Below are positions 1 to 64,000 of a stretch of DNA of 64,000 nt, in pieces. Origin of the DNA: Bacteroidaceae bacterium (GTDB lineage Bacteria > Bacteroidota > Bacteroidia > Bacteroidales > Bacteroidaceae); assembly GCA_017416805.1 (NCBI GenBank), contig JAFQBB010000036.1, forward strand, positions 150,902 through 214,901, written 5' to 3'. A program made the position numbers and the translations under genes. Each line of letters starts with the position of its first letter. Position 1 is the stretch's first letter. A model generated the notes under the pieces. It was not told the DNA's origin, ran no database searches, and worked only from the letters and a program-made list of their open reading frames with translations.

Positions 1-1616
1 ACATGGTGTTGGTGGGAAACCATCAAGGGGAGGACGAAACCACCACAGGGATTGTGGTATCGTTGGTTTTTGTAAGCATCGCGCTGATTGTCCTGTTCGT
101 CGGACTGTTCAACTTCCTGCATTTCCTGGTGGGGACTATTCTAAACCGCACCCACGAATACAGTATGCGCCGCCTGTTGGGATGCCGTTGGAGGGACCTT
201 TTCCTGATGCTGATGACCCAAATGAGCATGATGATGATTGTCGCCGGCTGGTTGTGCAACTATGTGCTGAGGTGGCTGGATGTGAGAGCCATTGTGCCAC
301 AGAGTGTCTTTGAACCAGACATAGACAGAGGCAAGCTCATGTGGGAAGCAGCCGAATACACCGGTTGGATATTCCTTCTTTGCACGGTCATTTGTGCGGT
401 GTTGAGTTGGCGCATCCACCGCATCACCATCCAGCGGGGCATCGTCGGCAACACAGCCGCACCTCGCCATCACAGGCAGGTGAGCCGCAACCTGCTCTTG
501 GGCTTCCAGTTCTTCACCTGCTGGCTCTTCATCACGCTTACTGTGGCTCTCTACATGCAGGCAAACCTGATACGCAACAAGGTGTTCGAATCGCTGACGC
601 ATGAGGAGAAGGAGCAGATTCTCTCCGTGTCGCTCAGTTCGGGTCTGGTGTCCATTCCTTTCCAAGAAAAGCCTTTCGTATGCCAGCGGTTGGCCAACCA
701 TTCGGGAGTGAAGGAGATGATGCCGCATTCTCACCACGTATTAAACTTGTATAGTAATCATGAGTTTCTGTATAAGCAGCCGGAGGACGAAAGGTGTGCC
801 GCCTGTCCGTCGATAGAGAATGTTCCGCTGAACTACTTTGAATTCATGAACATCGAATTGGTGCGTGGCAGTTTCCCCAAGAAGGAGGGTGAAGTGGCCG
901 TTGATGTGAATTTTGCTTCCCTTTTTGATGAGGACATCATTGGCAAGACTTTCTATCGCAAAGAGCCCTCTATGGCTTACAGGGTGACTGCCATCGTGGG
1001 CAATAACATTTCTTATAATGGAGGAAGTCACACCAATCCCGAAACGGTTTATACTGTGGACGAACATCAGATAATGGTCAGCCGGGTCTATCTGAAGTGC
1101 CATCCCGGTCAGGTGGAGGCGGTGCGCGAACATGTGTTGGCTGAGCTTCGCGAGATTTTCCCCGAGAGTGTGGAGCCGGAAATCTCTACATTGAAAGATG
1201 ATATTGAAAGTTTTCACAAAAGTGAGATAGAAATACAGAAGACGCTCCAGTTCATCTCCATTGTCTGTCTGGCCATCACACTGTTGGGTGTCTATTCAGC
1301 CATCACCATCGACACCGAGCGCCGCCGTCGCGAGGTGGCCATCCGCAAGGTGTTCGGTGCCCGCTTCGGCAATATCCTGTGGATGTTCGGCCGGCGTTAC
1401 TTCTGGTTGCTTGTCATTCCGGCCCTGATTGCTTTCCCGACAGACTTCTTGGTGCTGGATATGATAAGAAGCCGTTCAAAGGTGTTCATCAACATCGGCC
1501 CGCTCTTCTGGTTGGGCATCTTCTTCTGCGTAGCCCTTCTGGTGGTACTCACCATCCTGTGGCGCATCCTGATGGTGGCCCGCACTCATCCGGCGGACGA
1601 GATTGCGAAGAGTTAA
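1..1616 (+). CDS. FtsX/MacB-type ABC transporter permease, C-terminal part
   Basis: The reading frame is open from the left window edge, so the true start lies outside; 537 residues are visible. Membrane segments fall at about 16-47, 66-89, 119-136, 164-186, 415-437, 459-486 and 499-523. A large extracytoplasmic region (about 190-410) separates two FtsX-like modules. This is the usual layout of the roughly 780-800-residue Bacteroidales MacB-like permeases, and the end 'THPADEIAKS' resembles the usual 'NPAEALR' tail. Such proteins move lipoproteins, peptides or antibiotics mechanically with a separate ATPase, which is not visible here. Substrate unknown. The stop codon overlaps that of the convergent ybaK gene. 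Confidence 0.85.
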   Translation, partial: MVLVGNHQGEDETTTGIVVSLVFVSIALIVLFVGLFNFLHFLVGTILNRTHEYSMRRLLGCRWRDLFLMLMTQMSMMMIVAGWLCNYVLRWLDVRAIVPQSVFEPDIDRGKLMWEAAEYTGWIFLLCTVICAVLSWRIHRITIQRGIVGNTAAPRHHRQVSRNLLLGFQFFTCWLFITLTVALYMQANLIRNKVFESLTHEEKEQILSVSLSSGLVSIPFQEKPFVCQRLANHSGVKEMMPHSHHVLNLYSNHEFLYKQPEDERCAACPSIENVPLNYFEFMNIELVRGSFPKKEGEVAVDVNFASLFDEDIIGKTFYRKEPSMAYRVTAIVGNNISYNGGSHTNPETVYTVDEHQIMVSRVYLKCHPGQVEAVREHVLAELREIFPESVEPEISTLKDDIESFHKSEIEIQKTLQFISIVCLAITLLGVYSAITIDTERRRREVAIRKVFGARFGNILWMFGRRYFWLLVIPALIAFPTDFLVLDMIRSRSKVFINIGPLFWLGIFFCVALLVVLTILWRILMVARTHPADEIAKS

Positions 1617-2101
1617 AACAACTCGCACGGTGTGGCTTGTGCGGCGCGGATGAGGTCGGCAGGGGCGAGTTTCATCTGCAGGCCGCGCACACCGGCAGAG
1701 ACATATATATAAGGAAAGTCGAGCGCCGTGCGATGGATGTAGGTGGGGAAATGTTTCTTCATGCCTATGGGCGAGCATCCGCCACGGATGTATCCGGTGA
1801 GGGGAAGCAACTCCTTCATGGGGATGAGGTCGCACTTCTTGTTACCGCTCACCTTGGCGGCCATCTTGAGGTCAACCTCATCGCCACCAGGGATGACGCA
1901 GACGAAGTGTCCCGTCTTGTCGCCATGAAGCACCAAGGTCTTGAACACCTGTTCGATATTCTCGCCTAACTGGGCCACAATATGGTGGGCACTGAGGTCG
2001 CTCTCGTCCACCTCGTAGGGAATAAGTTCATAGGCAATCTTCGCCTTGTCCATCAGGCGGGCCACATTGGTTTTTTGGATTTTATCTTTTTCTTTGGGCA
2101 T
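1613..2101 (-). CDS. ybaK: Cys-tRNA(Pro)/Cys-tRNA deacylase, YbaK/EbsC family
   Basis: The 162-residue protein has the full length of YbaK/EbsC proteins and the single YbaK domain: the start 'KTNVARLMDKAKIAYELIPYE', a central 'VIPGGDEVDLKMAAK' and the late 'YIRGGCSPIGMKK', whose lysine/glycine loop belongs to the family's active site. The family hydrolyses Cys-tRNA mischarged on tRNA(Pro). It lies 89 bases downstream of uvrA on the same strand and may be transcribed with it. The ATG start has no competing upstream ATG. Confidence 0.9.
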   Translation of the reverse strand: MPKEKDKIQKTNVARLMDKAKIAYELIPYEVDESDLSAHHIVAQLGENIEQVFKTLVLHGDKTGHFVCVIPGGDEVDLKMAAKVSGNKKCDLIPMKELLPLTGYIRGGCSPIGMKKHFPTYIHRTALDFPYIYVSAGVRGLQMKLAPADLIRAAQATPCELF

Positions 2102-2109
2102 AGGTTGTT

Positions 2110-2178
2110 ATTTTTTAATAAAGACACTAAGGACTCTAAAGTCCCTAAGGACATTAAGGACCTTAATCTAAAGAATTT
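2110..2178. repeat. word-like AAGGAC/TTAAGGACC repeat tract
   Basis: The spacer between uvrA and ybaK consists of permuted copies of short words such as CTAAGGAC, TAAAGTCC and TTAAGGACCTTAA, including partly self-complementary units. It is noncoding and resembles the other word tracts in this window. Confidence 0.6.
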
Positions 2179-2190
2179 AGGGATTTTAAT

Positions 2191-5016
2191 TTAAAGGCCC
2201 AATTCTTCTCGGAGGAACTTGGGTGTATAGCCTTTCTCGGAGCGGGCAACCTCTTCGGGAGTGCCGCTGGAGAGGAGTACTCCGCCACCACGTCCGCCTT
2301 CGGGCCCCATGTCGATGATATGGTCGGCCATCTTGATGACATCGAGGTTATGCTCGATGACAATGACCGTGTTTCCCTTATCCACCAGCCGGTTGAGCAC
2401 GTTCAAGAGTACGCGGATGTCCTCGAAGTGAAGCCCCGTAGTGGGTTCGTCGAGGATGTAGAGGGTCTTTCCAGTGTCGCGCTTGGAAAGTTCGGTGGCC
2501 AACTTGACACGCTGGCTCTCTCCACCCGAAAGGGTTGTCGAGGGTTGCCCCAACTTGACGTACCCAAGACCTACGTCCTGAAGCACCTTTATCTTGGAGA
2601 GGATATTGGGTACATTCTCGAAAAACTCCACGGCCTGGTTGATGGTCATGTCCAACACATCGGCAATGGACTTGCCTTTGTAGCGCACCTCCAATGTCTC
2701 GCGATTGTAGCGCTTGCCATGGCACACTTCGCAAGGTACCATCACATCGGGAAGGAAGTTCATCTCGATGGTCTTGTATCCGTTTCCACTACAAGCCTCG
2801 CACCGTCCGCCACTGATGTTGAACGAGAAACGTCCGGGCTTGTATCCACGAATCTTTGCTTCGGGAAGTCCGACGAAGAGGTTGCGGATATCGGCAAACA
2901 CATTGGTGTAGGTGGCCGGGTTTGAGCGCGGTGTGCGTCCGATGGGCGATTGGTCCACATCCACCACCTTATCTATATACTCCAATCCCTCGATGGAGTC
3001 ATAGGGCAAGGGGTCTTTGAGTGAACGGTAAAACTTTTGGGAGAGTATGGGGTGAAGAGTCTCGTTGATAAGGGTAGATTTTCCGCTACCCGACACACCC
3101 GTCACACAGATGAGTTTGCCTAAAGGAAATTCCGCGTCCACCTGCTTTAAATTATTTCCCCGTGCTCCGCGAATAATGAGGCTCTTTCCGTTGCCTTTCC
3201 TCCGCTCGGCAGGTACTTCGATTTTCAGTTTTCCATTGAGGTAGTTGGAGGTCAGAGTGTCCTGTTTCAGCATCTCTTGGGGAGTACCCTGGAAGACCAC
3301 TTCGCCACCCAAACGTCCGGCACGGGGTCCCATATCGACCACCCAATCGGCAGCCAGCATCATGTCCTTGTCATGCTCCACCACTATGACTGAGTTTCCC
3401 AAATCGCGCAAAGCGGAGAGGGAGTTTATCAACCGAAGGTTGTCCCGTTGATGAAGACCTATGCTCGGTTCATCAAGGATATAGAGTACATTGACCAGTT
3501 GCGAACCAATCTGAGTGGCCAGACGGATACGCTGGCTTTCGCCTCCCGAAAGGGTCATCGAAGCACGGTTGAGCGAAAGGTAGTCAAGCCCTACATCGAG
3601 CAGGAATTTGAGACGGGTGCGTATTTCCTTCAATATCTCCGTAGCAATGGTGCGCTGCTTGTCCGAGAGGTACTCCTCCACCCCATTGAGCCATTCGTAG
3701 AGTTCGCAGATATCCATTTCGGCCAGCTCCATGATGTTCTTATCGTGGAAGCGATAGCTGAGTGCTTCGCGATTGAGACGCTGGCCATGACATTCGGGGC
3801 AGACGGCCGTACGGGCAAACTGCTCTGCCCACTTCTGTTCGGTAGCACTGGCATCCTGCTCTTGAAGCATCTGTATATACTTCACCAATCCGTCGAAAGT
3901 GACAAAATAATCCGAGCTGGTATGTATAAGGCTTGCCTTGATGCGCAAGCGGTCATCCGAGCCATTGAGGATTTCATCAATGGCTTCGTCGGGCAACTGG
4001 CTGACGGGAGTTTTCAGGTTTGCCTCATACTTCTCAAGCAAAGCCTCTATCTGGAAGAATATCATGGTAGCCTTGTACTTGCCCAAAGGGGCAATGGCAC
4101 CTTCGTGGATAGAGAGTGAACGGTCGGGGATGACCTTATCGACATCAATCAGACTCACAACTCCAAGACCCTTGCATCGGGGACAGGCTCCTTGTGGCGA
4201 ATTGAAAGAGAAATTATGAGGTGCAGGTTCACGATAGGCCAATCCGGTGACAGGGCACATCAAGCGCTTGCTATAGTGGCGCACTTCGCCCGTATCGGCA
4301 TCCAGTATCAGCATCAGGCCATCGCCTTGTTGCATAGCCGTGGCCACACTCTGGCGCAGGCGATTGTCGTCCTGATTGCTCACCTTCATCTTATCAATGA
4401 CAATCTCTATATCATGATTCCTATAACGATCTACCCGCAAACCCGGCAACACCTCCTTAACCTCGCCATCCACACGGGCATAGAGATAACCTTTGCGACG
4501 AATCTGTTCGAACAACTCCTTGTAATGTCCCTTACGGCTACGTACGACGGGAGCCAATATCATGATGCGGCGTCCTTCGTACTGGTTATGGATGAGTTCA
4601 AAAATCTGTTCTTCGGTATATTTCACCATCCGTTCGCCCGAAAGATAAGAATAAGCATCAGATGCACGGGCATATAGCAAACGCAGATAGTCAAACACTT
4701 CAGTAGTAGTGCCTACCGTAGAGCGCGGATTCTTGTTGGTAGTCTTCTGCTCAATGGAGATAACGGGGCTGAGTCCTGTTATCTTATCGACATCAGGTCG
4801 CTCCATCCCCCCCAAGAAGTTACGAGCATAGGCAGAGAATGTTTCGATATAGCGTCGTTGGCCTTCAGCAAAGATGGTATCAAAGGCCAGCGATGACTTG
4901 CCGCTTCCACTCAATCCCGTGATAACGGCCAGTTTGTTACGGGGTATCTCCACATCCACATTCTTCAGGTTGTGTACGCGAGCTCCCCAGACATTTATTT
5001 TTTCTTCTTCGTTCAT
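2191..5016 (-). CDS. uvrA: excinuclease ABC subunit A
   Basis: UvrA is the damage-sensing ATPase of nucleotide excision repair. At 941 residues the protein has full family length. It shows two ABC modules: Walker A 'GLSGSGKSS' near residue 35 and 'GVSGSGKST' near 640, with signature motifs '[12 protein letters not shown]' near 485 and '[12 protein letters not shown]' near 828. Two CxxC-type zinc modules are present, 'CPRCKGLG' and the later 'CEACSGNG...CEVC'. The ATG start at 5016 gives the canonical '[20 protein letters not shown]' beginning a few residues in. No uvrB or uvrC is in the window. Confidence 0.98.
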
Positions 5017-5025
5017 TTTTTCAGT

Positions 5026-5058
5026 TACAAGTTACGAGCTGCAAGCTACGAGTGATAG
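5026..5058. repeat. short tract of TTACAAG/CTACGAG words
   Basis: Just upstream of uvrA are tandem words of the form TTACAAG, TTACGAG and CTACGAG. The same word family forms longer tracts at 14136-14245 and 16055-16124. Confidence 0.6.
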
Positions 5059-5188
5059 ATTTGTATAATCTCACATGCCTACTGATGCAACTTCATCTCA
5101 AGGTTAGTGTAAGCCTACTCTTGGGTTAAGGCTGCCTTAAGTGTCTGTTAAGGTTTATTCTAGTTTCGGATGAATATGACGGGCGTTC

Positions 5189-5917
5189 TCAAAATTCTCC
5201 TCCCCCTCCTCCGTTCAAACCGCCTTGTCCACGAAGGATATTGATATCTTGTTTGATGTCATATTTTATTCCGTCCGAGCCACGAGCTTGAATTACAATA
5301 AAATATACTCCATCTTTCACAGGAGTTCCTCCTTTAGTTCCATCCCACCCTTCGTCAATGTTGGAAAAATCCCAACTATGAATGCGTTGCCCCCAACGAT
5401 TGAAAATATTTGCTTTGAATTCGATGAGTGATTTATAAGTGACTTTGAACACATCATTAATACCATCCCCATTAGGCGAAAAGGCATTAGGCACTTTAAG
5501 CGATGATTCACTAATGACAATAGTGATAGGGTCATATTCCTCTTCCAAAGGTTCAGCCAAACCATCAGTCGTATAACTGACACGTAATTGTACTCCAAAT
5601 GTGCCCGAATCGTAAAAAACGTATTCTGTATCGGGTTCGAAACGTCGAAGTATGGGTGATGACGGATTATCGGCAGGGAAAATGACCCATTCATAATTGT
5701 ACGTATATCCATCTTGTTCTGTAGCATTCGCTTCAAACAACATTTTTAATGGTGCCGATGCCGTATAACTATCGCCTGCCGCCAAGATAGTTTCTTCGTC
5801 TGGCGCTTTTCCATTTTCCTCAAGGATTCTTCCTGTCGGACTTGTCACCTGAGCCTGTATGGCCCAATTGGAAACAAAACAAAGTATCAGAGTAAATAAA
5901 ATTTGCTTCTTTATCAT
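5189..5917 (-). CDS. secreted protein with CHU_C/gliding-motility-type C-terminal domain
   Basis: The start at 5917 gives a clean signal peptide (MIKKQILFTLILCF, ending near AIQAQ); the frame continues upstream only to a non-ATG codon. Residues of about 45-135 look like a PKD/Ig-type beta domain. The last 90 contain 'PNAFSPNGDGINDVF', 'FNRWGQ' and 'GWDGTKGGTPVKDGVYFI', the hallmark of the CHU_C/gliding-motility-associated C-terminal domain, often linked to type IX secretion in Bacteroidetes. It is divergent from the LysM gene and has its own TAnnTTTG box. Function unknown; in such a short protein the domain occupies a large share. Confidence 0.85.
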   Translation of the reverse strand: MIKKQILFTLILCFVSNWAIQAQVTSPTGRILEENGKAPDEETILAAGDSYTASAPLKMLFEANATEQDGYTYNYEWVIFPADNPSSPILRRFEPDTEYVFYDSGTFGVQLRVSYTTDGLAEPLEEEYDPITIVISESSLKVPNAFSPNGDGINDVFKVTYKSLIEFKANIFNRWGQRIHSWDFSNIDEGWDGTKGGTPVKDGVYFIVIQARGSDGIKYDIKQDINILRGQGGLNGGGGGEF

Positions 5918-5938
5918 ACAAATAAGTCTTATTTTGTG

Positions 5939-5946
5939 CAAAAATA
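5939..5946 (-). promoter_or_regulatory. -7 box (TATTTTTG) for the CHU_C-domain gene
   Basis: Minus-strand TATTTTTG lies 21 bases upstream of the ATG at 5917 and fits the Bacteroidetes -7 consensus TAnnTTTG. Confidence 0.6.
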
Positions 5947-6032
5947 ATGTTTCCGTCTGAAATAACCGTTGAAAAAGGCTAATAATATTTGCTAAACAGT
6001 CTTATTTAATGTATTGAGTGGAGTTTTTTTTG

Positions 6033-6040
6033 TACTTTTG
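6033..6040 (+). promoter_or_regulatory. -7 box (TACTTTTG) for the LysM gene
   Basis: TACTTTTG fits TAnnTTTG and ends 33 bases before the ATG at 6074. A TTG about 17 bases upstream could serve as a weak -33 element. Confidence 0.6.
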
Positions 6041-6073
6041 TGGCCGTAAAAAACCGGTTTATATTAAAAAGTG

Positions 6074-7882
6074 ATGAATATCTTCAGAAACATATTTCTT
6101 TCAGTTTTCATGCTTTCTTCTTTTATAGGAGTACAGGCACAGGGAAATCTGCATGACAATTTTTCTCATACAGTAGTGCGTGGTCAGACGTTGATGTCCA
6201 TTTCGCGGATGTATGGTGTGACCATAAATGACATCATAGCGTTAAATCCTGGAAGTGACAAACAAATACGTGTTGGTGAAGTATTGAGAATTCCTCAACA
6301 AAGTACATCGCCTGACGGTAGTGTCCGCCGACTCCATTTCCATACTATCCAACCGGGTGAGACTCTTTATCGCCTTACTCAGAAATATCAGGTGGATGCA
6401 TCCTCTATATGCAATGCTAATCCAGGCTTGAGCGCACAAAATTTCCGCTCAGGTCAGGTAATAATTATTCCCCTGTCTGAGCAAAAAAAAGTAGAAGAGA
6501 TTCCTGCTGATACCCCAAAACAGGAAACAACTTCATCACCTTGTCGAGAAATGCATAAAGTGAAGCGCAAGGAGACCATTTTCAGCATCAGTCGCGAATA
6601 TGGAATCAGTGAAAAAGCTCTCATTGATGCCAATCCTGAATTGAAAACAGAGAAATTGAAAAAAGGAAAATTCCTCTGCATACCTTACCCGACCAAAGGA
6701 GTTAAAAAAGAAGAAACAAAACGTCCTGCACAAATTCCGTCAAACGAAGAACTGATAAACCAAAACCGTAAGGAGGCTGAACATTTGAATAAAATTAAAG
6801 CGGCCTTGCTTCTTCCTTTCCTGTTGGATGCCACAAGCGGACAACAGAAACTCATGATTGAATACTATGAAGGATTTCTTTTGGCCGTTGATAGTTTGAA
6901 AAGCCAAGGTATAAACATCGACCTGCATGTCTATGATACAGGTGGAAAAAACAACTCCATTGCCCCACTATTGTCCCAACCAGAGTTGAAAGGCATGGAT
7001 ATAATCTTCGGGCCTGGACATGCGGAACATGTCAAACCTTTGTCCGAATTTGCCAAGGCCAATAAAATCCGTCTGGTAGTTCCGTTTACTTCGAAAGACG
7101 ATGAAGTGTTCAACAACCCTGGAATGTATCAGATAAACACACCCCAATCCTATCTTTACGCACAAGTATTCAAATTGTTTGCTGACCATTTCAGAAATTA
7201 TAATATTGTCTTTGTTGAAGTTGGCGAAGATGAAAAGACTGATTATATCAAAGGATTGAAGCAAGAACTTGATGCCCAAAACATCGCATATAAAAGCATA
7301 CCAATGCCTGAGGTGGTAGAAAATGAAGAGGGAGAACCCACAGTGCCGGGAGTAACTGCCGCACTTGATTCGCTACGTAATAATATCATTGTCCCCACTT
7401 CTGGAAGTAACGTTGCACTCGTAAAACTGATGCCTCTCCTGCAATTTGTACATCGTTCGGAAAATAACCCCTATACGTTGCACATGTTCGGTTATCCCGA
7501 ATGGCAAAAGTACTACAACGACCATTTACAGGCATTTTATGAACTGGATACCTATTTTTATTCTTCATTCTATACCAACAACTTGTTGAAGGCATCCAAA
7601 GATTTTCATAACAACTACCGCCGTTGGTATAATAAGGAAATGGCAAACACCTATCCCAAATATGGAATGTTAGGATTTGATACCGGATTCTGGTTCTTGA
7701 AAGCGCTTGATCAATATGGCTCAAAATTGGAAGAAAACATTAATGCTTTCGACATTATACCTGTACAAACTGGTTTCCACTTTGAACGTGTGAACAATTG
7801 GGGCGGTTTCATCAATAAAAAGGTATTCTTCATCCACATGACCCGTAACCACGAACTTATCAAACTTGATTTTGAACAATGA
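6074..7882 (+). CDS. LysM-repeat protein with periplasmic substrate-binding-like domain
   Basis: An N-terminal signal peptide ends near 'GVQAQG'. Three LysM modules follow (about 33-75, 90-135 and 160-205), each with the 'GQTLMSISRMYGV...NPG' pattern that binds peptidoglycan sugars. Residues of about 240-600 form a bilobed domain like Peripla_BP_6 or LppC ('KAALLLPFLLD', 'IIFGPGHAEHVKPLSEFAKANKIRLVVPFTSKDDE'). LppC-type domains activate penicillin-binding proteins, so a cell-wall role is plausible but inferred. I chose ATG 6074 over the in-frame GTG at 6071. The end overlaps the next gene by ATGA, implying co-transcription. Confidence 0.85.
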   Translation: MNIFRNIFLSVFMLSSFIGVQAQGNLHDNFSHTVVRGQTLMSISRMYGVTINDIIALNPGSDKQIRVGEVLRIPQQSTSPDGSVRRLHFHTIQPGETLYRLTQKYQVDASSICNANPGLSAQNFRSGQVIIIPLSEQKKVEEIPADTPKQETTSSPCREMHKVKRKETIFSISREYGISEKALIDANPELKTEKLKKGKFLCIPYPTKGVKKEETKRPAQIPSNEELINQNRKEAEHLNKIKAALLLPFLLDATSGQQKLMIEYYEGFLLAVDSLKSQGINIDLHVYDTGGKNNSIAPLLSQPELKGMDIIFGPGHAEHVKPLSEFAKANKIRLVVPFTSKDDEVFNNPGMYQINTPQSYLYAQVFKLFADHFRNYNIVFVEVGEDEKTDYIKGLKQELDAQNIAYKSIPMPEVVENEEGEPTVPGVTAALDSLRNNIIVPTSGSNVALVKLMPLLQFVHRSENNPYTLHMFGYPEWQKYYNDHLQAFYELDTYFYSSFYTNNLLKASKDFHNNYRRWYNKEMANTYPKYGMLGFDTGFWFLKALDQYGSKLEENINAFDIIPVQTGFHFERVNNWGGFINKKVFFIHMTRNHELIKLDFEQ

Positions 7883-8607
7883 TATCCGAACCTTTTACAA
7901 CTATGAGCCATAAGAAATTCCGATCAATAATATCAGTCATTTTACTCGTCTGTCTTACATCTTCTGTCAAGGCTCAAATAAGCCAGTATCGGGACAATCT
8001 TGCAATTGGAGTCAATGGTGGTGCAACTTTCAACACTATGTTTTTCAGCCCAAGCATCAAACAACACACTTTGCAAGGATTTTGTGGAGGTATTACAGCC
8101 CGATATATCAGCGAAAAATATTTTGCTATGATATGCGGATTGCAAGTAGAACTGAATTATAGCCAACGCGGATGGAAAGAAAAGATTGAAGATGGTACAG
8201 GCAATACTTACCAACGTACACTTAACTATTTTGAGATTCCATTTCTTGCTCATCTTGCCTTTGGGGCAGACAATCGTGGAGTACGTTTTTTCCTTAATGC
8301 CGGTCCTCAGATGTCTTTCTTCATCAATGACAAGGAAGAAAAAGGTGGTGGAGAATGGATTACAAATTATCGTCCGAATGGGGTGATTTATCAATATGGA
8401 AAAGCTGTCGAAAACAAATTTGAATACGGAATCACCGGTGGTTTAGGTTTGGAAGTGCGTACAGGTATTGGTAGTTTCTTGATAGAAGGACGATATTATT
8501 ATGGACTCTCCGATATTTATGGAAACAGTAAGAAAGATGATTTCTCCCGTTCTGGTCTTTCTGTCATAACTGGTAAAATTACTTATCTGTTTGATTTGAG
8601 GAAATAA
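7879..8607 (+). CDS. outer-membrane beta-barrel protein, PorT-like
   Basis: The 242-residue protein has a signal peptide (core 'IISVILLVCLTSSVKAQ') followed by alternating beta strands: 'NLAIGVNGGATFNTMFF', 'YFAMICGLQVELNYSQRGW', 'LNYFEIPFLAHLAFG', 'VRFFLNAGPQMSFF' and 'EYGITGGLGLEVRTG'. These match the outer-membrane beta-barrel family that includes PorT. The ATG at 7879 overlaps the LysM stop (ATGA); a second ATG at 7903 starts the signal peptide more directly and may be the true start. Pairing with a LysM/LppC-like protein suggests an envelope module. A 15-bp-stem terminator follows. Confidence 0.8.
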   Translation: MISEPFTTMSHKKFRSIISVILLVCLTSSVKAQISQYRDNLAIGVNGGATFNTMFFSPSIKQHTLQGFCGGITARYISEKYFAMICGLQVELNYSQRGWKEKIEDGTGNTYQRTLNYFEIPFLAHLAFGADNRGVRFFLNAGPQMSFFINDKEEKGGGEWITNYRPNGVIYQYGKAVENKFEYGITGGLGLEVRTGIGSFLIEGRYYYGLSDIYGNSKKDDFSRSGLSVITGKITYLFDLRK

Positions 8608-8621
8608 TAATTCTATAATAA

Positions 8622-8659
8622 AAAAGAAGGAGGTTGTTTTGATGCAACCTCCTTCTTTT
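8622..8659. terminator. rho-independent terminator, bidirectional
   Basis: A perfect 15-bp inverted repeat (8622-8636 with 8645-8659) has an 8-base loop and A/T flanks, directly after the barrel gene. Confidence 0.9.
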
Positions 8660-8732
8660 ATAATTACCAATCCTGAGTTTAGTGGTTCTTCTGCAATTTG
8701 GTTGAAAAGGTATGAAAACAGACCCGAAAAAT

Positions 8733-8810
8733 GAACATATGTTCAAGCGTCTCTGAACATATGTTCAAGTGCCAACGAACATATGTTCGTGGCCATTTGA
8801 ACATATGTTC
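8733..8810. repeat. four GAACATATGTTC palindromes at exact 22-bp period
   Basis: The perfect 12-bp palindrome GAACATATGTTC occurs at 8733-8744, 8755-8766, 8777-8788 and 8799-8810. Start-to-start spacing is 22 bp every time, while the 10-bp spacers differ. The array lies between two convergent genes (the barrel gene and proS), so it is not an ordinary promoter. The geometry suggests a protein-binding array on one face of the helix. Confidence 0.9.
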
Positions 8811-8847
8811 CTATTTTTTCCTAATTTCAATCAAAATATAGACCAAT

Positions 8848-10338
8848 TTAGTATGCCCTTGCAAATAGTACACGGCGTGCACTGGGCTTACCAGTCACCA
8901 TACACTTGCCCGGAGTAAGACTCTCCTCATCGGCTTCGAAAGGAATACAACGGATAGTTGCCTTAGTCTCTTCTTTGATACGCTCCTCGGTCTCAGGAGT
9001 ACCGTCCCAGTGAGCAAGGATGAATCCACCCTTCTCAATCTGCTCCTTGAACTCCTCATAAGTATCCACCTTGGTGGTATTTTCCTTCCGATACTTCAAT
9101 GCCTTCTGGAAGATGTTCTCCTGAATCTCATCCAACAGATTCTTCACATACTCCTCAATACCATCACAAGTCACGGTCTGTTTCTCCAAAGTATCACGAC
9201 GCATCACCTCCATGGTGTTGTTCTCCAAGTCGCGTCCACCCATCACCAAGCGTACGGGAACTCCCTTCAATTCATATTCGGCAAACTTGAATCCCGGACG
9301 TTTGTTGTCAGCATTGTCATATTTCACACTGATGCCCATCTTCTTCAAATTGGCCACTATACCGCCAATCTTTTCGTTCAAGGCATTCAGTTGTTCTTCA
9401 TTCTTATAAATAGGTACGATGACAACCTGGATAGGTGCCAACTTCGGAGGAAGTACCAATCCGTTATCATCAGAGTGTGTCATGATGAGGGCACCCATCA
9501 AACGGGTAGAAACTCCCCAAGAAGTGGCCCATACATATTGCAACTGGTTTTCCTTATCTACGAATTGTACATCGAAAGCCTTGGCAAAGTTCTGTCCGAG
9601 GAAGTGCGAAGTACCACTTTGCAAAGCTTTACCGTCCTGCATCAAAGCCTCGATGGTGTAAGTGTCCAATGCACCGGCAAAACGTTCGTTGGCACTCTTC
9701 ACGCCCTTCACCACGGGTACGGCCATGTACTTCTCAGCAAAGTCTCCATAGACATGAAGCATTTTCTGTGCCTCTTCCTCAGCCTCTTCGCGGGTAGCAT
9801 GGGCTGTATGTCCTTCTTGCCAAAGGAACTCTGCCGTACGAAGGAAGAGGCGGGTACGCATCTCCCAACGCATCACATTTGCCCATTGGTTACACAAGAT
9901 AGGAAGGTCGCGGTAAGATTGGATCCAATTCTTATACGTACTCCAAATAATAGTCTCTGATGTCGGGCGGATAATGAGTTCCTCTTCCAAACGGGCCGCA
10001 GGATCTACCACCACCCCACTTCCATCGGGAGCATTCTTCAATCGGTAATGTGTCACCACGGCACATTCTTTGGCAAAGCCCTCCACATGGTCAGCTTCGC
10101 GGCTCAGGTATGATTTGGGAATCAGCAAGGGGAAATAGGCATTTACATGTCCTGTTTCTTTAAACATGTCATCCAACTGGCGTTGCATCTTCTCCCAGAT
10201 GGCATATCCGTAAGGTTTGATTACCATACAACCACGCACAGCACTCTGCTCTGCAAGGTCCGCCTTTACAACAAGGTCATTGTACCATTGGCTATAATTC
10301 TCACTTCGTTTAGTGAGTTCTTTCAATTCTTTTGCCAT
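8848..10338 (-). CDS. proS: prolyl-tRNA synthetase, archaeal/eukaryal-like (type 3)
   Basis: The 496-residue class II synthetase charges tRNA(Pro). It starts '[42 protein letters not shown]', typical of the short ProS lacking the bacterial editing insertion. Class II motifs are visible: '[40 protein letters not shown]' (motif 2) and '[33 protein letters not shown]' (motif 3), followed by an anticodon-binding domain and a C-terminal extension ending in Tyr. The ATG has a TAnnTTTG box 45 bases upstream. ybaK, elsewhere in this window, deacylates Cys-tRNA(Pro), the usual ProRS error. Confidence 0.97.
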
Positions 10339-10382
10339 ATATTTTTATTAATATGTATTATTCTTGTTATTATTTCGAGCCG

Positions 10383-10390
10383 CAAAATTA
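10383..10390 (-). promoter_or_regulatory. -7 box (TAATTTTG) for proS
   Basis: Minus-strand TAATTTTG, 45 bases upstream of the proS ATG. Confidence 0.55.
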
Positions 10391-10474
10391 CTAAAATAAA
10401 TAGATATATAACAGTAATTGGGTTAACAAAATATTTTTTTTGGTTATTTCTGAGGTAATAATTACAATGTTTGT

Positions 10475-10482
10475 TATATTTG
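10475..10482 (+). promoter_or_regulatory. -7 box (TATATTTG) for the OmpA-family gene
   Basis: TATATTTG, 44 bases before the ATG at 10526. Confidence 0.6.
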
Positions 10483-10525
10483 CACCCAAATTTATTTTAT
10501 TAATAAAATTTGAAAAACAAACAAA

Positions 10526-11194
10526 ATGAAGAAGACTAAATTTATGGCCCTGTTGATGAGCGGTCTGCTCGTATTGGGTAGCTGTGGTATGAACAACACA
10601 GCAAAGGGAGGTTTGATTGGTGCAGGTGGTGGCGCTGCCCTCGGTGCTTTGGTTGGCAAAATGGCTGGTAATACAGCTGTTGGTGCTGCTATCGGTACTG
10701 CTGTAGGTGCTGGAGCCGGTGTACTTATCGGACGTAAAATGGATAAGGCCAAGGCCGAAGCCGAGAAGATTGCTGCTGCTCAGGTAGAGAGCGTACAGGA
10801 TGCTAACGGTTTGCAGGCTGTGAAGGTCACTTTCGATAGTGGTATCTTGTTCGACCTCAATTCCAGTACTTTGAAGAGTGCAGCCCGTAACTCACTCACT
10901 GAGTTCTCTAACGTGTTGAAGGGTAATACCAATATGGATGTGGCTATCTTCGGCCATACTGACAAGACTGGTACCTTGGAAGTTAACCAACGCATCTCTC
11001 TGCAACGCGCACAAGCAGTTCAGAGCTATTTGAAAGGTCAAGGAGTTTCTGCCGGCCAGATGGTAACTGTAGAAGGACGTGATTACCAAGAGTACGACGA
11101 AAGCAAAAGTGCTGCCGAAAACCGTCGCGTAGAGATTTATCTCTATGCCTCAAAAGAAATGATTGAAGCTGCCAACAACGGTACACTTCAATAA
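10526..11194 (+). CDS. OmpA-family lipoprotein with glycine-zipper segment
   Basis: The 222-residue protein begins with a lipoprotein signal and lipobox 'LVLGSC'. A glycine-zipper membrane segment follows ('GGLIGAGGGAALGALVGK...GAAIGTAVGAGAGVLIG', about 27-72). The C-terminal OmpA domain (about 95-210) has 'FDLNSSTLKSAARNSL', 'IFGHTDKTGTLEVNQRISLQRAQAVQSYL' and 'AENRRVEIYL', which bind peptidoglycan diaminopimelate. The layout resembles the YiaD-type outer-membrane-to-wall linker. It appears monocistronic. Confidence 0.92.
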   Translation: MKKTKFMALLMSGLLVLGSCGMNNTAKGGLIGAGGGAALGALVGKMAGNTAVGAAIGTAVGAGAGVLIGRKMDKAKAEAEKIAAAQVESVQDANGLQAVKVTFDSGILFDLNSSTLKSAARNSLTEFSNVLKGNTNMDVAIFGHTDKTGTLEVNQRISLQRAQAVQSYLKGQGVSAGQMVTVEGRDYQEYDESKSAAENRRVEIYLYASKEMIEAANNGTLQ

Positions 11195-11220
11195 AAAAAG
11201 AATCAGTTTTTTATAAAGTG

Positions 11221-11288
11221 AATTCGCGGATTGCGCGGGCTTTGAATTTAAGAATTCAACATTCACAAGCCCAGGTAATCCGCGAATT
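11221..11288. repeat. three-tier perfect inverted repeat between ompA-like gene and mtgA
   Basis: Three nested perfect arms are visible: 11221-11232 with 11277-11288 (AATTCGCGGATT / AATCCGCGAATT), 11237-11242 with 11267-11272 (GGGCTT / AAGCCC), and 11242-11248 with 11253-11259 (TTGAATT / AATTCAA). It may terminate the upstream gene, though the T tract is poor. The outer arm resembles the core of the MITE-like repeat at 21355-21498. Confidence 0.8.
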
Positions 11289-11325
11289 TCATTTCCTGTT
11301 CACTCAAAGAAAACGATAGAAAATA

Positions 11326-12012
11326 ATGAAAAGATACATTAAAATTATACGTGTTCTGTTTCTCTTTTTTATTATCTCAACTGTTGGTTCTGTGATAATC
11401 TATCGTTTTGTACCTGTATATTACACTCCATTGATGATTATTCGTTGTTGGCAACAAAAGATGGAAGGAAAACCTGTCAAGCTAAAACATCAATGGGTTT
11501 CACGTGAACATATTTCTCCACATTTGCCAATGGCTGTCATTGCATCAGAGGACAATCTTTTTGCAGAACATCATGGTTTTGATTTCAATCAAATAAAAAA
11601 AGCCATTCAAGAAAACAAGCAAAGGAAACGCCGCAGGGGAGCAAGTACCATCAGCCAACAAACTGCCAAAAATGTATTCTTATGGCCATCGTCTGATTGG
11701 TTACGCAAAGGGTTGGAAGCCTACTTCACAATACTTATCGAGTTGTTTTGGGATAAAGAACGTATTATGGAAGTTTATCTCAACTCCATTGAAATGGGAA
11801 ATGGAATTTATGGGGCAGAGGCTGTGGCAAAAGAACATTTCAACACAAAGGCTGAATCTCTTAACCGCTCGCAATGTGCGTTGATTGCCGCATCACTTCC
11901 TAACCCATTAAGACTTAATTCTGCCGCACCTTCATCCTATATGCAGAAACGCAAACAGAAAATTCTTAAACTCATGAATCAGATAAAGCCTTTTTCCATG
12001 AATCAGGAGTAA
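11326..12012 (+). CDS. mtgA: monofunctional peptidoglycan glycosyltransferase (GT51)
   Basis: One N-terminal membrane anchor (about 10-30) precedes the GT51 domain, which polymerises lipid II into glycan strands. Visible motifs in order are '[14 protein letters not shown]' with the catalytic Glu, '[15 protein letters not shown]', '[13 protein letters not shown]', '[25 protein letters not shown]' and '[13 protein letters not shown]'. Length 228 fits MtgA. There is no transpeptidase domain. Confidence 0.95.
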
Positions 12013-12387
12013 CCCTTATCTATCTCCTCCCCCTCCCCTCTTAATGACATTAAACAAATAAAAAAAGAGACCCCGCATCACTGTGGAATCTCTCGTAAAG
12101 TATTTCTACTTGGTACTAACTTTTTTAAGGTAAAAAGATTGTTTTAGGATAACGATGGCAAAAGTACTCCTTTTGTGCGTAGTAGCCAAAATAAAAAACA
12201 TGTTATATAACATACGTGTAAAAATATACGGACAAATCGTTGTTTCTTATCACCTGTTGGAAATGGTATCGGAATACGCGTGCGCGAACCTTTTATTAAA
12301 TAAAAGTATGCTAATATGGGGAGAATCTGCAAATAAATGATTAATTTTGCACTCTCAAAAAAGTGAATAAAAAATATACTTACTGAT
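12013..12387. other. 375-base spacer before glnS
   Basis: No convincing gene is seen. A 61-codon frame at 12155-12340 lacks a recognisable domain. The stretch holds a weak hairpin near 12065-12096, a 14-bp perfect palindrome ATGTTATATAACAT at 12200-12213, and the glnS -7 box. Confidence 0.6.
12342..12349 (+). promoter_or_regulatory. -7 box (TAATTTTG) for glnS
   Basis: TAATTTTG, 39 bases before the ATG at 12388. Confidence 0.55.
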
Positions 12388-14133
12388 ATGGTTGAAAATA
12401 TTGCAACAGAAAACATGGAGAAGAAAAGCCTGAACTTTATAGAACAGGCTATCGAAAAAGATTTGAAAGAAGGTAAGAATGGAGGACGTGTACAGACACG
12501 TTTTCCGCCCGAACCTAACGGATATCTGCACATTGGACATGCAAAAGCCATTTGTATGGATTTTGGTGCTGCAGCCCGTTATGGCGGTGTTTGTAACCTG
12601 CGTTTCGATGATACCAATCCTACTAAAGAAGATACGGAGTATGTAGAGGCAATCAAGGAAGACATCCAATGGTTAGGTTTCCAATGGGGAAATGAATATT
12701 ATGCCAGCGATTATTTCCAGCAGTTGTGGGACTTTGCCATACAACTTATCAAAGAAGGAAAAGCTTATATTGATGAACAGACGGCCGAGGAAATAGCCCA
12801 ACAAAAAGGTACTCCTACCCTACCCGGTACTGATAGTCCTTATCGTAACCGTCCTGTTGAAGAGAGTCTGGCCTTGTTCGAAAAGATGAATACAGGTGAA
12901 ATAGAGGAAGGCCGTATGGTGCTTCGTGCCAAAATTGACATGGCAAGTCCCAATATGCACTTCCGTGACCCTATCATCTACCGTGTGGTAAATCATCCTC
13001 ATCATCGCACAGGTACAACCTGGAAGGCCTATCCCATGTATGATTTTGCTCATGGACAAAGTGATTTCTTTGAAGGAGTCACCCATTCACTCTGTACGTT
13101 GGAGTTTGTTCCCCATCGTCCGCTTTATGACCTTTTTGTTGATTGGGTAAAGAATGGTGAAGACCTTGACGACAACCGTCCTCGTCAGTATGAGTTCAAC
13201 AAACTGAATCTCAACTATACCCTCATGAGCAAGCGCAACCTGCTGATTCTTGTAAAAGAAGGATTGGTCAATGGTTGGGATGATCCTCGTATGCCTACAA
13301 TCTGTGGATTCCGTCGTCGCGGATATTCCCCAGAAAGTATTCGTAACTTTGTTGACAAAATTGGTTATACGACATACGATGCGCTGAATGATTTTGCATT
13401 GCTCGAAAGTGCTGTGCGCGATGACCTGAACCAACGTGCTACCCGAGTGAGCGCCGTACTTGACCCCGTAAAACTTGTCATAACCAATTATCCCGAAGAC
13501 AAGGTTGAAATGCTTACTGCCGTAAATAACCCTGAAAACGAGGCTGACGGCACACATGAGGTTGAATTCAGTCGTGAACTCTGGATTGAGCGCGATGATT
13601 TCATGGAAGTTGCAGAAAAGAAATTCATGCGCTTGGCTCCAGGCAAGGAGGTTCGTCTGAAGAATGCCTATATCATCAAGTGTGACGAGAATCATCCTTG
13701 CGACAAGGACGAAGAAGGCCGTGTGACAACCATTTATTGCACTTACGATCCCGACACACGTAGCGGACAACCAGGTGCCGATCGCAAGATTAAAGGAAAA
13801 ACTCTTCATTGGGTCAGCTGTTCTCATTGCTTGAAAGCCGAAGTGCGCCTTTATGACCGTTTGTGGACTGCCGAAAATCCACGCGATGAATTGGCTGCTA
13901 TTCGTGAAGCGAAGAATTGCGATGCTTTGGAAGCCATGAAAGAGATGATAAATCCTGACTCTCTGAAAGTGCTCACCAATTGCTATGTAGAGAAATTCCT
14001 GGCTACAGCCAAGCCTCTTGATTATTTGCAATTCCAACGCATCGGCTATTTTAATGTAGATAAAGATTCAACCCCTGACCGCCTTGTCTTCAATCGCACT
14101 GTAGGGTTGAAGGATACATGGAATAAGAAGTGA
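12388..14133 (+). CDS. glnS: glutaminyl-tRNA synthetase
   Basis: The 581-residue class I synthetase charges tRNA(Gln). HIGH is at residues 48-51 ('PPEPNGYLHIGHAKA'), and the KMSKS-equivalent 'LMSKRNLL' is near 278. The GlnRS/GluRS-type catalytic core is followed by a beta-barrel anticodon domain. The string 'RFDDTNPTKEDTEYVEAIKEDIQWLG' is characteristic of GlnRS. ATG 12388 is used; a second in-frame ATG at 12415 is a possible alternative. Direct glutaminylation means the amidotransferase route need not supply Gln-tRNA(Gln). Confidence 0.97.
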   Translation: MVENIATENMEKKSLNFIEQAIEKDLKEGKNGGRVQTRFPPEPNGYLHIGHAKAICMDFGAAARYGGVCNLRFDDTNPTKEDTEYVEAIKEDIQWLGFQWGNEYYASDYFQQLWDFAIQLIKEGKAYIDEQTAEEIAQQKGTPTLPGTDSPYRNRPVEESLALFEKMNTGEIEEGRMVLRAKIDMASPNMHFRDPIIYRVVNHPHHRTGTTWKAYPMYDFAHGQSDFFEGVTHSLCTLEFVPHRPLYDLFVDWVKNGEDLDDNRPRQYEFNKLNLNYTLMSKRNLLILVKEGLVNGWDDPRMPTICGFRRRGYSPESIRNFVDKIGYTTYDALNDFALLESAVRDDLNQRATRVSAVLDPVKLVITNYPEDKVEMLTAVNNPENEADGTHEVEFSRELWIERDDFMEVAEKKFMRLAPGKEVRLKNAYIIKCDENHPCDKDEEGRVTTIYCTYDPDTRSGQPGADRKIKGKTLHWVSCSHCLKAEVRLYDRLWTAENPRDELAAIREAKNCDALEAMKEMINPDSLKVLTNCYVEKFLATAKPLDYLQFQRIGYFNVDKDSTPDRLVFNRTVGLKDTWNKK

Positions 14134-14135
14134 TG

Positions 14136-14245
14136 AGTGACGAGCTACGAGTTACGAGTTACAAGCTACGAGTTACGAGTTACAAGTTACAAGTGACAAG
14201 CTACAAGTTACAAGTACCATGCGGCACAAAACTCGTAGCTTGTCG
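14136..14245. repeat. GAGTTAC/AAGCTAC word-repeat tract upstream of TPR gene
   Basis: About 110 bases are built from permuted words (GAGCTAC, GAGTTAC, AAGTTAC, AAGCTAC, AAGTGAC), ending with CATGCGGCAC at 14218-14227 and an inverted word copy (CTCGTAGCTTGTCG). The same word family and the same decamer CATGCGGCAC recur after dedA, so the TPR-dedA pair is bracketed. Confidence 0.8.
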
Positions 14246-14262
14246 CTGACAACTAAAAGACA

Positions 14263-15360
14263 ATGACTGAAAAAGACTATAGTTCCTACTTCGAACAGCC
14301 GGACTTCAAGGCCGTACTTGCACGCTACGAAGCAATGGCGGACACTGGGGAGAAATCTTATTTCGACCCCGAACAACTGACCGACATTGCAGAGTATTAT
14401 GCCACCCGTAACCGTGAGCAAGATGCCGAACAAGTCATTGAATATGCCTTGGCCATGCACCCCGGAAGCACCGACCCGCTTATCTTCCGGGCACGTACAT
14501 ACATGCTTAGGGGTGATTTGAAGACTGCCCGTCTGGTTGCAGAATCCATTCCAGATCAGACAGACCGTGAAGTGACATTCCTTTATGCAGAACTGATGCT
14601 CAACGAAGGACGTCATGCCGACGCCCATCATCTGTTGGTCAAGGAATTGTTGGCCAACGAAACATCGCATCGGGAATATGCACTCACCGTACAGGATATC
14701 ACAGAGCTCTATCTTGACTACAACTACACACATGAAGCAGCCATGCTGGCCGAAGCGACCCTCAACAGGGCACAACGCGAAAAATGGGAACTGCCCACCA
14801 GACTGATGGTACAAAATCTGGCAGCAGAATGCCTGCGCGATGACGGCCAATACGCAGCAGCCTCGGTCGAACTCAACATGATGCTTGACGAAGACCCATA
14901 CAATCTGGACTATTGGTTGAATCTGGGAAATGTCTATAATCAGATGGAGCAATTTGACGATGCCATCGAAGCGCTCGACTTTGCTCTTGCCATTAATCCC
15001 GATTGCCTCGATGCACTCTTTGCCAAAGGACATTCCTATGCCCTGTTGGGCAATGAGGAAAAGGCCCTCAAGCTCTACACCACTTGTCTGGAGCGGGGCT
15101 ATGACAAGTCATTGGTCTGTTATACCTGCGGTGTGATGGAGACGGCTTTAGGGCTCCATGCCGAAGCTATCAGCCATCTGACATACGCTCACTCTGTGTA
15201 TGGCGACCTCTCTGCCTACTCTTTTTCCATCTGCTTCAATCTGGCCCTCTCCTATATTGAAACCGGAGATATGAAGCGTGCGGCCGAGTACTATCATCGC
15301 GCATTCAAGATAGACCCGAACGATGATGGTCTGACCGACCTGCTCCAACGGCTAAGTTAG
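14263..15360 (+). CDS. tetratricopeptide-repeat protein
   Basis: The 365-residue protein has no signal peptide, so it is probably cytoplasmic. TPR-like helical pairs run through its length; the clearest are 'DYWLNLGNVYNQMEQFDDAIEALDFALAINPDCLDALFAKGHSYALLGNEEKALKLY' (about 215-275) and 'AYSFSICFNLALSYIETGDMKRAAEYYHRAFKIDPND' near the end. It is a scaffold-type protein without a visible enzymatic domain. It lies 39 bases upstream of dedA on the same strand, so the two probably form an operon. Confidence 0.85.
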   Translation: MTEKDYSSYFEQPDFKAVLARYEAMADTGEKSYFDPEQLTDIAEYYATRNREQDAEQVIEYALAMHPGSTDPLIFRARTYMLRGDLKTARLVAESIPDQTDREVTFLYAELMLNEGRHADAHHLLVKELLANETSHREYALTVQDITELYLDYNYTHEAAMLAEATLNRAQREKWELPTRLMVQNLAAECLRDDGQYAAASVELNMMLDEDPYNLDYWLNLGNVYNQMEQFDDAIEALDFALAINPDCLDALFAKGHSYALLGNEEKALKLYTTCLERGYDKSLVCYTCGVMETALGLHAEAISHLTYAHSVYGDLSAYSFSICFNLALSYIETGDMKRAAEYYHRAFKIDPNDDGLTDLLQRLS

Positions 15361-15399
15361 CGATTGCCTTAATTCATAAATCATAATTATTATCATTCC

Positions 15400-16053
15400 G
15401 TGGAATCTGTAGCATTCATACAATGGTGTCTCGATCACCTCAACTATTGGACCATCACCCTGCTGATGGCCATCGAAAGTTCATTCATCCCCTTCCCATC
15501 GGAAGTCGTAGTCCCACCTGCCGCGTGGAAAGCAGCCGCAGGAAGCGGAGGTCTCAACGTCTGGCTGGTAGTGCTCTTTGCTACCGTAGGTGCCAATATC
15601 GGTGCCCTGATCAATTACTATCTGGCCAAATGGCTCGGACGCCCCATCGTTTACAAATTCGCAAACAGCCGTTTCGGCCACATGTGTCTTATTGACGAGG
15701 CCAAAGTGAAACATGCCGAAGAGTTCTTCGAAAAGCACGGAGCCGTAGCCACCTTCATCGGCCGCCTGATACCCGCCGTGCGCCAGCTCATCTCCATCCC
15801 GGCCGGACTGGCCCGCATGAAGCTCACCACCTTCCTCCTTTTCACCACCTTGGGTGCAGGCATCTGGAATGCCGTTCTGGCCGCCATCGGATATTACCTC
15901 TCCAAAGTGCCAGGCATAGAGACAGAGGAGCAACTCCTCGAGAAGGTCAACGAGTATAGCCATGAGATAGGACTCGTCTGCATTGTGCTTGCCATCTTCG
16001 TCGTGGGCTTCCTCATTTATAAAGGTACGGCAGGCCACAAAAAGGGCAGATAG
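15400..16053 (+). CDS. DedA/SNARE-associated-family membrane protein (GTG start)
   Basis: The 217-residue protein has about five membrane segments and the DedA-family pattern: 'IESSFIPFPSEVVVPPAAWKAA' near the start and 'FFEKHGAVATFIGRLIPAVRQLISIPAGLARMKLTTFLLFTTLGAGIWN' in the middle (the R..P[AVG]xR...P.G loop). DedA proteins flip lipid carriers such as undecaprenyl phosphate or phospholipids. The start is GTG at 15400, as no ATG fits. Such a flippase supports wall and capsule synthesis, but no direct link is seen. Confidence 0.93.
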   Translation: MESVAFIQWCLDHLNYWTITLLMAIESSFIPFPSEVVVPPAAWKAAAGSGGLNVWLVVLFATVGANIGALINYYLAKWLGRPIVYKFANSRFGHMCLIDEAKVKHAEEFFEKHGAVATFIGRLIPAVRQLISIPAGLARMKLTTFLLFTTLGAGIWNAVLAAIGYYLSKVPGIETEEQLLEKVNEYSHEIGLVCIVLAIFVVGFLIYKGTAGHKKGR

Positions 16054-16054
16054 T

Positions 16055-16124
16055 GACTAGCTACGAGCTACGAGTGACTAGCTACTAGCTACTAGTGACT
16101 AGCTACTAGTGAGCCATGCGGCAC
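16055..16124. repeat. ACTAGCTAC/GAGCTAC word-repeat tract
   Basis: Tandem words GACTAGCTAC, TACTAGC and TACGAG end with CATGCGGCAC (16115-16124), the decamer that also closes the tract at 14136-14245. Confidence 0.8.
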
Positions 16125-16133
16125 TAACCCTTT

Positions 16134-16300
16134 GAGAAGGTTTAAAGTTTAAAGTCCAAAAGGGAGGTGATTTGAACCTTAAACTTTAAGCCTTGAACTT
16201 TAAACCTTGAACCTTAAACCTTGAACCTTAAACTTTAAGCCTTGAACTTTAAGCCTTGAACCTTGAACTTTAAACCTTAAACCTTGAACCTTGAACAATA
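16134..16300. repeat. AACCTTGAACCTTAAA word-repeat tract
   Basis: About 165 bases of permuted 7-8-base words (CCTTAAA, CTTTAAG, CCTTGAA) recur with irregular order. The tract is noncoding. Confidence 0.85.
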
Positions 16301-16470
16301 CCCCAACCACCAAACCTGTCTGCGACAGTCAAATCGTAAACCCAAAGCGAATAGTCACTATGCGAATGAACAAAAACGGCCCTTCTCGTGTTATCTATCT
16401 GTGTTTTTCATAGTAATAGATTTTAGATTCCCGAGGAGAGCTGTTTGCGATGAATCGTTCCCCTTACCTT
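16301..16470. other. spacer with no recognisable gene
   Basis: Nothing recognisable lies between the word tract and the terminator at 16471. The frame at 16284-16472 starts inside the repeat tract and has no domain. Confidence 0.5.
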
Positions 16471-16504
16471 AAAAAGCCGGATCATAGCGATGATTCGGCT
16501 TTTT
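16471..16504. terminator. rho-independent terminator, probably of the TPR-dedA operon
   Basis: A hairpin of about 14 bp with one G-T mismatch (16472-16485 with 16491-16504) has A and T runs at its ends, usable from either strand. Confidence 0.75.
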
Positions 16505-16628
16505 GGTCTTATACCATACATACTATTCTCACCATGGATACACTTTTCAAGTTTGAACCATTCTATCCACTCGCGTTTGCAATGCGGAAGTCAAATGAGT
16601 ATAGACATCCCTAATGACATTAAAATGG

Positions 16629-16681
16629 AATCCCCGCCCCTACCCTTATGGAGACTTCTCCATGGGCAGAGGGCGGGGATT
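16629..16681. terminator. strong GC-rich terminator of the LRR gene
   Basis: The outer stem AATCCCCGCCC / GGGCGGGGATT (16629-16639 with 16671-16681) continues into an inner 6-bp stem ATGGAG / CTCCAT (16648-16653 with 16658-16663). It sits 20 bases downstream of the minus-strand LRR stop. Confidence 0.85.
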
Positions 16682-16701
16682 GCCTCGTTCACGTTATCGG
16701 T

Positions 16702-19236
16702 TTATCGGACAATCATCTTTTTGCCGTTTATGATGTAGATACCGGCTGGAAGTTCCTCCTTAATGTTCTCTACAGGAATCTGTGTCTTTATGCGTACACC
16801 TTGCAGGGTATAGACGTCAACGGGTTTGGTTGGAGCACTGGAAGTTCCGCTCAATACCTCTTTGATGCCGCTTACTTCCTCAAGGAAGAAGAAGTCCCTC
16901 CATTGGTCTGCAGCCTGATAAGCCGCTTTGCTTCCTTCAACGACTTTCAGCGTACAGTTCCACTTGTTGATGTCGTCCAGTGCCTGTGTGCCGCATGTGG
17001 GAGGCACGGTGGCCAGACTCGTCAGTTGCGTCATGTTCGTGCAATCCGAGAATGCCTCCTGTCCGATGCTCGCCACATTCTTTCCGAAAGCAAAGCTCTC
17101 AAGGCTGCTACATCCGCTGAAGGCCCAGTCGCCAATGGTTGTCACTCCATTGCCTATGCTTACGTTCTTCAGTGCCGTACATCCATAGAACTCGTTGTCA
17201 TAGACTGCTTCCTCCTTGTCACCTATCACCACGCTGCGCAACGAGGTGTTGCGGTAGAAGGGCGAATACCCCTTGGCGCTCGAAGTGTTGTACGAAATCT
17301 TTCCACCGATATAGACGGAGTCAAGCGGACAGTCGGCAAACAAAGGCGAAGAGCCGTTTGAACCAAGCGTCAATGCCCCGGTGCGGTTTTCAATGATGAC
17401 ATCTGCTAAGGAGGAACAGTTCTGGAAGGTATAGTTTCCGATTGTTGCTACAGAATTGGAGATGCTAATGCACGCAAGGTCTGAACATCCCATAAACGTA
17501 TTGTCTCCTATACTTGTTACCGATTGCGGAATGACGATCTTTGGTAGCGAAGAACAACCACTGAAAGCATAGTTTCCTATGGTCGATACTTTGTTACCGA
17601 ATGTCACTTCCTTCAGCGATGAACATCCGCTGAATGTTTGTGGCTCAATCTTGGAGATTCCATTCCCAATCTTTAGTGCTTGGGCTGACGAACAACCATA
17701 GAAGGCTTTGGTTGCCAAATCTTTTACAGAATTGGGGATGGTGATATTCTCCAACGAAGAGCACCCACTGAAGGCCGACTCTCCAATGCCGGTCACTTCC
17801 TCGCCAATTGTGGCAGTTTTCATCTTGGCACATCCCTCAAACGCGTTGTTCTCTATCTTTCCTTTGTTGAAAATCGTACCTTCTTTTATGCCACACTTGG
17901 CAAAAGCATTTGATGCAACGTTTCCTACATTGGTCAATGTTACGGAATTCAGATTATCGCAACCATAAAAAGCCTCTGTTCCTATATAACCATTATTGCT
18001 GGCTGTTACAGTTTGAAGGTTGTCACAACCATAAAAAGCCTTTGTTCCTATATAACCTTTATTGCTGGCTGTTACAGTTTGGAGGTTGTCACAATCATAG
18101 AACGCTTGTAGACCGATATATCCTTGATTGGAAATTATTGCTTCTTTCAAACCGGAATTAGCGAACGCATTTGCTTCTATATTTCCCATGTTGGATAATG
18201 TTACAGTGTTCAGACTTTTGCAACCATAAAAAGCCTCTGTAGCTATATGACCTTTATTGCAGGCTGTTACAGTTTGGAGGTTGTCACAATTATAGAAAGC
18301 TTGATATGGGATATCTCCATTGTAACTGGCAGTTACATTTTTTACAAAATTATTCCCATAAAAAACATAAGGCTTGATATTCTGCACCTTCATCTCTATT
18401 CCTTTGAAAGATACGGTTGGAGCAATAGTTACATCTGATGCAGTACTGTCATAGTTGCAACTGATGGCATCGCATGTACGTGCTGCCATATCTACAGGTA
18501 CATATTTTACCCCATCAACATCGAACATGGAGCTAAGGTAAGGATAGACTTCCACATTACTTAGTTCTGTATATTGCTCATTGGCTACATAGTTTATCTT
18601 TCCCGAAGCTTCCTTATATCCATCCGGTGGGGTATTGGTCAGCCAAATTGTCTTTGCTGGTGAGTTGTTGATATAACCTGTGATAGTTGTCACTTCCGCA
18701 CCTATGGTAAGGGCTTTCAATGGTGAATCATCAAAATTACCAAAATCCAATTCCTTTCCTTCATAGGTCAGATTAGATAAATTAGAGCAACCATTGAATG
18801 CGTTATCTCCAATACTTGTCACAGAATTGGGGATAGTAATACTTGTAAGACCAGAGCAACCATTGAATGCGTTATCTCCAATACTTGTCACCGAATTGGA
18901 GATAGTGATGTGCGTAAGGTCAGAGCAACCATAGAACGCATAATCTCCAATGCTTGTCACAGAATTAGGAATAGTGATACTTGTAAGATCAAAGTTAAAA
19001 CTGAATGCGCTATTTCCAATACTCGTAACAGAATATGTCTTACTGGCAGACGTTACTGTATTTGGAATTATAACTGTTCCTGCATATCCATAAATATATC
19101 CATATGTCACTTCCACCGTCGAATTCGATGTAATATTGTAATAAATTCCATCCACCTTAAAATCGGCTGCTTTCGCTGAAATACTGCACAATAGCGTGGC
19201 TATTGTAAACAGCGTGGTTTTAAATATTTTTTTCAT
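16702..19236 (-). CDS. BspA-like leucine-rich-repeat surface protein
   Basis: The 844-residue protein has a signal peptide ('TTLFTIATLLCSISAKA'). Many LRR_5/BspA repeats of about 22-23 residues follow ('SVTSIGDNAFNGCSGLTSITIPN'), with a divergent mid-section of Asn/Gly-rich copies ('NLQTVTASNKGYIGTKAF'). It ends with a tail like Bacteroidales C-terminal sorting domains ('VYTLQGVRIKT...LPAGIYIINGKKMIVR'), which suggests export to the surface. BspA relatives bind host matrix proteins or other bacteria; that role is inferred. Its start overlaps the upstream unknown gene by 17 bases, so translation may be coupled. Confidence 0.92.
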   Translation of the reverse strand: MKKIFKTTLFTIATLLCSISAKAADFKVDGIYYNITSNSTVEVTYGYIYGYAGTVIIPNTVTSASKTYSVTSIGNSAFSFNFDLTSITIPNSVTSIGDYAFYGCSDLTHITISNSVTSIGDNAFNGCSGLTSITIPNSVTSIGDNAFNGCSNLSNLTYEGKELDFGNFDDSPLKALTIGAEVTTITGYINNSPAKTIWLTNTPPDGYKEASGKINYVANEQYTELSNVEVYPYLSSMFDVDGVKYVPVDMAARTCDAISCNYDSTASDVTIAPTVSFKGIEMKVQNIKPYVFYGNNFVKNVTASYNGDIPYQAFYNCDNLQTVTACNKGHIATEAFYGCKSLNTVTLSNMGNIEANAFANSGLKEAIISNQGYIGLQAFYDCDNLQTVTASNKGYIGTKAFYGCDNLQTVTASNNGYIGTEAFYGCDNLNSVTLTNVGNVASNAFAKCGIKEGTIFNKGKIENNAFEGCAKMKTATIGEEVTGIGESAFSGCSSLENITIPNSVKDLATKAFYGCSSAQALKIGNGISKIEPQTFSGCSSLKEVTFGNKVSTIGNYAFSGCSSLPKIVIPQSVTSIGDNTFMGCSDLACISISNSVATIGNYTFQNCSSLADVIIENRTGALTLGSNGSSPLFADCPLDSVYIGGKISYNTSSAKGYSPFYRNTSLRSVVIGDKEEAVYDNEFYGCTALKNVSIGNGVTTIGDWAFSGCSSLESFAFGKNVASIGQEAFSDCTNMTQLTSLATVPPTCGTQALDDINKWNCTLKVVEGSKAAYQAADQWRDFFFLEEVSGIKEVLSGTSSAPTKPVDVYTLQGVRIKTQIPVENIKEELPAGIYIINGKKMIVR
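17941..18330. repeat. 66-bp tandem repeats inside the LRR gene
   Basis: Near-identical DNA units carrying GGCTGTTACAGTTT recur at 18001 and 18067 (66-bp period), with a related copy at 18262. They encode 22-residue LRR units, and their DNA-level identity suggests recent duplication. Confidence 0.8.
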
Positions 19237-19666
19237 ATTCTACAATTTTATCAGTTACATCCTTTATAAATGAAGACCATACATCACATGAGACAAGACC
19301 TTTCATGCATATTACTTTTTTACCTGTTTTATTGTCATTGCGACAACACTGCAATTGATAACATTTTTGATTATTGCTTATGTTAATATTTTCAGGATGA
19401 CAGGGAAGGCATCTAAAATACCACATCAAATTATTAACATTCCTTTTTTTCTTTGAAGACGAAAATTTTATAGTATTTATGGGAATAGTATCAAGTTTAT
19501 TTAATACTTCTCTATTAGCCACCTCTAGTTTAACCCCAAACTCCTGAATCTCAGACAGACTTACAGGAACAGTTCTGTTTTTTACATGATATTCGAAGAA
19601 ACCTGTGAAAGGTTGGAAATCTTTATTGTACATTTCTTCTGGAATAAGACACTTTTTCTTTTTCAT
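19220..19666 (-). CDS. hypothetical cysteine-rich protein (148 aa)
   Basis: I do not recognise this protein. It has no signal peptide. Residues of about 85-125 carry a dense cysteine set ('CLPCHPENI', 'CYQLQCC', a later 'MKGLVSC') that could bind metal. The rest is charged and Lys/Asn-rich. It overlaps the LRR start by 17 bases and begins one base after the stop codon of the next gene upstream, so the three genes look like one transcript. The composition is AT-rich. Confidence 0.6.
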   Translation of the reverse strand: MKKKKCLIPEEMYNKDFQPFTGFFEYHVKNRTVPVSLSEIQEFGVKLEVANREVLNKLDTIPINTIKFSSSKKKRNVNNLMWYFRCLPCHPENINISNNQKCYQLQCCRNDNKTGKKVICMKGLVSCDVWSSFIKDVTDKIVEYEKNI

Positions 19667-19667
19667 T

Positions 19668-19946
19668 TCATTTGATGTTTTTTAGAGGATTTCTCTCTAT
19701 TACTTCTGACATTTGTTCTATTTCACAACTAAAGGTTTTTATCTCTTCTTCGGGCATTCCAACTTCTTTGTATAAGTTTACTAACCAATCAATCCGAGTG
19801 TACCTATCTTCACCCTCAAGATAAGAAGCCCACAAATAATCAATGATTTTTATCCATGAATACTTATAAGCTAACGGTTGCTGATTGTTTGTAGAAGGTT
19901 CTTGTGTTTCATGTTCAAGAATTGTTTTAGCTGTTTTTACATCCAT
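19668..19946 (-). CDS. hypothetical small protein (92 aa)
   Basis: I do not recognise this protein. The frame extends to a TTG at 20018, but the first ATG (19946) gives 92 residues beginning 'MDVKTAKTILEHETQ'. It is acidic and mostly helical, with no signal peptide or membrane segment. The stop is one base before the next gene's ATG, suggesting translational coupling with the cysteine-rich gene. Toxin-antitoxin function was considered, but no known fold is evident. Confidence 0.5.
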   Translation of the reverse strand: MDVKTAKTILEHETQEPSTNNQQPLAYKYSWIKIIDYLWASYLEGEDRYTRIDWLVNLYKEVGMPEEEIKTFSCEIEQMSEVIERNPLKNIK

Positions 19947-20016
19947 AATTATAAGTTTTTTGCCTACCACCTTCCCCCTCGCTTCAGCGGTTAATAATAA
20001 TGTATAGTATGGATAC

Positions 20017-20054
20017 AAAAAAGACGTGGGAGAAACTTTCGCCGCTTATCCCAC
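20017..20054 (-). terminator. terminator of the candidate RNA
   Basis: On the minus strand, GTGGGA (20054-20049) pairs with TCCCAC (20031-20026), and six T residues follow (20022-20017). A competing 7-bp pairing (20044-20050 with 20089-20095) shares two bases with this stem. Confidence 0.6.
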
Positions 20055-20402
20055 CATATCAGGCCTTCGCATTTGCCTTTCCAACCGAGATAAGCAACTT
20101 AGCCAGCCCACGCCATTGCGTATTATAATGGGATATGCCACAAAAGGAAACTGCATCGATACAAATACAGTCCTCCCTCTGGCATAAGGATATAATACAC
20201 CCTGCGTGGACGCTTCGTTGCGGTATCTTCCGTTGGATCAAGTTTGCGAAGTTTGATATGGTAGAAGATAACGTTCAGAAAACGTCCTTTATGTCCCGGA
20301 TGTGGCTCTGTGAAGGTACAAGACCTACGGTGAGCGACATGCACGGGGCATGTTCCATCGATGTCTTTGTGACCCACCCTGCCCTTAGACGGCTGGCTAA
20401 GT
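20017..20402 (-). ncRNA. candidate structured noncoding RNA, about 385 nt
   Basis: Read on the minus strand, a TATCTTTG box (20409-20416) is followed by a region with nested perfect helices. Positions 20391-20401 pair with 20098-20108 (11 bp) and close the molecule. Inside are 20337-20342 with 20348-20353, 20225-20230 with 20264-20269 (enclosing 20237-20241 with 20253-20257), and an arm of 20120-20127 with 20191-20198, 20135-20140 with 20180-20185, and 20145-20153 with 20168-20174. It ends in a GTGGGA/TCCCAC stem (20026-20031, 20049-20054) followed by a T run. I do not recognise it as tmRNA, RNase P, 6S or SRP RNA. The function is unknown. Confidence 0.6.
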
Positions 20403-20408
20403 CAGGGG

Positions 20409-20416
20409 CAAAGATA
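20409..20416 (-). promoter_or_regulatory. -7 box (TATCTTTG) for the candidate RNA
   Basis: Minus-strand TATCTTTG places transcription start near 20402, exactly where the closing helix of the candidate RNA begins. Confidence 0.6.
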
Positions 20417-20581
20417 CACATTTTAATGAAAAGTGAAGAATGAAGAGTGAAGAATTTTACGGAACATGTTGTTCCTGATGAAATAATGAACAATGGAAAA
20501 GGGTGAAACAGATGAGCTGTGCGGACTAATGAACAATTAATCTCTGAAAGAAGAAATTACCCATATGATATAATCATTTTC
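20417..20581. other. spacer between candidate RNA and dispersed element A
   Basis: No gene is seen. The stretch holds short GTGAAGAATGAAGA-type words (20430-20455) and a small inverted repeat GGAACA/TGTTCC near 20461-20475. Confidence 0.5.
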
Positions 20582-21172
20582 TTTTACACCTCACAGTAAT
20601 AAATCCTGTACGGCTATACTGTTTCTATTTTACCAGAGGGAAAGGCTGTGCAATGGAAGCATTTCTGCATAAACATACATAAGGATGGAGGGAGGACAGG
20701 TTGAGGAGAGAGGTTGCAAATGGGTGTTTCCGCTCCTCCTATCCTAAACATCCGCTGAAGCGTAGGAGAAGTTCCGCTTGTGCGCAGTTGCGCACCGGCG
20801 GAAGTTTAGGAGAGCATCGGCGGACGTTTAGGAGCGATTCCCCGGACGTTTAGGATAGGTGACCATAAAAAGCCTCGTCAAAACGATGATTGCTACCGCT
20901 CTTGCAACAAGTCCAAATGTATAATTATGACACATTCTGCATAAACATGCAGAACTGACCGCGCGAGAATCACGTATATGGGCAACGGTTTTCTTTCGGA
21001 GAGAAAAAGACGAAAATCAGAATCAATCCACAAGAATCTGATAATCAGCAATAAAAGCATGCTCTTCAAAATATTCCCATAAGGTTGGTTTAACCTCAGG
21101 AGAATGTCTGGATAAGGAGACTTTTTTCTATTTCTTTACATCAGAAATGATAAAATGTTTACAAATTGACAG
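20582..21172 (+). repeat. dispersed noncoding element, copy A (~590 bp)
   Basis: The segment is similar, in blocks, to the reverse complement of 46689-47260. Shared blocks in order: AAATCCTG, CTGTTTCTAT, CATTTCTG..ATAAACATACAT, CCTAAACATCC, GCGTAGGAGAAGTTCCGCT, GGACGTTTAGGA, AAATGTATAATTAT, GCGCGAGAATCACGTATATG (20961-20980), TTTTCTTTCGGAGAG and a TTTCTTTACAT end. Inside, 20741-20754 can pair with 20843-20856. No open frame is shared by the copies. Confidence 0.8.
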
Positions 21173-21354
21173 AAGGGTGTTTTTAGACAGAAGAACAGAA
21201 GGAGAAAAGAGTAATATAGCCTTGTGTTTTCATGTCGAAAAAGAAAACTTTATGTACTTATGTTCTTATGTCAGAAAAAAACTTGTGTTCTCATTATTCA
21301 GACTTTCGCAAGTAGAAACATGGAGATAGAGGCCGATAGTCACGTCACGTAGGG
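21173..21354. other. spacer with no recognisable gene
   Basis: The stretch is AT-rich with repeated ACAGAAG/TTATGT words. The 60-codon frame at 21147-21329 overlaps the end of element A and shows no domain. Confidence 0.5.
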
Positions 21355-21498
21355 GGGGACTGTGTCATAATTCACTTTTCATCCGCAGATTGCGCAGATG
21401 ACGCAGATTATTCCTTCCTATTATACCCGATAGGTTATAATTTATCTGCGTCATCTGCGGATGAAGAATTAAATGGTGGCATTTTTTGACACAGCCCC
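21355..21498. mobile_element. MITE-like inverted-repeat element (~144 bp)
   Basis: The outer ends GGGGACTGTGTCA (21355-21367) and TGACACAGCCCC (21487-21498) are inverted copies. Inside, 21378-21389 pairs with 21454-21465 (12 bp) and 21395-21408 with 21444-21457 (14 bp). The element is noncoding, with insertion-sequence-like tips. I see no clear target-site duplication, so mobility is inferred. Confidence 0.55.
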
Positions 21499-21536
21499 AG
21501 AAAGATGATATTTTTACACATCACTTAGTCAGATTT

Positions 21537-21591
21537 GCACGTTGCATTGTGCATTTTTTTACAGAAAAAGCACGTTGCATTGTGCATTTTT
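21537..21591. promoter_or_regulatory. duplicated operator-like sequence before the AAA ATPase gene
   Basis: A 22-base sequence beginning GCACGTTGCATTGTGCA occurs twice, at 21537-21558 and 21570-21591, offset by 33 bp. Each copy contains the inverted pair TGCAC/GTGCA. The second abuts the -7 box and would cover the -33 region, as expected for a repressor site. Confidence 0.65.
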
Positions 21592-21592
21592 G

Positions 21593-21600
21593 TATCTTTG
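21593..21600 (+). promoter_or_regulatory. -7 box (TATCTTTG) for the AAA ATPase gene
   Basis: TATCTTTG lies 20 bases before the ATG at 21621, implying a very short leader. Confidence 0.6.
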
Positions 21601-21620
21601 CAGGCAAATAAGATGGAATT

Positions 21621-22793
21621 ATGGAATCACTTTATCGTACGTTCAGAATCCAGTTAGCAAATACCTCCACAGCATTTGTACGCTATTTGCATGACAAAAT
21701 AGCTTGGGAAAGTCGTCTGGTAGCCATACTTGGTGCACGTGGTGTAGGAAAGACCACCATGCTTTTGCAACACATAAAGCTTTATGACAAGTTGGAAGAG
21801 AGTCTTTTTGTTTTTGCAGACGACCTCTATTTCAGTACCCACCGTCTGGTTGATTTAGCTCACACTTTTTACAAGAATGGTGGAAAACGGCTGTATGTTG
21901 ACGAAATACACAAATACAAGGGATGGTCTGTCGAAATCAAGAATATTTATGACCAGTTACCTGGTTTGCAAGTTGTATATACAGGGTCGTCAGTGCTTGA
22001 CCTTGAGCGCGGAGGGGGTGACCTCAGCCGTCGGAAGGTTGAATACCGCATGGCGGGTTTGTCATTCCGCGAATTCCTGAACATTGAAAAAGGATGGAAT
22101 CTGCCTACCTATACATTGGACGAAGTGTTGGCAGGGAAAGTGGAATTTCCCTATGAAGAGGCACGCCCACTGCAATTGTTCAAGGCTTATCTTTCTTCTG
22201 GATATTATCCGTTCTACAACGAGCCGGAATATGCCTTGCGCTTGCGTAGCCTTATCAATCAGATGGTGGAAACGGACATCCCCATGTTTGCAGAAATGCC
22301 CGTAGCATCATCCTCCAAATTAAAAAAATTGCTTTATGTATTGGCACAAAGTGTCCCGTTCAAACCCAATTATGCAAAACTTGAGCGTGACTTGGACATC
22401 AGCCGCAATACTTTACCCGATTATATGACCTATCTGGAAAAAGCAGGTCTTATCAATTTGCTCCGTGAAAAGGCTAAAGGCATCAAACTATTGGAGAAAG
22501 TAGAAAAGGTGTACTTGAACAATCCCAATCTTTCGTTTGCCCTGTCTGAAGCTACACCAGATATAGGCAACCTGCGCGAAACTATTTTCTTTGCCTGGTT
22601 ACGCGTAGGACACTTTATCACCTCTTCATCCATATCAGATTTCGAAGTAGATGGCAAAACATTTGAGATTGGCGGAAAGAACAAATCCAAAAGGCAATTG
22701 GCCGAAGCGTCAGACGGTTATGTGGTGAAAGATGATATTGAATATCCTTACCTTCGTACACTTCCGTTGTGGACATTCGGCTTCCTGTATTAA
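21621..22793 (+). CDS. AAA ATPase with DUF4143-type C-terminal domain
   Basis: The 390-residue protein is of the 'ATP-binding protein' class abundant in Bacteroidales. Walker A 'GARGVGKTT' is at 38-46 and an intact Walker B 'RLYVDEIH' has D94-E95. 'VVYTGSSVLDLERG' resembles sensor 1. The middle has a winged-helix-like region ('YAKLERDLDISRNTLPDYMTYLEKAGLI') and the end has the DUF4143 nuclease-like fold. The cellular role is unknown; relatives are sometimes linked to mobile or defence-type islands. The gene stands alone between repeats and is paralogous to 57984-59165. Confidence 0.9.
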   Translation: MESLYRTFRIQLANTSTAFVRYLHDKIAWESRLVAILGARGVGKTTMLLQHIKLYDKLEESLFVFADDLYFSTHRLVDLAHTFYKNGGKRLYVDEIHKYKGWSVEIKNIYDQLPGLQVVYTGSSVLDLERGGGDLSRRKVEYRMAGLSFREFLNIEKGWNLPTYTLDEVLAGKVEFPYEEARPLQLFKAYLSSGYYPFYNEPEYALRLRSLINQMVETDIPMFAEMPVASSSKLKKLLYVLAQSVPFKPNYAKLERDLDISRNTLPDYMTYLEKAGLINLLREKAKGIKLLEKVEKVYLNNPNLSFALSEATPDIGNLRETIFFAWLRVGHFITSSSISDFEVDGKTFEIGGKNKSKRQLAEASDGYVVKDDIEYPYLRTLPLWTFGFLY

Positions 22794-22797
22794 AATG

Positions 22798-22845
22798 TTA
22801 ACTCCGTTCGCGAACCGTGTTCGTCAGGTTTGCGAACGGAGTTAA
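22798..22845. terminator. bidirectional terminator between the ATPase gene and fcl
   Basis: A 14-bp perfect stem (22798-22811 with 22832-22845) extends by a GAACC/GGTT segment and lies between two convergent genes. Confidence 0.85.
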
Positions 22846-22852
22846 TTCTCTC

Positions 22853-23926
22853 TTACGACAAGTACCACTCATACATCCGGCGGACACCTTCCTCAATCTC
22901 TACCTGATGGTGCCACCCGAGGGCATGGAGCTTGCTGACATCGGTGAGTTTGCGCATAGTGCCGTCGGGCTTGGTGGAGTCGAAAGTGAGGCGGCCTTTG
23001 AATCCCACTTCTTCTACTATAAGTCGGGCCAAAGCGGCAATGGTAATTTCTTTGCCGGTGCCGATGTTGATGTGGCAATTCCGCACTTCGCGGCTGCCTT
23101 CCCGATAGGTGTCCTTGAAATCGACATGCTCAAGGATATAGACACTGGCATCGGCCATCTCTTCGCTCCAGAGGAACTCGCGCAGAGGGGTGCCTGTGCC
23201 CCACAGGCGCACTTCGTCTGGATGGATGCCGTACTTGGCAAGGATATGGAGGATTTCCTGCTCGGAATTCTCTCCATTGACTCCCTCCACAGGGCGGAGG
23301 TCCATATCGCGGCGGACGGCCTCCCAATCTCCTTCGTTCAGGCATTTGGCAAGATGGATTTTGCGCAACATAGCGGGCAGGACATGACTGTTCTCGAGGT
23401 GGAAATTGTCGTTAGGGCCATAGAGGTTGGTAGGCATGACGGCAATGTAGTTGGTGCCGTACTGCAGGTTGAAACTCTCGCACATCTTGAGGCCGGCAAT
23501 CTTGGCTATGGCGTATGGCTCGTTGGTGTATTCAAGGGTGGATGTGAGCAGAGCCTCCTCCTTCATGGGCTGCTCGATGTCGCGCGGATAGATGCAGGTG
23601 CTGCCCAGAAAGAGCAACTTCTTCACTCCGTGGCGGAAACTCTCACCGATGACATTCTGCTGAATCTGGAGGTTCTCGTAGATGAAGTCGGCCCGATAGG
23701 TGTTGTTGGCCATGATGCCACCCACATGGGCGGCGGCAAGGATGACGTACTCGGGGCGCTCTTCGTCAAAGAAGTGCTTTACGGCCACTCCGTCAAGCAG
23801 GTCAAGATCCTTATGGGTGCGGCCGACAAGGTTGGTATATCCTTTGCCTTGCAGGTTCTTCCAAATGGCAGAACCGACAAGCCCCCGGTGTCCGGCCACG
23901 TATATTTTTGCATTCTTTTTTATCAT
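22853..23926 (-). CDS. fcl: GDP-L-fucose synthase
   Basis: The 357-residue short-chain dehydrogenase converts GDP-4-keto-6-deoxymannose to GDP-L-fucose by epimerisation and NADPH reduction. The NADP-binding motif 'AGHRGLVGSAI' is at about 11-21, 'AAAHVGGI' is near 70, the catalytic 'YAIAKIAGLKMCE' (YxxxK) is near 140-150, and 'NLYGPNDNF' is near 168. It carries a longer mid-section than the E. coli enzyme, as is common in Bacteroides. It is the last gene of manC-gmd-fcl. Confidence 0.97.
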   Translation of the reverse strand: MIKKNAKIYVAGHRGLVGSAIWKNLQGKGYTNLVGRTHKDLDLLDGVAVKHFFDEERPEYVILAAAHVGGIMANNTYRADFIYENLQIQQNVIGESFRHGVKKLLFLGSTCIYPRDIEQPMKEEALLTSTLEYTNEPYAIAKIAGLKMCESFNLQYGTNYIAVMPTNLYGPNDNFHLENSHVLPAMLRKIHLAKCLNEGDWEAVRRDMDLRPVEGVNGENSEQEILHILAKYGIHPDEVRLWGTGTPLREFLWSEEMADASVYILEHVDFKDTYREGSREVRNCHINIGTGKEITIAALARLIVEEVGFKGRLTFDSTKPDGTMRKLTDVSKLHALGWHHQVEIEEGVRRMYEWYLS

Positions 23927-23971
23927 AGTTTCATTAACAATTCAAATTGCAAACTGATAATTATTTTTTTT

Positions 23972-24050
23972 AGCACAAAGAGACACAAAGACACAGAGTT
24001 AATATATAGTCTGTAAACAAAAACTCTATGGCTCTGTGTCTCTGTGTGCT
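23972..24050. repeat. CACAAAGAGACAC inverted word repeat between gmd and fcl
   Basis: AGCACAAAGAGACACAAAG... (23972-23998) faces its approximate reverse complement CTCTGTGTCTCTGTGTGCT (24032-24050). It interrupts an otherwise tight operon and could form a processing or attenuation hairpin. Confidence 0.65.
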
Positions 24051-24083
24051 CTATAAAAGAATCAAGGTCCTTTGTTCCTGTAT

Positions 24084-25175
24084 TTATTTCACCACTCCCT
24101 TTTCCAAATATTCGGCGAGGTTCATCTTGATGCGTTCGCTGGCACGTTCGACGGCAACCTTCTCCATGTCATGCTCCACCATGATGCGGACAAGTTCTTC
24201 GAGCGATGTCTTGGCGGGATTCCATCCGAGTTTCTCCTTTGCCTTGGTGGGGTCTCCCCAAAGGTTGACCACGTCAGTAGGGCGATAGAAGTCTTTGCTG
24301 ACCTCGACAAGTACGCGGCCGGTAGCCTTGTCGATACCGACTTCGTTTTCGCCTTCACCTTGGAATTCAAGCTCTATGCCTGCATGTTTGAAGGCAAGGT
24401 AACAGAATTCGCGCACCGAGTGCTGCTCGCCGGTGGCAATGACGAAATCTTCAGGTTTGTCCTGTTGGAGGATGAGCCACATGCACTCTACGTAATCCTT
24501 GGCATATCCCCAGTCGCGGAGCGAAGAGAGGTTGCCCAGATAGAGCTTGTCCTGCTTGCCTTGTGCAATACGTGCGGCGGCAAGGGTGATTTTGCGGGTG
24601 ACGAATGTTTCGCCACGGCGTTCGCTTTCGTGATTGAAAAGGATACCCGAACAACAATACATATTGTATGCCTCGCGATACTCCTTTATTATCCAATAGC
24701 CATAGAGCTTGGCAACGGCATAGGGGCTATAAGGATGGAATGGGGTGTTCTCGTTTTGGGGAACCTCTTCCACTTTTCCGTAAAGCTCGGAGGTGGAAGC
24801 CTGATAGATGCGGCATGTGTCGGCCAATCCGCATTGACGAACAGCTTCAAGCACCCGGAGAACACCTGTGGCATCGACATCGGCGGTAAATTCCGGCGAG
24901 TCGAACGACACCTGTACGTGGCTTTGTGCGGCCAGGTTATAGATTTCCGTAGGGCGCACTTTGGCAACTACCTGCACCAGGCTCATCGAGTCGCTGAGGT
25001 CTGCATAATGAAGGTGAAAATTGGGAGTACCTTCAAGATGGGCGATACGTTCACGAAAATCGACAGACGAACGACGGATTGTGCCATGCACATCGTATCC
25101 TTTCTCAAGGAGGAACTCGGCCAAGAACGAACCGTCCTGACCTGTAACTCCAGTAATTAAAGCAACTTTTCTCAT
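24084..25175 (-). CDS. gmd: GDP-mannose 4,6-dehydratase
   Basis: The 363-residue SDR enzyme makes GDP-4-keto-6-deoxymannose, the precursor of GDP-fucose. Starting at ATG 25175 it begins '[27 protein letters not shown]', the canonical Gmd N-terminus; the upstream extension to 25238 overlaps manC and is rejected. '[14 protein letters not shown]', '[35 protein letters not shown]' (catalytic Ser and YxxxK) and '[16 protein letters not shown]' are all present. Confidence 0.97.
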
Positions 25176-25192
25176 TTTATATTCTTCGATAG

Positions 25193-26254
25193 TTATTCTG
25201 AAAATTGTTTGATGCGCTGTTCTTCGCTCATTTGGCAAATGAGCAGGGTATTGTCCTTTTCGGCAATGATATAGCCATCAAGTCCTTGCACCACTACCCT
25301 TCTTTCTTGTGTGGTATGTATCAGGCAATTCTTAGTCTCGAAAAGACGGATATCCTGACCTATACAAACATTTTTGTTGTTATCTTGTTTGCTCTGGCCG
25401 TGAAGACTTCCCCAAGTACCCAAGTCGCTCCAACCGAACGAGGCCGGGAAAACGAATATCTCTTCTGCCTTTTCAAGGATGGCATAATCGACAGAGATGT
25501 TCTCACATTTGGGAAACTCTTGATTTATCATCTCCTGTTGGCGGGCAGTGCCATAATAGGGCAAAAGGTCTTCAAAGACTTGTGAAATGCCTGGCTGGTA
25601 GATGCGCAAGGCATTGATGATGGTATTGACATTCCATACGAAAATACCTGCATTCCACAGATAATTGCTCTTCTTCACATATTTCTCAGCCGTAGCCAAA
25701 TCAGGCTTTTCCTTGAAAGAATCAACACGGTAAATCTCTTTATTACGGGCTGAAGAGGTTGAAAGATCGGCTTCGATATAGCCATATCCCGTTTCAGGTC
25801 TGGTAGGTTTCATCCCTAACGTCAGGATGGCATCGGAATGGGCCGTAAAATTGAGTGCAGAGGTGATGACCCGCTGAAACTCTTTCACATCCATAACGAC
25901 ATGGTCGCTCGGAGTAACTACCATATTGGCCTTTGCGTCGCGCGACTTGATGCACCAGCTGACATAAGCAATACACGGAGCCGTATTGCGACGACAAGGC
26001 TCCTTCAGGATATTCTCTTCCGGTATCTCGGGAAGTTGTTCGTGTACGATACTGGCATAACTTTCACTCGTCACTACCCAGATATTCTCTGGGGGACAAA
26101 TACCTTTGAAACGGTCAGCGGTGAGTTGTATCAATGTGCGCCCACATCCAAGTACATCGATAAACTGTTTGGGCTTTTCGGGAGTACTCATTGGCCAAAA
26201 ACGGCTACCTATTCCGCCGGCCATTATGACAACGTGATTGTGATTATCTGCCAT
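25193..26254 (-). CDS. manC: mannose-1-phosphate guanylyltransferase
   Basis: The 353-residue nucleotidyltransferase forms GDP-mannose from mannose-1-phosphate and GTP. The pyrophosphorylase signature '[21 protein letters not shown]' is at about 11-31, with 'TPSDHVV' near 115, 'GYGYIEA' near 160 and '[11 protein letters not shown]' near 185. It is the single-domain form, lacking the phosphomannose-isomerase fusion. It is first in manC-gmd-fcl and has its own -7 box. The product feeds GDP-fucose synthesis. Confidence 0.96.
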
Positions 26255-26298
26255 AGTTTTATATGTATAATTCTGTTTTATATAAAAGATTTAAAGCG

Positions 26299-26306
26299 CA
26301 AAGGTA
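26299..26306 (-). promoter_or_regulatory. -7 box (TACCTTTG) for manC-gmd-fcl
   Basis: Minus-strand TACCTTTG, 45 bases upstream of the manC ATG. Confidence 0.65.
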
Positions 26307-26384
26307 CAGAATTATTTTATTTGCACGGCATAAAAGCCCTACAAAATGCAAAATAAAGCAGGTATTCACCTTAAGCATAGTCTC

Positions 26385-26419
26385 AAAAAAAGGAGGGACA
26401 GTATCGAAACCGTCCCTCC
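26385..26419 (-). terminator. terminator of the xyl operon
   Basis: Stem GGAGGGAC/GTCCCTCC (26392-26399 with 26412-26419), followed on the minus strand by seven T residues, 31 bases beyond the xylA stop. Confidence 0.85.
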
Positions 26420-26450
26420 CTTCTATTTACTAATACCAAACAAACTATAA

Positions 26451-27767
26451 TTAAGCATACATGTTAACGATAGCTTCGTAAAGCTCTTGCTTGCCGCTTA
26501 CCTGTTTGGGTTCGCCATTAGCCTTGGCATAAGCTACGAGGTCTTCAAGTTTCAGCTTGCCATCTTCAAATTCTTTACCCTTTCCGGCATCGAATGAAGC
26601 ATAACGGTCGGCCAACATCTTCTTGTAAGGACTTTCTTCCAAAAGGGCTGCAGCGCTTTCAAGGGCACGGGCCATAGCATCCATACCGGCAATATGAGCA
26701 ATGAAGATATCCTCCAAATCGGTAGAGTTACGACGGGTCTTGGCGTCAAAGTTGGTACCACCGTTTCCGAAACCACCGTTGCGGATAACATGAATCATAG
26801 CCTGGATGAGTTCATAGTTGTCGATGGGGAATTGGTCTGTATCCCAACCGTTCTGATAGTCACCACGGTTAGCATCGATAGAACCCAACATACCGTTATC
26901 AACGGCTACGGCCAACTCATGTTCAAAAGTATGTCCGGCCAAGGTGGCGTGGTTTACTTCAATATTTACCTTGAAGTCGTTTTCCAAACCATGAGCCTTC
27001 AAGAAACCGATAACAGTTTCAGTGTCAACATCGTACTGGTGTTTAGAGGGTTCCATAGGCTTCGGCTCGATGAGGAATGTACCGGTGAAGCCTTTGGCGC
27101 GAGCATAATCGCGAGCAAGGGTCAACATTTGTGCGAGATGCTCTTTTTCACGCTTCTGATCGGTATTGAGCAAGCTCATATAACCTTCACGTCCACCCCA
27201 GAATACGTAGTTTGTACCACCCAACTCGATAGTAGCATCGATAGCGTTCTTGATTTGAACGGCGGCACGTGCCACAACATCAAATTCGGGGTTTGTAGCA
27301 GCTCCATTCATATAACGCTTGTGACCAAACACATTGGCAGTACCCCAAAGGAGCTTGATGCCTGTTTCGGCTTGTTTCTGCTTCAAGTATGCAACCACTT
27401 CTTTCAAGTTTGCCTCATATTCTTCAATGCTGGCACCTTCGCTTACGAGGTCAACATCGTGGAAGCAATAGTACTCGATACCCATTTTCTGCATGAACTC
27501 GAAACCTGCATCTACTTTGTCCTTAGCGGCTTGAACGGCATCAGAAGCTGCATTCCAAGGGAAAGTCTTGGTACCGCCACCGAACTGGTCGCCCCCTTCT
27601 GCACAAAGGGTGTGCCACCATGCCATGGCAAACTTCAACCAATCTTTCATCTTCTTACCCATGACAACTTTTTCTGCATCATAGTAACGGAATGCCATAG
27701 GGTTTCTGCTCTCTTTTCCTTCGAATTTGATTTTCTCAATTCCAGGGAAATAAATTTTCTTTTCCAT
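26451..27767 (-). CDS. xylA: xylose isomerase
   Basis: The 438-residue class II enzyme interconverts D-xylose and D-xylulose. Active-site strings are visible: '[13 protein letters not shown]' (catalytic His and Asp), '[16 protein letters not shown]' (metal-binding Glu and Lys), '[20 protein letters not shown]' and '[20 protein letters not shown]' (metal Asp/His ligands). Length matches Bacteroides XylA. It lies 36 bases downstream of xylB, last in the operon, and is followed by a strong terminator. Confidence 0.98.
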
Positions 27768-27803
27768 AATCTGATATAATTTTAAAAGGTTAGTTATTAT
27801 AAC

Positions 27804-29276
27804 TTAAATTCTCTCTTTCCAACGTTCATAAGCATCAGCGTATGCGGCACGGTCGGCTTCAACAGGTTCGATAATCTGAAGTTTCTCCAAAGTGGCAAAT
27901 GCCTCATTGTTATCCTTATAGATTTCAGCTCCGATACCAGCACCCTTAGCCGCACCGACAGAACCATCCGTGTCATACAGTTCGATGGTTGCACCTGTCA
28001 CTCCAGCCAATGTGTTACGGAAAATAGGACTAAGGAACATGTTGGCATTTCCTGCATGAATCTTACTGATGTTCATACCCATGCCTTGCATAATCTCAAT
28101 ACCATATTTGAAGGAGAAGACAATGCCTTCCTGAGCTGCACGAAGCAGATGATGCTTACCATGCGTATTGAAATTGACACCATGGATGGAGCAAGCCACT
28201 TCACGATTCTGCAACATGCGTTCGGCACCATTACCAAAAGGCATGATGCTGACACCTGCACTGCCAATAGGAGCTTGTGCAGCCAAATTATTCATTTCGG
28301 CATACGAAATACCTTCGGGTGCAACATTACGCTTCATCCAAGAATTCAAAATACCCGTACCGTTTATGCAGAGCAAAACTCCTGTACGTGGATTATTCGC
28401 AGTATGGTTTACATGAGCAAATGTATTGACACGTGAAAGAGGATCATAATCGGTCACCCCATTTACACCATATACGACTCCCGAAGTTCCGGCCGTAGAT
28501 GCAATTTCGCCAGGATTGAACACATTGAGCGAAAGAGCATTGTTCGGTTGGTCACCAGCACGATATGTGACAGGAATACCTTCCACCAAACCTAATTCGG
28601 CTGCGGCTTGAGCCGTAATACGTCCCTGTTCACTGAATGTCGGCCGGATAGCAGGAATAACCGAACGGTCAAATCCGTAATAATCCAAAAGGAAATCTGC
28701 CACATCATTCTTCTGGAAATCCCAAAACATCCCTTCTGAAAGACCAGACACAGTAGTACAAACCTCTCCAGTCAGACGCATGGCAATATAATCACCGGGA
28801 AGCATGATCTTGTCAATACAACTGAACAATTCAGGCTCGTTCTCTTTTACCCATGCCAATTTGGATGCTGTAAAATTTCCGGGTGAATTGAGCAGATGCT
28901 TCAGGCACTTCTCCTCTCCTATTTCCTTAAATGCTTTTTCTCCGTATGGTACGGCACGTGAATCACACCAAATAATAGAAGGACGAAGCACTTGATGGTC
29001 TTTATCCACACACACCAATCCGTGCATCTGATATGAGATACCGATAGCGCTTACATCACACGCCTTAATGCCCGATGCATTCATTACATCAGCAGTTGCC
29101 AATTTAAGGTTTGTCCACCACATGGCTGGATCTTGTTCAGCCCATCCTGCCTGAACAGCAGTGATAGGAGCTTCACTTTTGGGATAAAATGCAGAAGCAA
29201 CACACTTTCCGCTCTCTGCATTCACCAAACTTGCTTTTACAGATGAACTACCTATGTCAAATCCTAATAAAAACAT
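27804..29276 (-). CDS. xylB: xylulokinase
   Basis: The 490-residue FGGY kinase phosphorylates D-xylulose. The N-terminal phosphate loop 'GFDIGSSSVKASLVN' is at 4-18, 'YQMHGLVCVD' with the 'WCDSRA' loop follows near 77-107, and the C-terminal ATP site contains 'AGVTGATIELYDTDGSVGAAKGAGIGA'. It is the middle gene of the Nudix regulator-xylB-xylA operon. No xylose transporter is adjacent. Confidence 0.96.
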   Translation of the reverse strand: MFLLGFDIGSSSVKASLVNAESGKCVASAFYPKSEAPITAVQAGWAEQDPAMWWTNLKLATADVMNASGIKACDVSAIGISYQMHGLVCVDKDHQVLRPSIIWCDSRAVPYGEKAFKEIGEEKCLKHLLNSPGNFTASKLAWVKENEPELFSCIDKIMLPGDYIAMRLTGEVCTTVSGLSEGMFWDFQKNDVADFLLDYYGFDRSVIPAIRPTFSEQGRITAQAAAELGLVEGIPVTYRAGDQPNNALSLNVFNPGEIASTAGTSGVVYGVNGVTDYDPLSRVNTFAHVNHTANNPRTGVLLCINGTGILNSWMKRNVAPEGISYAEMNNLAAQAPIGSAGVSIMPFGNGAERMLQNREVACSIHGVNFNTHGKHHLLRAAQEGIVFSFKYGIEIMQGMGMNISKIHAGNANMFLSPIFRNTLAGVTGATIELYDTDGSVGAAKGAGIGAEIYKDNNEAFATLEKLQIIEPVEADRAAYADAYERWKERI

Positions 29277-29308
29277 GAGAATTTTAATTAATTGAATGGT
29301 TAGTATTT

Positions 29309-30034
29309 TTATCGTATCTTACTCTTGTCGAACTTGTAATAACGTGCTGCCCGATGAGCGACTCCACGTTCCTTCTCATCCAATGCAACCACATACGGCA
29401 TTTGTGCTATGCGCTTATGGAAATTACGAACATCAAAGACCTTGTCATACACCAATTCAAACAGACGCCTCATTTGTGCCGCCGTAAACTTCTTGGGCAA
29501 CAAAGAAAACAGGAATGAAGGATTCAATTCTGCCCTATTTCTAATATACAACAATGCCTCTTTTATAATTTGTACATGATCAAAAGCCAACTCTCCCAAT
29601 TCTTTTACAGGTCTCCAACAAGGTTCATATTTATAAGAAGGAAACAAAGCCCTGCTGTTTACCTTTTGTAAGGAAATATAAGCAACTGAGACAATTCTAT
29701 CAACAGGAGCTTTCAAACTATGCAGACGCTCCAACCACAAAGTATCTTTAGGGTTAGAAGTACGGTCTTTGTCGCCGAACGTCTTGAACTGCTCCAATTT
29801 GATGTTTTTCAGGCCTGTCAGTTCAGACAAAACCCTCTCCGCTGCTTCATCCAGGTTTTCATCCATATAAATAAGGCTTCCGGGTAATTTGGTGTCACAA
29901 AAATCCTTGTCCACAACTCCTTGACGCTTCACAAGGAGAACGCTTAAATTCTCCCCATCAAAACCAATAAGGACACAATCTACAGATATGTGCGGATTTA
30001 CAGTCCGATAACAATTCAAAACATCTTGTATCAT
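29309..30034 (-). CDS. Nudix-domain transcriptional regulator (NrtR/AraR-like), probably of xylose genes
   Basis: Two domains are visible: a Nudix fold (about 15-135, 'DCVLIGFDGENLSVLLVKRQG') and a C-terminal winged helix (about 160-235, 'KFTAAQMRRLFELVYDKVFDVRNFHKRIAQMPYVVALDEKERG'). The Nudix box is degenerate ('AAERVLSELTGL'), so it probably senses rather than hydrolyses a sugar metabolite. Nudix regulators of this type, such as AraR, control pentose genes in Bacteroides; its place in the xyl operon points to xylose. ATG 30034 is chosen; the frame extends only to a TTG. Confidence 0.88.
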   Translation of the reverse strand: MIQDVLNCYRTVNPHISVDCVLIGFDGENLSVLLVKRQGVVDKDFCDTKLPGSLIYMDENLDEAAERVLSELTGLKNIKLEQFKTFGDKDRTSNPKDTLWLERLHSLKAPVDRIVSVAYISLQKVNSRALFPSYKYEPCWRPVKELGELAFDHVQIIKEALLYIRNRAELNPSFLFSLLPKKFTAAQMRRLFELVYDKVFDVRNFHKRIAQMPYVVALDEKERGVAHRAARYYKFDKSKIR

Positions 30035-30073
30035 GGCCGGTTCAAACAATTTATCATTGATTTATCATCGGTG

Positions 30074-30081
30074 CAAATATA
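30074..30081 (-). promoter_or_regulatory. -7 box (TATATTTG) for the xyl operon
   Basis: Minus-strand TATATTTG, 40 bases upstream of the regulator's ATG. Confidence 0.6.
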
Positions 30082-30355
30082 TATGTTTTTTTATATCACC
30101 ACCATATAATATCTTATTTTTTCACATAATATAACATTCTGATAATCAAACCTTATAAATATCGTACAATTAACAATATCAAAACAACTCTTTTTGTACT
30201 AAATAAGGTAAGTAATATTTCTTTTTTACTCAGACAAGTTTTTTTCCTACATAAAATATTATAAAACAACAATATGCAACATCTGATATATCTTTTTACA
30301 CAAAATATTCCAAAAATAATTAACCATCTATATACATTATTTAAAATAAAACCCG
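30082..30355. other. AT-rich divergent spacer between xyl operon and exopolysaccharide locus
   Basis: No gene is seen. The stretch is very AT-rich with many short A/T runs. No inverted-repeat-flanked invertible promoter is apparent. Confidence 0.6.
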
Positions 30356-30363
30356 TACCTTTG
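30356..30363 (+). promoter_or_regulatory. -7 box (TACCTTTG) for the exopolysaccharide locus
   Basis: TACCTTTG lies 27 bases before the ATG of the receiver gene, the first gene of the locus. Confidence 0.65.
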
Positions 30364-30389
30364 CTGACATCAACAATAAAAATCTGATT

Positions 30390-30752
30390 ATGAAAAAGAA
30401 AATTCTAATATTAGACGACAAAGAAACCATTGCCAAGATTTTGCATATTTATCTGATGAGTGACTATGACTGTATCTGGTTGCCAGATGCCATGAAGGGA
30501 ATGAAATGGTTGCAAGAGGGAAATACTCCAGATTTGATCATTTCGGACATCCGGATGCCAGAAATGCGTGGAGACGATTTCTTGGAATGGTTGAAACAAA
30601 ACGAATTGTTCAAACATATCCCAGTCATAATGCTCAGTAGCGAAGATTCCACAAGCGAACGTATCAGACTTTTGGAAGTCGGAGCCGCAGATTATATAGT
30701 AAAGCCATTCAATCCTCTGGAATTGAAAATCAGAGTAAAGAAGATTATATGA
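30390..30752 (+). CDS. single-domain response regulator (receiver only)
   Basis: The 120-residue CheY-like receiver has all key residues: acidic pair D9-D10, phosphoacceptor D53 ('IISDIRMPEM'), Ser83/Ser84, and Lys105 ('VKPFNP'). There is no output domain. It overlaps by ATGA the next gene, a receiver-like/sugar-transferase fusion, so the two are translationally coupled and may interact. A kinase partner is not adjacent. Confidence 0.93.
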   Translation: MKKKILILDDKETIAKILHIYLMSDYDCIWLPDAMKGMKWLQEGNTPDLIISDIRMPEMRGDDFLEWLKQNELFKHIPVIMLSSEDSTSERIRLLEVGAADYIVKPFNPLELKIRVKKII

Positions 30753-31978
30753 CAACATCGGGAAAATACGAGCACACCCAATCGGCAATAACCATAGATG
30801 CTGAAAAAGATTTGACTGTAGTGTTTTTAGGTACAACTCCTATCGTGAAGGAACGATGGGCTATTGCCATGGCGGATAGAGTGAAAATGGCAGAAAGCCA
30901 TAAAGATGTTGTACGTATTGTACACAGGTTGACAAATAATCGAATATCCAAAAACAGAGGATATTCAGTTGTTTTATATGAAGCAGGAATCTCATTGAAT
31001 GAAGATTTGACAGCCTTATCATATATACGGACACAACTGCCCGAAGCATATTTGATATTGCTTGCCGATAGCATATCCCCTGAAGAACGGAAAGTTTTTC
31101 TTAAAGTTGGAATCAATGACACTTTACCCAAAGGTGCATCTCCTCTTGAAATAATATCCAAAATGGAATTTGTGGAAAGAAAAAAAGATGTACTCATGGG
31201 CAAGAAGGAACATTACGGAAATATTCCGGATTTCAAGATTCCTATGTGGAAACGCATATTTGACCTCTGTTTTGCTGGATGTGCCTTATTGCTCCTTTCT
31301 CCCGTGATGTTACTGACGGCAATAGCCATCAAAATAGAGAGTAAAGGTCCTGTGTTTTATACAAGCAAACGTGTAGGAAGCAATTACAAGATTTTTGACT
31401 TCTATAAATTCAGAAGCATGTATGTGGATTCCGACCAAAGACTGAAAGAATTAGGAGGTTTGAATCGATACGACAATGAAGAAAAAAAAGAAACTGGATC
31501 AACAAGTCCACTTATGTCCACTGTTAACGAAGATGACGTGATGTTAGTGTCCGATGATTTTGTCATATCAGAAAAAGAACATGCAAATAAAAAAGATTTT
31601 AACAAGAAAAGCGTTTTCGTAAAATTGCAAGACGATCCAAGAGTGACCCGTGTTGGACGAATCATAAGAAAACTCAGTATTGACGAATTACCACAATTGG
31701 TAAATATCATACAAGGAAACATGTCGGTCGTCGGAAATCGCCCACTCCCTCTTTACGAGGCGGAATTGCTGACCGATGATGAAAGTATAGACCGTTTCAT
31801 GGCACCTGCTGGGCTAACAGGACTTTGGCAAGTGGAAAAGCGCGGTGACAATGGAAGATTATCAGCAGAGGAAAGAAAACGTCTTGATGTAGAATACGCA
31901 AAGCATTATTCCCTTATGATGGATATAAAGATTATTTTGCGTACATTGACAGCATTCATCCAAAAAGGGAATACTTGA
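30749..31978 (+). CDS. degenerate receiver domain fused to initiating sugar transferase
   Basis: The 409-residue protein has a receiver-like N-domain (about 20-140) without the acidic pair; the phosphoacceptor position aligns with Glu78 and Lys128 is kept. One membrane segment (about 172-194) leads into a bacterial sugar-transferase (WcaJ/PglC-type) domain: 'KRIFDLCFAGCALLLLSPVMLLTAIAIKIESKGPVFY', 'KFRSMYVDSD', 'VTRVGRIIRKLSIDELPQLVNIIQGNMSVVGNRPL' and 'GLTGLWQVEKRG'. About 60 extra residues sit after 'RSMYVDSD'. The family adds the first sugar phosphate to undecaprenyl phosphate. Confidence 0.9.
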   Translation: MTTSGKYEHTQSAITIDAEKDLTVVFLGTTPIVKERWAIAMADRVKMAESHKDVVRIVHRLTNNRISKNRGYSVVLYEAGISLNEDLTALSYIRTQLPEAYLILLADSISPEERKVFLKVGINDTLPKGASPLEIISKMEFVERKKDVLMGKKEHYGNIPDFKIPMWKRIFDLCFAGCALLLLSPVMLLTAIAIKIESKGPVFYTSKRVGSNYKIFDFYKFRSMYVDSDQRLKELGGLNRYDNEEKKETGSTSPLMSTVNEDDVMLVSDDFVISEKEHANKKDFNKKSVFVKLQDDPRVTRVGRIIRKLSIDELPQLVNIIQGNMSVVGNRPLPLYEAELLTDDESIDRFMAPAGLTGLWQVEKRGDNGRLSAEERKRLDVEYAKHYSLMMDIKIILRTLTAFIQKGNT

Positions 31979-32034
31979 CCGTTTGTGCTTAATTCAACTC
32001 AAAAAATAAGATTAAATTCTAACCAACAGGAACA

Positions 32035-32853
32035 ATGAAGAAAAATATCTGTTTCATTTATTTCATGCTTTTCATAATGTTTCCCATACAGGCAAGGGTC
32101 TTGACTGATTCTTTGACCGTCAACACAAATGAGGAAACAGAAGAATCCATCACTGCAGGTTTTTTAGATGGAAAAATCGGTCCTATGGGTATTGACTATT
32201 CATCTTTCAAACTTCCACCATTAGGCACATTGTTTGAAAATGCAGCCCAAACTCCCTCTATTCAGTTGTTAGAGAAAGAACGTCAATTGGCAAAAAAACT
32301 CTTGAATAAAGAAAAACGGAAGTTCTTGGAGTTCTTCCGTGTACATGGCAACTATTCTTACGGAAATACCACTTCGACAAGCACATCGACAGACATCAGT
32401 ACCCCACTATACTCCTTTGCCAGCGGATACGAAAGCAGTTATTGGAATGTTGGAGCAAGTGTCAATATTGGTTTGGAAAGTTTGATGGATCTGAAAGGTA
32501 AAATAAACCGAGGACGGCTCGAAGTTGAAAAGGCAGAAATCAAAAAGGAAGTGGAATTGGACAAATTGAAACAACAGATTGCCTCCATTTATGTCAGAAT
32601 AACAAACAACCTTATAGCTCTGAAAACAGCGGCTGAATATGCCGCTTCATATCGAGGAGCAGGATTGATGACAGAACAACGTTTCCGTAACAATCAAATA
32701 GACATCAAAGAATTGGCAGATGTCCGCCGCTTGGAGAATGATGCCATTGGAACCTATCAAGAGATACAAGCACAAATCAGTACAGATATCATCATGTTAG
32801 AGATTTTGACACATACCCCCATTATTACGCAATTGACAATAGACAATCAATAA
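32035..32853 (+). CDS. short TolC-like outer-membrane protein
   Basis: A signal peptide ('ICFIYFMLFIMFPIQA') is followed by a TolC-like pattern: a long coiled-coil helix ('LLEKERQLAKKLLNKEKRKFLEFFRVHGNYSYG'), a beta segment ('SSYWNVGASVNIGLESLMDLKGKINRGRLEVEKAEI') and a second coiled coil ending 'NNQIDIKELADVRRLENDAIGTYQEIQAQISTDIIMLEILTH'. At 272 residues it is about 60% of a normal TolC and carries only one repeat. No wza-like exporter lies nearby, so it may be the outer-membrane conduit. Confidence 0.75.
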   Translation: MKKNICFIYFMLFIMFPIQARVLTDSLTVNTNEETEESITAGFLDGKIGPMGIDYSSFKLPPLGTLFENAAQTPSIQLLEKERQLAKKLLNKEKRKFLEFFRVHGNYSYGNTTSTSTSTDISTPLYSFASGYESSYWNVGASVNIGLESLMDLKGKINRGRLEVEKAEIKKEVELDKLKQQIASIYVRITNNLIALKTAAEYAASYRGAGLMTEQRFRNNQIDIKELADVRRLENDAIGTYQEIQAQISTDIIMLEILTHTPIITQLTIDNQ

Positions 32854-32870
32854 ACTATAATCATATTTGT

Positions 32871-35057
32871 ATGGAATATTTCAGATACTTAGTTCGATTT
32901 ATATATCGAATCCGTTGGTATTTAGCCATTCTACCACTCTTGGCGATGGTGATTAGTTGGATTATGACACAAGGTATAGATAAAGAATACAATGTAAAAA
33001 CAACTATCTATACAGGTATCATTTCTGGATACAACATAGAGACAGGGCAGGCCACTAATATGGCTCATTCAAATGTAAATATGTCAAACTTAATGCATAT
33101 AATTACGACGGAAAGGACATTGAAAAATGTATCTTTGCGACTTTTGGCAAGGGTTATGACGTATGGGAATGAAGAACAAAGCAACAATTACATCACAGCA
33201 GAACATTACAGAGAACTGGTTCGTATAGTTCCACCTGAAGTGAAGGCTTTAATCGACAAAAGAAGTGAACGAAAAACAGTAGCAAATTTATTGGCCTATG
33301 AAAGGCCATCTGCCGACAACTTTGTGTATGGATTATTGCATTACGGACATCCTTATTTCAGTTTGTCAGAATTGGAAACACGTATCAAAGTTGCTCGTCT
33401 GGAAGGAAGTGACTTGATTGAAATTGGATATTCTGCCAATGATCCGGGAATAGCTTATAACACATTGGAAATCTTGAACGAGGAGTTTATCAGCCAATAT
33501 CAGCACATCCGGTTTGGGGAAACTGACAATGTAATCAAATTTTTTGACCAGGAAGTTGCCAAATTATACAAAATGCTAACAAATGCTGAAGATTCGCTTA
33601 TAGCCTATAATGTAGCTAAAAGAATTATAAATTATAGTGAGCAGACAAAAATGGTTACGGTTATGGATGCAGACCATCAAAGCCGTGGACAAGAGCTATT
33701 GGCAACACAAATGACTGCTCAAAAATTGGCAGACTTCTATGAAGCCCAATTGGGTAATCAAGCAGAAGTAATTCGTGGTAACAATAGCTTTATAACAGAA
33801 TTGAACAATATATCACGGCTGAAATCACGAATTTCAAATTTGGAACTCATGAATGAAGGAGGCAATTCTGAAACAAATGAAGCATTGGAACAAGCAAGAA
33901 AAGAATTGGAAAATGCAGAAAAAAGAATCGAAGAAATAACCCAAGGAATTGTAGTGAGAGAAGGGGGAATCGATGCGACTCCAACTACAGAATTAGCTTT
34001 AGGATGGTTAGAACAGGTCGTAAATCTTGAAAAGGCTGAAGCTGAAGCTGAAGCCATGGAAATCCAACGAAAGAGTTTGGATGAAGATTTCCTGTATTTT
34101 TCACCTATTGGGGCAACAATAAACAGAAAAGAACGACATATCACTTTCATAGAAGGAAACTATATGGAGATGTTAGGTGCGCTCAATTCTGCCCGCTTAA
34201 GACGGCGTAATTTGCAGATGACAACAGCCACCCTTCAGGTCTTGAATCCACCCTTGTTCCCATTGACAGCAATGCCAACGAACAGGCTAATGATTTTGCT
34301 GGCCACGTATGTATTATCAATGGGAATAGTTGCCGGATTCTTCTTTATTATAGAACTCCTTGACCATACTCTGAGAGACAGTCGTCGGACTACCTCTATA
34401 ACGGGAATGCCTGTAATTGGTGCTTATCCCAAAGAAAGTACATTACGTTACAGACGATTCAACAAGATGATGGGTGAAATGGCTCTCAAGTGGCTCAGCA
34501 AAATGTTATTACCTTACATGAAACCAACAGCTCAAGGAAGAAGTAATGTAGTGAACATCATGAGTACAGAAGAAAAAGACGGAAAGAGTTTCATTGCAGT
34601 TGAGCTTGAAGAATATTGGACATCTTTAGGATTATCAGTCAGACGTCTGACTTATGATGAGGATTTCTTGGCAGAAGACAGTCGCTATATAATGGCTCAA
34701 ACGCCTAAAGATTTAGCTCCAGATTTGGCTGACGATGAAATCCTGATTATAGAATATCCATGTCTGAAAGAACACCCGGTACCACCTACCCTACTTGAAG
34801 CAGGAAATGTCAATTTAGTGGTAACACGAGCAAACAGAACATGGAAAGACACTGACCAAAAAGCACTTGATGCTCTTTGCAAGTCATTGCCCGAAGAGAA
34901 GCGCAAGACTCTTTCCATTTATCTGACGAATGCTGACAGAAATGCGGTAGAAGAATTTACGGGACAACTTCCTCCTTACACAATATTCAAGAATTTCATA
35001 TATAAAATGTCTCAACTTGGATTGACATCTGTTGAATATAAAGCAGGAAGAAACTGA
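32871..35057 (+). CDS. Wzz/Wzc-like chain-length protein with degenerate kinase domain
   Basis: The 728-residue protein has a membrane segment near 12-30, a long periplasmic coiled-coil region (about 50-470) and a second membrane segment near 477-500 preceded by 'LNPPLFPLTAMPTNRL', the Wzz-type proline-rich joint. The cytoplasmic part resembles a BY-kinase, but its P-loop reads 'STEEKDGKSF' rather than GxxxxGKST, Walker motifs are weak, and no C-terminal tyrosine cluster is present. It probably controls polymer length without kinase activity (inference). Confidence 0.85.
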   Translation: MEYFRYLVRFIYRIRWYLAILPLLAMVISWIMTQGIDKEYNVKTTIYTGIISGYNIETGQATNMAHSNVNMSNLMHIITTERTLKNVSLRLLARVMTYGNEEQSNNYITAEHYRELVRIVPPEVKALIDKRSERKTVANLLAYERPSADNFVYGLLHYGHPYFSLSELETRIKVARLEGSDLIEIGYSANDPGIAYNTLEILNEEFISQYQHIRFGETDNVIKFFDQEVAKLYKMLTNAEDSLIAYNVAKRIINYSEQTKMVTVMDADHQSRGQELLATQMTAQKLADFYEAQLGNQAEVIRGNNSFITELNNISRLKSRISNLELMNEGGNSETNEALEQARKELENAEKRIEEITQGIVVREGGIDATPTTELALGWLEQVVNLEKAEAEAEAMEIQRKSLDEDFLYFSPIGATINRKERHITFIEGNYMEMLGALNSARLRRRNLQMTTATLQVLNPPLFPLTAMPTNRLMILLATYVLSMGIVAGFFFIIELLDHTLRDSRRTTSITGMPVIGAYPKESTLRYRRFNKMMGEMALKWLSKMLLPYMKPTAQGRSNVVNIMSTEEKDGKSFIAVELEEYWTSLGLSVRRLTYDEDFLAEDSRYIMAQTPKDLAPDLADDEILIIEYPCLKEHPVPPTLLEAGNVNLVVTRANRTWKDTDQKALDALCKSLPEEKRKTLSIYLTNADRNAVEEFTGQLPPYTIFKNFIYKMSQLGLTSVEYKAGRN

Positions 35058-35114
35058 TTTTATATGTATTAAAACTCGATTAAAAGAAAAGCAAAGACAT
35101 TCCGTAAAAAGTAT

Positions 35115-36650
35115 ATGCGAAACGCGGATATAAGGGAGTATATGCGAGGGAAATGGGGCATAATTGCAATCATAACTTCCGTTTGTCTGTTGTGTGCCTT
35201 ATGGGCTGCAACAGGCAAGTTGGTAATGGCCGTTGCATTGTTTATGTGTCCCAGTCTTCTTATTATGGCAAAATTCATTTTTCGCAAACCAGTAATCTTG
35301 TTTGTCATATTATTTGTCGCCAATTATTGCATCCTTGGGCTCACTCGTTACATGTCCATACCTCTACCGATATCAGTTCTAATGGATTTTCTGATGTTAG
35401 GATTGGTGTTCGTATTATGTTTGTCACTAATACGTGGGAACAAGTCCTTCAAGCAAGAATCCGTCCCCTTTATCCTTATTTATGGATGCTGGATAATGTA
35501 TTGTTTGGTACAATTATTTAATAATACCACAGGTACCGGTTTCCAATTCTCTGCATGGTTTAAGGATGTACGCCCTATGGCTCTACATGCTTTTTATATC
35601 ATTATTATATTTACCCTGCTTTTTGATAAAGAAAAGCATATCAAATATTTTCTCTATTTGTGGGGTGCATTCATTTTATTGGCAACAATCAAAGGATACA
35701 TGCAACGGAATTGGGGATTTGACACGAATGAATGGCATTGGCTAATGACTGTAGGTGGAAGAACACACCTCATTCATTCAGGAGTCCGATACTTTTCATT
35801 CTTTTCTGATGCAGGAAACTACGGAACAAACATGGCATTCAGCATGGTAACCTATGCCATATGCGCCTTGTACGAGCAAAATAAGTATAATCGCATCTGT
35901 TGGATTGTTATAGCCATCGCATCAGGCTATGGGATGTTAATATCAGGAACACGAACAGCAATAGCCGTAGCTATAACTGGATTCGTCTTTTTCACACTTT
36001 TATCCAAAAACATTCGATTATTTCTTATTTCTACCATTATTTTAGTATCTTTAGTTGGAGTATTAAAGTTCACTACCATTGGTGAAGGTAACCAATTGGT
36101 TCGACGCATGAGAACCGCTTTTGATCCTGAAGATGCATCTTTGCAAGTGAGGTTGACAAATCAAAAGGCCATCCGCTCATACATGAAAGAAGCGCCATGG
36201 GGCATTGGATTCGGATTGGGTATGGGAGAAGACCAACTTCCTCACAGCAATAAGTATTGGATTGTGTCAGTGACAGCTCCTGACTCAACTCTTGTCTATC
36301 TATGGATGCGTACAGGGATTGTCGGTATATCTGTTTTTCTCATAGTGTTAGGCATATCTCTGCTTATCCAATCTTACATTGTACTTTTTAAGGTCAAAGA
36401 CAAGGAACTAAGAGGTATATTGGCAGCATTCACCTGCGGAAGTGCTTGTATGATTGTTGCAGCATACGGCAATTTTGTTTATCATCAATATCCAAACACT
36501 TTGTTAGTTTTCGGATTGCAGACTTTAGTTTTCATGGGTCCTTATTTTGAGAGGAAAAAGAAGATGAGAACTCTTGATAAAGAACAAATTTTTGATAGTG
36601 ATTTTGACAAACAAAGAGAAAAAATAGTGTATGAAAGCCAAAACCAGTAA
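35115..36650 (+). CDS. O-antigen ligase/polymerase-family membrane protein (Wzy/WaaL-like)
   Basis: The 511-residue protein has about 10-12 membrane helices and a large periplasmic loop ('FKDVRPMALHAFYIIII', 'GGRTHLIHSGVRYFSFFSDAGNYGTNMAFSMV'). The Wzy_C core 'SGYGMLISGTRTAIAVAITGFVFF' is followed by 'PWGIGFGLGMGEDQLPHSNKYWIVSVTAPDSTLVYLWMRTGIVGI', where the His/Arg residues of the ligase fold sit. As the only polymerase candidate in the locus it probably polymerises the repeat unit. It overlaps the next gene by 20 bases. Confidence 0.88.
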   Translation: MRNADIREYMRGKWGIIAIITSVCLLCALWAATGKLVMAVALFMCPSLLIMAKFIFRKPVILFVILFVANYCILGLTRYMSIPLPISVLMDFLMLGLVFVLCLSLIRGNKSFKQESVPFILIYGCWIMYCLVQLFNNTTGTGFQFSAWFKDVRPMALHAFYIIIIFTLLFDKEKHIKYFLYLWGAFILLATIKGYMQRNWGFDTNEWHWLMTVGGRTHLIHSGVRYFSFFSDAGNYGTNMAFSMVTYAICALYEQNKYNRICWIVIAIASGYGMLISGTRTAIAVAITGFVFFTLLSKNIRLFLISTIILVSLVGVLKFTTIGEGNQLVRRMRTAFDPEDASLQVRLTNQKAIRSYMKEAPWGIGFGLGMGEDQLPHSNKYWIVSVTAPDSTLVYLWMRTGIVGISVFLIVLGISLLIQSYIVLFKVKDKELRGILAAFTCGSACMIVAAYGNFVYHQYPNTLLVFGLQTLVFMGPYFERKKKMRTLDKEQIFDSDFDKQREKIVYESQNQ

Positions 36651-37587
36651 AACTTCAGATAAGCCATTTTTGTCTCTCATAACGGTCAACTATAACGGAT
36701 TTGAAGATACTTGCCAGATGATAGATTCTTTTTATCGTACGGTAAAATCTGTGGAATACGAAATTATAGTCGTTGACAACTGTTCGCTTCGCAACGAAAG
36801 CAATATGCTAAAAAAGAAGTATCCTTTTATAAGAGTAATAAGTAGCACATATAATCGGGGTTTTGCTGGAGGAAATAATTTGGGAATAAAATATGCACGA
36901 GGAAATTATCTGCTGTTTTTAAACAATGACACCTTTATATTAGAAGATAATTTTGCCATATTGATAAAGACACTCGAAACAGATACTTCTTTAGCAGGAC
37001 TAAGTCCACTTATACGATATGCAGAAGAAGGATACCCTATACAATTTGCAGGATATACCCCATTGAGCAGGTTTACATTACGCAACCGTAGTTATAACCA
37101 AGAAAAAGATATAAGAGAATGGGACACTCCCAAAGAAACTCCTTATATGCACGGAGCAGCCATGTTGGTTAAAACTGAGATATGTAAGTTGGTAGGCGGA
37201 CTTCCAGAGATGTATTTCCTCTATTATGAAGAATTTGATTGGAGTGTCTCTATTAATCGTGCAGGATATATGATATCATTTGATCCACGCCAGACTGTAT
37301 ATCATAAGGAAAGTCGTTCAACAGGTAAAAACTCTCCTATGAAGGCTTATTATATGATGCGTAACAGACTTCTTTATGCATATCGTAATCGTCAAGTTTG
37401 GGATCGTTTTTGGTGTTTCCTGTATTTACTGTTTATTGCAGCACCTGCTAATTGCTTTCGTTATTTCATGCATGGTAATATTCATTTGATAAACGCGACA
37501 TTGCGTGGAATGTGGGATTATTTTAAACTGAAAAAAGACGATAAATTGGAAAATTATGACTTTAAGTACTTTTATATTGGTATTTGA
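36631..37587 (+). CDS. glycosyltransferase family 2 (rhamnosyl/galactofuranosyl-type)
   Basis: The 318-residue GT-A enzyme begins 'LSLITVNYNGFEDTCQMIDSF', has 'YEIIVVDNCS' for nucleotide binding, 'NRGFAGGNNLGIKYARGNYLLFLNNDTF' containing the DxD-like NND, and 'EFDWSVSINRAGYMISFDP', the ED-type catalytic region. It resembles WcaE/RfbF-type enzymes. A hydrophobic segment near 265-285 may anchor it. It overlaps both neighbours, so it is translated with them. Confidence 0.93.
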   Translation: MKAKTSKTSDKPFLSLITVNYNGFEDTCQMIDSFYRTVKSVEYEIIVVDNCSLRNESNMLKKKYPFIRVISSTYNRGFAGGNNLGIKYARGNYLLFLNNDTFILEDNFAILIKTLETDTSLAGLSPLIRYAEEGYPIQFAGYTPLSRFTLRNRSYNQEKDIREWDTPKETPYMHGAAMLVKTEICKLVGGLPEMYFLYYEEFDWSVSINRAGYMISFDPRQTVYHKESRSTGKNSPMKAYYMMRNRLLYAYRNRQVWDRFWCFLYLLFIAAPANCFRYFMHGNIHLINATLRGMWDYFKLKKDDKLENYDFKYFYIGI

Positions 37588-38728
37588 TGCTATACTGTTT
37601 GCTCTTATTTTATTATCGGTACTGTATCTGGCAGTATATGCTGTCGCTGCATCATTCTCTTCTGGATCAGAAACCCTCCCACCCTCTTCTCTACTTGGAC
37701 GAATTCTGATACTTATTCCCGCTTATAAAGAAGATATGGTTATAGAATCTACTGTACGTTCTTTCTTAAAACAAAACTATCCTAATGAACATTATGATTT
37801 GGTTGTCATTGCAGACCATTGCTCTGCAGAAACTGTCAATAATTTGCAGCAGTATCCAATATCGGTAATTGTTCCTGACTTTGAAGAAAGTCTGAAAGCC
37901 AAATCTTTGGCCTATGCTATGGAGTACGTTTCTCCAAGAAAATATGATATCGTTGTGATTCTTGATGCAGACAATACCGTTGAACCACATTTCCTAAATG
38001 TCATCAATACCTGTTGGCAATCAGGAAGTCAAGCTATACAAGCACATCGGGTGGCAAAAAATCTGAATACAGATACAGCGCTTTTAGATGCCATTTCTGA
38101 AGAAATAAACAATGCTATATTCCGCACAGGACATATTCGTTTAGGTTTTTCATCTGCTTTATCGGGTTCTGGTATGGCTTTCAATTTTGATTGGTTCAAT
38201 CGGCACGTCAGCCAATTAGTTTCCGCTGGAGAGGACAAGGAATTAGAAGCCTTACTTTTGAAACAGAGGATTTTTGTGGATTTTCTTCCCAATTTATATG
38301 TATATGATGAAAAGACACAAAAGGAAAAAGGATTTAACCGTCAACGACGCAGATGGATGGCCTCACAGTTACATGCTCTTTATAACAATGTTCCCAACCT
38401 TATTCCTGCACTTTTTGTCCGTAACTTCGATTATGCAGATAAAATTATACAGTGGATGCTTCCTCCACGTATTGTAATGATGGGGATTATACTTGTAATG
38501 AGTGTTTTCATGTTATTAATAGATTGGACAACAGCTATCAAATGGTGGTGTTTGTTCATTATCGCATTAGGGATATTTGCCATGTGTATTCCTGACAGGT
38601 TAGTAAACAAGAATTTTGACCGTGCTATAAAAAGAGCTCCATTAATTGCGTTGAAGAGCATTTTGAACACATTTCGGTTAGGAGGATTGAAAAGGCAATT
38701 CCTCCATACAGAACATAGTTACAAATAA
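37556..38728 (+). CDS. membrane glycosyltransferase family 2 (BcsA/NodC-like topology)
   Basis: The 390-residue protein has an N-terminal membrane helix (about 5-30), then GT2 motifs 'RILILIPAYKEDMVIESTVRSF', 'DLVVIADHCSAETV', 'YDIVVILDADNTVEPHFL' (DxD), 'SSALSGSGMAFNFDWF' (TED-like region) and 'NRQRRRWMASQLH' (QxxRW). Two to three C-terminal helices follow (about 310-350). This layout is typical of processive or membrane GT2 enzymes. It overlaps the preceding gene by 32 bases. Confidence 0.92.
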   Translation: MTLSTFILVFDAILFALILLSVLYLAVYAVAASFSSGSETLPPSSLLGRILILIPAYKEDMVIESTVRSFLKQNYPNEHYDLVVIADHCSAETVNNLQQYPISVIVPDFEESLKAKSLAYAMEYVSPRKYDIVVILDADNTVEPHFLNVINTCWQSGSQAIQAHRVAKNLNTDTALLDAISEEINNAIFRTGHIRLGFSSALSGSGMAFNFDWFNRHVSQLVSAGEDKELEALLLKQRIFVDFLPNLYVYDEKTQKEKGFNRQRRRWMASQLHALYNNVPNLIPALFVRNFDYADKIIQWMLPPRIVMMGIILVMSVFMLLIDWTTAIKWWCLFIIALGIFAMCIPDRLVNKNFDRAIKRAPLIALKSILNTFRLGGLKRQFLHTEHSYK

Positions 38729-38741
38729 CAATAGACGGGGT

Positions 38742-39341
38742 ATGGCTACATCAGGAATTTTAAATAGTTTAAAAAAGAATACGACACTGAAAACAAAATT
38801 GCTTTGGTTAATGATGCATCCGATAAAGTGTCGTCCAAGGCTTTGGCTTCGTATTTTTCAACGTTTTTACATCAAACGTGGCAAACGGTCTGTTATTTAT
38901 CGCAGCGTACGCCGAGATATTGTTCCTTTCAGGAAATTCAGTTTAGGAGCGAAATCTGTAATAGAAGATTTTTGTTGTATAAATAATGCTGTTGGCGATA
39001 TAAACATTGGAAGTCATACGCGCATCGGGCTTCATAGCACGTTGATTGGACCTGTCACAATCGGGAATCATGTACATTTAGCCCAAGGCGTAGTGATTTC
39101 TGGCTTGAATCATAATTTTATTGATACGACAAGAACCATCGATACCCAAGGAGTCACAACAAATCCAATTCATATTGACAATGATGTATGGATAGGGGCT
39201 AATTCGGTAATTGTAGCAGGAGTAAAAATAGGAACTCATAGTGTGATAGGTGCCGGCAGTGTAGTAACACACGATGTTCCACCCTACTCGGTCGTTTGCG
39301 GGTCACCGGCGAAAATTGTGAAGAAACTGACTTCTTCTTAA
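38742..39341 (+). CDS. hexapeptide-repeat acyltransferase (WcaF/Maa-type)
   Basis: The 199-residue left-handed beta-helix protein has repeating hexapeptides 'IGSHTRIGLHSTLIGPVTIGNHVHLAQGVVISGLNH', 'IHIDNDVWIGANSVIVAGVKIGTHSVIGAGSVVTHDVPPYSVVCGSPAKIV'. The His in 'GLNHN' and the terminal 'GSPAKIVKK' are hallmarks of sugar O-acetyltransferases. It is the last plus-strand gene of this block, and its 3' end overlaps that of the convergent glycosyltransferase by 39 bases. Confidence 0.93.
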   Translation: MATSGILNSLKKNTTLKTKLLWLMMHPIKCRPRLWLRIFQRFYIKRGKRSVIYRSVRRDIVPFRKFSLGAKSVIEDFCCINNAVGDINIGSHTRIGLHSTLIGPVTIGNHVHLAQGVVISGLNHNFIDTTRTIDTQGVTTNPIHIDNDVWIGANSVIVAGVKIGTHSVIGAGSVVTHDVPPYSVVCGSPAKIVKKLTSS

Positions 39342-40301
39342 TACAAACTGCCAATGGGCAGGCAATAGCAATGTCATCAAAACACCTCCCCATGACTTTC
39401 CACAATACTTTCGACACTCCAAAGTCACTTGCCAATGATAACGCAAGTATTTGATTATTTTTCCATATTGCGTTTGATGGTAATCTGAGTTTCCACTCTC
39501 ACTGATACGACCAATAAGGATATATAGATAAAAAACGGTTTGTTTACGTGCAAGAGAAATTAAATTTGGAAAACTGCGCATAATCATATTTTCCGTTTTT
39601 TCTAACCGGTATAAGGTGTCTGCTATGTATTTATACAACTTTGTTGTCGGTAATGTGCGGCAAGCGGAATCAGACCTTACACGATACCTGCATACCACAA
39701 CACTGTTTCGCCATGTAATCTTTTGCGCACAAATCATAACTTGTGTGTTAAACAGAAAATCCTCGTCGCTCCTCCCTTCTTCAAATACTATACCATTGTC
39801 ATTCAGGAATTCACGTCGATATATTTTGGTCCATATATAAATGTCCATCTCACGAGTCAGGAGCTTTTCTGTTGCTAATGCAGAATTACAAAAAACAAGT
39901 TTTTCATCCGGCTTTGCTTCAACAGGCATATCATCCAGAACTCTATAGCTACCAGCTGCTACGTCAGCCTTATTTTGACGAATATCGTTCAAAAGTACAG
40001 TGAGCGCTTTAGGTTCCAACAAATCATCATTATCCATAAAAAACAGATACTCACCTCGTGCTCTCTCCATTCCTCTGTTTCGTGCAGCACTCTGTCCCAA
40101 ATTGCTCTGATGAATGACCGTTATTCTATCATCATTTTGTGCTAATGCATCACATATATCCCCAGAGCAATCTGTCGAACCATCATTCACTAAAATCAGT
40201 TCCCAATCCTGCAATTCCTGTTTACACACAGAAGCTACTGTATCCTCAATATACTTTTCTGCCTGATATACAGGAATAATTATTGATAATTGACAATTCA
40301 T
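39303..40301 (-). CDS. glycosyltransferase family 2
   Basis: The 332-residue GT-A enzyme has 'LSIIIPVYQAEKYIEDTVASV', 'WELILVNDGSTDCSGDICD', 'NLGQSAARNRGMERARGEYLFFMDNDDLLEP' with the DND metal site, and 'EEGRSDEDFLFNTQVM', the catalytic acidic region. No signal peptide; a short hydrophobic C-terminal segment may bind membrane. It lies downstream of the wzx-like gene (13 bases apart) on the minus strand. Sugar and linkage cannot be told. Confidence 0.93.
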   Translation of the reverse strand: MNCQLSIIIPVYQAEKYIEDTVASVCKQELQDWELILVNDGSTDCSGDICDALAQNDDRITVIHQSNLGQSAARNRGMERARGEYLFFMDNDDLLEPKALTVLLNDIRQNKADVAAGSYRVLDDMPVEAKPDEKLVFCNSALATEKLLTREMDIYIWTKIYRREFLNDNGIVFEEGRSDEDFLFNTQVMICAQKITWRNSVVVCRYRVRSDSACRTLPTTKLYKYIADTLYRLEKTENMIMRSFPNLISLARKQTVFYLYILIGRISESGNSDYHQTQYGKIIKYLRYHWQVTLECRKYCGKSWGGVLMTLLLPAHWQFVLRRSQFLHNFRR

Positions 40302-40313
40302 GATTATTACATA

Positions 40314-41894
40314 TTATTGCTTGCAAGAACCCCTCTTGCGTTTTAATATTTTTATGCCTTGTGTCATTAATCCTTTCATGCCTGGTGCCCAATAGTATGC
40401 CAGCGGTATATATACACTAATAAAGACAACCAGCAGAACAATTGTATGCGTAACCAGATCATTCCAACTCCAAACTCTCTCTATCCCCAAACACATAGCT
40501 ACCGCATACCCTATAGTCATGCTTATAGCAGTAATTAGAATATGCTTGCCGGTACCTTTCCAATACAAGATTAATGGCTCACCCAATCCTTTGCTAAACA
40601 AATAGCAGGGCTTCCACAACGTGATGATGAGTAGTGTACTCACAACTTTTGCAACAAGTATCCCTTCAATCCCCCATAAACTTCCACAAACGACAGTCAA
40701 TATCACATTAATACCCAATTCTGCATACATAGCCCACATATCAGCATACAATCCATAAGCATGCAAATACATATAAACCGCCCCATTTATAGTCTGCAAC
40801 CAGGTAAATGCGGCCAGAAGTCCGAGAACACTTCCTGAAAGCAGATATTCAGGGCCTACCCATAGACGTATGAATGAAGGAGTAACCATTAGCAGACATA
40901 GAGCCATAGTTGCAGCTATAAAGTATCTGAGAGCCGTCAGTTGCCAGAAAATCTCCACTGTATGCTTCTTGTTACCCTCTGCCACAAGGTTTCCGACAGC
41001 TGCTGTCATCCCATCAAGTGCCATATTCATCAACAATGTCATTTTCCCCACAATAATGGTATAATTACCATAACGCGCAACCATTTTTAATGAGACGAAC
41101 ATATATACCCAAACCTCGTCTCCTTGCCGCAACATGAAGTCTTTCACCTTGTGCAGAAACACTTGTCTGACCTTTCTCTTCAAGTCAACAACCAACTCGT
41201 TATTGGCTGAATCATCTCCTTGTTGTTGCCCGATTAACACTCCTAATTGAGGATATTCATTCTTGATTTTAATATTTAGCAAAACAGATGCAGCTACAGT
41301 CAATAACATTTCAGCCATAATCCATGCATATACAGCTGTTTCTGGAGCAAGCATTTTTACCATACAGATCTGTAAGGCTACTTTTATCAGGTTCATGCCC
41401 TGTAAATAGGCACTTACTATATAATTCTTCTGATCGGCAGCAAGCAATATCTGTCTATAGTTCAAGAAATAACCAGTCAATGCAGATATCATCAAAGCTG
41501 CATAAGCCATAAAGACGACACTCCATCCCATTGAACTGATAGCTGAGGGGAATATCCAAATGAATGAGATGCCCACAAGCGCTCCTGCCACAAGGACAAA
41601 CAGTCCGATACGTTGGTACATCTTCCCAAGTAAACTGACTATATCGCGAATACGTTTCCAGTCCCCTTGGGCTAATGGTTGGTATAGGAAATAGCTGACT
41701 GCTGCTCCTGTCCCCATTTCTGCCAGATTCAAATAGCCCAATATGCTGGCCATGGTCCCATACAACCCTACAAAGTCATCACCTAACCTTTCAAGAAAAA
41801 TTCTTCGTGAAAAGAAGGCTAAAATTAAAGCCATGCCATAAAACAACAAGTTTACTCGGGCATTCTTCAGACTCTTACTTAATCTTTGTGCCAT
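40314..41894 (-). CDS. polysaccharide flippase, Wzx/MATE-like
   Basis: The 526-residue protein has about 14 membrane helices and begins 'NARVNLLFYGMALILAFFSRRIFLERLGDDFVGLYGTMASILGYLNLAEMGTGAAVSYFLY', typical of polysaccharide-synthesis MVF/MATE proteins. A cytoplasmic segment ('DLKRKVRQVFLHKVKDFMLRQGDEVWVYMF') splits two bundles. The family moves lipid-linked repeat units across the inner membrane. With the upstream O-antigen ligase/polymerase and Wzz-like protein, it completes a Wzx/Wzy-type pathway. Confidence 0.93.
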   Translation of the reverse strand: MAQRLSKSLKNARVNLLFYGMALILAFFSRRIFLERLGDDFVGLYGTMASILGYLNLAEMGTGAAVSYFLYQPLAQGDWKRIRDIVSLLGKMYQRIGLFVLVAGALVGISFIWIFPSAISSMGWSVVFMAYAALMISALTGYFLNYRQILLAADQKNYIVSAYLQGMNLIKVALQICMVKMLAPETAVYAWIMAEMLLTVAASVLLNIKIKNEYPQLGVLIGQQQGDDSANNELVVDLKRKVRQVFLHKVKDFMLRQGDEVWVYMFVSLKMVARYGNYTIIVGKMTLLMNMALDGMTAAVGNLVAEGNKKHTVEIFWQLTALRYFIAATMALCLLMVTPSFIRLWVGPEYLLSGSVLGLLAAFTWLQTINGAVYMYLHAYGLYADMWAMYAELGINVILTVVCGSLWGIEGILVAKVVSTLLIITLWKPCYLFSKGLGEPLILYWKGTGKHILITAISMTIGYAVAMCLGIERVWSWNDLVTHTIVLLVVFISVYIPLAYYWAPGMKGLMTQGIKILKRKRGSCKQ

Positions 41895-41922
41895 TGCGAA
41901 TCTAACAGAAAAGATAATCTGA

Positions 41923-42852
41923 CTATATCATAAACCGTACCAACGAGCGTACCGTCAAATACTTTATGTAACCTCTTTTACAAATCATTTTGAGGATTTC
42001 TATTTTCTCTTTAAAGGATAACACACTGGCAGTCCTTATGACAGGATTCAATGTGTATCGGATATATAACTCCAAAACCTGATTAGATGCAGCCGGGATA
42101 TGGTCTTCATATTTTTTCAATTCATCCACAACAGTCAGATAACATGCCATATTTCTTATTGAAAAATGTCTTCCCATGGTTGAAGAGGTGTGTACCCTGT
42201 GTCCTACCAGACTTCTTTTCAGGCATCCTGCACGTTGGACTACCGGCATCAGTTTTGCCATGAAAAGCTCATCTTCGTGAATAATACTGGGATAAAATTT
42301 CATGTTATTGTTATGCAACAACTCCCTTCGCACAATCATCAACCATGGAGCAGCCCGCCATGTGCCATATACAAGCATATCTTTCATCAGTTCTAATCCT
42401 TTCCAAACAGTTTGTTCATCATATCGGGCTGTGCGTTGATAATTCCAAGTAAGAGGAGACGCATTTCTATCCATATAAAAAATATCTGCATCAAAAAAGA
42501 GGAACTCAAGATTAGTCTGTTCACACCTTTCTACAGCTATTTCCAACGCATCAGGATGCATTAACCAATCATCACTATCCATAAAGTAAACATATTTTCC
42601 TCGTGCATACCTGAGTGCCATATTTCGTGCCATACTTTGTCCTTGGTTTTCAGGCATGACATATAACTTTATGCGACAATCATTATCCTTTAGCTGTTTT
42701 ACAATACTGACCGTACTGTCAGAACTGCCATCATCTGCCACTATAATCTCTATACTTTTTAGACTTTGATTCAAAAGACTCTCCAGTGCCTCTTGGATAT
42801 AGAGTTCCGTATTGTATGCCGGCATGATGACAGATAATAGTGGGGTATTCAT
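41923..42852 (-). CDS. glycosyltransferase family 2
   Basis: The 309-residue GT-A enzyme starts at ATG 42852 ('MNTPLLSVIMPAYNTELYIQEALES'); the frame extends only to a TTG. It contains 'IEIIVADDGSSDSTVSIV', 'NQGQSMARNMALRYARGKYVYFMDSDDWLMHP' with the DSD metal site, and 'PSIIHEDELFMAKLM' for the catalytic acidic pair. It lies first in the minus-strand group with wzx-like and GT2 genes (28-base and 12-base gaps). Confidence 0.93.
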   Translation of the reverse strand: MNTPLLSVIMPAYNTELYIQEALESLLNQSLKSIEIIVADDGSSDSTVSIVKQLKDNDCRIKLYVMPENQGQSMARNMALRYARGKYVYFMDSDDWLMHPDALEIAVERCEQTNLEFLFFDADIFYMDRNASPLTWNYQRTARYDEQTVWKGLELMKDMLVYGTWRAAPWLMIVRRELLHNNNMKFYPSIIHEDELFMAKLMPVVQRAGCLKRSLVGHRVHTSSTMGRHFSIRNMACYLTVVDELKKYEDHIPAASNQVLELYIRYTLNPVIRTASVLSFKEKIEILKMICKRGYIKYLTVRSLVRFMI

Positions 42853-42935
42853 CTTTCTACTCAATGATTTGCCGCAAAGGTAATGAAAAGAACTGAATAT
42901 TTACAGATTCTTTTTATGAATTCTAATATATTGGT

Positions 42936-42943
42936 TATCTTTG
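42936..42943 (+). promoter_or_regulatory. -7 box (TATCTTTG) for the GT4 gene
   Basis: TATCTTTG sits 21 bases before the ATG at 42965, which decides for that ATG over the frame's upstream TTG. Confidence 0.6.
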
Positions 42944-42964
42944 TGCCTTCAACAAAGTCTGCTT

Positions 42965-44095
42965 ATGAAAATTATATATATAGTAAGTGCCATGCACTAT
43001 CCGAACGGGATGGCACGTGTATTGACAGACAAATTGAACTGGCTTGCAAGCCATACCAATCACGAGTTGTGGATGGTAGAAACCGAACGGGCGGATTTGC
43101 CGCACTATTATCAGTTGGATTCGCGAATACAGTGTGTCAATTTTGATTTGAATTTTGATTCCATGTATTCTCTTCCTTTTTTCAAACGACTTATAGCATG
43201 GTACAAACGGGAACATGCATATATGAGACTCCTGTCAGACTTCCTTATGCAACAACAAGCTGATGTGGTGGTATCAACACTCAGACGCGAAATAAACTTC
43301 CTGCACCGTATTCCTGATGGCAGCATGAAGGTTGGCGAAATGCATTTTGGGCGCAGTCATTACCGCATTTTTCAGAAGAAATATTTACCAACCTTCGTTA
43401 ATCAATGGATTACGGCTTTGTGGCAGAAGCAATTCTTGAACAGAATCAAACAGCTTGACCGTTTTATTGTGCTCACTCATGAAGACCGGGAATCGTGGCC
43501 CGAACTGCCTCATGTCGAAGTTATTCCAAACTTTATCTGTCACATGCCCAATGAAGTGTCTACTTGTCAGGAGAAAAGGGTCATAGCATTGGGACGATAC
43601 ACAGACCAGAAAGGTTTTGATTTGCTTTTTGATGCTTGGGCTTATGTAGAACACAGTCATCCGGACTGGAGACTTGACATCTATGGCAGTGGAAATAGAG
43701 AATATTATCAGACATTGGCTGACAAGCGTGGTTTGAAGAATGTTGTTTGTCACGATGCAGTGCGCGATGTTTCAACAATCTACACATCGGCTTCCATTTA
43801 CGTACTCAGTAGCCGTTACGAAGGATTTGGTCTTGTACTCATTGAGGCTATGGCCCACGGACTGCCTGTTGTCAGTTTTGATTGTCCATGTGGCCCACGC
43901 GACATAATCAGTCATGGCAGAACCGGATTATTGGTCAAGAATGGAGATACTACACAATTAGCTCAAGCATTATTGCGAATAATGAGGACTTCACCCGAAG
44001 TGAGATGCAGGATGGGACGTTGGGGACGCGAACGTGTGGCCCGACATTTCATGATTGATGCCGTATTAGGGAAAAGTTTCTTCCTTAACTCGTAG
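42965..44095 (+). CDS. glycosyltransferase family 4
   Basis: The 376-residue GT-B enzyme begins 'MKIIYIVSAMHYPNGMARVLTDKLNWLA', with the glycine loop expected in GT4. The C-terminal nucleotide-sugar domain has 'VIALGRYTDQKGFDLLFDAWAYVEHSHPDWRLDIYGSG' and 'SSRYEGFGLVLIEAMAHGLPVVSFDCPCGPRDII', the EX7E signature. It is divergent from the wzx-linked GT2 genes with its own promoter. Probably a retaining transferase of the same surface polymer. Confidence 0.93.
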   Translation: MKIIYIVSAMHYPNGMARVLTDKLNWLASHTNHELWMVETERADLPHYYQLDSRIQCVNFDLNFDSMYSLPFFKRLIAWYKREHAYMRLLSDFLMQQQADVVVSTLRREINFLHRIPDGSMKVGEMHFGRSHYRIFQKKYLPTFVNQWITALWQKQFLNRIKQLDRFIVLTHEDRESWPELPHVEVIPNFICHMPNEVSTCQEKRVIALGRYTDQKGFDLLFDAWAYVEHSHPDWRLDIYGSGNREYYQTLADKRGLKNVVCHDAVRDVSTIYTSASIYVLSSRYEGFGLVLIEAMAHGLPVVSFDCPCGPRDIISHGRTGLLVKNGDTTQLAQALLRIMRTSPEVRCRMGRWGRERVARHFMIDAVLGKSFFLNS

Positions 44096-44096
44096 G

Positions 44097-44987
44097 CTAG
44101 AATTTACATGTTTCCATTTTCTCCACCTGTTCTTCCAATTCGTCAGGCAGTGTATGGAAAAAGTCCATACCGGTGACTGTTTCCACCTTATCTACAGATA
44201 CGGCATAATCAAAAAGTTCCTTATCGCAATCATCATTGGGAAAAATGAAACCGATAGCTTGTGGTTCACTACCGCCCCAAAGAATGACCTTGAAGAAATG
44301 GTCGGGTACCGTAACCTTATTTTTCCCTATCCGTTTCGATTGTTTCCCATTCTCCACTATGGGGCCACATACAATGTAAAGAGTGTGACCTTTTGCAGCC
44401 CATTCCCGACAATTCTCCTCCAAAATCCTCCAATCTCCCCTATTCAGGTTGGGTGCTTGCGGACAAATGTTACTGAGGTAGAAAGATTCCTGCATTGCCT
44501 GTTCGTCCCACTTCATGTCTCCTGCCGGAGCCATATGGCCGCGGTCGTAACGGGCACGATAGTAGTCCGCATCCGTAGCGCGATGCGACTCGTCCAAATC
44601 GGGGTCAGGCAGAAAATCATCTGCCCGTTTCACCTTTCCCTTAGCCCGTTCAGGAGTGAGTGTCCATGCTACCCAATTCGGTACTTTCCAAACCTTGTTA
44701 TATGAAACAGTGAACCCCGTACGTTTTAATACCAACTCATCTTCTTCTCTGATAACAGGAAGTTTCACTCCCTCTATAAACTTTGTATCATTATTGCAGA
44801 ACAAATCATTTCTTCCATCATGAATGTTTTGTATATTATTTGCAAACAACTCATTTTTATTTAATGTCTGCTTTTCACTACGGTCGGTTATACGCTGTAT
44901 GGCTGTTGCTGCTACAAATACGACACAAAGTACGGCCAATGTGGACAATCTCATTTTCTTGCCCCTCTTTTTTCTTCTTGCCATCAT
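44097..44987 (-). CDS. DNA/RNA non-specific endonuclease (NUC1 type)
   Basis: The 296-residue protein has an N-terminal hydrophobic anchor or signal ('LSTLAVLCVVFVAATAI', about 14-30), so it acts outside the cytoplasm. The beta-beta-alpha-metal signature 'YDRGHMAPAGDM' lies near residues 147-158 with the catalytic His in RGH, followed by 'FYLSNICPQAPNLNRGDWRILEENCREW', whose Asn binds the metal. The family degrades DNA and RNA for nutrition or defence. It ends 1 base from the convergent GT4 stop region. Confidence 0.93.
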   Translation of the reverse strand: MMARRKKRGKKMRLSTLAVLCVVFVAATAIQRITDRSEKQTLNKNELFANNIQNIHDGRNDLFCNNDTKFIEGVKLPVIREEDELVLKRTGFTVSYNKVWKVPNWVAWTLTPERAKGKVKRADDFLPDPDLDESHRATDADYYRARYDRGHMAPAGDMKWDEQAMQESFYLSNICPQAPNLNRGDWRILEENCREWAAKGHTLYIVCGPIVENGKQSKRIGKNKVTVPDHFFKVILWGGSEPQAIGFIFPNDDCDKELFDYAVSVDKVETVTGMDFFHTLPDELEEQVEKMETCKF

Positions 44988-45116
44988 GGATTATTGTTTA
45001 TCTGTATATAGTTTTTTGAGTTGGCGAAGGTACAATATTTGGCGTTATTGACAAAATTAATCGTGTATTTTGCCTTTTTTATGGCAGAATAATAAGGATT
45101 AATGCTTGAAATGAAT

Positions 45117-45124
45117 TATTTTTG
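45117..45124 (+). promoter_or_regulatory. -7 box (TATTTTTG) for the S41 protease gene
   Basis: TATTTTTG, 69 bases before the ATG at 45193. Confidence 0.5.
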
Positions 45125-45192
45125 CAACTTAAAAATTAGAGAAACAAGGTAAAGGCAGAAAAAGCCTCATAGAAGTTCTTAAATACGACAAT

Positions 45193-46596
45193 ATGAAATT
45201 TGGTATTAAAAAAGCATGTGTGGGATTGTTTTCCATGTTAGCAATATTCTGTTCTTGTGGAGAAGACCGTACCGATGAATTTATAGAAAAGACAAAAGAT
45301 ACCCATTGGCTGTACGATATAATGAACGAATGGTATTTGTGGTATAGCGAGATGGCACCCGTGTCAAGCTACAAGGACTATTTTGCCACACCGGAAAAGT
45401 TTTTCAACAAATTGCTGTATAAGGGTGACAAATACAGCTATATTGAGGTCCTGGACAAGGAAACGGGAACACGAAGCATTGATGCCGTTTCTTCGTATGG
45501 CATTGATTTTGCACTTTATGTGAATCCTGTGACAAACTCACAGAGTTCCACCGAGCGTTTTGCCCGCGTACTTTACGTGTTGCCCGAGTCTCCGGCAGCC
45601 GAAGCCGGCATCAGGCGCGGACAGTGGATTTCGGGAATTGGCGGAGAGAAGTTGACCAGCAAGAACTATACCGCACTCATAAACGGCCCTGAAACCACCA
45701 TCAATACCTCTGTACTGAATTACCAGAATCCTGATTCTCTTTATTGGGAAACACCTGACACATTGCAGCTTGCAGCTTCATACCATTTGGATGACAATCC
45801 ATTCTTTGTTGATACTGTGTATCACATCGAGGGAAAACGTATTGCCTATCTGATGTACAACCACTTTACTACCGGCCCTGGCGACACCCCTACCGAAACG
45901 GAATACAATGCTGAGATGAAACAGATATTCGCCCGTTTCAAACAAGCGGCCCCTACAGACTTTATCCTTGACCTGAGATACAACCCTGGCGGATACCTGT
46001 CATGTGCCCAAGTGCTTGCCAGCCTGCTGGCTCCACAACGTGCTTTCGGACAAATATTCTGCTCGCTGAAGTTCAACGACAAGAAGAGCAGCGAAAACAT
46101 GTCCATGCTCTACGAAGAGGGACTGACAGGAGGAGCCAATCTGAACCTGTCACGCATCTACGTCATTACCAGCGAATCGACTGCTTCAGCTTCTGAAAGC
46201 ATTATCAACGGATTGAGGCCTGCCATGGGCAATGAAAACATCATCCTTGTAGGAACACAAACCGAGGGGAAGAACGTAGCCTCCATTTCATTCGACAAGT
46301 CTGCCGAATACGGCCTTATCCTTCATCCTATCGTGGCAAGAGTTTACAACGGCGACGGTGAATCGGACTATGCTAACGGATTTCCTCCGACTTATGAGAT
46401 AGATGAATTACAGTTTATTGACGATTATCGTCCGCTTGGCGATACCGATGAGATTATGCTGAACAGCACTCTGGCTATCATCTTCGGCCAAGTGCCGTCA
46501 GAAACTCGTTCCGCCTCCCCTCTCCGACCTACTCCTTTGCGTCCTGTATATACCTCCATCAGTGAAAAATCACTCAAAGGGATGCGGATAGAGTGA
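45193..46596 (+). CDS. S41-family C-terminal-processing-type protease, lipoprotein
   Basis: The 467-residue protein has a lipobox ('MLAIFCSC') and an N-terminal helical cap ('WLYDIMNEWYLWYSEM'). A PDZ region (about 110-165, 'LPESPAAEAGIRRGQWISGIGG') precedes the S41 core (about 215-400) with 'FILDLRYNPGGYLSCAQVLASLL' and 'IYVITSESTASASESIINGLRP', where the catalytic Ser sits, and 'GKNVAS', with the catalytic Lys. Probably outer-membrane-anchored; targets unknown. Confidence 0.93.
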   Translation: MKFGIKKACVGLFSMLAIFCSCGEDRTDEFIEKTKDTHWLYDIMNEWYLWYSEMAPVSSYKDYFATPEKFFNKLLYKGDKYSYIEVLDKETGTRSIDAVSSYGIDFALYVNPVTNSQSSTERFARVLYVLPESPAAEAGIRRGQWISGIGGEKLTSKNYTALINGPETTINTSVLNYQNPDSLYWETPDTLQLAASYHLDDNPFFVDTVYHIEGKRIAYLMYNHFTTGPGDTPTETEYNAEMKQIFARFKQAAPTDFILDLRYNPGGYLSCAQVLASLLAPQRAFGQIFCSLKFNDKKSSENMSMLYEEGLTGGANLNLSRIYVITSESTASASESIINGLRPAMGNENIILVGTQTEGKNVASISFDKSAEYGLILHPIVARVYNGDGESDYANGFPPTYEIDELQFIDDYRPLGDTDEIMLNSTLAIIFGQVPSETRSASPLRPTPLRPVYTSISEKSLKGMRIE

Positions 46597-46652
46597 CAGA
46601 GATTTGTTGACAATCTACTACTCATTTACTGGTTATATCCATTAAATCTCTG
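46597..46652. repeat. 9-bp inverted repeat after the protease gene
   Basis: CAGAGATTT (46597-46605) is inverted at 46644-46652 (AAATCTCTG). It may be a weak terminator, but the loop is long. Confidence 0.4.
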
Positions 46653-46688
46653 TAGAAAACTATAGTAACAGAACATTATCAGGGAGCA

Positions 46689-47260
46689 ACAATTGTAAGG
46701 ATTTTACTATTTACAATGTAAAGAAACAAGAAAAATATTCTCCTTCAAAGTTCTCATTAAGAAACCAAGATTACTTAATCTTATGACTACAGCGACAACC
46801 TCTAATGTTTGATTACCAATACTTTACAGTAGACTTTAAATTTTGTCTATTTTTCTCCGAGAGAAAATCCATGTTTCATATACGCGATTCTCGCGCGATC
46901 AATTCTGTATAATTATACATTTAAGGATACCGTGAAGGCAATTCTCATCCCTATCCACCGAACCTTTCAGAATGATCTGTCCTAAACGTCCGGAGAAGCG
47001 TTCCTAAACATCCGCTGAAGTTCTCCTGCGCACACCCCGATTCTTAGGTACGCATGAGCGGAACTTCTCCTACGCATCGGTGGATGTTTAGGAGCGGTAG
47101 GGTGAAATGGTTCATCTGCAGCCACCTTTTCAACCTACCTCCTCTTCACCTCTATGTATATTTATTCAGAAATAGACCCGTTACGTACCGTTTCATTTTA
47201 TAGAAACAGGAATAAAACAATTATGCAGGATTTGTTACTACGGAGTGTAAAGAAAAAAGA
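46689..47260 (-). repeat. dispersed noncoding element, copy B (~570 bp)
   Basis: The reverse complement aligns block by block with 20582-21172: CAAATCCTG, CTGTTTCTAT, TATTTCTGAATAAATATACAT, CCTAAACATCC, GCGTAGGAGAAGTTCCGCT, CCGGACGTTTAGGA, AAATGTATAATTAT, GCGCGAGAATCGCGTATATG (46877-46896 on the plus strand) and TTTTCTCTCGGAG. Both ends carry TTTCTTTACA when read on the minus strand. No shared open frame. Confidence 0.8.
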
Positions 47261-47588
47261 ATAGAGCATATCTTTCTTAATCATCCCCCAAATAAAGAAC
47301 TATTGATTGGTCTCAGGTGAATAGCAATAATCTATAAACACGAAAACTTATAAAAGCTCTGTTCTCTAAAACAACATTCATTAAGCTGTAAACCAATAGA
47401 TTGATTAGTCAATAAAAATCGTTTATATACATACTTCTGCCCACTGAAATCACAGAAAATGAGCTACAATAAATTGGACACCCTACCTTTAAACTTTGAC
47501 CTTTGAACATTCTCCCACTCTTTTCTGTTTATCCGAGTGATAGCAAAAAACAAAAAGTAATTGTTTCACAACTAAACAGAAAAGAAAA
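47261..47588. other. spacer with no recognisable gene upstream of DUF4136 gene
   Basis: AT-rich. It holds a short word tract (TTTAAACTTTGACCTTTGA, near 47488-47506) related to that at 16134-16300. No clear promoter box was identified. Confidence 0.5.
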
Positions 47589-48209
47589 ATGAAAAGAACA
47601 ATTCCTATCCTGCTTGCGGCCCTTGCATTCACGGCCTGCGAGAAAGAGCCAGACACTGACAAACTGGACAACCAGTACATGGTCTATACCGACTATGACA
47701 AGAACTGCGATTTCGGGCAGTTGAAAACATATTACGTGCCCGACAGTGTCCTCTACATCAACAGTGGCGAAAAGAAAGAGTTCTGGAAAGGCAGTGCTGC
47801 CAACACTGTGCGCGACGAGTTCATTGAAAACATGAACGAACGCTTCATCCGTGTAAATAACATTGAAGATGCCGACATTGGCCTCCAGTTGAGCTATGTG
47901 GCCAGCACATACACTTTTGCAGGCTATGGCAACGACCCTTGGTGGTACAGTTATCCCTACTACTGGAATCCCGGCTACTGGGGCGGCTACTGGGGAAGCT
48001 GGTATTACCCCTATCCTATTGTGTACAGCTACACCACAGGCTCCATTATTGCAGAAATTGTAAACCTCTCGGTTACTGACACCAAGAAGTTGCCTGTAGT
48101 ATGGAGTGCCTACATCAGTGGCATTCTCAACTCCAACGGACAACTTAATCCGGAAAAGACAGAAGAGGGAATTGAGCAGGCATTTGACCAATCACCGTAT
48201 CTGCAATAA
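47589..48209 (+). CDS. DUF4136-domain lipoprotein
   Basis: The 206-residue protein has a lipobox ('LAALAFTAC') and a DUF4136-type domain beginning 'YDKNCDFGQLKTYYVPDSVL' and containing 'RDEFIENMNERFIRVNNIEDADIGLQLSYVAS'. A striking aromatic run lies near 115-150 (many Trp, Tyr, Gly and Pro residues), as in other members. 'GSIIAEIVNLSVTDTKKLPVVWSAYISG' ends the domain. It is probably an outer-membrane lipoprotein of unknown function. The barrel-protein gene follows after a repeat-rich spacer. Confidence 0.88.
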   Translation: MKRTIPILLAALAFTACEKEPDTDKLDNQYMVYTDYDKNCDFGQLKTYYVPDSVLYINSGEKKEFWKGSAANTVRDEFIENMNERFIRVNNIEDADIGLQLSYVASTYTFAGYGNDPWWYSYPYYWNPGYWGGYWGSWYYPYPIVYSYTTGSIIAEIVNLSVTDTKKLPVVWSAYISGILNSNGQLNPEKTEEGIEQAFDQSPYLQ

Positions 48210-48274
48210 TCTATTTAACTCAACTTCTGCAAGTAGAATGGCTTATATTACAGAACTTTGTAATAGTATCACCG

Positions 48275-48370
48275 ACGGTCTCTTGTCACCCTGAGCGTAG
48301 TCGAAGGGTCTCTCAGAGTATAGCATGGAGACCGTTAGTCCCCCCCTTGAGATCCTTCGACAAGCTCAGG
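48275..48370. repeat. REP-like inverted repeat CCTGAGC..TCGAAGG
   Basis: CCTGAGCGTAGTCGAAGG (48290-48307) faces CCTTCGACAAGCTCAGG (48354-48370). A second nested pair is ACGGTCTC/GAGACCGT (48275-48282, 48328-48335). Sequences of this type recur in many bacterial genomes. Confidence 0.8.
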
Positions 48371-48440
48371 AATGCCAGAGACTACGTAGTAAATCTACTT
48401 GCGAAACTCAAATATTTAATACAACAAAAAGAATACAGTT

Positions 48441-49064
48441 ATGAAAACAATAGGATTTTACCTAAAAAGAATAGCGGTAGCAGTGGCCTTGATTGCTTTA
48501 TGCAACGTTCCTGCCAAATCGCAGATGTCGCCAGACACCTACTATAATATTGACTGGCAGTTCAACATTCCTCTTGGCAATGATTTCTCGAACCATGCCA
48601 GCGGATGGGGTATGAACTTCGAGGCCGGATATTACGTTACGCCTGAATTGGCGCTTGGAGCATTCCTCAATTTCCATACAAACAACGAGTATTTTGACCG
48701 CACAACCATCAATATGGGTACAACGGCCTTGAATACAGACCAGCAACACTCCCTGTTCCAACTGCCTTTCGGATTGGTAGCCCACTATCGTTTTGATTAC
48801 GGAGGACTGCAACCCTACGTAGCCATGAAGATGGGTGCTGCATATGCCAAGATGACTTCTGACTTCTATATTTTCGAGAGCGACAAGGACACTTGGGGGT
48901 TCTATGCCTCGCCCGAAGTGGGAATACAGATGTATCCCTGGCCCGGAAATGTGGGATTCCATGCCGCATTCTATTACAGCATATCGACCAATCAGGGCAA
49001 CTTGATGACCTACGACATGAACTCCATCAACTCGTTAGGATTCAGATTGGGACTCTCGTTCTGA
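48441..49064 (+). CDS. outer-membrane beta-barrel protein (porin-like)
   Basis: The 207-residue protein has a signal peptide ('IAVAVALIALCNVPAKSQ'), then amphipathic strands ('WGMNFEAGYYVTPELALGAFLNFHTNN', 'FQLPFGLVAHYRFDYGGLQPYVAMKMGAAYA', 'GFYASPEVGIQMYPWPGNVGFHAAFYYSIS') and a terminal 'LGFRLGLSF' with the C-terminal aromatic typical of outer-membrane insertion. It could be co-expressed with the DUF4136 lipoprotein, but a 231-base repeat-containing spacer separates them. Confidence 0.85.
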   Translation: MKTIGFYLKRIAVAVALIALCNVPAKSQMSPDTYYNIDWQFNIPLGNDFSNHASGWGMNFEAGYYVTPELALGAFLNFHTNNEYFDRTTINMGTTALNTDQQHSLFQLPFGLVAHYRFDYGGLQPYVAMKMGAAYAKMTSDFYIFESDKDTWGFYASPEVGIQMYPWPGNVGFHAAFYYSISTNQGNLMTYDMNSINSLGFRLGLSF

Positions 49065-49110
49065 TAAAGAACTCATTTCCCTGCGCTGCGCTGGCGCGCT
49101 ATATAAATCA

Positions 49111-49147
49111 AGAACCGCCCACGGCTTTGTATCACCGGGGCGGTTCT
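49111..49147. terminator. terminator between the barrel gene and ilvA
   Basis: A perfect 10-bp stem AGAACCGCCC/GGGCGGTTCT (49111-49120 with 49138-49147) lies between convergent genes, with T-rich sequence just beyond. Confidence 0.8.
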
Positions 49148-49215
49148 CTCATTTTTTAAGGAGTGTAGTTCCTAAGGAGTTAAAGCTTGCGAAACTTAAA
49201 AATTTTATATATTCA

Positions 49216-50409
49216 TCAAAGCAGTACATACCCTGCATCTGACAGCCCTTTCTGTATCTGCCGGATATGTTCATCGTTTCTTGTCTCCATCACAATGCGG
49301 AGCGTACAGCCGTTCACTTGAGTACTTCCACTTGTACGTTCATGATTCACACTGATGATGTTTGCTCCCAAATGGCCAATAATACCACATAGAGTGGAGA
49401 GTTGGCCGGGCTGGTCGGTCAAATCAACTGTCACACCAAACATACGTCCTGACTTACTGAGTCCGCGAGTTATCACACGACTCAAAATGGTCACATCAAT
49501 GTTTCCTCCAGAAACCAGACAAACAGTCTTTTTATTCTTGATAGGAACTTTATTGAACATGGCCGCAGCAACAGCTACTGCTCCGGCCCCTTCTGCCACC
49601 AATTTTTGTTGCTCGATGAGTGCAAGGATGGCTGCTGCAATTTCATCGTCAGTAACCGTAACAATCTCATCGACATAACGTTGGCAAAACTCAAATGTAT
49701 TTACTCCTGGTTCTTTTACAGCAATGCCGTCGGCTATAGTTGAAATGGCATTTAACCGCTCTATTTTGTTGCGAGCCAAAGATTCTGCCATACTTGGTGC
49801 TCCCGAGGCCTGTACACCATACACCTTGACAGACGGTTTCAATTGCTTGATGGTATATGCTACTCCCGAAATCAGGCCGCCACCACCAATAGGGACAATG
49901 ACAACCTCCACATCCGCCATTTCGTCCAAAAGTTCCAATCCTATAGTTCCCTGGCCTGCAATAACGTTGAGGTCATCAAACGGATGTACAAAAGTGTACC
50001 CCTTTTCTTTCCGTAACTGCAAAGCATGTTGGTAAGCATCATCATATACCCCAGGGACCAAACATACATCTGCACCATAACGCTTGGTGGCTTCAACTTT
50101 GGATATTGGAGCGCCGGCAGGAAGACAAATAAGCGATGATATGCCACTCTTCGTTGCAGCCAAGGCAACCCCTTGTGCATGGTTACCTGCCGAGCAGGCC
50201 ACTACACCATGCGCTTTTTCTTCGTCTGACAGTTGGGATATCTTGTAGTAAGCGCCCCTCAACTTGAAAGAACCGGTATATTGGAGGTTTTCAGGCTTCA
50301 AGTAAATTTCACTTTCGGGATTTATTTGAGGGGCAGCAATCAGATGGGTCGGACGGATAACAGGCTTCAATGTATGCGCAGCCTTGTAGATTTCACTTAA
50401 TTCTAACAT
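49216..50409 (-). CDS. ilvA: threonine ammonia-lyase (threonine dehydratase)
   Basis: The 397-residue PLP enzyme deaminates threonine to 2-oxobutyrate for isoleucine synthesis or catabolism. 'YTGSFKLRGAYYKI' carries PLP-lysine K49, 'SAGNHAQGVALAA' and 'PIGGGGLISGVA' bind the cofactor phosphate, and 'VSGGNID' closes the catalytic part. A single ACT-like domain (about 325-397) is present, shorter than the two-domain biosynthetic IlvA, as in the single-ACT (TdcB-like/Bacteroides) form. Confidence 0.95.
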   Translation of the reverse strand: MLELSEIYKAAHTLKPVIRPTHLIAAPQINPESEIYLKPENLQYTGSFKLRGAYYKISQLSDEEKAHGVVACSAGNHAQGVALAATKSGISSLICLPAGAPISKVEATKRYGADVCLVPGVYDDAYQHALQLRKEKGYTFVHPFDDLNVIAGQGTIGLELLDEMADVEVVIVPIGGGGLISGVAYTIKQLKPSVKVYGVQASGAPSMAESLARNKIERLNAISTIADGIAVKEPGVNTFEFCQRYVDEIVTVTDDEIAAAILALIEQQKLVAEGAGAVAVAAAMFNKVPIKNKKTVCLVSGGNIDVTILSRVITRGLSKSGRMFGVTVDLTDQPGQLSTLCGIIGHLGANIISVNHERTSGSTQVNGCTLRIVMETRNDEHIRQIQKGLSDAGYVLL

Positions 50410-50432
50410 GGCGATATTATGAGTTTATTCTG

Positions 50433-50440
50433 CAAAGCTA
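50433..50440 (-). promoter_or_regulatory. -7 box (TAGCTTTG) for ilvA
   Basis: Minus-strand TAGCTTTG, 24 bases upstream of the ilvA ATG. Confidence 0.6.
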
Positions 50441-50559
50441 CGAATATTTTCTATAATAACGGATATCTATAATGACACTTTTTTCCTTTAATCCCATCAA
50501 ATTGGCCAATAAACCACAAACGAACACTAGCCTGTCTTTTATATCTCATCATTTTATGC

Positions 50560-50567
50560 TAACTTTG
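50560..50567 (+). promoter_or_regulatory. -7 box (TAACTTTG) for the PLD-family gene
   Basis: TAACTTTG lies 21 bases before the ATG at 50589. It places transcription start downstream of the longer frame's ATG at 50472 and so decides the start. Confidence 0.65.
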
Positions 50568-50588
50568 CACCTCGTTTTTAAGGTGTAT

Positions 50589-51860
50589 ATGGAAAAGATT
50601 GTATATAGATTCACACTTCTGCTGTTCTGCATGCTTTTATCAATACAGCATCTGCATGCAGCAGGAGAAAAGTCGGACAGCGACTCCACTTTCATGCAAT
50701 TTCTTCAGCAAAAAGGAGTCCGCATCACTCATGGAAACAGTGTGCGGCTGCTGAAAAGCGGAGAAGAGAAGTTTGAGGACATGTTTGCAGCCATACAACA
50801 AGCACACCATTATATACATTTGGAATACTTCAACTTCCGTAACGACTCCATTGCATCCAAACTGTTTGCCCTGCTCAAACAAAAAGCTGATGAGGGAGTG
50901 AAGGTACGGGCCATGTTTGATGCTTTTGGTAATTGGAGCAACAATCGTCCGTTGAAGAACAAACATTTGAAGGAACTTCGCCGACAAGGAATAGAAATCA
51001 TAAAATACGACCCCATAAACTTTCCATACATCGGGGACGTACTCTGCCGCGACCACCGCAAGATTGTGGTCATAGACGGGCAGATAGCTTACACGGGCGG
51101 CATGAACGTGGCTGACTACTACATTGAAGGGCTGCCCGAAGTAGGGCCATGGAGAGACATGCACATACGCATTGAAGGGCCTGCCGTCGATGACCTACAA
51201 CGGATATTTCTCACCATGTGGGAAAAAGCCACCGATGAGGATTTCACGACAGACACCCTGTTTTATCCCATCAAGAATGCTGCAGGATACAATCTTCCCC
51301 CGACTATTGACAGTGTCACGATAGGTATTGTGGACAGAGTTCCATACAAACAACCCAAACTGATGCGCGAAGCCTACGCACAGGCCATATTGGATGCCAA
51401 AGAAAAAATAGAACTGATAAATCCCTATTTCATCCCTACACGCAAAGTGCGCCGTGCACTGAAAAAGGCAGCCCAAAAAGGTGTGGACGTGCAAATCATG
51501 ATTTCATCAAAAGGTGACATACCATTCACCCCCGATGCCTCTTTCCACGTAGCCCGACAACTGATGAAGAAAGGAGCCACAATCTACCAATTTGATGGAG
51601 GATTCCACCATTCAAAGATAATGATGATTGATGAAAAGTTCTGCACCGTAGGTTCTACTAACCTGAACTCGCGCAGCCTGAGATATGACTTCGAAGTCAA
51701 TGCCTTCATCTTCGACCATCGGGTAACAGCAGAACTGACCGACATGTTCAACGAAGACAAAAAACAATCTACCATCATGACAGACGAAACATGGAAACAG
51801 CGTTCACCCTGGCGACGCTTTGTCGGATGGTTTGCCAATCTGCTGACTCCCTTCCTCTGA
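50589..51860 (+). CDS. phospholipase D-superfamily protein, cardiolipin synthase-like, with signal peptide
   Basis: From ATG 50589 the protein has 423 residues. Two HKD motifs are complete: H156-K158-D163 ('DHRKIVVIDGQIAYTGGMN') and H341-K343-D348 ('HHSKIMMIDEKFCTVGSTNLNSRSLRYDFEVN'). This matches bacterial cardiolipin synthases, which join two phosphatidylglycerols. Instead of two N-terminal membrane helices it has a signal-peptide-like start ('FTLLLFCMLLSIQHLHAA'), implying a periplasmic enzyme. An alternative is a PLD phosphodiesterase of other substrate. Confidence 0.88.
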   Translation: MEKIVYRFTLLLFCMLLSIQHLHAAGEKSDSDSTFMQFLQQKGVRITHGNSVRLLKSGEEKFEDMFAAIQQAHHYIHLEYFNFRNDSIASKLFALLKQKADEGVKVRAMFDAFGNWSNNRPLKNKHLKELRRQGIEIIKYDPINFPYIGDVLCRDHRKIVVIDGQIAYTGGMNVADYYIEGLPEVGPWRDMHIRIEGPAVDDLQRIFLTMWEKATDEDFTTDTLFYPIKNAAGYNLPPTIDSVTIGIVDRVPYKQPKLMREAYAQAILDAKEKIELINPYFIPTRKVRRALKKAAQKGVDVQIMISSKGDIPFTPDASFHVARQLMKKGATIYQFDGGFHHSKIMMIDEKFCTVGSTNLNSRSLRYDFEVNAFIFDHRVTAELTDMFNEDKKQSTIMTDETWKQRSPWRRFVGWFANLLTPFL

Positions 51861-51894
51861 CATCTTTATTCTATGACAATATAGTCTGAACAAA

Positions 51895-51931
51895 AAAAAT
51901 GCCGTTTGAACATTGTTCAAACGGCATTTTT
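51895..51931. terminator. bidirectional terminator
   Basis: A perfect 17-bp stem (51895-51911 with 51915-51931) with a 3-base loop and A/T runs lies between convergent genes. Confidence 0.9.
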
Positions 51932-51955
51932 ATAATAGTTAAGTTCTATTCTGTG

Positions 51956-52792
51956 TTAGAAAATACGTCCTACAAGACGAAGAGACATAACGGGATAAAT
52001 TGTAATTTCTTCCAAAATATCAGTCAAGCCGCTGCTTTCCAACTCGTCATTAAGTGCATCACTGATATTTCCGTTGCTACTATCAATCTTTGGAGTGCCA
52101 TGGAACATTACACCAAGGTCAAAATCCAATCCAAGACGATGTTTGGGAACAGCACGGCCGAAACCGATACCTACGTAAGGTTTAACCTTGTTGATTTTTA
52201 CAAAAGCATCAACATTACCTAATTCATTGGCTCCAATAAAATTCTCACCAAGATGAATACCTGGAGTATATTCTCCTCCATATTGACTAATAATACCTGC
52301 AGCTTCTACAATTTCATTTGGAAGATGCCCCTCTACGTTAATCAACTTATCTTTTCCAAAGTAAGCACCTGCAGTAATACGGAATGTAGCCTTCTTGAAT
52401 GGATAAATATCCAACAACACTTTTCCATTCATCAACCCCAATTCTGCATCTAACTCTGCTTCATCAGGCATATTGTCCAAATCAATTCCTTTATTCCTCA
52501 ATTCATCTTTGATAAGTCCAGGATTCGGTGCTTCGTTGATTGCATCAAACAGAAGGTCATTATCCAACTCAAATTCACCGGTATAAGTAAACGGCAAAGC
52601 GGATACTCCGGCACGAAGCTGGAAGTGGTTTCCTAACGTAGTGGCCAACTCAATATCAATACCCGCAGTTCCCGCACCAATACCCAAAGACAAGTGCTTG
52701 AACGGACCTGCATTCCATTCCTCTCTCTGTGCATTCACAGACAATACCCCAGCAAAAAGCAGGGCAAAGCAAAACAATAAGTTCTTTTTCAT
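51956..52792 (-). CDS. outer-membrane beta-barrel-like protein
   Basis: The 278-residue protein has a signal peptide ('LLFCFALLFAGVLSVNA') and an outer-membrane pattern of glycine-rich strands ('HLSLGIGAGTAGIDIELATTLGNHFQLRAGVSAL', 'KPYVGIGFGRAV', 'RLGLDFDLGVMFHG') ending 'SLRLVGRIF' with a terminal Phe. An acidic insert ('DLDNMPDEAELDAELG') forms a loop. It lies 24 bases downstream of the vWA lipoprotein gene, so they are probably co-transcribed. No specific function is assigned. Confidence 0.8.
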   Translation of the reverse strand: MKKNLLFCFALLFAGVLSVNAQREEWNAGPFKHLSLGIGAGTAGIDIELATTLGNHFQLRAGVSALPFTYTGEFELDNDLLFDAINEAPNPGLIKDELRNKGIDLDNMPDEAELDAELGLMNGKVLLDIYPFKKATFRITAGAYFGKDKLINVEGHLPNEIVEAAGIISQYGGEYTPGIHLGENFIGANELGNVDAFVKINKVKPYVGIGFGRAVPKHRLGLDFDLGVMFHGTPKIDSSNGNISDALNDELESSGLTDILEEITIYPVMSLRLVGRIF

Positions 52793-52816
52793 TTCTTTTT
52801 CTTTATTATGTTAGAA

Positions 52817-54013
52817 TTACTTTATTCCAAAAATAATGGTAAATGTCTTTTCTGCCTTTACCTTTCCATCAAGTGTAAGCACAGTGATTGTTATTCTATG
52901 CTCACGTCCATCCATAAATTCATCCACATTAGTGAAACGGATGATATAAGAATTCTGCATGGCACCTGTAACAGGAAGGTCATCTAATGAAACACCACTG
53001 AAACTCTGATTAACATATAATTCTGTACCACCTGTATATCGTGACATCAACCACGACTTTTCTCCTATATCAAGTCTGTTATTAATATATGAACTATCGT
53101 TACTAAGGACTGTATGAATTGTACCCTTTGACACACTCCAATGATTTTTGACATAATCAACAGAAATCTCTTTGTCACCTCCTGGATAATTCGCGTCATC
53201 TGTAAAATTTACATATATTCGATTTGCACCTTTTCTAAAATTAAAATGCTCATCGGCAAACCGCAAAGCTTGCACACCACATTCTCCTCCTGCTACTGAA
53301 TACGAATTTAAGACTTTGACCTCTAAAGAATCTGCATCATCACCTGCATATCCAAATGTTCTATCAGTTCCATATGAATATGCTCTATTCAGATATGCAT
53401 CCAAATTCTCATCAGTCGTCAGATTCAAAGCACCAGTTATTCCATATTTTGAAGTAGGATTTGCATATTGAGCACCCACATGTCCTCCATATCCTACACA
53501 ACCAAAACGAATATCCAATCCTGAATGTGCCAATTTCTTTGCCCAAGAAGATATTCCTGCAGCGACAGAGTCTGCTTCAGCCGACATACTTCCCGAGTTG
53601 TCAACAAGGAACACCAAGTCTGCCTTGATGCTTTGACCCATCTCATCTGCACTGTTATAGACTGTAAAACCTTTAGGGTTGTCATCCACAGATACCCAAA
53701 TATTCTGTTCGCTGCTACCTGTACCTATAAGTCGCAGCCATTCAAGCGTTTCAGGATCCTGTATTCCTGTCAAGTCCAGACGTATAATAGTATATCCGTC
53801 CTTATTCTCCACGGAGTAATTGAAGTTGGGAATATTCGTATTGGATTCACCAACTTCCGGATTTTCACCAGCTGTATCGTCACTTGGAATACCTGTGATT
53901 TCCTCCATTGTAGGCACTTCTGGTACAACTTCTTCTGAATCATCCTCGGAACATCCTACAAAACCTGCTCCCAAGATGCATCCCAACATCAATGTGTTAA
54001 ATAAATGTTTCAT
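52817..54013 (-). CDS. von Willebrand factor A-domain lipoprotein
   Basis: From ATG 54013 there is a lipobox ('GAGFVGCSEDD') and 398 residues. After an acidic linker and a beta domain, a vWA domain begins near residue 130 with MIDAS motif 'DLVFLVDNSGSMSAEADSVAAGISSWAKKL', then 'IRFGCVGYGGHVG' and 'DDANYPGGDKE'. A final beta domain includes 'YIIRFTNVDEFMDGREHRITITVLTLDGKVKAEKTF'. vWA domains bind protein ligands through a metal. It is probably surface-exposed; the partner may be the adjacent barrel protein (inference). Confidence 0.9.
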   Translation of the reverse strand: MKHLFNTLMLGCILGAGFVGCSEDDSEEVVPEVPTMEEITGIPSDDTAGENPEVGESNTNIPNFNYSVENKDGYTIIRLDLTGIQDPETLEWLRLIGTGSSEQNIWVSVDDNPKGFTVYNSADEMGQSIKADLVFLVDNSGSMSAEADSVAAGISSWAKKLAHSGLDIRFGCVGYGGHVGAQYANPTSKYGITGALNLTTDENLDAYLNRAYSYGTDRTFGYAGDDADSLEVKVLNSYSVAGGECGVQALRFADEHFNFRKGANRIYVNFTDDANYPGGDKEISVDYVKNHWSVSKGTIHTVLSNDSSYINNRLDIGEKSWLMSRYTGGTELYVNQSFSGVSLDDLPVTGAMQNSYIIRFTNVDEFMDGREHRITITVLTLDGKVKAEKTFTIIFGIK

Positions 54014-54074
54014 CTCTGTAATCAAAGTTTAGAATTAATATTTAAAATTAGATTTAATTACGAATTATTTTGTG

Positions 54075-54082
54075 CAAAAATA
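54075..54082 (-). promoter_or_regulatory. -7 box (TATTTTTG) for the vWA-barrel pair
   Basis: Minus-strand TATTTTTG, 62 bases upstream of ATG 54013. Confidence 0.5.
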
Positions 54083-54216
54083 CTAAGAAAAGTCAAAACT
54101 GTTCTAGTCTGTCTGCTAAAATAGATTAAATGTGCAAAATATTTATCATACAAAGAGGTATCGAAAGAAAAAAGACAATATATAATGAAAGTCTCTTGCT
54201 ACTGCCAAACATTAAT

Positions 54217-54261
54217 AAAATGAATGGCAACCTTCCGCACGGGAAAGCCGCCATTCATTTT
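54217..54261 (-). terminator. terminator of the nifJ gene
   Basis: Stem AAAATGAATGGC/GCCATTCATTTT (54217-54228 with 54250-54261) with a T-rich minus-strand tail lies about 100 bases past the nifJ stop. The rest of the 54014-54364 spacer shows no gene. Confidence 0.75.
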
Positions 54262-54364
54262 GTTATAGGATTAAGGTTGAGGTGTGAAGGATAGAGTTAA
54301 GAGATATAGACTGTGAGCCTTAATCCCTACACTCTAAACCTCAAATCTTCAGCCTTACCTGGAA

Positions 54365-57300
54365 TCATTCGCTCCAATCCATCTTGCTCATACGAACATA
54401 AGAGGCGTAGCGCTTCTTGGCCATCTCTTCACAAGCAGAGAAGAGGTCGGCAGCTTCGGTCGGATACTGCTTCATTACAGATGCGAAACGAACCTCACCC
54501 TTCAAGAAGTCTTGGAAACCATCCCACTGAGGCTCCTTAGAGTCGAGTGAGAACGGATTCTTACCCTCAGCCTCGAGAGCGGGATTGTAACGCCACAAGT
54601 GCCAGTAACCGCATGCTACAGCAGCAGCTTCCTCAGCCTGTGCCTTACCCATACCCTTCTTCAAACCGTGGTTGATACAGGGTGCGTAAGCGATGATGAT
54701 AGAAGGACCGGGATATGCCTCTGCCTCACGGATAGCCTTCAAGCACTGAGCCTGGTCAGCACCCATAGCAATCTGAGCTACATAAACGTAACCATAGGTA
54801 GTGGCAATCATACCGAGGTCTTTCTTGCGAACGCGCTTACCTGAGGCAGCAAACTTGGCGATGGCTCCGAGCGGAGTAGCCTTAGATGACTGACCACCAG
54901 TGTTAGAGTAAACCTCGGTGTCGAGTACGAGGATGTTCACATCTTCACCTGAAGCAATCACGTGATCAAGACCACCGTAACCGATATCGTAAGAAGCACC
55001 GTCACCACCGATAATCCACTGAGAACGCTTAACGAGGTAGTGAGACAACTCTGCCAACTTAGTGCAAGTCTCGCAACCCTTGGCGGCACCTTCTGCAATC
55101 ATCGGATTCAACTTGGCAGCAGCAGCCTTAGAAGCTTCTGCATCTTCCTTACCGTCAATCCACTCCTGAGCAGCAGCCTTGAACTCGGCAGGTGTGCAAT
55201 CGCAAGCAATAGCCTCTGTCAAGATAGCCTCTACGCGGGCCTTCATCTTCTTGTTGGCAAGAACCATACCAAGACCGAACTCGCAGAAGTCCTCGAACAA
55301 AGAGTTTGCCCAAGCAGGACCTTGACCCTTTTCGTTAGTAGTATAAGGAGTTGAAGGTATTGAACCTGAGTAGATAGAAGAACATCCGGTAGCGTTGGCT
55401 ACGATTTCACGATCACCGAAGAGCTGAGAAATCAACTTCACGTACGGAGTTTCACCACAACCTGAGCAGGCACCTGAGAACTCAAACAAAGGAGTAGCGA
55501 ACTGAGAGTTCTTCGGACTTTGCTTGATGTCAACAAGGTCTTGCTTGCTCTTCACGTTCTTCACGCAGTAATCCCAGTTAGCTGCTTCGCCGAGCTCGCC
55601 TTCCAAAGGAACCATCTTGAGGGCAGGACCAGTCTTGGGGAATCCGGGACATACGTCAACACAGTTACCGCAACCCAAGCAATCCATAACGCCTACCTGC
55701 ATGCGGAACTTCATACCCTTCATTGTAGCAGGAGCCTTCACCTCGATAGTAGCGGCGTTCAAACCGGCTGCTTCAGCTTCGTCCATAACGAACGGACGGA
55801 TACAAGCGTGAGGACAAACGAAGGCACACTTGTTACACTGGATACAGTTTTCGGGTTCCCATGTAGGAACGAAAGCTGCTACACCGCGCTTCTCGTAAGC
55901 GGCAGTACCCTGAGGCCATGTACCATCTTCGATACCCTTGAAGGCAGAAACGGGGAGCAAGTCACCATTCTGAGCATTGATAGGACGAACAACTTCGTTG
56001 ATGAATGCGGGATCGTTGTTAGCCTCTTTCTCGTCAGCGGGGAGGTTAGCCCAAGCGGCATCAACGGGGAGCTGCTTGTACTCGCCACCACGGTCAACGG
56101 CTGCGTAGTTCTTGTTAACGATATCTTCACCCTTCTTGCCATAAGACTTCACGATGAACTTCTTCATCTGCTCGATAGCGAGGTCAACGGGGATAACCTC
56201 AGTGATGCGGAAGAATGCACTCTGGAGGATGGTGTTGGTACGGTTGCCAAGACCGATTTCCTGAGCAATCTTAGTAGCATTGATATAGTAAACGGTGATG
56301 TTGTTTTCAGCGAAGTACTTCTTCACATTGTTAGGCAAGTTAGCAGCCAACTCGTCGCCTTCCCAGATAGTGTTCAAAAGGAAGGTACCGTTCTTCTGAA
56401 GACCACGTGTTACGTCATACATCTTCAGGTAAGCCTGTACGTGGCAAGCTACGAAGTTAGGTGTAGTCACCAAGTAAGTTGAACGGATAGGAGTGTCACC
56501 GAAACGGAGGTGAGAGCAAGTGAAACCTCCTGACTTCTTAGAGTCGTAAGAGAAGTATGCCTGGCAATGTTTGTTGGTGTTGTCACCGATAATCTTCACA
56601 GAGTTCTTGTTGGCACCTACAGTACCGTCAGCACCAAGACCGAAGAACTTGGCCTGGAACATACCTTCGCCACCCATGGCGATCTCTTCCTTCTGAGGAA
56701 GTGAAGTGAAAGTAACGTCATCAACAATACCGATAGTGAAACCGTTCTTAGGTTGGGGCAAAGCGAGGTTCTCATATACAGAAAGAATCTGTGCAGGAGT
56801 AGTATCGTTTGAACCCAAACCGTAACGACCACCCACGATAACGGGAGCATCAGGCTGTCCGTAGAAGCACTCCTTAACATCGAGGTAAAGAGGTTCGCCA
56901 TTAGCACCGGGCTCTTTAGTACGGTCGAGAACTGCAATGCGCTTAGCAGTCTTAGGCACAGCAGCCAAGAAGTGCTTAGCAGAGAAGGGACGATAGAGGT
57001 GTACGCTTACCATACCTACCTTTTCGCCCTGAGCAGTCAGATAGTCGATAGTCTCGCGAGCTGCTTCAGTAGCTGAACCCATGAGGATGATAACGCGCTC
57101 AGCATCTTCAGCACCGTAGTAGTTGAAGAGGCCATACTTACGACCGGTGATTTCAGAAATCTTGTCCATGTACTCTTCTACGATAGCGGGCACGTTTTCG
57201 TAGTAGTTGTTGCAAGATTCGCGATGAGCGAAGAATGTATCGGGGTTTTCGGCCATACCGCGGGCAACGGGCTTCTCGGGAGTGAGGGCACGGCTACGGA

Positions 57301-57913
57301 ATTCAGCCAAAGCCTGCTGGTCAATCAGCGGAGCGAGGTCTTCGTTCTCGAGCATTTCAATCTTCTGGATTTCATGAGAAGTACGGAAACCGTCGAAGAA
57401 GTTCAAGAAAGGAACACGGCTCTTGATAGTAGCCAAATGAGCTACACCGGCCAAGTCCATAACCTCCTGAACTGAACCTTCGGCCAACATGGCGAATCCT
57501 GTCTGACGACAAGACATTACGTCCTGGTGGTCACCGAATATACAGAGGGCATGAGAAGCCAATGTACGAGCTGACACGTGGAATACGCAGGGAAGGAACT
57601 CACCGGCAATCTTGTACATGTTAGGGATCATCAAAAGAAGACCCTGAGATGCGGTGTAAGTTGAGGTCAACGCACCAGCCTGAAGTGAACCGTGAACAGC
57701 ACCAGCGGCACCACCTTCAGATTGCATTTCCTGTACCAACACAGTTTCACCGAAGATATTCTTGCGGCCCTGTGCAGCCCACTCATCTACGTATTCTGCC
57801 ATAGTAGATGACGGAGTGATGGGATAGATAGCTGCTACTTCGCTGAACATATACGAGATATGAGCGGCAGCCTGGTTACCATCACACGTGATAAACTTTT
57901 TTTCTTTAGCCAT
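54365..57913 (-). CDS. nifJ: pyruvate:ferredoxin (flavodoxin) oxidoreductase
   Basis: The 1182-residue homodimeric enzyme oxidises pyruvate to acetyl-CoA, CO2 and reduced ferredoxin, central in anaerobes. Domains in order: pyruvate-binding ('YPITPSSTMAEYVDEWAAQGRKNIFGE'), a gamma-type domain (about 410-600), a ferredoxin-like pair of [4Fe-4S] motifs 'CIQCNKCAFVCPHACIRP' near 690 and 'CLGCGNCVDVCPGFP' near 745, and the TPP domain from about 810 ('CSGCGETPYVKL', 'GGDGASYDIGYGGLDHVIASGEDVNILVLDTEVYSNTGGQSSKATP'). Full length. No clear -7 box in the 70-base upstream gap. Confidence 0.98.
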   Translation of the reverse strand: MAKEKKFITCDGNQAAAHISYMFSEVAAIYPITPSSTMAEYVDEWAAQGRKNIFGETVLVQEMQSEGGAAGAVHGSLQAGALTSTYTASQGLLLMIPNMYKIAGEFLPCVFHVSARTLASHALCIFGDHQDVMSCRQTGFAMLAEGSVQEVMDLAGVAHLATIKSRVPFLNFFDGFRTSHEIQKIEMLENEDLAPLIDQQALAEFRSRALTPEKPVARGMAENPDTFFAHRESCNNYYENVPAIVEEYMDKISEITGRKYGLFNYYGAEDAERVIILMGSATEAARETIDYLTAQGEKVGMVSVHLYRPFSAKHFLAAVPKTAKRIAVLDRTKEPGANGEPLYLDVKECFYGQPDAPVIVGGRYGLGSNDTTPAQILSVYENLALPQPKNGFTIGIVDDVTFTSLPQKEEIAMGGEGMFQAKFFGLGADGTVGANKNSVKIIGDNTNKHCQAYFSYDSKKSGGFTCSHLRFGDTPIRSTYLVTTPNFVACHVQAYLKMYDVTRGLQKNGTFLLNTIWEGDELAANLPNNVKKYFAENNITVYYINATKIAQEIGLGNRTNTILQSAFFRITEVIPVDLAIEQMKKFIVKSYGKKGEDIVNKNYAAVDRGGEYKQLPVDAAWANLPADEKEANNDPAFINEVVRPINAQNGDLLPVSAFKGIEDGTWPQGTAAYEKRGVAAFVPTWEPENCIQCNKCAFVCPHACIRPFVMDEAEAAGLNAATIEVKAPATMKGMKFRMQVGVMDCLGCGNCVDVCPGFPKTGPALKMVPLEGELGEAANWDYCVKNVKSKQDLVDIKQSPKNSQFATPLFEFSGACSGCGETPYVKLISQLFGDREIVANATGCSSIYSGSIPSTPYTTNEKGQGPAWANSLFEDFCEFGLGMVLANKKMKARVEAILTEAIACDCTPAEFKAAAQEWIDGKEDAEASKAAAAKLNPMIAEGAAKGCETCTKLAELSHYLVKRSQWIIGGDGASYDIGYGGLDHVIASGEDVNILVLDTEVYSNTGGQSSKATPLGAIAKFAASGKRVRKKDLGMIATTYGYVYVAQIAMGADQAQCLKAIREAEAYPGPSIIIAYAPCINHGLKKGMGKAQAEEAAAVACGYWHLWRYNPALEAEGKNPFSLDSKEPQWDGFQDFLKGEVRFASVMKQYPTEAADLFSACEEMAKKRYASYVRMSKMDWSE

Positions 57914-57983
57914 AATCTAATATAAATTAATTAGTAATTAAGTTGTTTTTTATAATTCTCAATTATTGTTTTTCTTCTCTTTT

Positions 57984-59165
57984 TCAATATAGGAAACCAA
58001 ACAACCAAAGAGGTATCAAGTTCCCATGTCCGACTTCTGCTTTATGCACTGCATAATACACATTCGAGTTATGTTTTGCCCGATAGGTTTCGGTACAAAT
58101 TCTAAAAGGCAAATGACCATCGACTAAGAACGATGTTCCTTTTTCTCCTTTGTTCAACTTGTGGTCTTTCCATAAGTTATTTAAGAAAAAGGTTTCGAGC
58201 ACATCTTGTTCTTCTACTTTTACAGGATAAATACTATACATCAAACTTGTATTATGCATCATGACACGAGCAGGTTTCTTAGGAAATTCATCCCCTTTAC
58301 TATATACCATATTTATCAGCCTCGCATCGGCCAAATACTTGATATAATTCATAACCGTAGCCCGAGAGGTCTGAATATCATTGGCCAATTGGCTTACATT
58401 TGGAGCAACCGGACCATCAACAGCCAACAGATACAGCAATTTCTTTATCTTCGAGAGATATTTCAGTTCTATCTGTTTCAGTAATAAAATGTCAACCTCT
58501 ATCATCATGTTCATGGTCTTTAGCAGGTTTTCCGAGAAATTCCGTTTTTCCAAGAAAAAAGGATAAAAGCCATGGTGCATATAATCCTGAAAGTAGTCCA
58601 TCGGACGAACCTTCGGAAGTATGGTTTTCACGATGTGTTCGTGATTGTTCAGTATTTCATCCAACGTATAAGCAGGGAAATTATTTCCTGTCTGCTGATT
58701 GACAAATTCACGAAAAGAAAATCCTCGCAAATTGTAAGATTTGACAATGCCATTCAACTCAGGGTTTTCCTCTTTAAGACGCATGACCGATGAACCTGTA
58801 AATACAATTTTTAACCTTGGATACCGATCATAACATAATCTGAGTTCGTGACTCCAATCCGGATGTTTGAATACCTGATCGATAAGCAGCACTCGCCCAC
58901 CTCTTTTTTGAAATTCACCGGCAAATTCGGCAATTCCCATTCCTTGGAAATAGAAATTATTGAGGTTGATGTAGAGACATGAACGATCTATTCCAAACTT
59001 TTCTTTGGCGTATTGCAGAAGGAAAGTAGTTTTCCCAACGCCCCGAGTTCCTTTAATGCCTATCAAACGGTCACTCCAATCTATTTCATCCATCAAATCC
59101 CGACGGACAAGAGAGTCGCTGATATGCTCTATCAGATAGTTATGTGTACGATAAAAAACCTCCAT
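57984..59165 (-). CDS. AAA ATPase, DUF4143 type, with Asp-Gln in Walker B
   Basis: The 393-residue protein is paralogous to the one at 21621. Walker A 'GTRGVGKTT' is at 39-47. Walker B reads 'RVLLIDQVFK', with Gln97 where the catalytic Glu normally stands. 'IVFTGSSVMRLK' (sensor-like), 'GFSFREFVNQQTGNNFPAYTLDEIL' and the winged-helix-like 'SQLANDIQTSRATVMNYIKYLADARLI' are conserved, and it ends 'GNLIPLWLFGFLY' like its paralogue. If the substitution is functional it would bind ATP but hydrolyse it poorly (inference). Confidence 0.9.
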   Translation of the reverse strand: MEVFYRTHNYLIEHISDSLVRRDLMDEIDWSDRLIGIKGTRGVGKTTFLLQYAKEKFGIDRSCLYINLNNFYFQGMGIAEFAGEFQKRGGRVLLIDQVFKHPDWSHELRLCYDRYPRLKIVFTGSSVMRLKEENPELNGIVKSYNLRGFSFREFVNQQTGNNFPAYTLDEILNNHEHIVKTILPKVRPMDYFQDYMHHGFYPFFLEKRNFSENLLKTMNMMIEVDILLLKQIELKYLSKIKKLLYLLAVDGPVAPNVSQLANDIQTSRATVMNYIKYLADARLINMVYSKGDEFPKKPARVMMHNTSLMYSIYPVKVEEQDVLETFFLNNLWKDHKLNKGEKGTSFLVDGHLPFRICTETYRAKHNSNVYYAVHKAEVGHGNLIPLWLFGFLY

Positions 59166-59192
59166 TCTCTACAAGATTTTATCTTTTCGGTG

Positions 59193-59200
59193 CAAAGGTA
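59193..59200 (-). promoter_or_regulatory. -7 box (TACCTTTG) for the second AAA ATPase
   Basis: Minus-strand TACCTTTG, 28 bases upstream of the ATG. A small inverted repeat TCTAC/GTAGA (59209-59213, 59224-59228) lies just behind it. Confidence 0.6.
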
Positions 59201-59253
59201 ACAAAGATTCTACAAAATGCAAAGTAGAGTTAGCAAATTCTTGAACTTTTTTT

Positions 59254-59261
59254 TATCTTTG
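59254..59261 (+). promoter_or_regulatory. -7 box (TATCTTTG) for the ATP-grasp-like gene
   Basis: TATCTTTG, 42 bases before ATG 59304; it rules out the longer frame starting at 59217. Confidence 0.6.
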
Positions 59262-59303
59262 CCCCATCTTTGCGAGAAATATTTCCCAAAAATTCAATTA
59301 TTC

Positions 59304-60542
59304 ATGGCGCGAACCTATATTTTCAATCCTGACAACGATTTGGCATTAGCCAATGGAAATGCCAATTATTTATCTCCACGCTCAGCACGACGCATGGCAT
59401 TAGATTTGGCTCTTCTCCCTGTTTGGTATGCAAACGAAGGCGATTCGGTACTTATCCCTAATAGTGAGACTTTATATTATTGGAGCAGAACTTCATCAAA
59501 TTATTCTTTTCCATCTGAAATAAAGCTTATTACAAATATAGAGTCAATACCATCGCAACCACTTTCCCCTTGGGGATGGAATCCGGCACTTGTCAAACAA
59601 ATGAAAGTGCGAGGCCTCTCCGATAAATACCTGCCCAATATAACCAAAATGGAGTATTTGCGTCGCTTGTCGAGCAGAGAAACGGCAGTAGAGGTATTGA
59701 GAGAGGTAATGTTGAACCTTGCAGACAAGCATCCGTTAGTGGGAGAATCTTCCCTTTGCCTTACAGAAGAAGAGATTGCTCATCAGGTCGAGTCACATCC
59801 AGCTACTATATTGAAAGCCCCATGGTCGGGTAGCGGTAAAGGCTTACGTCGGGGGCAAGGGCTATATGCACCACCGTTAAGTGGATGGTGTGCAAACACA
59901 CTTATCCAACAAAAAGCCGTAATTGTAGAGCCTTTGTATAACAAGGTGAAGGACTTTGCCATGGAGTTTTATATTCCAAAAGATGGCTCTCCAATTGTTT
60001 TTATCGGATATTCAAGCTTTATCACCGATGCCAACGGTGCGTACAATGGCAATTTATTGACAACAGATGAGGCCATTGAAAACGATTTGTCAACATACAT
60101 CCCCCGAGAAACATTGCACCTTGTCCGCACTTTCTTGCAAAGCTGTATAAATGAACGAGTCGGTACACATTATCACGGCTATGTGGGAGTTGACATGATG
60201 ATTGTACGAACTCCATCCAATGAGTTTACACAAGCGAGTTCTTCATCTCTTTTTCGCAGAAAAGAAAAATACCATCTCCATCCATGTGTAGAAATAAACT
60301 TGCGGATGAACATGGGCGTCGTAGCACATATTCTATATGAGCGTTATGTGGCTCATGGACATCAGGGACATTTTATGGTTGACTTCTACCCTACTCCCGA
60401 ATTGTTAAAAATGGCACACCTTCAGAAGATGGAAGAGTTTCCTCTCCAAGTTACTTCTGACGGACGTATCTATAAAGGGTATTTGGCACTTACGCCCATC
60501 GGAAAAGAAACACAATATCTTGTATGGATATTAGTGGAATGA
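59304..60542 (+). CDS. probable ATP-grasp-fold protein of unknown substrate (412 aa)
   Basis: No named family is recognised, but the order of motifs fits an ATP-grasp enzyme. Lys171 in 'ILKAPWSGSGKGLRRG' precedes a glycine-rich loop at 175-180. Next comes 'VEPLYNKVKDFAMEFYI', then 'YHGYVGVDMMI' with Asp297, and 'CVEINLRMNMG' giving E330-x-N332-x-R334, the metal/phosphate triad. The N-terminus 'YIFNPDNDLALANGNANYLSPRSARRM' may be a substrate domain. Such enzymes ligate a carboxylate to an amine or thiol. Function is inferred from pattern only. Confidence 0.65.
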   Translation: MARTYIFNPDNDLALANGNANYLSPRSARRMALDLALLPVWYANEGDSVLIPNSETLYYWSRTSSNYSFPSEIKLITNIESIPSQPLSPWGWNPALVKQMKVRGLSDKYLPNITKMEYLRRLSSRETAVEVLREVMLNLADKHPLVGESSLCLTEEEIAHQVESHPATILKAPWSGSGKGLRRGQGLYAPPLSGWCANTLIQQKAVIVEPLYNKVKDFAMEFYIPKDGSPIVFIGYSSFITDANGAYNGNLLTTDEAIENDLSTYIPRETLHLVRTFLQSCINERVGTHYHGYVGVDMMIVRTPSNEFTQASSSSLFRRKEKYHLHPCVEINLRMNMGVVAHILYERYVAHGHQGHFMVDFYPTPELLKMAHLQKMEEFPLQVTSDGRIYKGYLALTPIGKETQYLVWILVE

Positions 60543-60546
60543 CATA

Positions 60547-60606
60547 AAGAGTGAAGAACGAAGAATCATTATGTACATACAATTGGATTCTTCGTCCTTC
60601 ACTCTT
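60547..60606. terminator. long inverted-word hairpin between convergent genes
   Basis: A 21-bp stem with one mismatch (60547-60567 with 60586-60606) is made of GAGTGAAGA-type words. It probably terminates both neighbours. Confidence 0.75.
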
Positions 60607-60612
60607 CATTTT

Positions 60613-61767
60613 TCAGTCTTCATTTACCAACGGTACGGTAAAACTGAAAGTAGAACCTTCGCCTAAAACAGATTCCAAATAGACTTCTCCTCCATTCTTT
60701 TGTGCAAAATCTTGGCAAAGAAGAAGTCCTAAGCCAGAACCTTCTTCATTGTTTGTCCCATATTTACTGAAATGAGTCGAAGCATGAAACAATTTTTCCT
60801 GATCCTCAGGACTGATACCGCATCCGAAGTCTTTCACACTAACCCGGGCATAATTTTCTTGCCGTTTGATTGATACTATAATTTTACTTCCTTGATTACT
60901 GAATTTGATAGCATTGCTCAAGAAATTCCGCAATACGGTTTTGAACATATCAATGTCGGCATATACGTTCAGTTTTTCAAATTCCCCCTGTTCAAGAACA
61001 ATGCTTTTTGATTCGGCCATAATCCGAAACACGTCAATAACCGAAACTACAATCTCATCAATTTGGAAATTTTGTGCTACGACATTCAGACGCCCCACCT
61101 GACTCTTTGTCCATTTCAACAAATTGTCCAACAGGGCAAAGACTTCTTCTGATTGGGTGTTTACCATTGAAAGCATATTGTATGTCTCTTCTCCCATCGC
61201 TTCGGGCGAAGTTGATTCTATGAGCATATTCAACACCATCTTCACCGTGCTCATGGGCGACCGTAAATCGTGTGCTATTACTGAATACAATTTATCACGT
61301 CCGGCTATTGTACGTTGAAGTTCCTCATTCTTTTGGACAATGATACGCTTGGCGGCAACCAATGATAGCTGATATTTGACCCGAACAAGCAAAACTTCTT
61401 TATTGAAAGGTTTGGAAATAAAATCATTTCCTCCCATACGAAAACCTTGAACTATGTCTTCGGAAGAATTAAGGGCTGTCAAAAATATTATGGGGATTTC
61501 GGCCGTCTTCTCGTCTGCACGTAATGTTTGTGCCACATCATAACCACTCATCCCCGGCATCATGACGTCAAGCAACAACAAATCCGGCCTTTCCGAACGT
61601 GTCAATTCAATGGCTTGCTCTCCGTTTGATGCTGTAATGATGTTGAACTTTTCATTCGAAAGCATGACTTTCAACAGTAACACATTAGGCATTACATCAT
61701 CTACAACCAAGATTTTGTAATCAGACGGAACAATATCTACCGTCACCGAATTTTTGAACAAAGACAT
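60613..61767 (-). CDS. receiver-histidine kinase (REC-HisKA-HATPase)
   Basis: The 384-residue soluble protein starts with a complete receiver (D23-D24, phosphoacceptor D67 in 'LLLDVMMPGMSG', Thr97, Lys119), then HisKA with 'YSVIAHDLRSPMSTVKM' (His166) and a HATPase domain: N box 'VLRNFLSNAIKFSN', G1 'DFGCGIS', G2 'GSGLGLLLCQDFA'. With no sensor or membrane segment it probably acts inside a phosphorelay. It begins 1 base after the UDP-xylose synthase stop, so the two are co-transcribed. It could phosphorylate the lone receiver at 30390, but this is only conjecture. Confidence 0.94.
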   Translation of the reverse strand: MSLFKNSVTVDIVPSDYKILVVDDVMPNVLLLKVMLSNEKFNIITASNGEQAIELTRSERPDLLLLDVMMPGMSGYDVAQTLRADEKTAEIPIIFLTALNSSEDIVQGFRMGGNDFISKPFNKEVLLVRVKYQLSLVAAKRIIVQKNEELQRTIAGRDKLYSVIAHDLRSPMSTVKMVLNMLIESTSPEAMGEETYNMLSMVNTQSEEVFALLDNLLKWTKSQVGRLNVVAQNFQIDEIVVSVIDVFRIMAESKSIVLEQGEFEKLNVYADIDMFKTVLRNFLSNAIKFSNQGSKIIVSIKRQENYARVSVKDFGCGISPEDQEKLFHASTHFSKYGTNNEEGSGLGLLLCQDFAQKNGGEVYLESVLGEGSTFSFTVPLVNED

Positions 61768-61768
61768 A

Positions 61769-62713
61769 TCAGATTTTATCTATAATTCCTTTAAAATATT
61801 CTATCATATACCCCAATCCTTCATCAAGTTGCACACGTGGTTCCCAATCCAAGACCTTTTTTGCCAATGAAATATTGGGCTGGCGCTGACGGGGATCATC
61901 ATGCGGCAAAGGCTCAAATACAATTTTGGACGATGAACCTGTAAGTTCAATTACCTTTTCGGCCAATTCCAACATGGTAAATTCATGAGGATTTCCAAGA
62001 TTTATCGGACCTATGAAGCTATCAGGTGTGTTTTCCATCACCCGAATCATTCCGTCCACAAGGTCGTCCACATATTGGAAACTACGTGTCTGGTGACCGT
62101 CACCATAGATTGTCAGGTCTTTTCCTTTTAATGCTTGTATCACGAAATTGGACACTACCCGTCCGTCATGTGCCAACATCCGAGGGCCGTAAGTATTGAA
62201 GATACGAATAATCTTTATCCTTACCTCATGACGTCGGTGGTAATCCATAAAAAGGGTTTCGGCACAACGCTTGCCTTCATCATAACACGAGCGGATACCA
62301 ACAGGATTCACATTGCCCCAATATTCTTCAGGTTGTGGATGGATGGTAGGGTCACCATACACTTCACTGGTTGATGCTTGCAGAATCTTGGCATTCACAC
62401 GTTTGGCCAATCCCAACATATTAAGCGCCCCAACAACGGCAGTTTTTGTTGTTTGTATTGGGTCATGCTGGTAATGGATAGGCGAAGCAGGACAAGCCAA
62501 ATTATATATCTCATCAACTTCTGCCCAATAGGGATTTACGATATCATGGCGCACCAATTCAAAATTGGGCCGACCTATCAGGTGCCATACATTTTCTTTG
62601 CTTCCTGTATAATAATTGTCCAAGCAAATGACGTCATTTCCTTCATTTACCAGGCGTGTACATAAATGAGAGCCAATAAAGCCAGCTCCACCACTCACTA
62701 ATATTCTTTTCAT
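61769..62713 (-). CDS. UDP-glucuronate decarboxylase (UDP-xylose synthase)
   Basis: The 314-residue SDR enzyme converts UDP-glucuronate to UDP-xylose. The start at 62713 gives '[21 protein letters not shown]'; the longer frame starts with TTG and overlaps the promoter. Typical strings are '[15 protein letters not shown]', '[21 protein letters not shown]', '[41 protein letters not shown]' (YxxxK) and 'NTYGPRM'. The product is a sugar donor that the surface-polysaccharide genes could use. Confidence 0.95.
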
Positions 62714-62782
62714 CAAATTATTCTTAGATTTAATGAGTCCTACTTTTAAAGGCGAAAGACTATCTTTCGGCCATTCTTTGAG

Positions 62783-62790
62783 CAAAAGTA
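62783..62790 (-). promoter_or_regulatory. -7 box (TACTTTTG) for the UDP-xylose synthase-kinase pair
   Basis: Minus-strand TACTTTTG; transcription would start inside the longer frame, fixing ATG 62713 as start. Confidence 0.6.
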
Positions 62791-62833
62791 GATATTGTTT
62801 TTCTTATTTGCAACTTTTTCAGAAAGAAAAGCG

Positions 62834-62841
62834 TATTTTTG
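62834..62841 (+). promoter_or_regulatory. -7 box (TATTTTTG) for thiD
   Basis: TATTTTTG, 36 bases before the thiD ATG. There is no thiamine riboswitch between them. Confidence 0.6.
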
Positions 62842-62877
62842 TCGCGTAAACAAGATGATTAAAGATATAAATAAATC

Positions 62878-63732
62878 ATGGATAAAGCATTTTTCTGCCC
62901 TACTGTCCTCAGCATAGCGGGATCAGATTGTAGCGGAGGAGCCGGCATCCAAGCCGACATCAAAACTGTTTCTGCCCTGGGCGCTTATGCCGCCACGGCC
63001 ATCACATCCATCACCATCCAGAATACCTACGGTGTACAGGCTTCATGCCCCATATCGCCCGACGTTGTCACCGGACAAATAAAGGCCGTGATGGACGACC
63101 TTATGCCCAATGCCGTAAAGATTGGCATGATAGAAGACGCCGAAACCGTACGGGCCATCAGCCGGACACTGGCCGAATATCCCGATATACCTATTATATA
63201 TGACCCGGTGATGGTCTCCTCAAGCGGGCACCCACTGATGGACGAAGAAGCGATAGAGGTGGTCAAGAAGAAGCTTTTTCCTCTTTGCACACTCATTACG
63301 CCCAACCTTTCTGAGGCCAAGGTGTTGACGGGAAAGTCCTTTACTACCATGGACGATATGGCGGACAACATCCGTCACCTCCGACAATGGGGAGCTTATG
63401 CCATACTCCTGAAAGGCGGACATCTTGAAGGCGGAGAGATGACCGACTTGTTACTGATGCCGGATACTGACGAGCCTATATCCTTTCAATCAGAGAAGGT
63501 GGATTCCCCCAACACTCACGGCACGGGGTGTACCCTTTCATCGGCCATTGCCGCCATTGTGGCACAAGGCTATTCTTTGCCTGATGCTATCCGTCAGGCC
63601 AAGCATTATGTCACTGAAGCCATCCGCCAAGGGGCAGACGTACAGACAGGCCACGGTCATGGCCCTTTGAATCACTTTTTTTCTCCCCTACCTTTAAAAA
63701 AGTTTTTCCCAACGGAGGAGAAAAAAGTTTGA
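62878..63732 (+). CDS. thiD: hydroxymethylpyrimidine/phosphomethylpyrimidine kinase
   Basis: The 284-residue ribokinase-fold enzyme phosphorylates the thiamine pyrimidine precursor twice. 'LSIAGSDCSGGAGIQADIKTVSALGAYAATAITSITIQNTYGV' starts the fold, 'KIGMI', 'DPVMVSSSGHPLMDEEA' and 'ITPNLSEAKVLTG' follow, and 'SPNTHGTGCTLSSAIAA' carries the catalytic Asn/Thr-Gly-Cys anion hole. The usual length is about 265-275. It is monocistronic, with no thi neighbours. Confidence 0.96.
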   Translation: MDKAFFCPTVLSIAGSDCSGGAGIQADIKTVSALGAYAATAITSITIQNTYGVQASCPISPDVVTGQIKAVMDDLMPNAVKIGMIEDAETVRAISRTLAEYPDIPIIYDPVMVSSSGHPLMDEEAIEVVKKKLFPLCTLITPNLSEAKVLTGKSFTTMDDMADNIRHLRQWGAYAILLKGGHLEGGEMTDLLLMPDTDEPISFQSEKVDSPNTHGTGCTLSSAIAAIVAQGYSLPDAIRQAKHYVTEAIRQGADVQTGHGHGPLNHFFSPLPLKKFFPTEEKKV

Positions 63733-63827
63733 GGTAAAGCACACTTTTTACCTCCCTCTTTCATTCCCTAAAGGGATGAAAATGGCGAATTTCCCATCCC
63801 GAACTTTCATATCTCAATAATTATGAG

Positions 63828-63835
63828 TACCTTTG
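63828..63835 (+). promoter_or_regulatory. -7 box (TACCTTTG) for fabD
   Basis: TACCTTTG, 37 bases before the ATG at 63873. Confidence 0.65.
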
Positions 63836-63872
63836 CGCCCGATTTTCAATTTTATAAGTAAAACAAAGAAAT

Positions 63873-64000
63873 ATGAAAGCGTTTGTATTCCCCGGTCAAG
63901 GGGCCCAGTTTGTAGGCATGGGTAAAGACCTCTACGAAAACTCAGCTTTGGCTAAGGAACTGTTTGAAAAAGCAAATGATATCCTCGGATATCGCATTAC
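63873..64000 (+). CDS. fabD: malonyl-CoA:ACP transacylase, N-terminal part
   Basis: The gene begins at ATG 63873 and runs off the window; 42 residues are visible. They read 'MKAFVFPGQGAQFVGMGKDL', the highly conserved FabD N-terminus with the oxyanion-loop PGQGAQ, followed by 'YENSALAKELFEKANDILGY'. FabD loads malonyl groups onto acyl carrier protein for fatty-acid synthesis. Confidence 0.93.
   Translation, partial: MKAFVFPGQGAQFVGMGKDLYENSALAKELFEKANDILGYRI

Follow-up and report, generated by a model that had tools for sequence, protein, structure and literature searches.

A very large leader RNA present in many copies in Bacteroidales, a candidate transcription attenuator

The DNA analysed here, hereafter the window, is a stretch of 64,000 nucleotides from a Bacteroidaceae bacterium (assembly GCA_017416805.1, contig JAFQBB010000036.1, positions 150,902 to 214,901). 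Its minus strand carries a predicted RNA of ~386 nt (20402-20017), whose 5′ end is placed from a promoter box and whose 3′ end is placed from a U-run, followed on the same strand by three open reading frames (Table 1). Some 330 nt upstream of the promoter box, positions 20748-20857 of the window carry a 22-nt repeat (GCACCGGCGGAAGTTTAGGAGA type) in four direct copies, of which three stand in tandem; inverted repeats flank them.

Table 1. Predicted features of the leader RNA and of the genes that follow it (window coordinates).
Feature	Position	Strand	Details	Basis
-7 promoter box	20409-20416	minus	TATCTTTG	sequence; motif statistics over members
Whole leader RNA	20017-20402	minus		sequence, folding, 10 copies in own genome
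Helix P1	20391-20402 / 20097-20108	minus	12 bp, perfect	permutation
Helix H0	20279-20287 / 20208-20216	minus	5′ strand GGACGUUUU, 3′ strand GAAGCGUCC	permutation, z 12.6
Alternative hairpin H1	20271-20285	minus	overlaps H0 5′ strand	permutation, z 7.8 (132 members)
Helix H2	20264-20270 / 20224-20230	minus	UAUCUUC / GAAGAUA	permutation, z 13.8 (132 members)
Hairpin H3	20237-20257	minus	conserved loop CUUCGCAA	permutation, z 13.0 (132 members)
Variable arm H4	20120-20198	minus	20191-20198/20120-20127 plus 20181-20186/20134-20139	sequence
Long-range helix Pk	20232-20237 / 20080-20085	minus	UCCAAC / GUUGGA, the latter in the P_a loop	permutation
Terminal helix T	20107-20114 / 20023-20030	minus	5′ strand GGCGUGGG	covariation
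Helix P_a	20087-20095 / 20044-20052	minus	5′ strand GCUUAUCUC	covariation
P_a 3′ strand	20044-20054	minus	GGGAUAAGC; GUGGGA 20049-20054 also altT partner of 20026-20031	covariation
Hairpin P_b	20061-20078	minus	AGGC/GCCU; loop near-invariant	96.8% of cells paired
Strand T3	20023-20034	minus	UUCUCCCACGUC; pairs with T5 20107-20114, P_a 3′ strand 20049-20054 or H5 loop 19972-19978	
U-run of terminator	20017-20022	minus		sequence
Post-terminator hairpin H5	19962-19988	minus	loop GGGGGAA 19972-19978 pairs with T3 20028-20034	permutation
First downstream ORF	19668-19946	minus	92 aa	holding frame without Pfam match
Second downstream ORF	19220-19666	minus	148 aa	no Pfam match
Third downstream ORF	16702-19236	minus	844-aa BspA-type leucine-rich repeat protein	Pfam LRR_5

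The initial annotation had proposed a structured RNA with a promoter-like box and a terminator-like end on this strand, and both the sequence and the folding bear this out. The minimum free energy of the window RNA is -151.7 kcal/mol, compared with -112.5 (sd 6.0) for 100 dinucleotide shuffles, none of which folds as low (z -6.55). The plus strand of the locus also folds better than its shuffles (z -4.27), and 20 hand-picked members of the family described below, including the ten copies of the same genome, give z values from -3.6 to -10.1 with 40 shuffles each. Leader length ranges from 284 to 386 nt in the 20 members measured. The promoter box lies where it had been claimed and is of the Bacteroidetes TAnnTTTG type; of 161 members, 150 carry this motif at a distance of 150-345 nt upstream of the 3′ domain, compared with 17 of 161 once the letters are shuffled.

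Most of the helices listed in that annotation can be recognized. The 11-bp pairing between the two ends extends to 12 perfect base pairs (P1), the two-step arm corresponds to H2 plus H3, and the three-step arm to the two stems of H4. The GTGGGA/TCCCAC stem taken for the end of the RNA has to be reassigned: both motifs and the T-run are present, but the stem lying directly against the U-run consists of GGCGTGGG (20107-20114) and CCCACGTC (20023-20030), and GTGGGA is an alternative partner of the same 3′ strand. The 6-bp arms of a hairpin at 20337-20353 are readable, but no counterpart was seen by eye in the other 11 printed copies. This hairpin lies within 20300-20390, where the 5′ region of the window copy is longer than in most printed relatives. 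A generic terminator scan of the window reported none; it missed helix T because this stem closes on a 76-nt folded domain, well beyond the loop limit of 8 in the scan. The minimum free energy fold of the window 3′ domain (-41.1 kcal/mol) includes T, P_a and P_b.

The RNA belongs to a family. Twelve copies compared by eye, two of them from the same genome, have the TTTG box, a conserved 3′ block and the T-run in common. A degenerate pattern matches at least 119 stretches among genome contigs, of which at least 112 are kept after a 3′ filter (7 of 119 failed); among the matches listed with titles (80 loci), 6 failed this filter. Three kept loci are labelled as Clostridia, Pseudobutyrivibrio or Lachnospiraceae metagenome-assembled genomes and are possibly mis-binned. 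A covariance model of the 3′ domain (R1), built from 66 sequences, recovers the window copy at 20017-20115 with an E value of 7.4e-16 and nothing else in the window below E 0.08, the match at 44546-44637 on the plus strand (E 0.083) being at chance level. Ten R1 copies are found in the same genome, and 54 of 120 genomes of relatives hold up to 11 copies each; across the order, R1 occurs in 83 of 392 sampled genomes and 47 of 205 genera, all copy counts from sets of more than 40 genomes being lower bounds as these were searched with stricter filters. Among 198 genomes sampled from the phylum, only the genome of the window matched (0 of the 197 others). BLASTN, which the initial annotation had suggested, picks up related sequences in 9 of 61 genomes, including that of the window. 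The R1 family is spread through Bacteroidales in a patchy, multi-copy manner. Four further loci (L248, L240, L236 and L245) have diverged leaders with a low or no R1 score before XRE-like genes; these leaders resemble R1, so that the counts may understate the extent of the family.

Substitutions in relatives keep the helices of the 3′ domain through compensatory change rather than break them, and most other helices pass permutation tests. In an alignment of 100 members fitted to the R1 model (8 of 108 rows were antisense and left out), 98.4% of 1997 cells are paired, and compensatory change is seen at 15 of the 20 pairs. In 139 cells both sides have changed, compared with 39.6 in shuffles, and none of 500 shuffles reaches any of five measures; members were first collected by sequence pattern, so that some of the conservation comes from the way they were selected. 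Helix T is paired in 98.0% of cells, with compensatory change at 6 of 8 pairs, and P_a in 99.8%, with compensatory change at 7 of 8 pairs. The strongest covariation falls in P_a, as UA/CG and AU/GC swaps at two adjacent pairs. The first alignment, of 66 pattern-selected sequences, unfitted and with the pseudoknot included, had given 97.1% paired cells and 25 double-changed cells compared with 11.0. A candidate pseudoknot between the P_b loop and upstream sequence is paired in 93.4% of cells, yet without covariation.

RNAalifold, applied to a MAFFT alignment of 85 core sequences, predicts no pairs, and the 5′ domain therefore rests on alignment-free permutation tests, which ignore kinship and cover the 132 of 172 members that carry the anchors (40 do not). 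Helix P1 reaches a z value of 12.4 over 155 members, and the first two bases of its 3′ strand are also used by helix T. H0 and H1 partly exclude each other because of their common strand. The loop positions of H3 are invariant or almost so in 85 sequences, these members having been found with a pattern for that loop. A CCACGU/ACGUGG pairing, tried as an antiterminator arm, was rejected (z 0.0). The long-range helix Pk joins the 3′ flank of H3 to the loop of P_a with a z value of 41.9 over the same 132 members and a median run of 8 bp. The run reaches at least 6 bp in 126 of the 132, among which there are 119 distinct 5′ strands. Within the genome of the window, the mean Pk score of the ten copies is 18.4 when each is matched to its own partner and 9.5 against the partners of other copies, and 8.9% of these cross pairs reach the lowest own score.

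Strand T3, the 3′ strand of helix T, has two further predicted partners: the 3′ strand of P_a (altT) and the loop of hairpin H5, which lies past the terminator. The altT pairing is found in 81.6% of cells compared with 78.3% in shuffles, with 25 cells changed on both sides compared with 9.9 (0 of 500 shuffles); two of the five measures are unremarkable, being reached by 103 and 146 of 500 shuffles. The H5 loop pairs with T3 at a mean score of 14.87, against 12.56 for permuted combinations (sd 0.16, maximum 13.1 of 200), over 156 scored members, the pattern having recognized no terminator in 13 of 172. A slightly wider pattern gave 164 members, among which the H5 match exceeds a score of 13 in 119 and is absent or weak in 45. 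Over the 119, which were chosen for a good loop match, the H5 stem has a z value of 9.2 and an 8-mer control compares 11.0 with 16.6. Members with a variant T3 also carry changes in one or more of its partners: for altT, CUUCAC goes with GUGAAG in L188 and UCUCAC with GUGAGA in L173, and for H5, AGACACCU goes with AGGUGUCU in L165. The three predicted pairings of T3 are mutually exclusive, which is the anatomy of a switch. The features expected of an attenuator are thus found in a terminator-like stem abutting a U-run and in exclusive pairings of one of its strands, the P_a partner being only partly supported.

The initial annotation had implied a functional RNA standing on its own, and here the comparison leads elsewhere: the RNA is rather a multi-copy leader directly before same-strand genes, and in 119 of 164 members the conserved unit does not end at the terminator but takes in a further hairpin ahead of the start codon. 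Of 159 members, 115 have a same-strand open reading frame of at least 100 aa whose ATG lies 15-140 nt beyond the RNA, compared with 24 of 146 in a divergent upstream control, and the median distance from the RNA end to the next start codon is 70 nt. The RNA thus has the constrained relation to a neighbouring gene that a stand-alone small RNA would lack. When shorter frames are admitted, a downstream frame of 35 aa or more begins within 260 nt in 166 of 172 members, and 17 of 172 lack one of 40 aa or more in the range of 15-140 nt; a few of the chosen frames are probably wrong (e.g. L167 and L200), and the pooled set of 172 holds some places twice (e.g. L028/L162 and L052/L151).

The proteins encoded downstream are mixed. 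In 150 of the 151 non-redundant ones, scanned after being cut at 330 aa, 71 Pfam families are present. Among the families listed are BspA-type repeats (11 members), Cys-Xaa-Xaa-Xaa radical SAM targets (10), sigma-70 family factors (3), DUF2971 (3), SPFH (2) and one UpxY antiterminator. TIGR04117 matches 10 of the 150 proteins, and many of the proteins are apparent lipoproteins by eye. Cys-rich peptides with a RREFFKKAAKGALPI-like start follow the leader in L055, L153, L156, L043, L051 and others, and in L006 and L014 the next frame resembles, by eye, a radical SAM protein. As the downstream genes have no evident common function, they name no signal.

A second leader family came to light through one of these genes. 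A search with the 70-aa XRE-like protein encoded after one R1 copy of the same genome gave matches in 21 of 61 genomes. Among 30 XRE-like loci, R1 clearly matches upstream of the gene in 13 (E<=2.5e-6), and eight others have a different conserved leader, for which a model (R2) was built from 8 sequences. R2 has no match in the window; it is found in 56 of 120 relatives and at 7 places in the genome of the window, although inverted repeats of other kinds may account for the weaker matches and for those in genomes that have many of them. Copies of R2 were noted on contigs C10, C60, C54, C39, C56 and C6 of that genome, G000 (L263-L268), and at L224, L229, L227, L242, L249, L235, L237 and L244. 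G008, a near-complete genome of the same genus, has two R2 matches and no R1 match. The R2 RNA ends in a U-run near the start codon, most start codons lying within ~20 nt of the RNA end, and one closing helix shows as many as five types of pair among 26 members in an alignment fitted to R2 (2 of 28 rows were antisense and left out). By eye, the genes that follow it include XRE-like, BspA-like and lipoprotein genes. Rfam gives no match over the R2 leaders scanned, with two borderline DUF805b matches and a tRNA elsewhere in the loci. R1 and R2 are both present in 40 of 120 genomes (54 and 56 each; Fisher p 5.6e-8, kinship ignored).

Several known systems resemble R1 in part. Riboswitch and attenuator leaders are likewise structured RNAs with conserved loops before a gene, with a terminator-like stem and exclusive pairings; R1 differs from them in being very large, in preceding many unrelated gene families and in having one partner of the terminator strand past the terminator. 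T-box leaders are also large and multi-domain, with exclusive terminator and antiterminator pairings. In size, domains and exclusive pairings R1 is like them, but neither the window nor 16 loci of relatives match their model, and the downstream families listed for R1 (25 of 71 and 25 of 79) include none related to aminoacyl-tRNA. ROOL, GOLLD and OLE are large ornate bacterial RNAs, as is R1, and give no Rfam match here; they are not known to act as leaders. ROOL env-120 measures 659 nt according to the part of PMC12286853 consulted. Rfam 15, a search also suggested by the initial annotation, gives no match at the gathering score in the 64-kb window or in 16 loci of relatives, and two sub-threshold matches only at E<=10 across 19850-20550. 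The Bacteroidales-1 RNA (RF01693), similarly known from Bacteroidales (PMC2864571, in part), has a model of 179 positions that finds no match in the window. Its sole match in the same genome is on another contig (G000:C32:18068-18237, minus strand), where it lies a few hundred nt upstream of the R1 copy L183, on the same strand.

In searches of the open-access literature, preprints and supplements aside, no paper was recognized as describing the R1 family, nor was a description recognized in the consulted parts of PMC2864571, PMC7366714, PMC11109978, PMC6429828, PMC12286853 and PMC7324362. The second of these gives, for Bacteroides thetaiotaomicron, a 5′ UTR of more than 100 nt in 13.5% of mRNAs, ~2% of which have a predicted putative riboswitch (PMC7366714, excerpt). 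The term undescribed, used by the initial annotation, holds for Rfam 15 and this literature; it is less secure with respect to a catalogue of 3161 candidate structured RNAs, 15 of them in the potential 5′ UTR of XRE genes, of which some may, from the part consulted, be fragments of the R1 and R2 families (PMC8040213). One of its candidates, HMP2_1881, is 108 bp long, mostly from Bacteroidetes, situated near radical SAM domains and expressed in 13 of the 13 times it was found (PMC8040213, same part). By description, the radical SAM context resembles that of R1, 10 of whose 150 downstream proteins are radical SAM target peptides, and HMP2_1881 could be a fragment of the R1 3′ domain, or unrelated. 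If such candidates of this partly consulted catalogue are fragments of these families, they would supply the first expression evidence.

Comparative sequence evidence supports the predicted helices, the promoter box, the terminator-like end, the position before genes and the three partners of T3. The window RNA is probably an undescribed RNA control switch, and on balance we lean towards regarding it as one copy of a multi-copy, very large Bacteroidales leader family that would act as a transcription attenuator. Each leader would be made from its own promoter box. Its 5′ domain (P1, H0/H1, H2, H3) would be tied by the copy-specific Pk to the 3′ domain (P_a, P_b), and helix T would close the leader against the U-run, shortly before the next start codon. 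With the domains folded and locked, T would form and transcription would stop; where a signal or factor weakened the fold, the 3′ strand of P_a, and then H5 once transcribed, would hold T3 and the gene would be read. Attenuation with the folded state off would be the simplest reading of the data, and its translational version the main rival.

According to that version, the polymerase reads through and the pairing of the H5 loop with T3 opens or closes the access of the ribosome. The location of H5 between the U-run and the start codon, with only 15 nt to the ATG in the window, fits such a model, as do the covariation of its loop with T3 and the R2 start codons mostly within ~20 nt of the RNA end. 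The U-run directly after helix T has the look of an intrinsic terminator, however, and 45 of 164 members are without a good H5 match, so we hold control of translation to be possible but unlikely. It is rather improbable, too, that the RNA is a stand-alone gene acting in trans with incidental neighbours. Its own promoter box, compact fold and U-run end would suit such a gene, and a CUCCC near the 3′ end could pair in trans, but the excess of same-strand genes over the divergent control and the hairpin past the terminator that co-varies with T3 both argue against it.

We see very little prospect of a MITE-like mobile or repetitive DNA element whose hairpins are incidental. Up to 11 copies per genome and the patchy presence in 54 of 120 genomes recall such elements, but the copies keep their base pairs though their sequences differ, and the promoter box, the U-run and the gene orientation are strand-specific. 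No member was found in phages with the window as query or in plasmids with one relative as query, and a pattern search of viral sequences gave four matches, none of which passes the 3′ filter. A coding region or decayed gene can practically be set aside, since the open frames of 60-102 aa that overlap the RNA on both strands include no Pfam match in the two longest (102 and 84 aa), as expected of the by-products for which the initial annotation took them, and the helices are kept through compensatory change. A reading of the plus strand as a transposase zinc ribbon was dropped; the plus-strand open reading frame scanned has no Pfam match, though it is in a different frame from that reading.

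Several RNA classes are known to sense one signal, as do the c-di-GMP and guanidine riboswitches. As two unrelated RNAs precede similar genes, R1 and R2 might be separate sensors of one global Bacteroidales signal, R1 being an unusually large switch with three partners for T3, one of them past the terminator, and a lock helix that differs in nearly every copy; we put this forward as a speculative and rather doubtful extension of attenuation by R1.

Bacteroidales are major bacteria of the gut and rumen. If the attenuator reading is true, they would possess a regulon-scale layer of RNA control absent from Rfam, placed before surface proteins, radical SAM target peptides, sigma factors and small regulators. 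The R1 copies would then offer ready-made natural variants for the study of one terminator strand with several partners.
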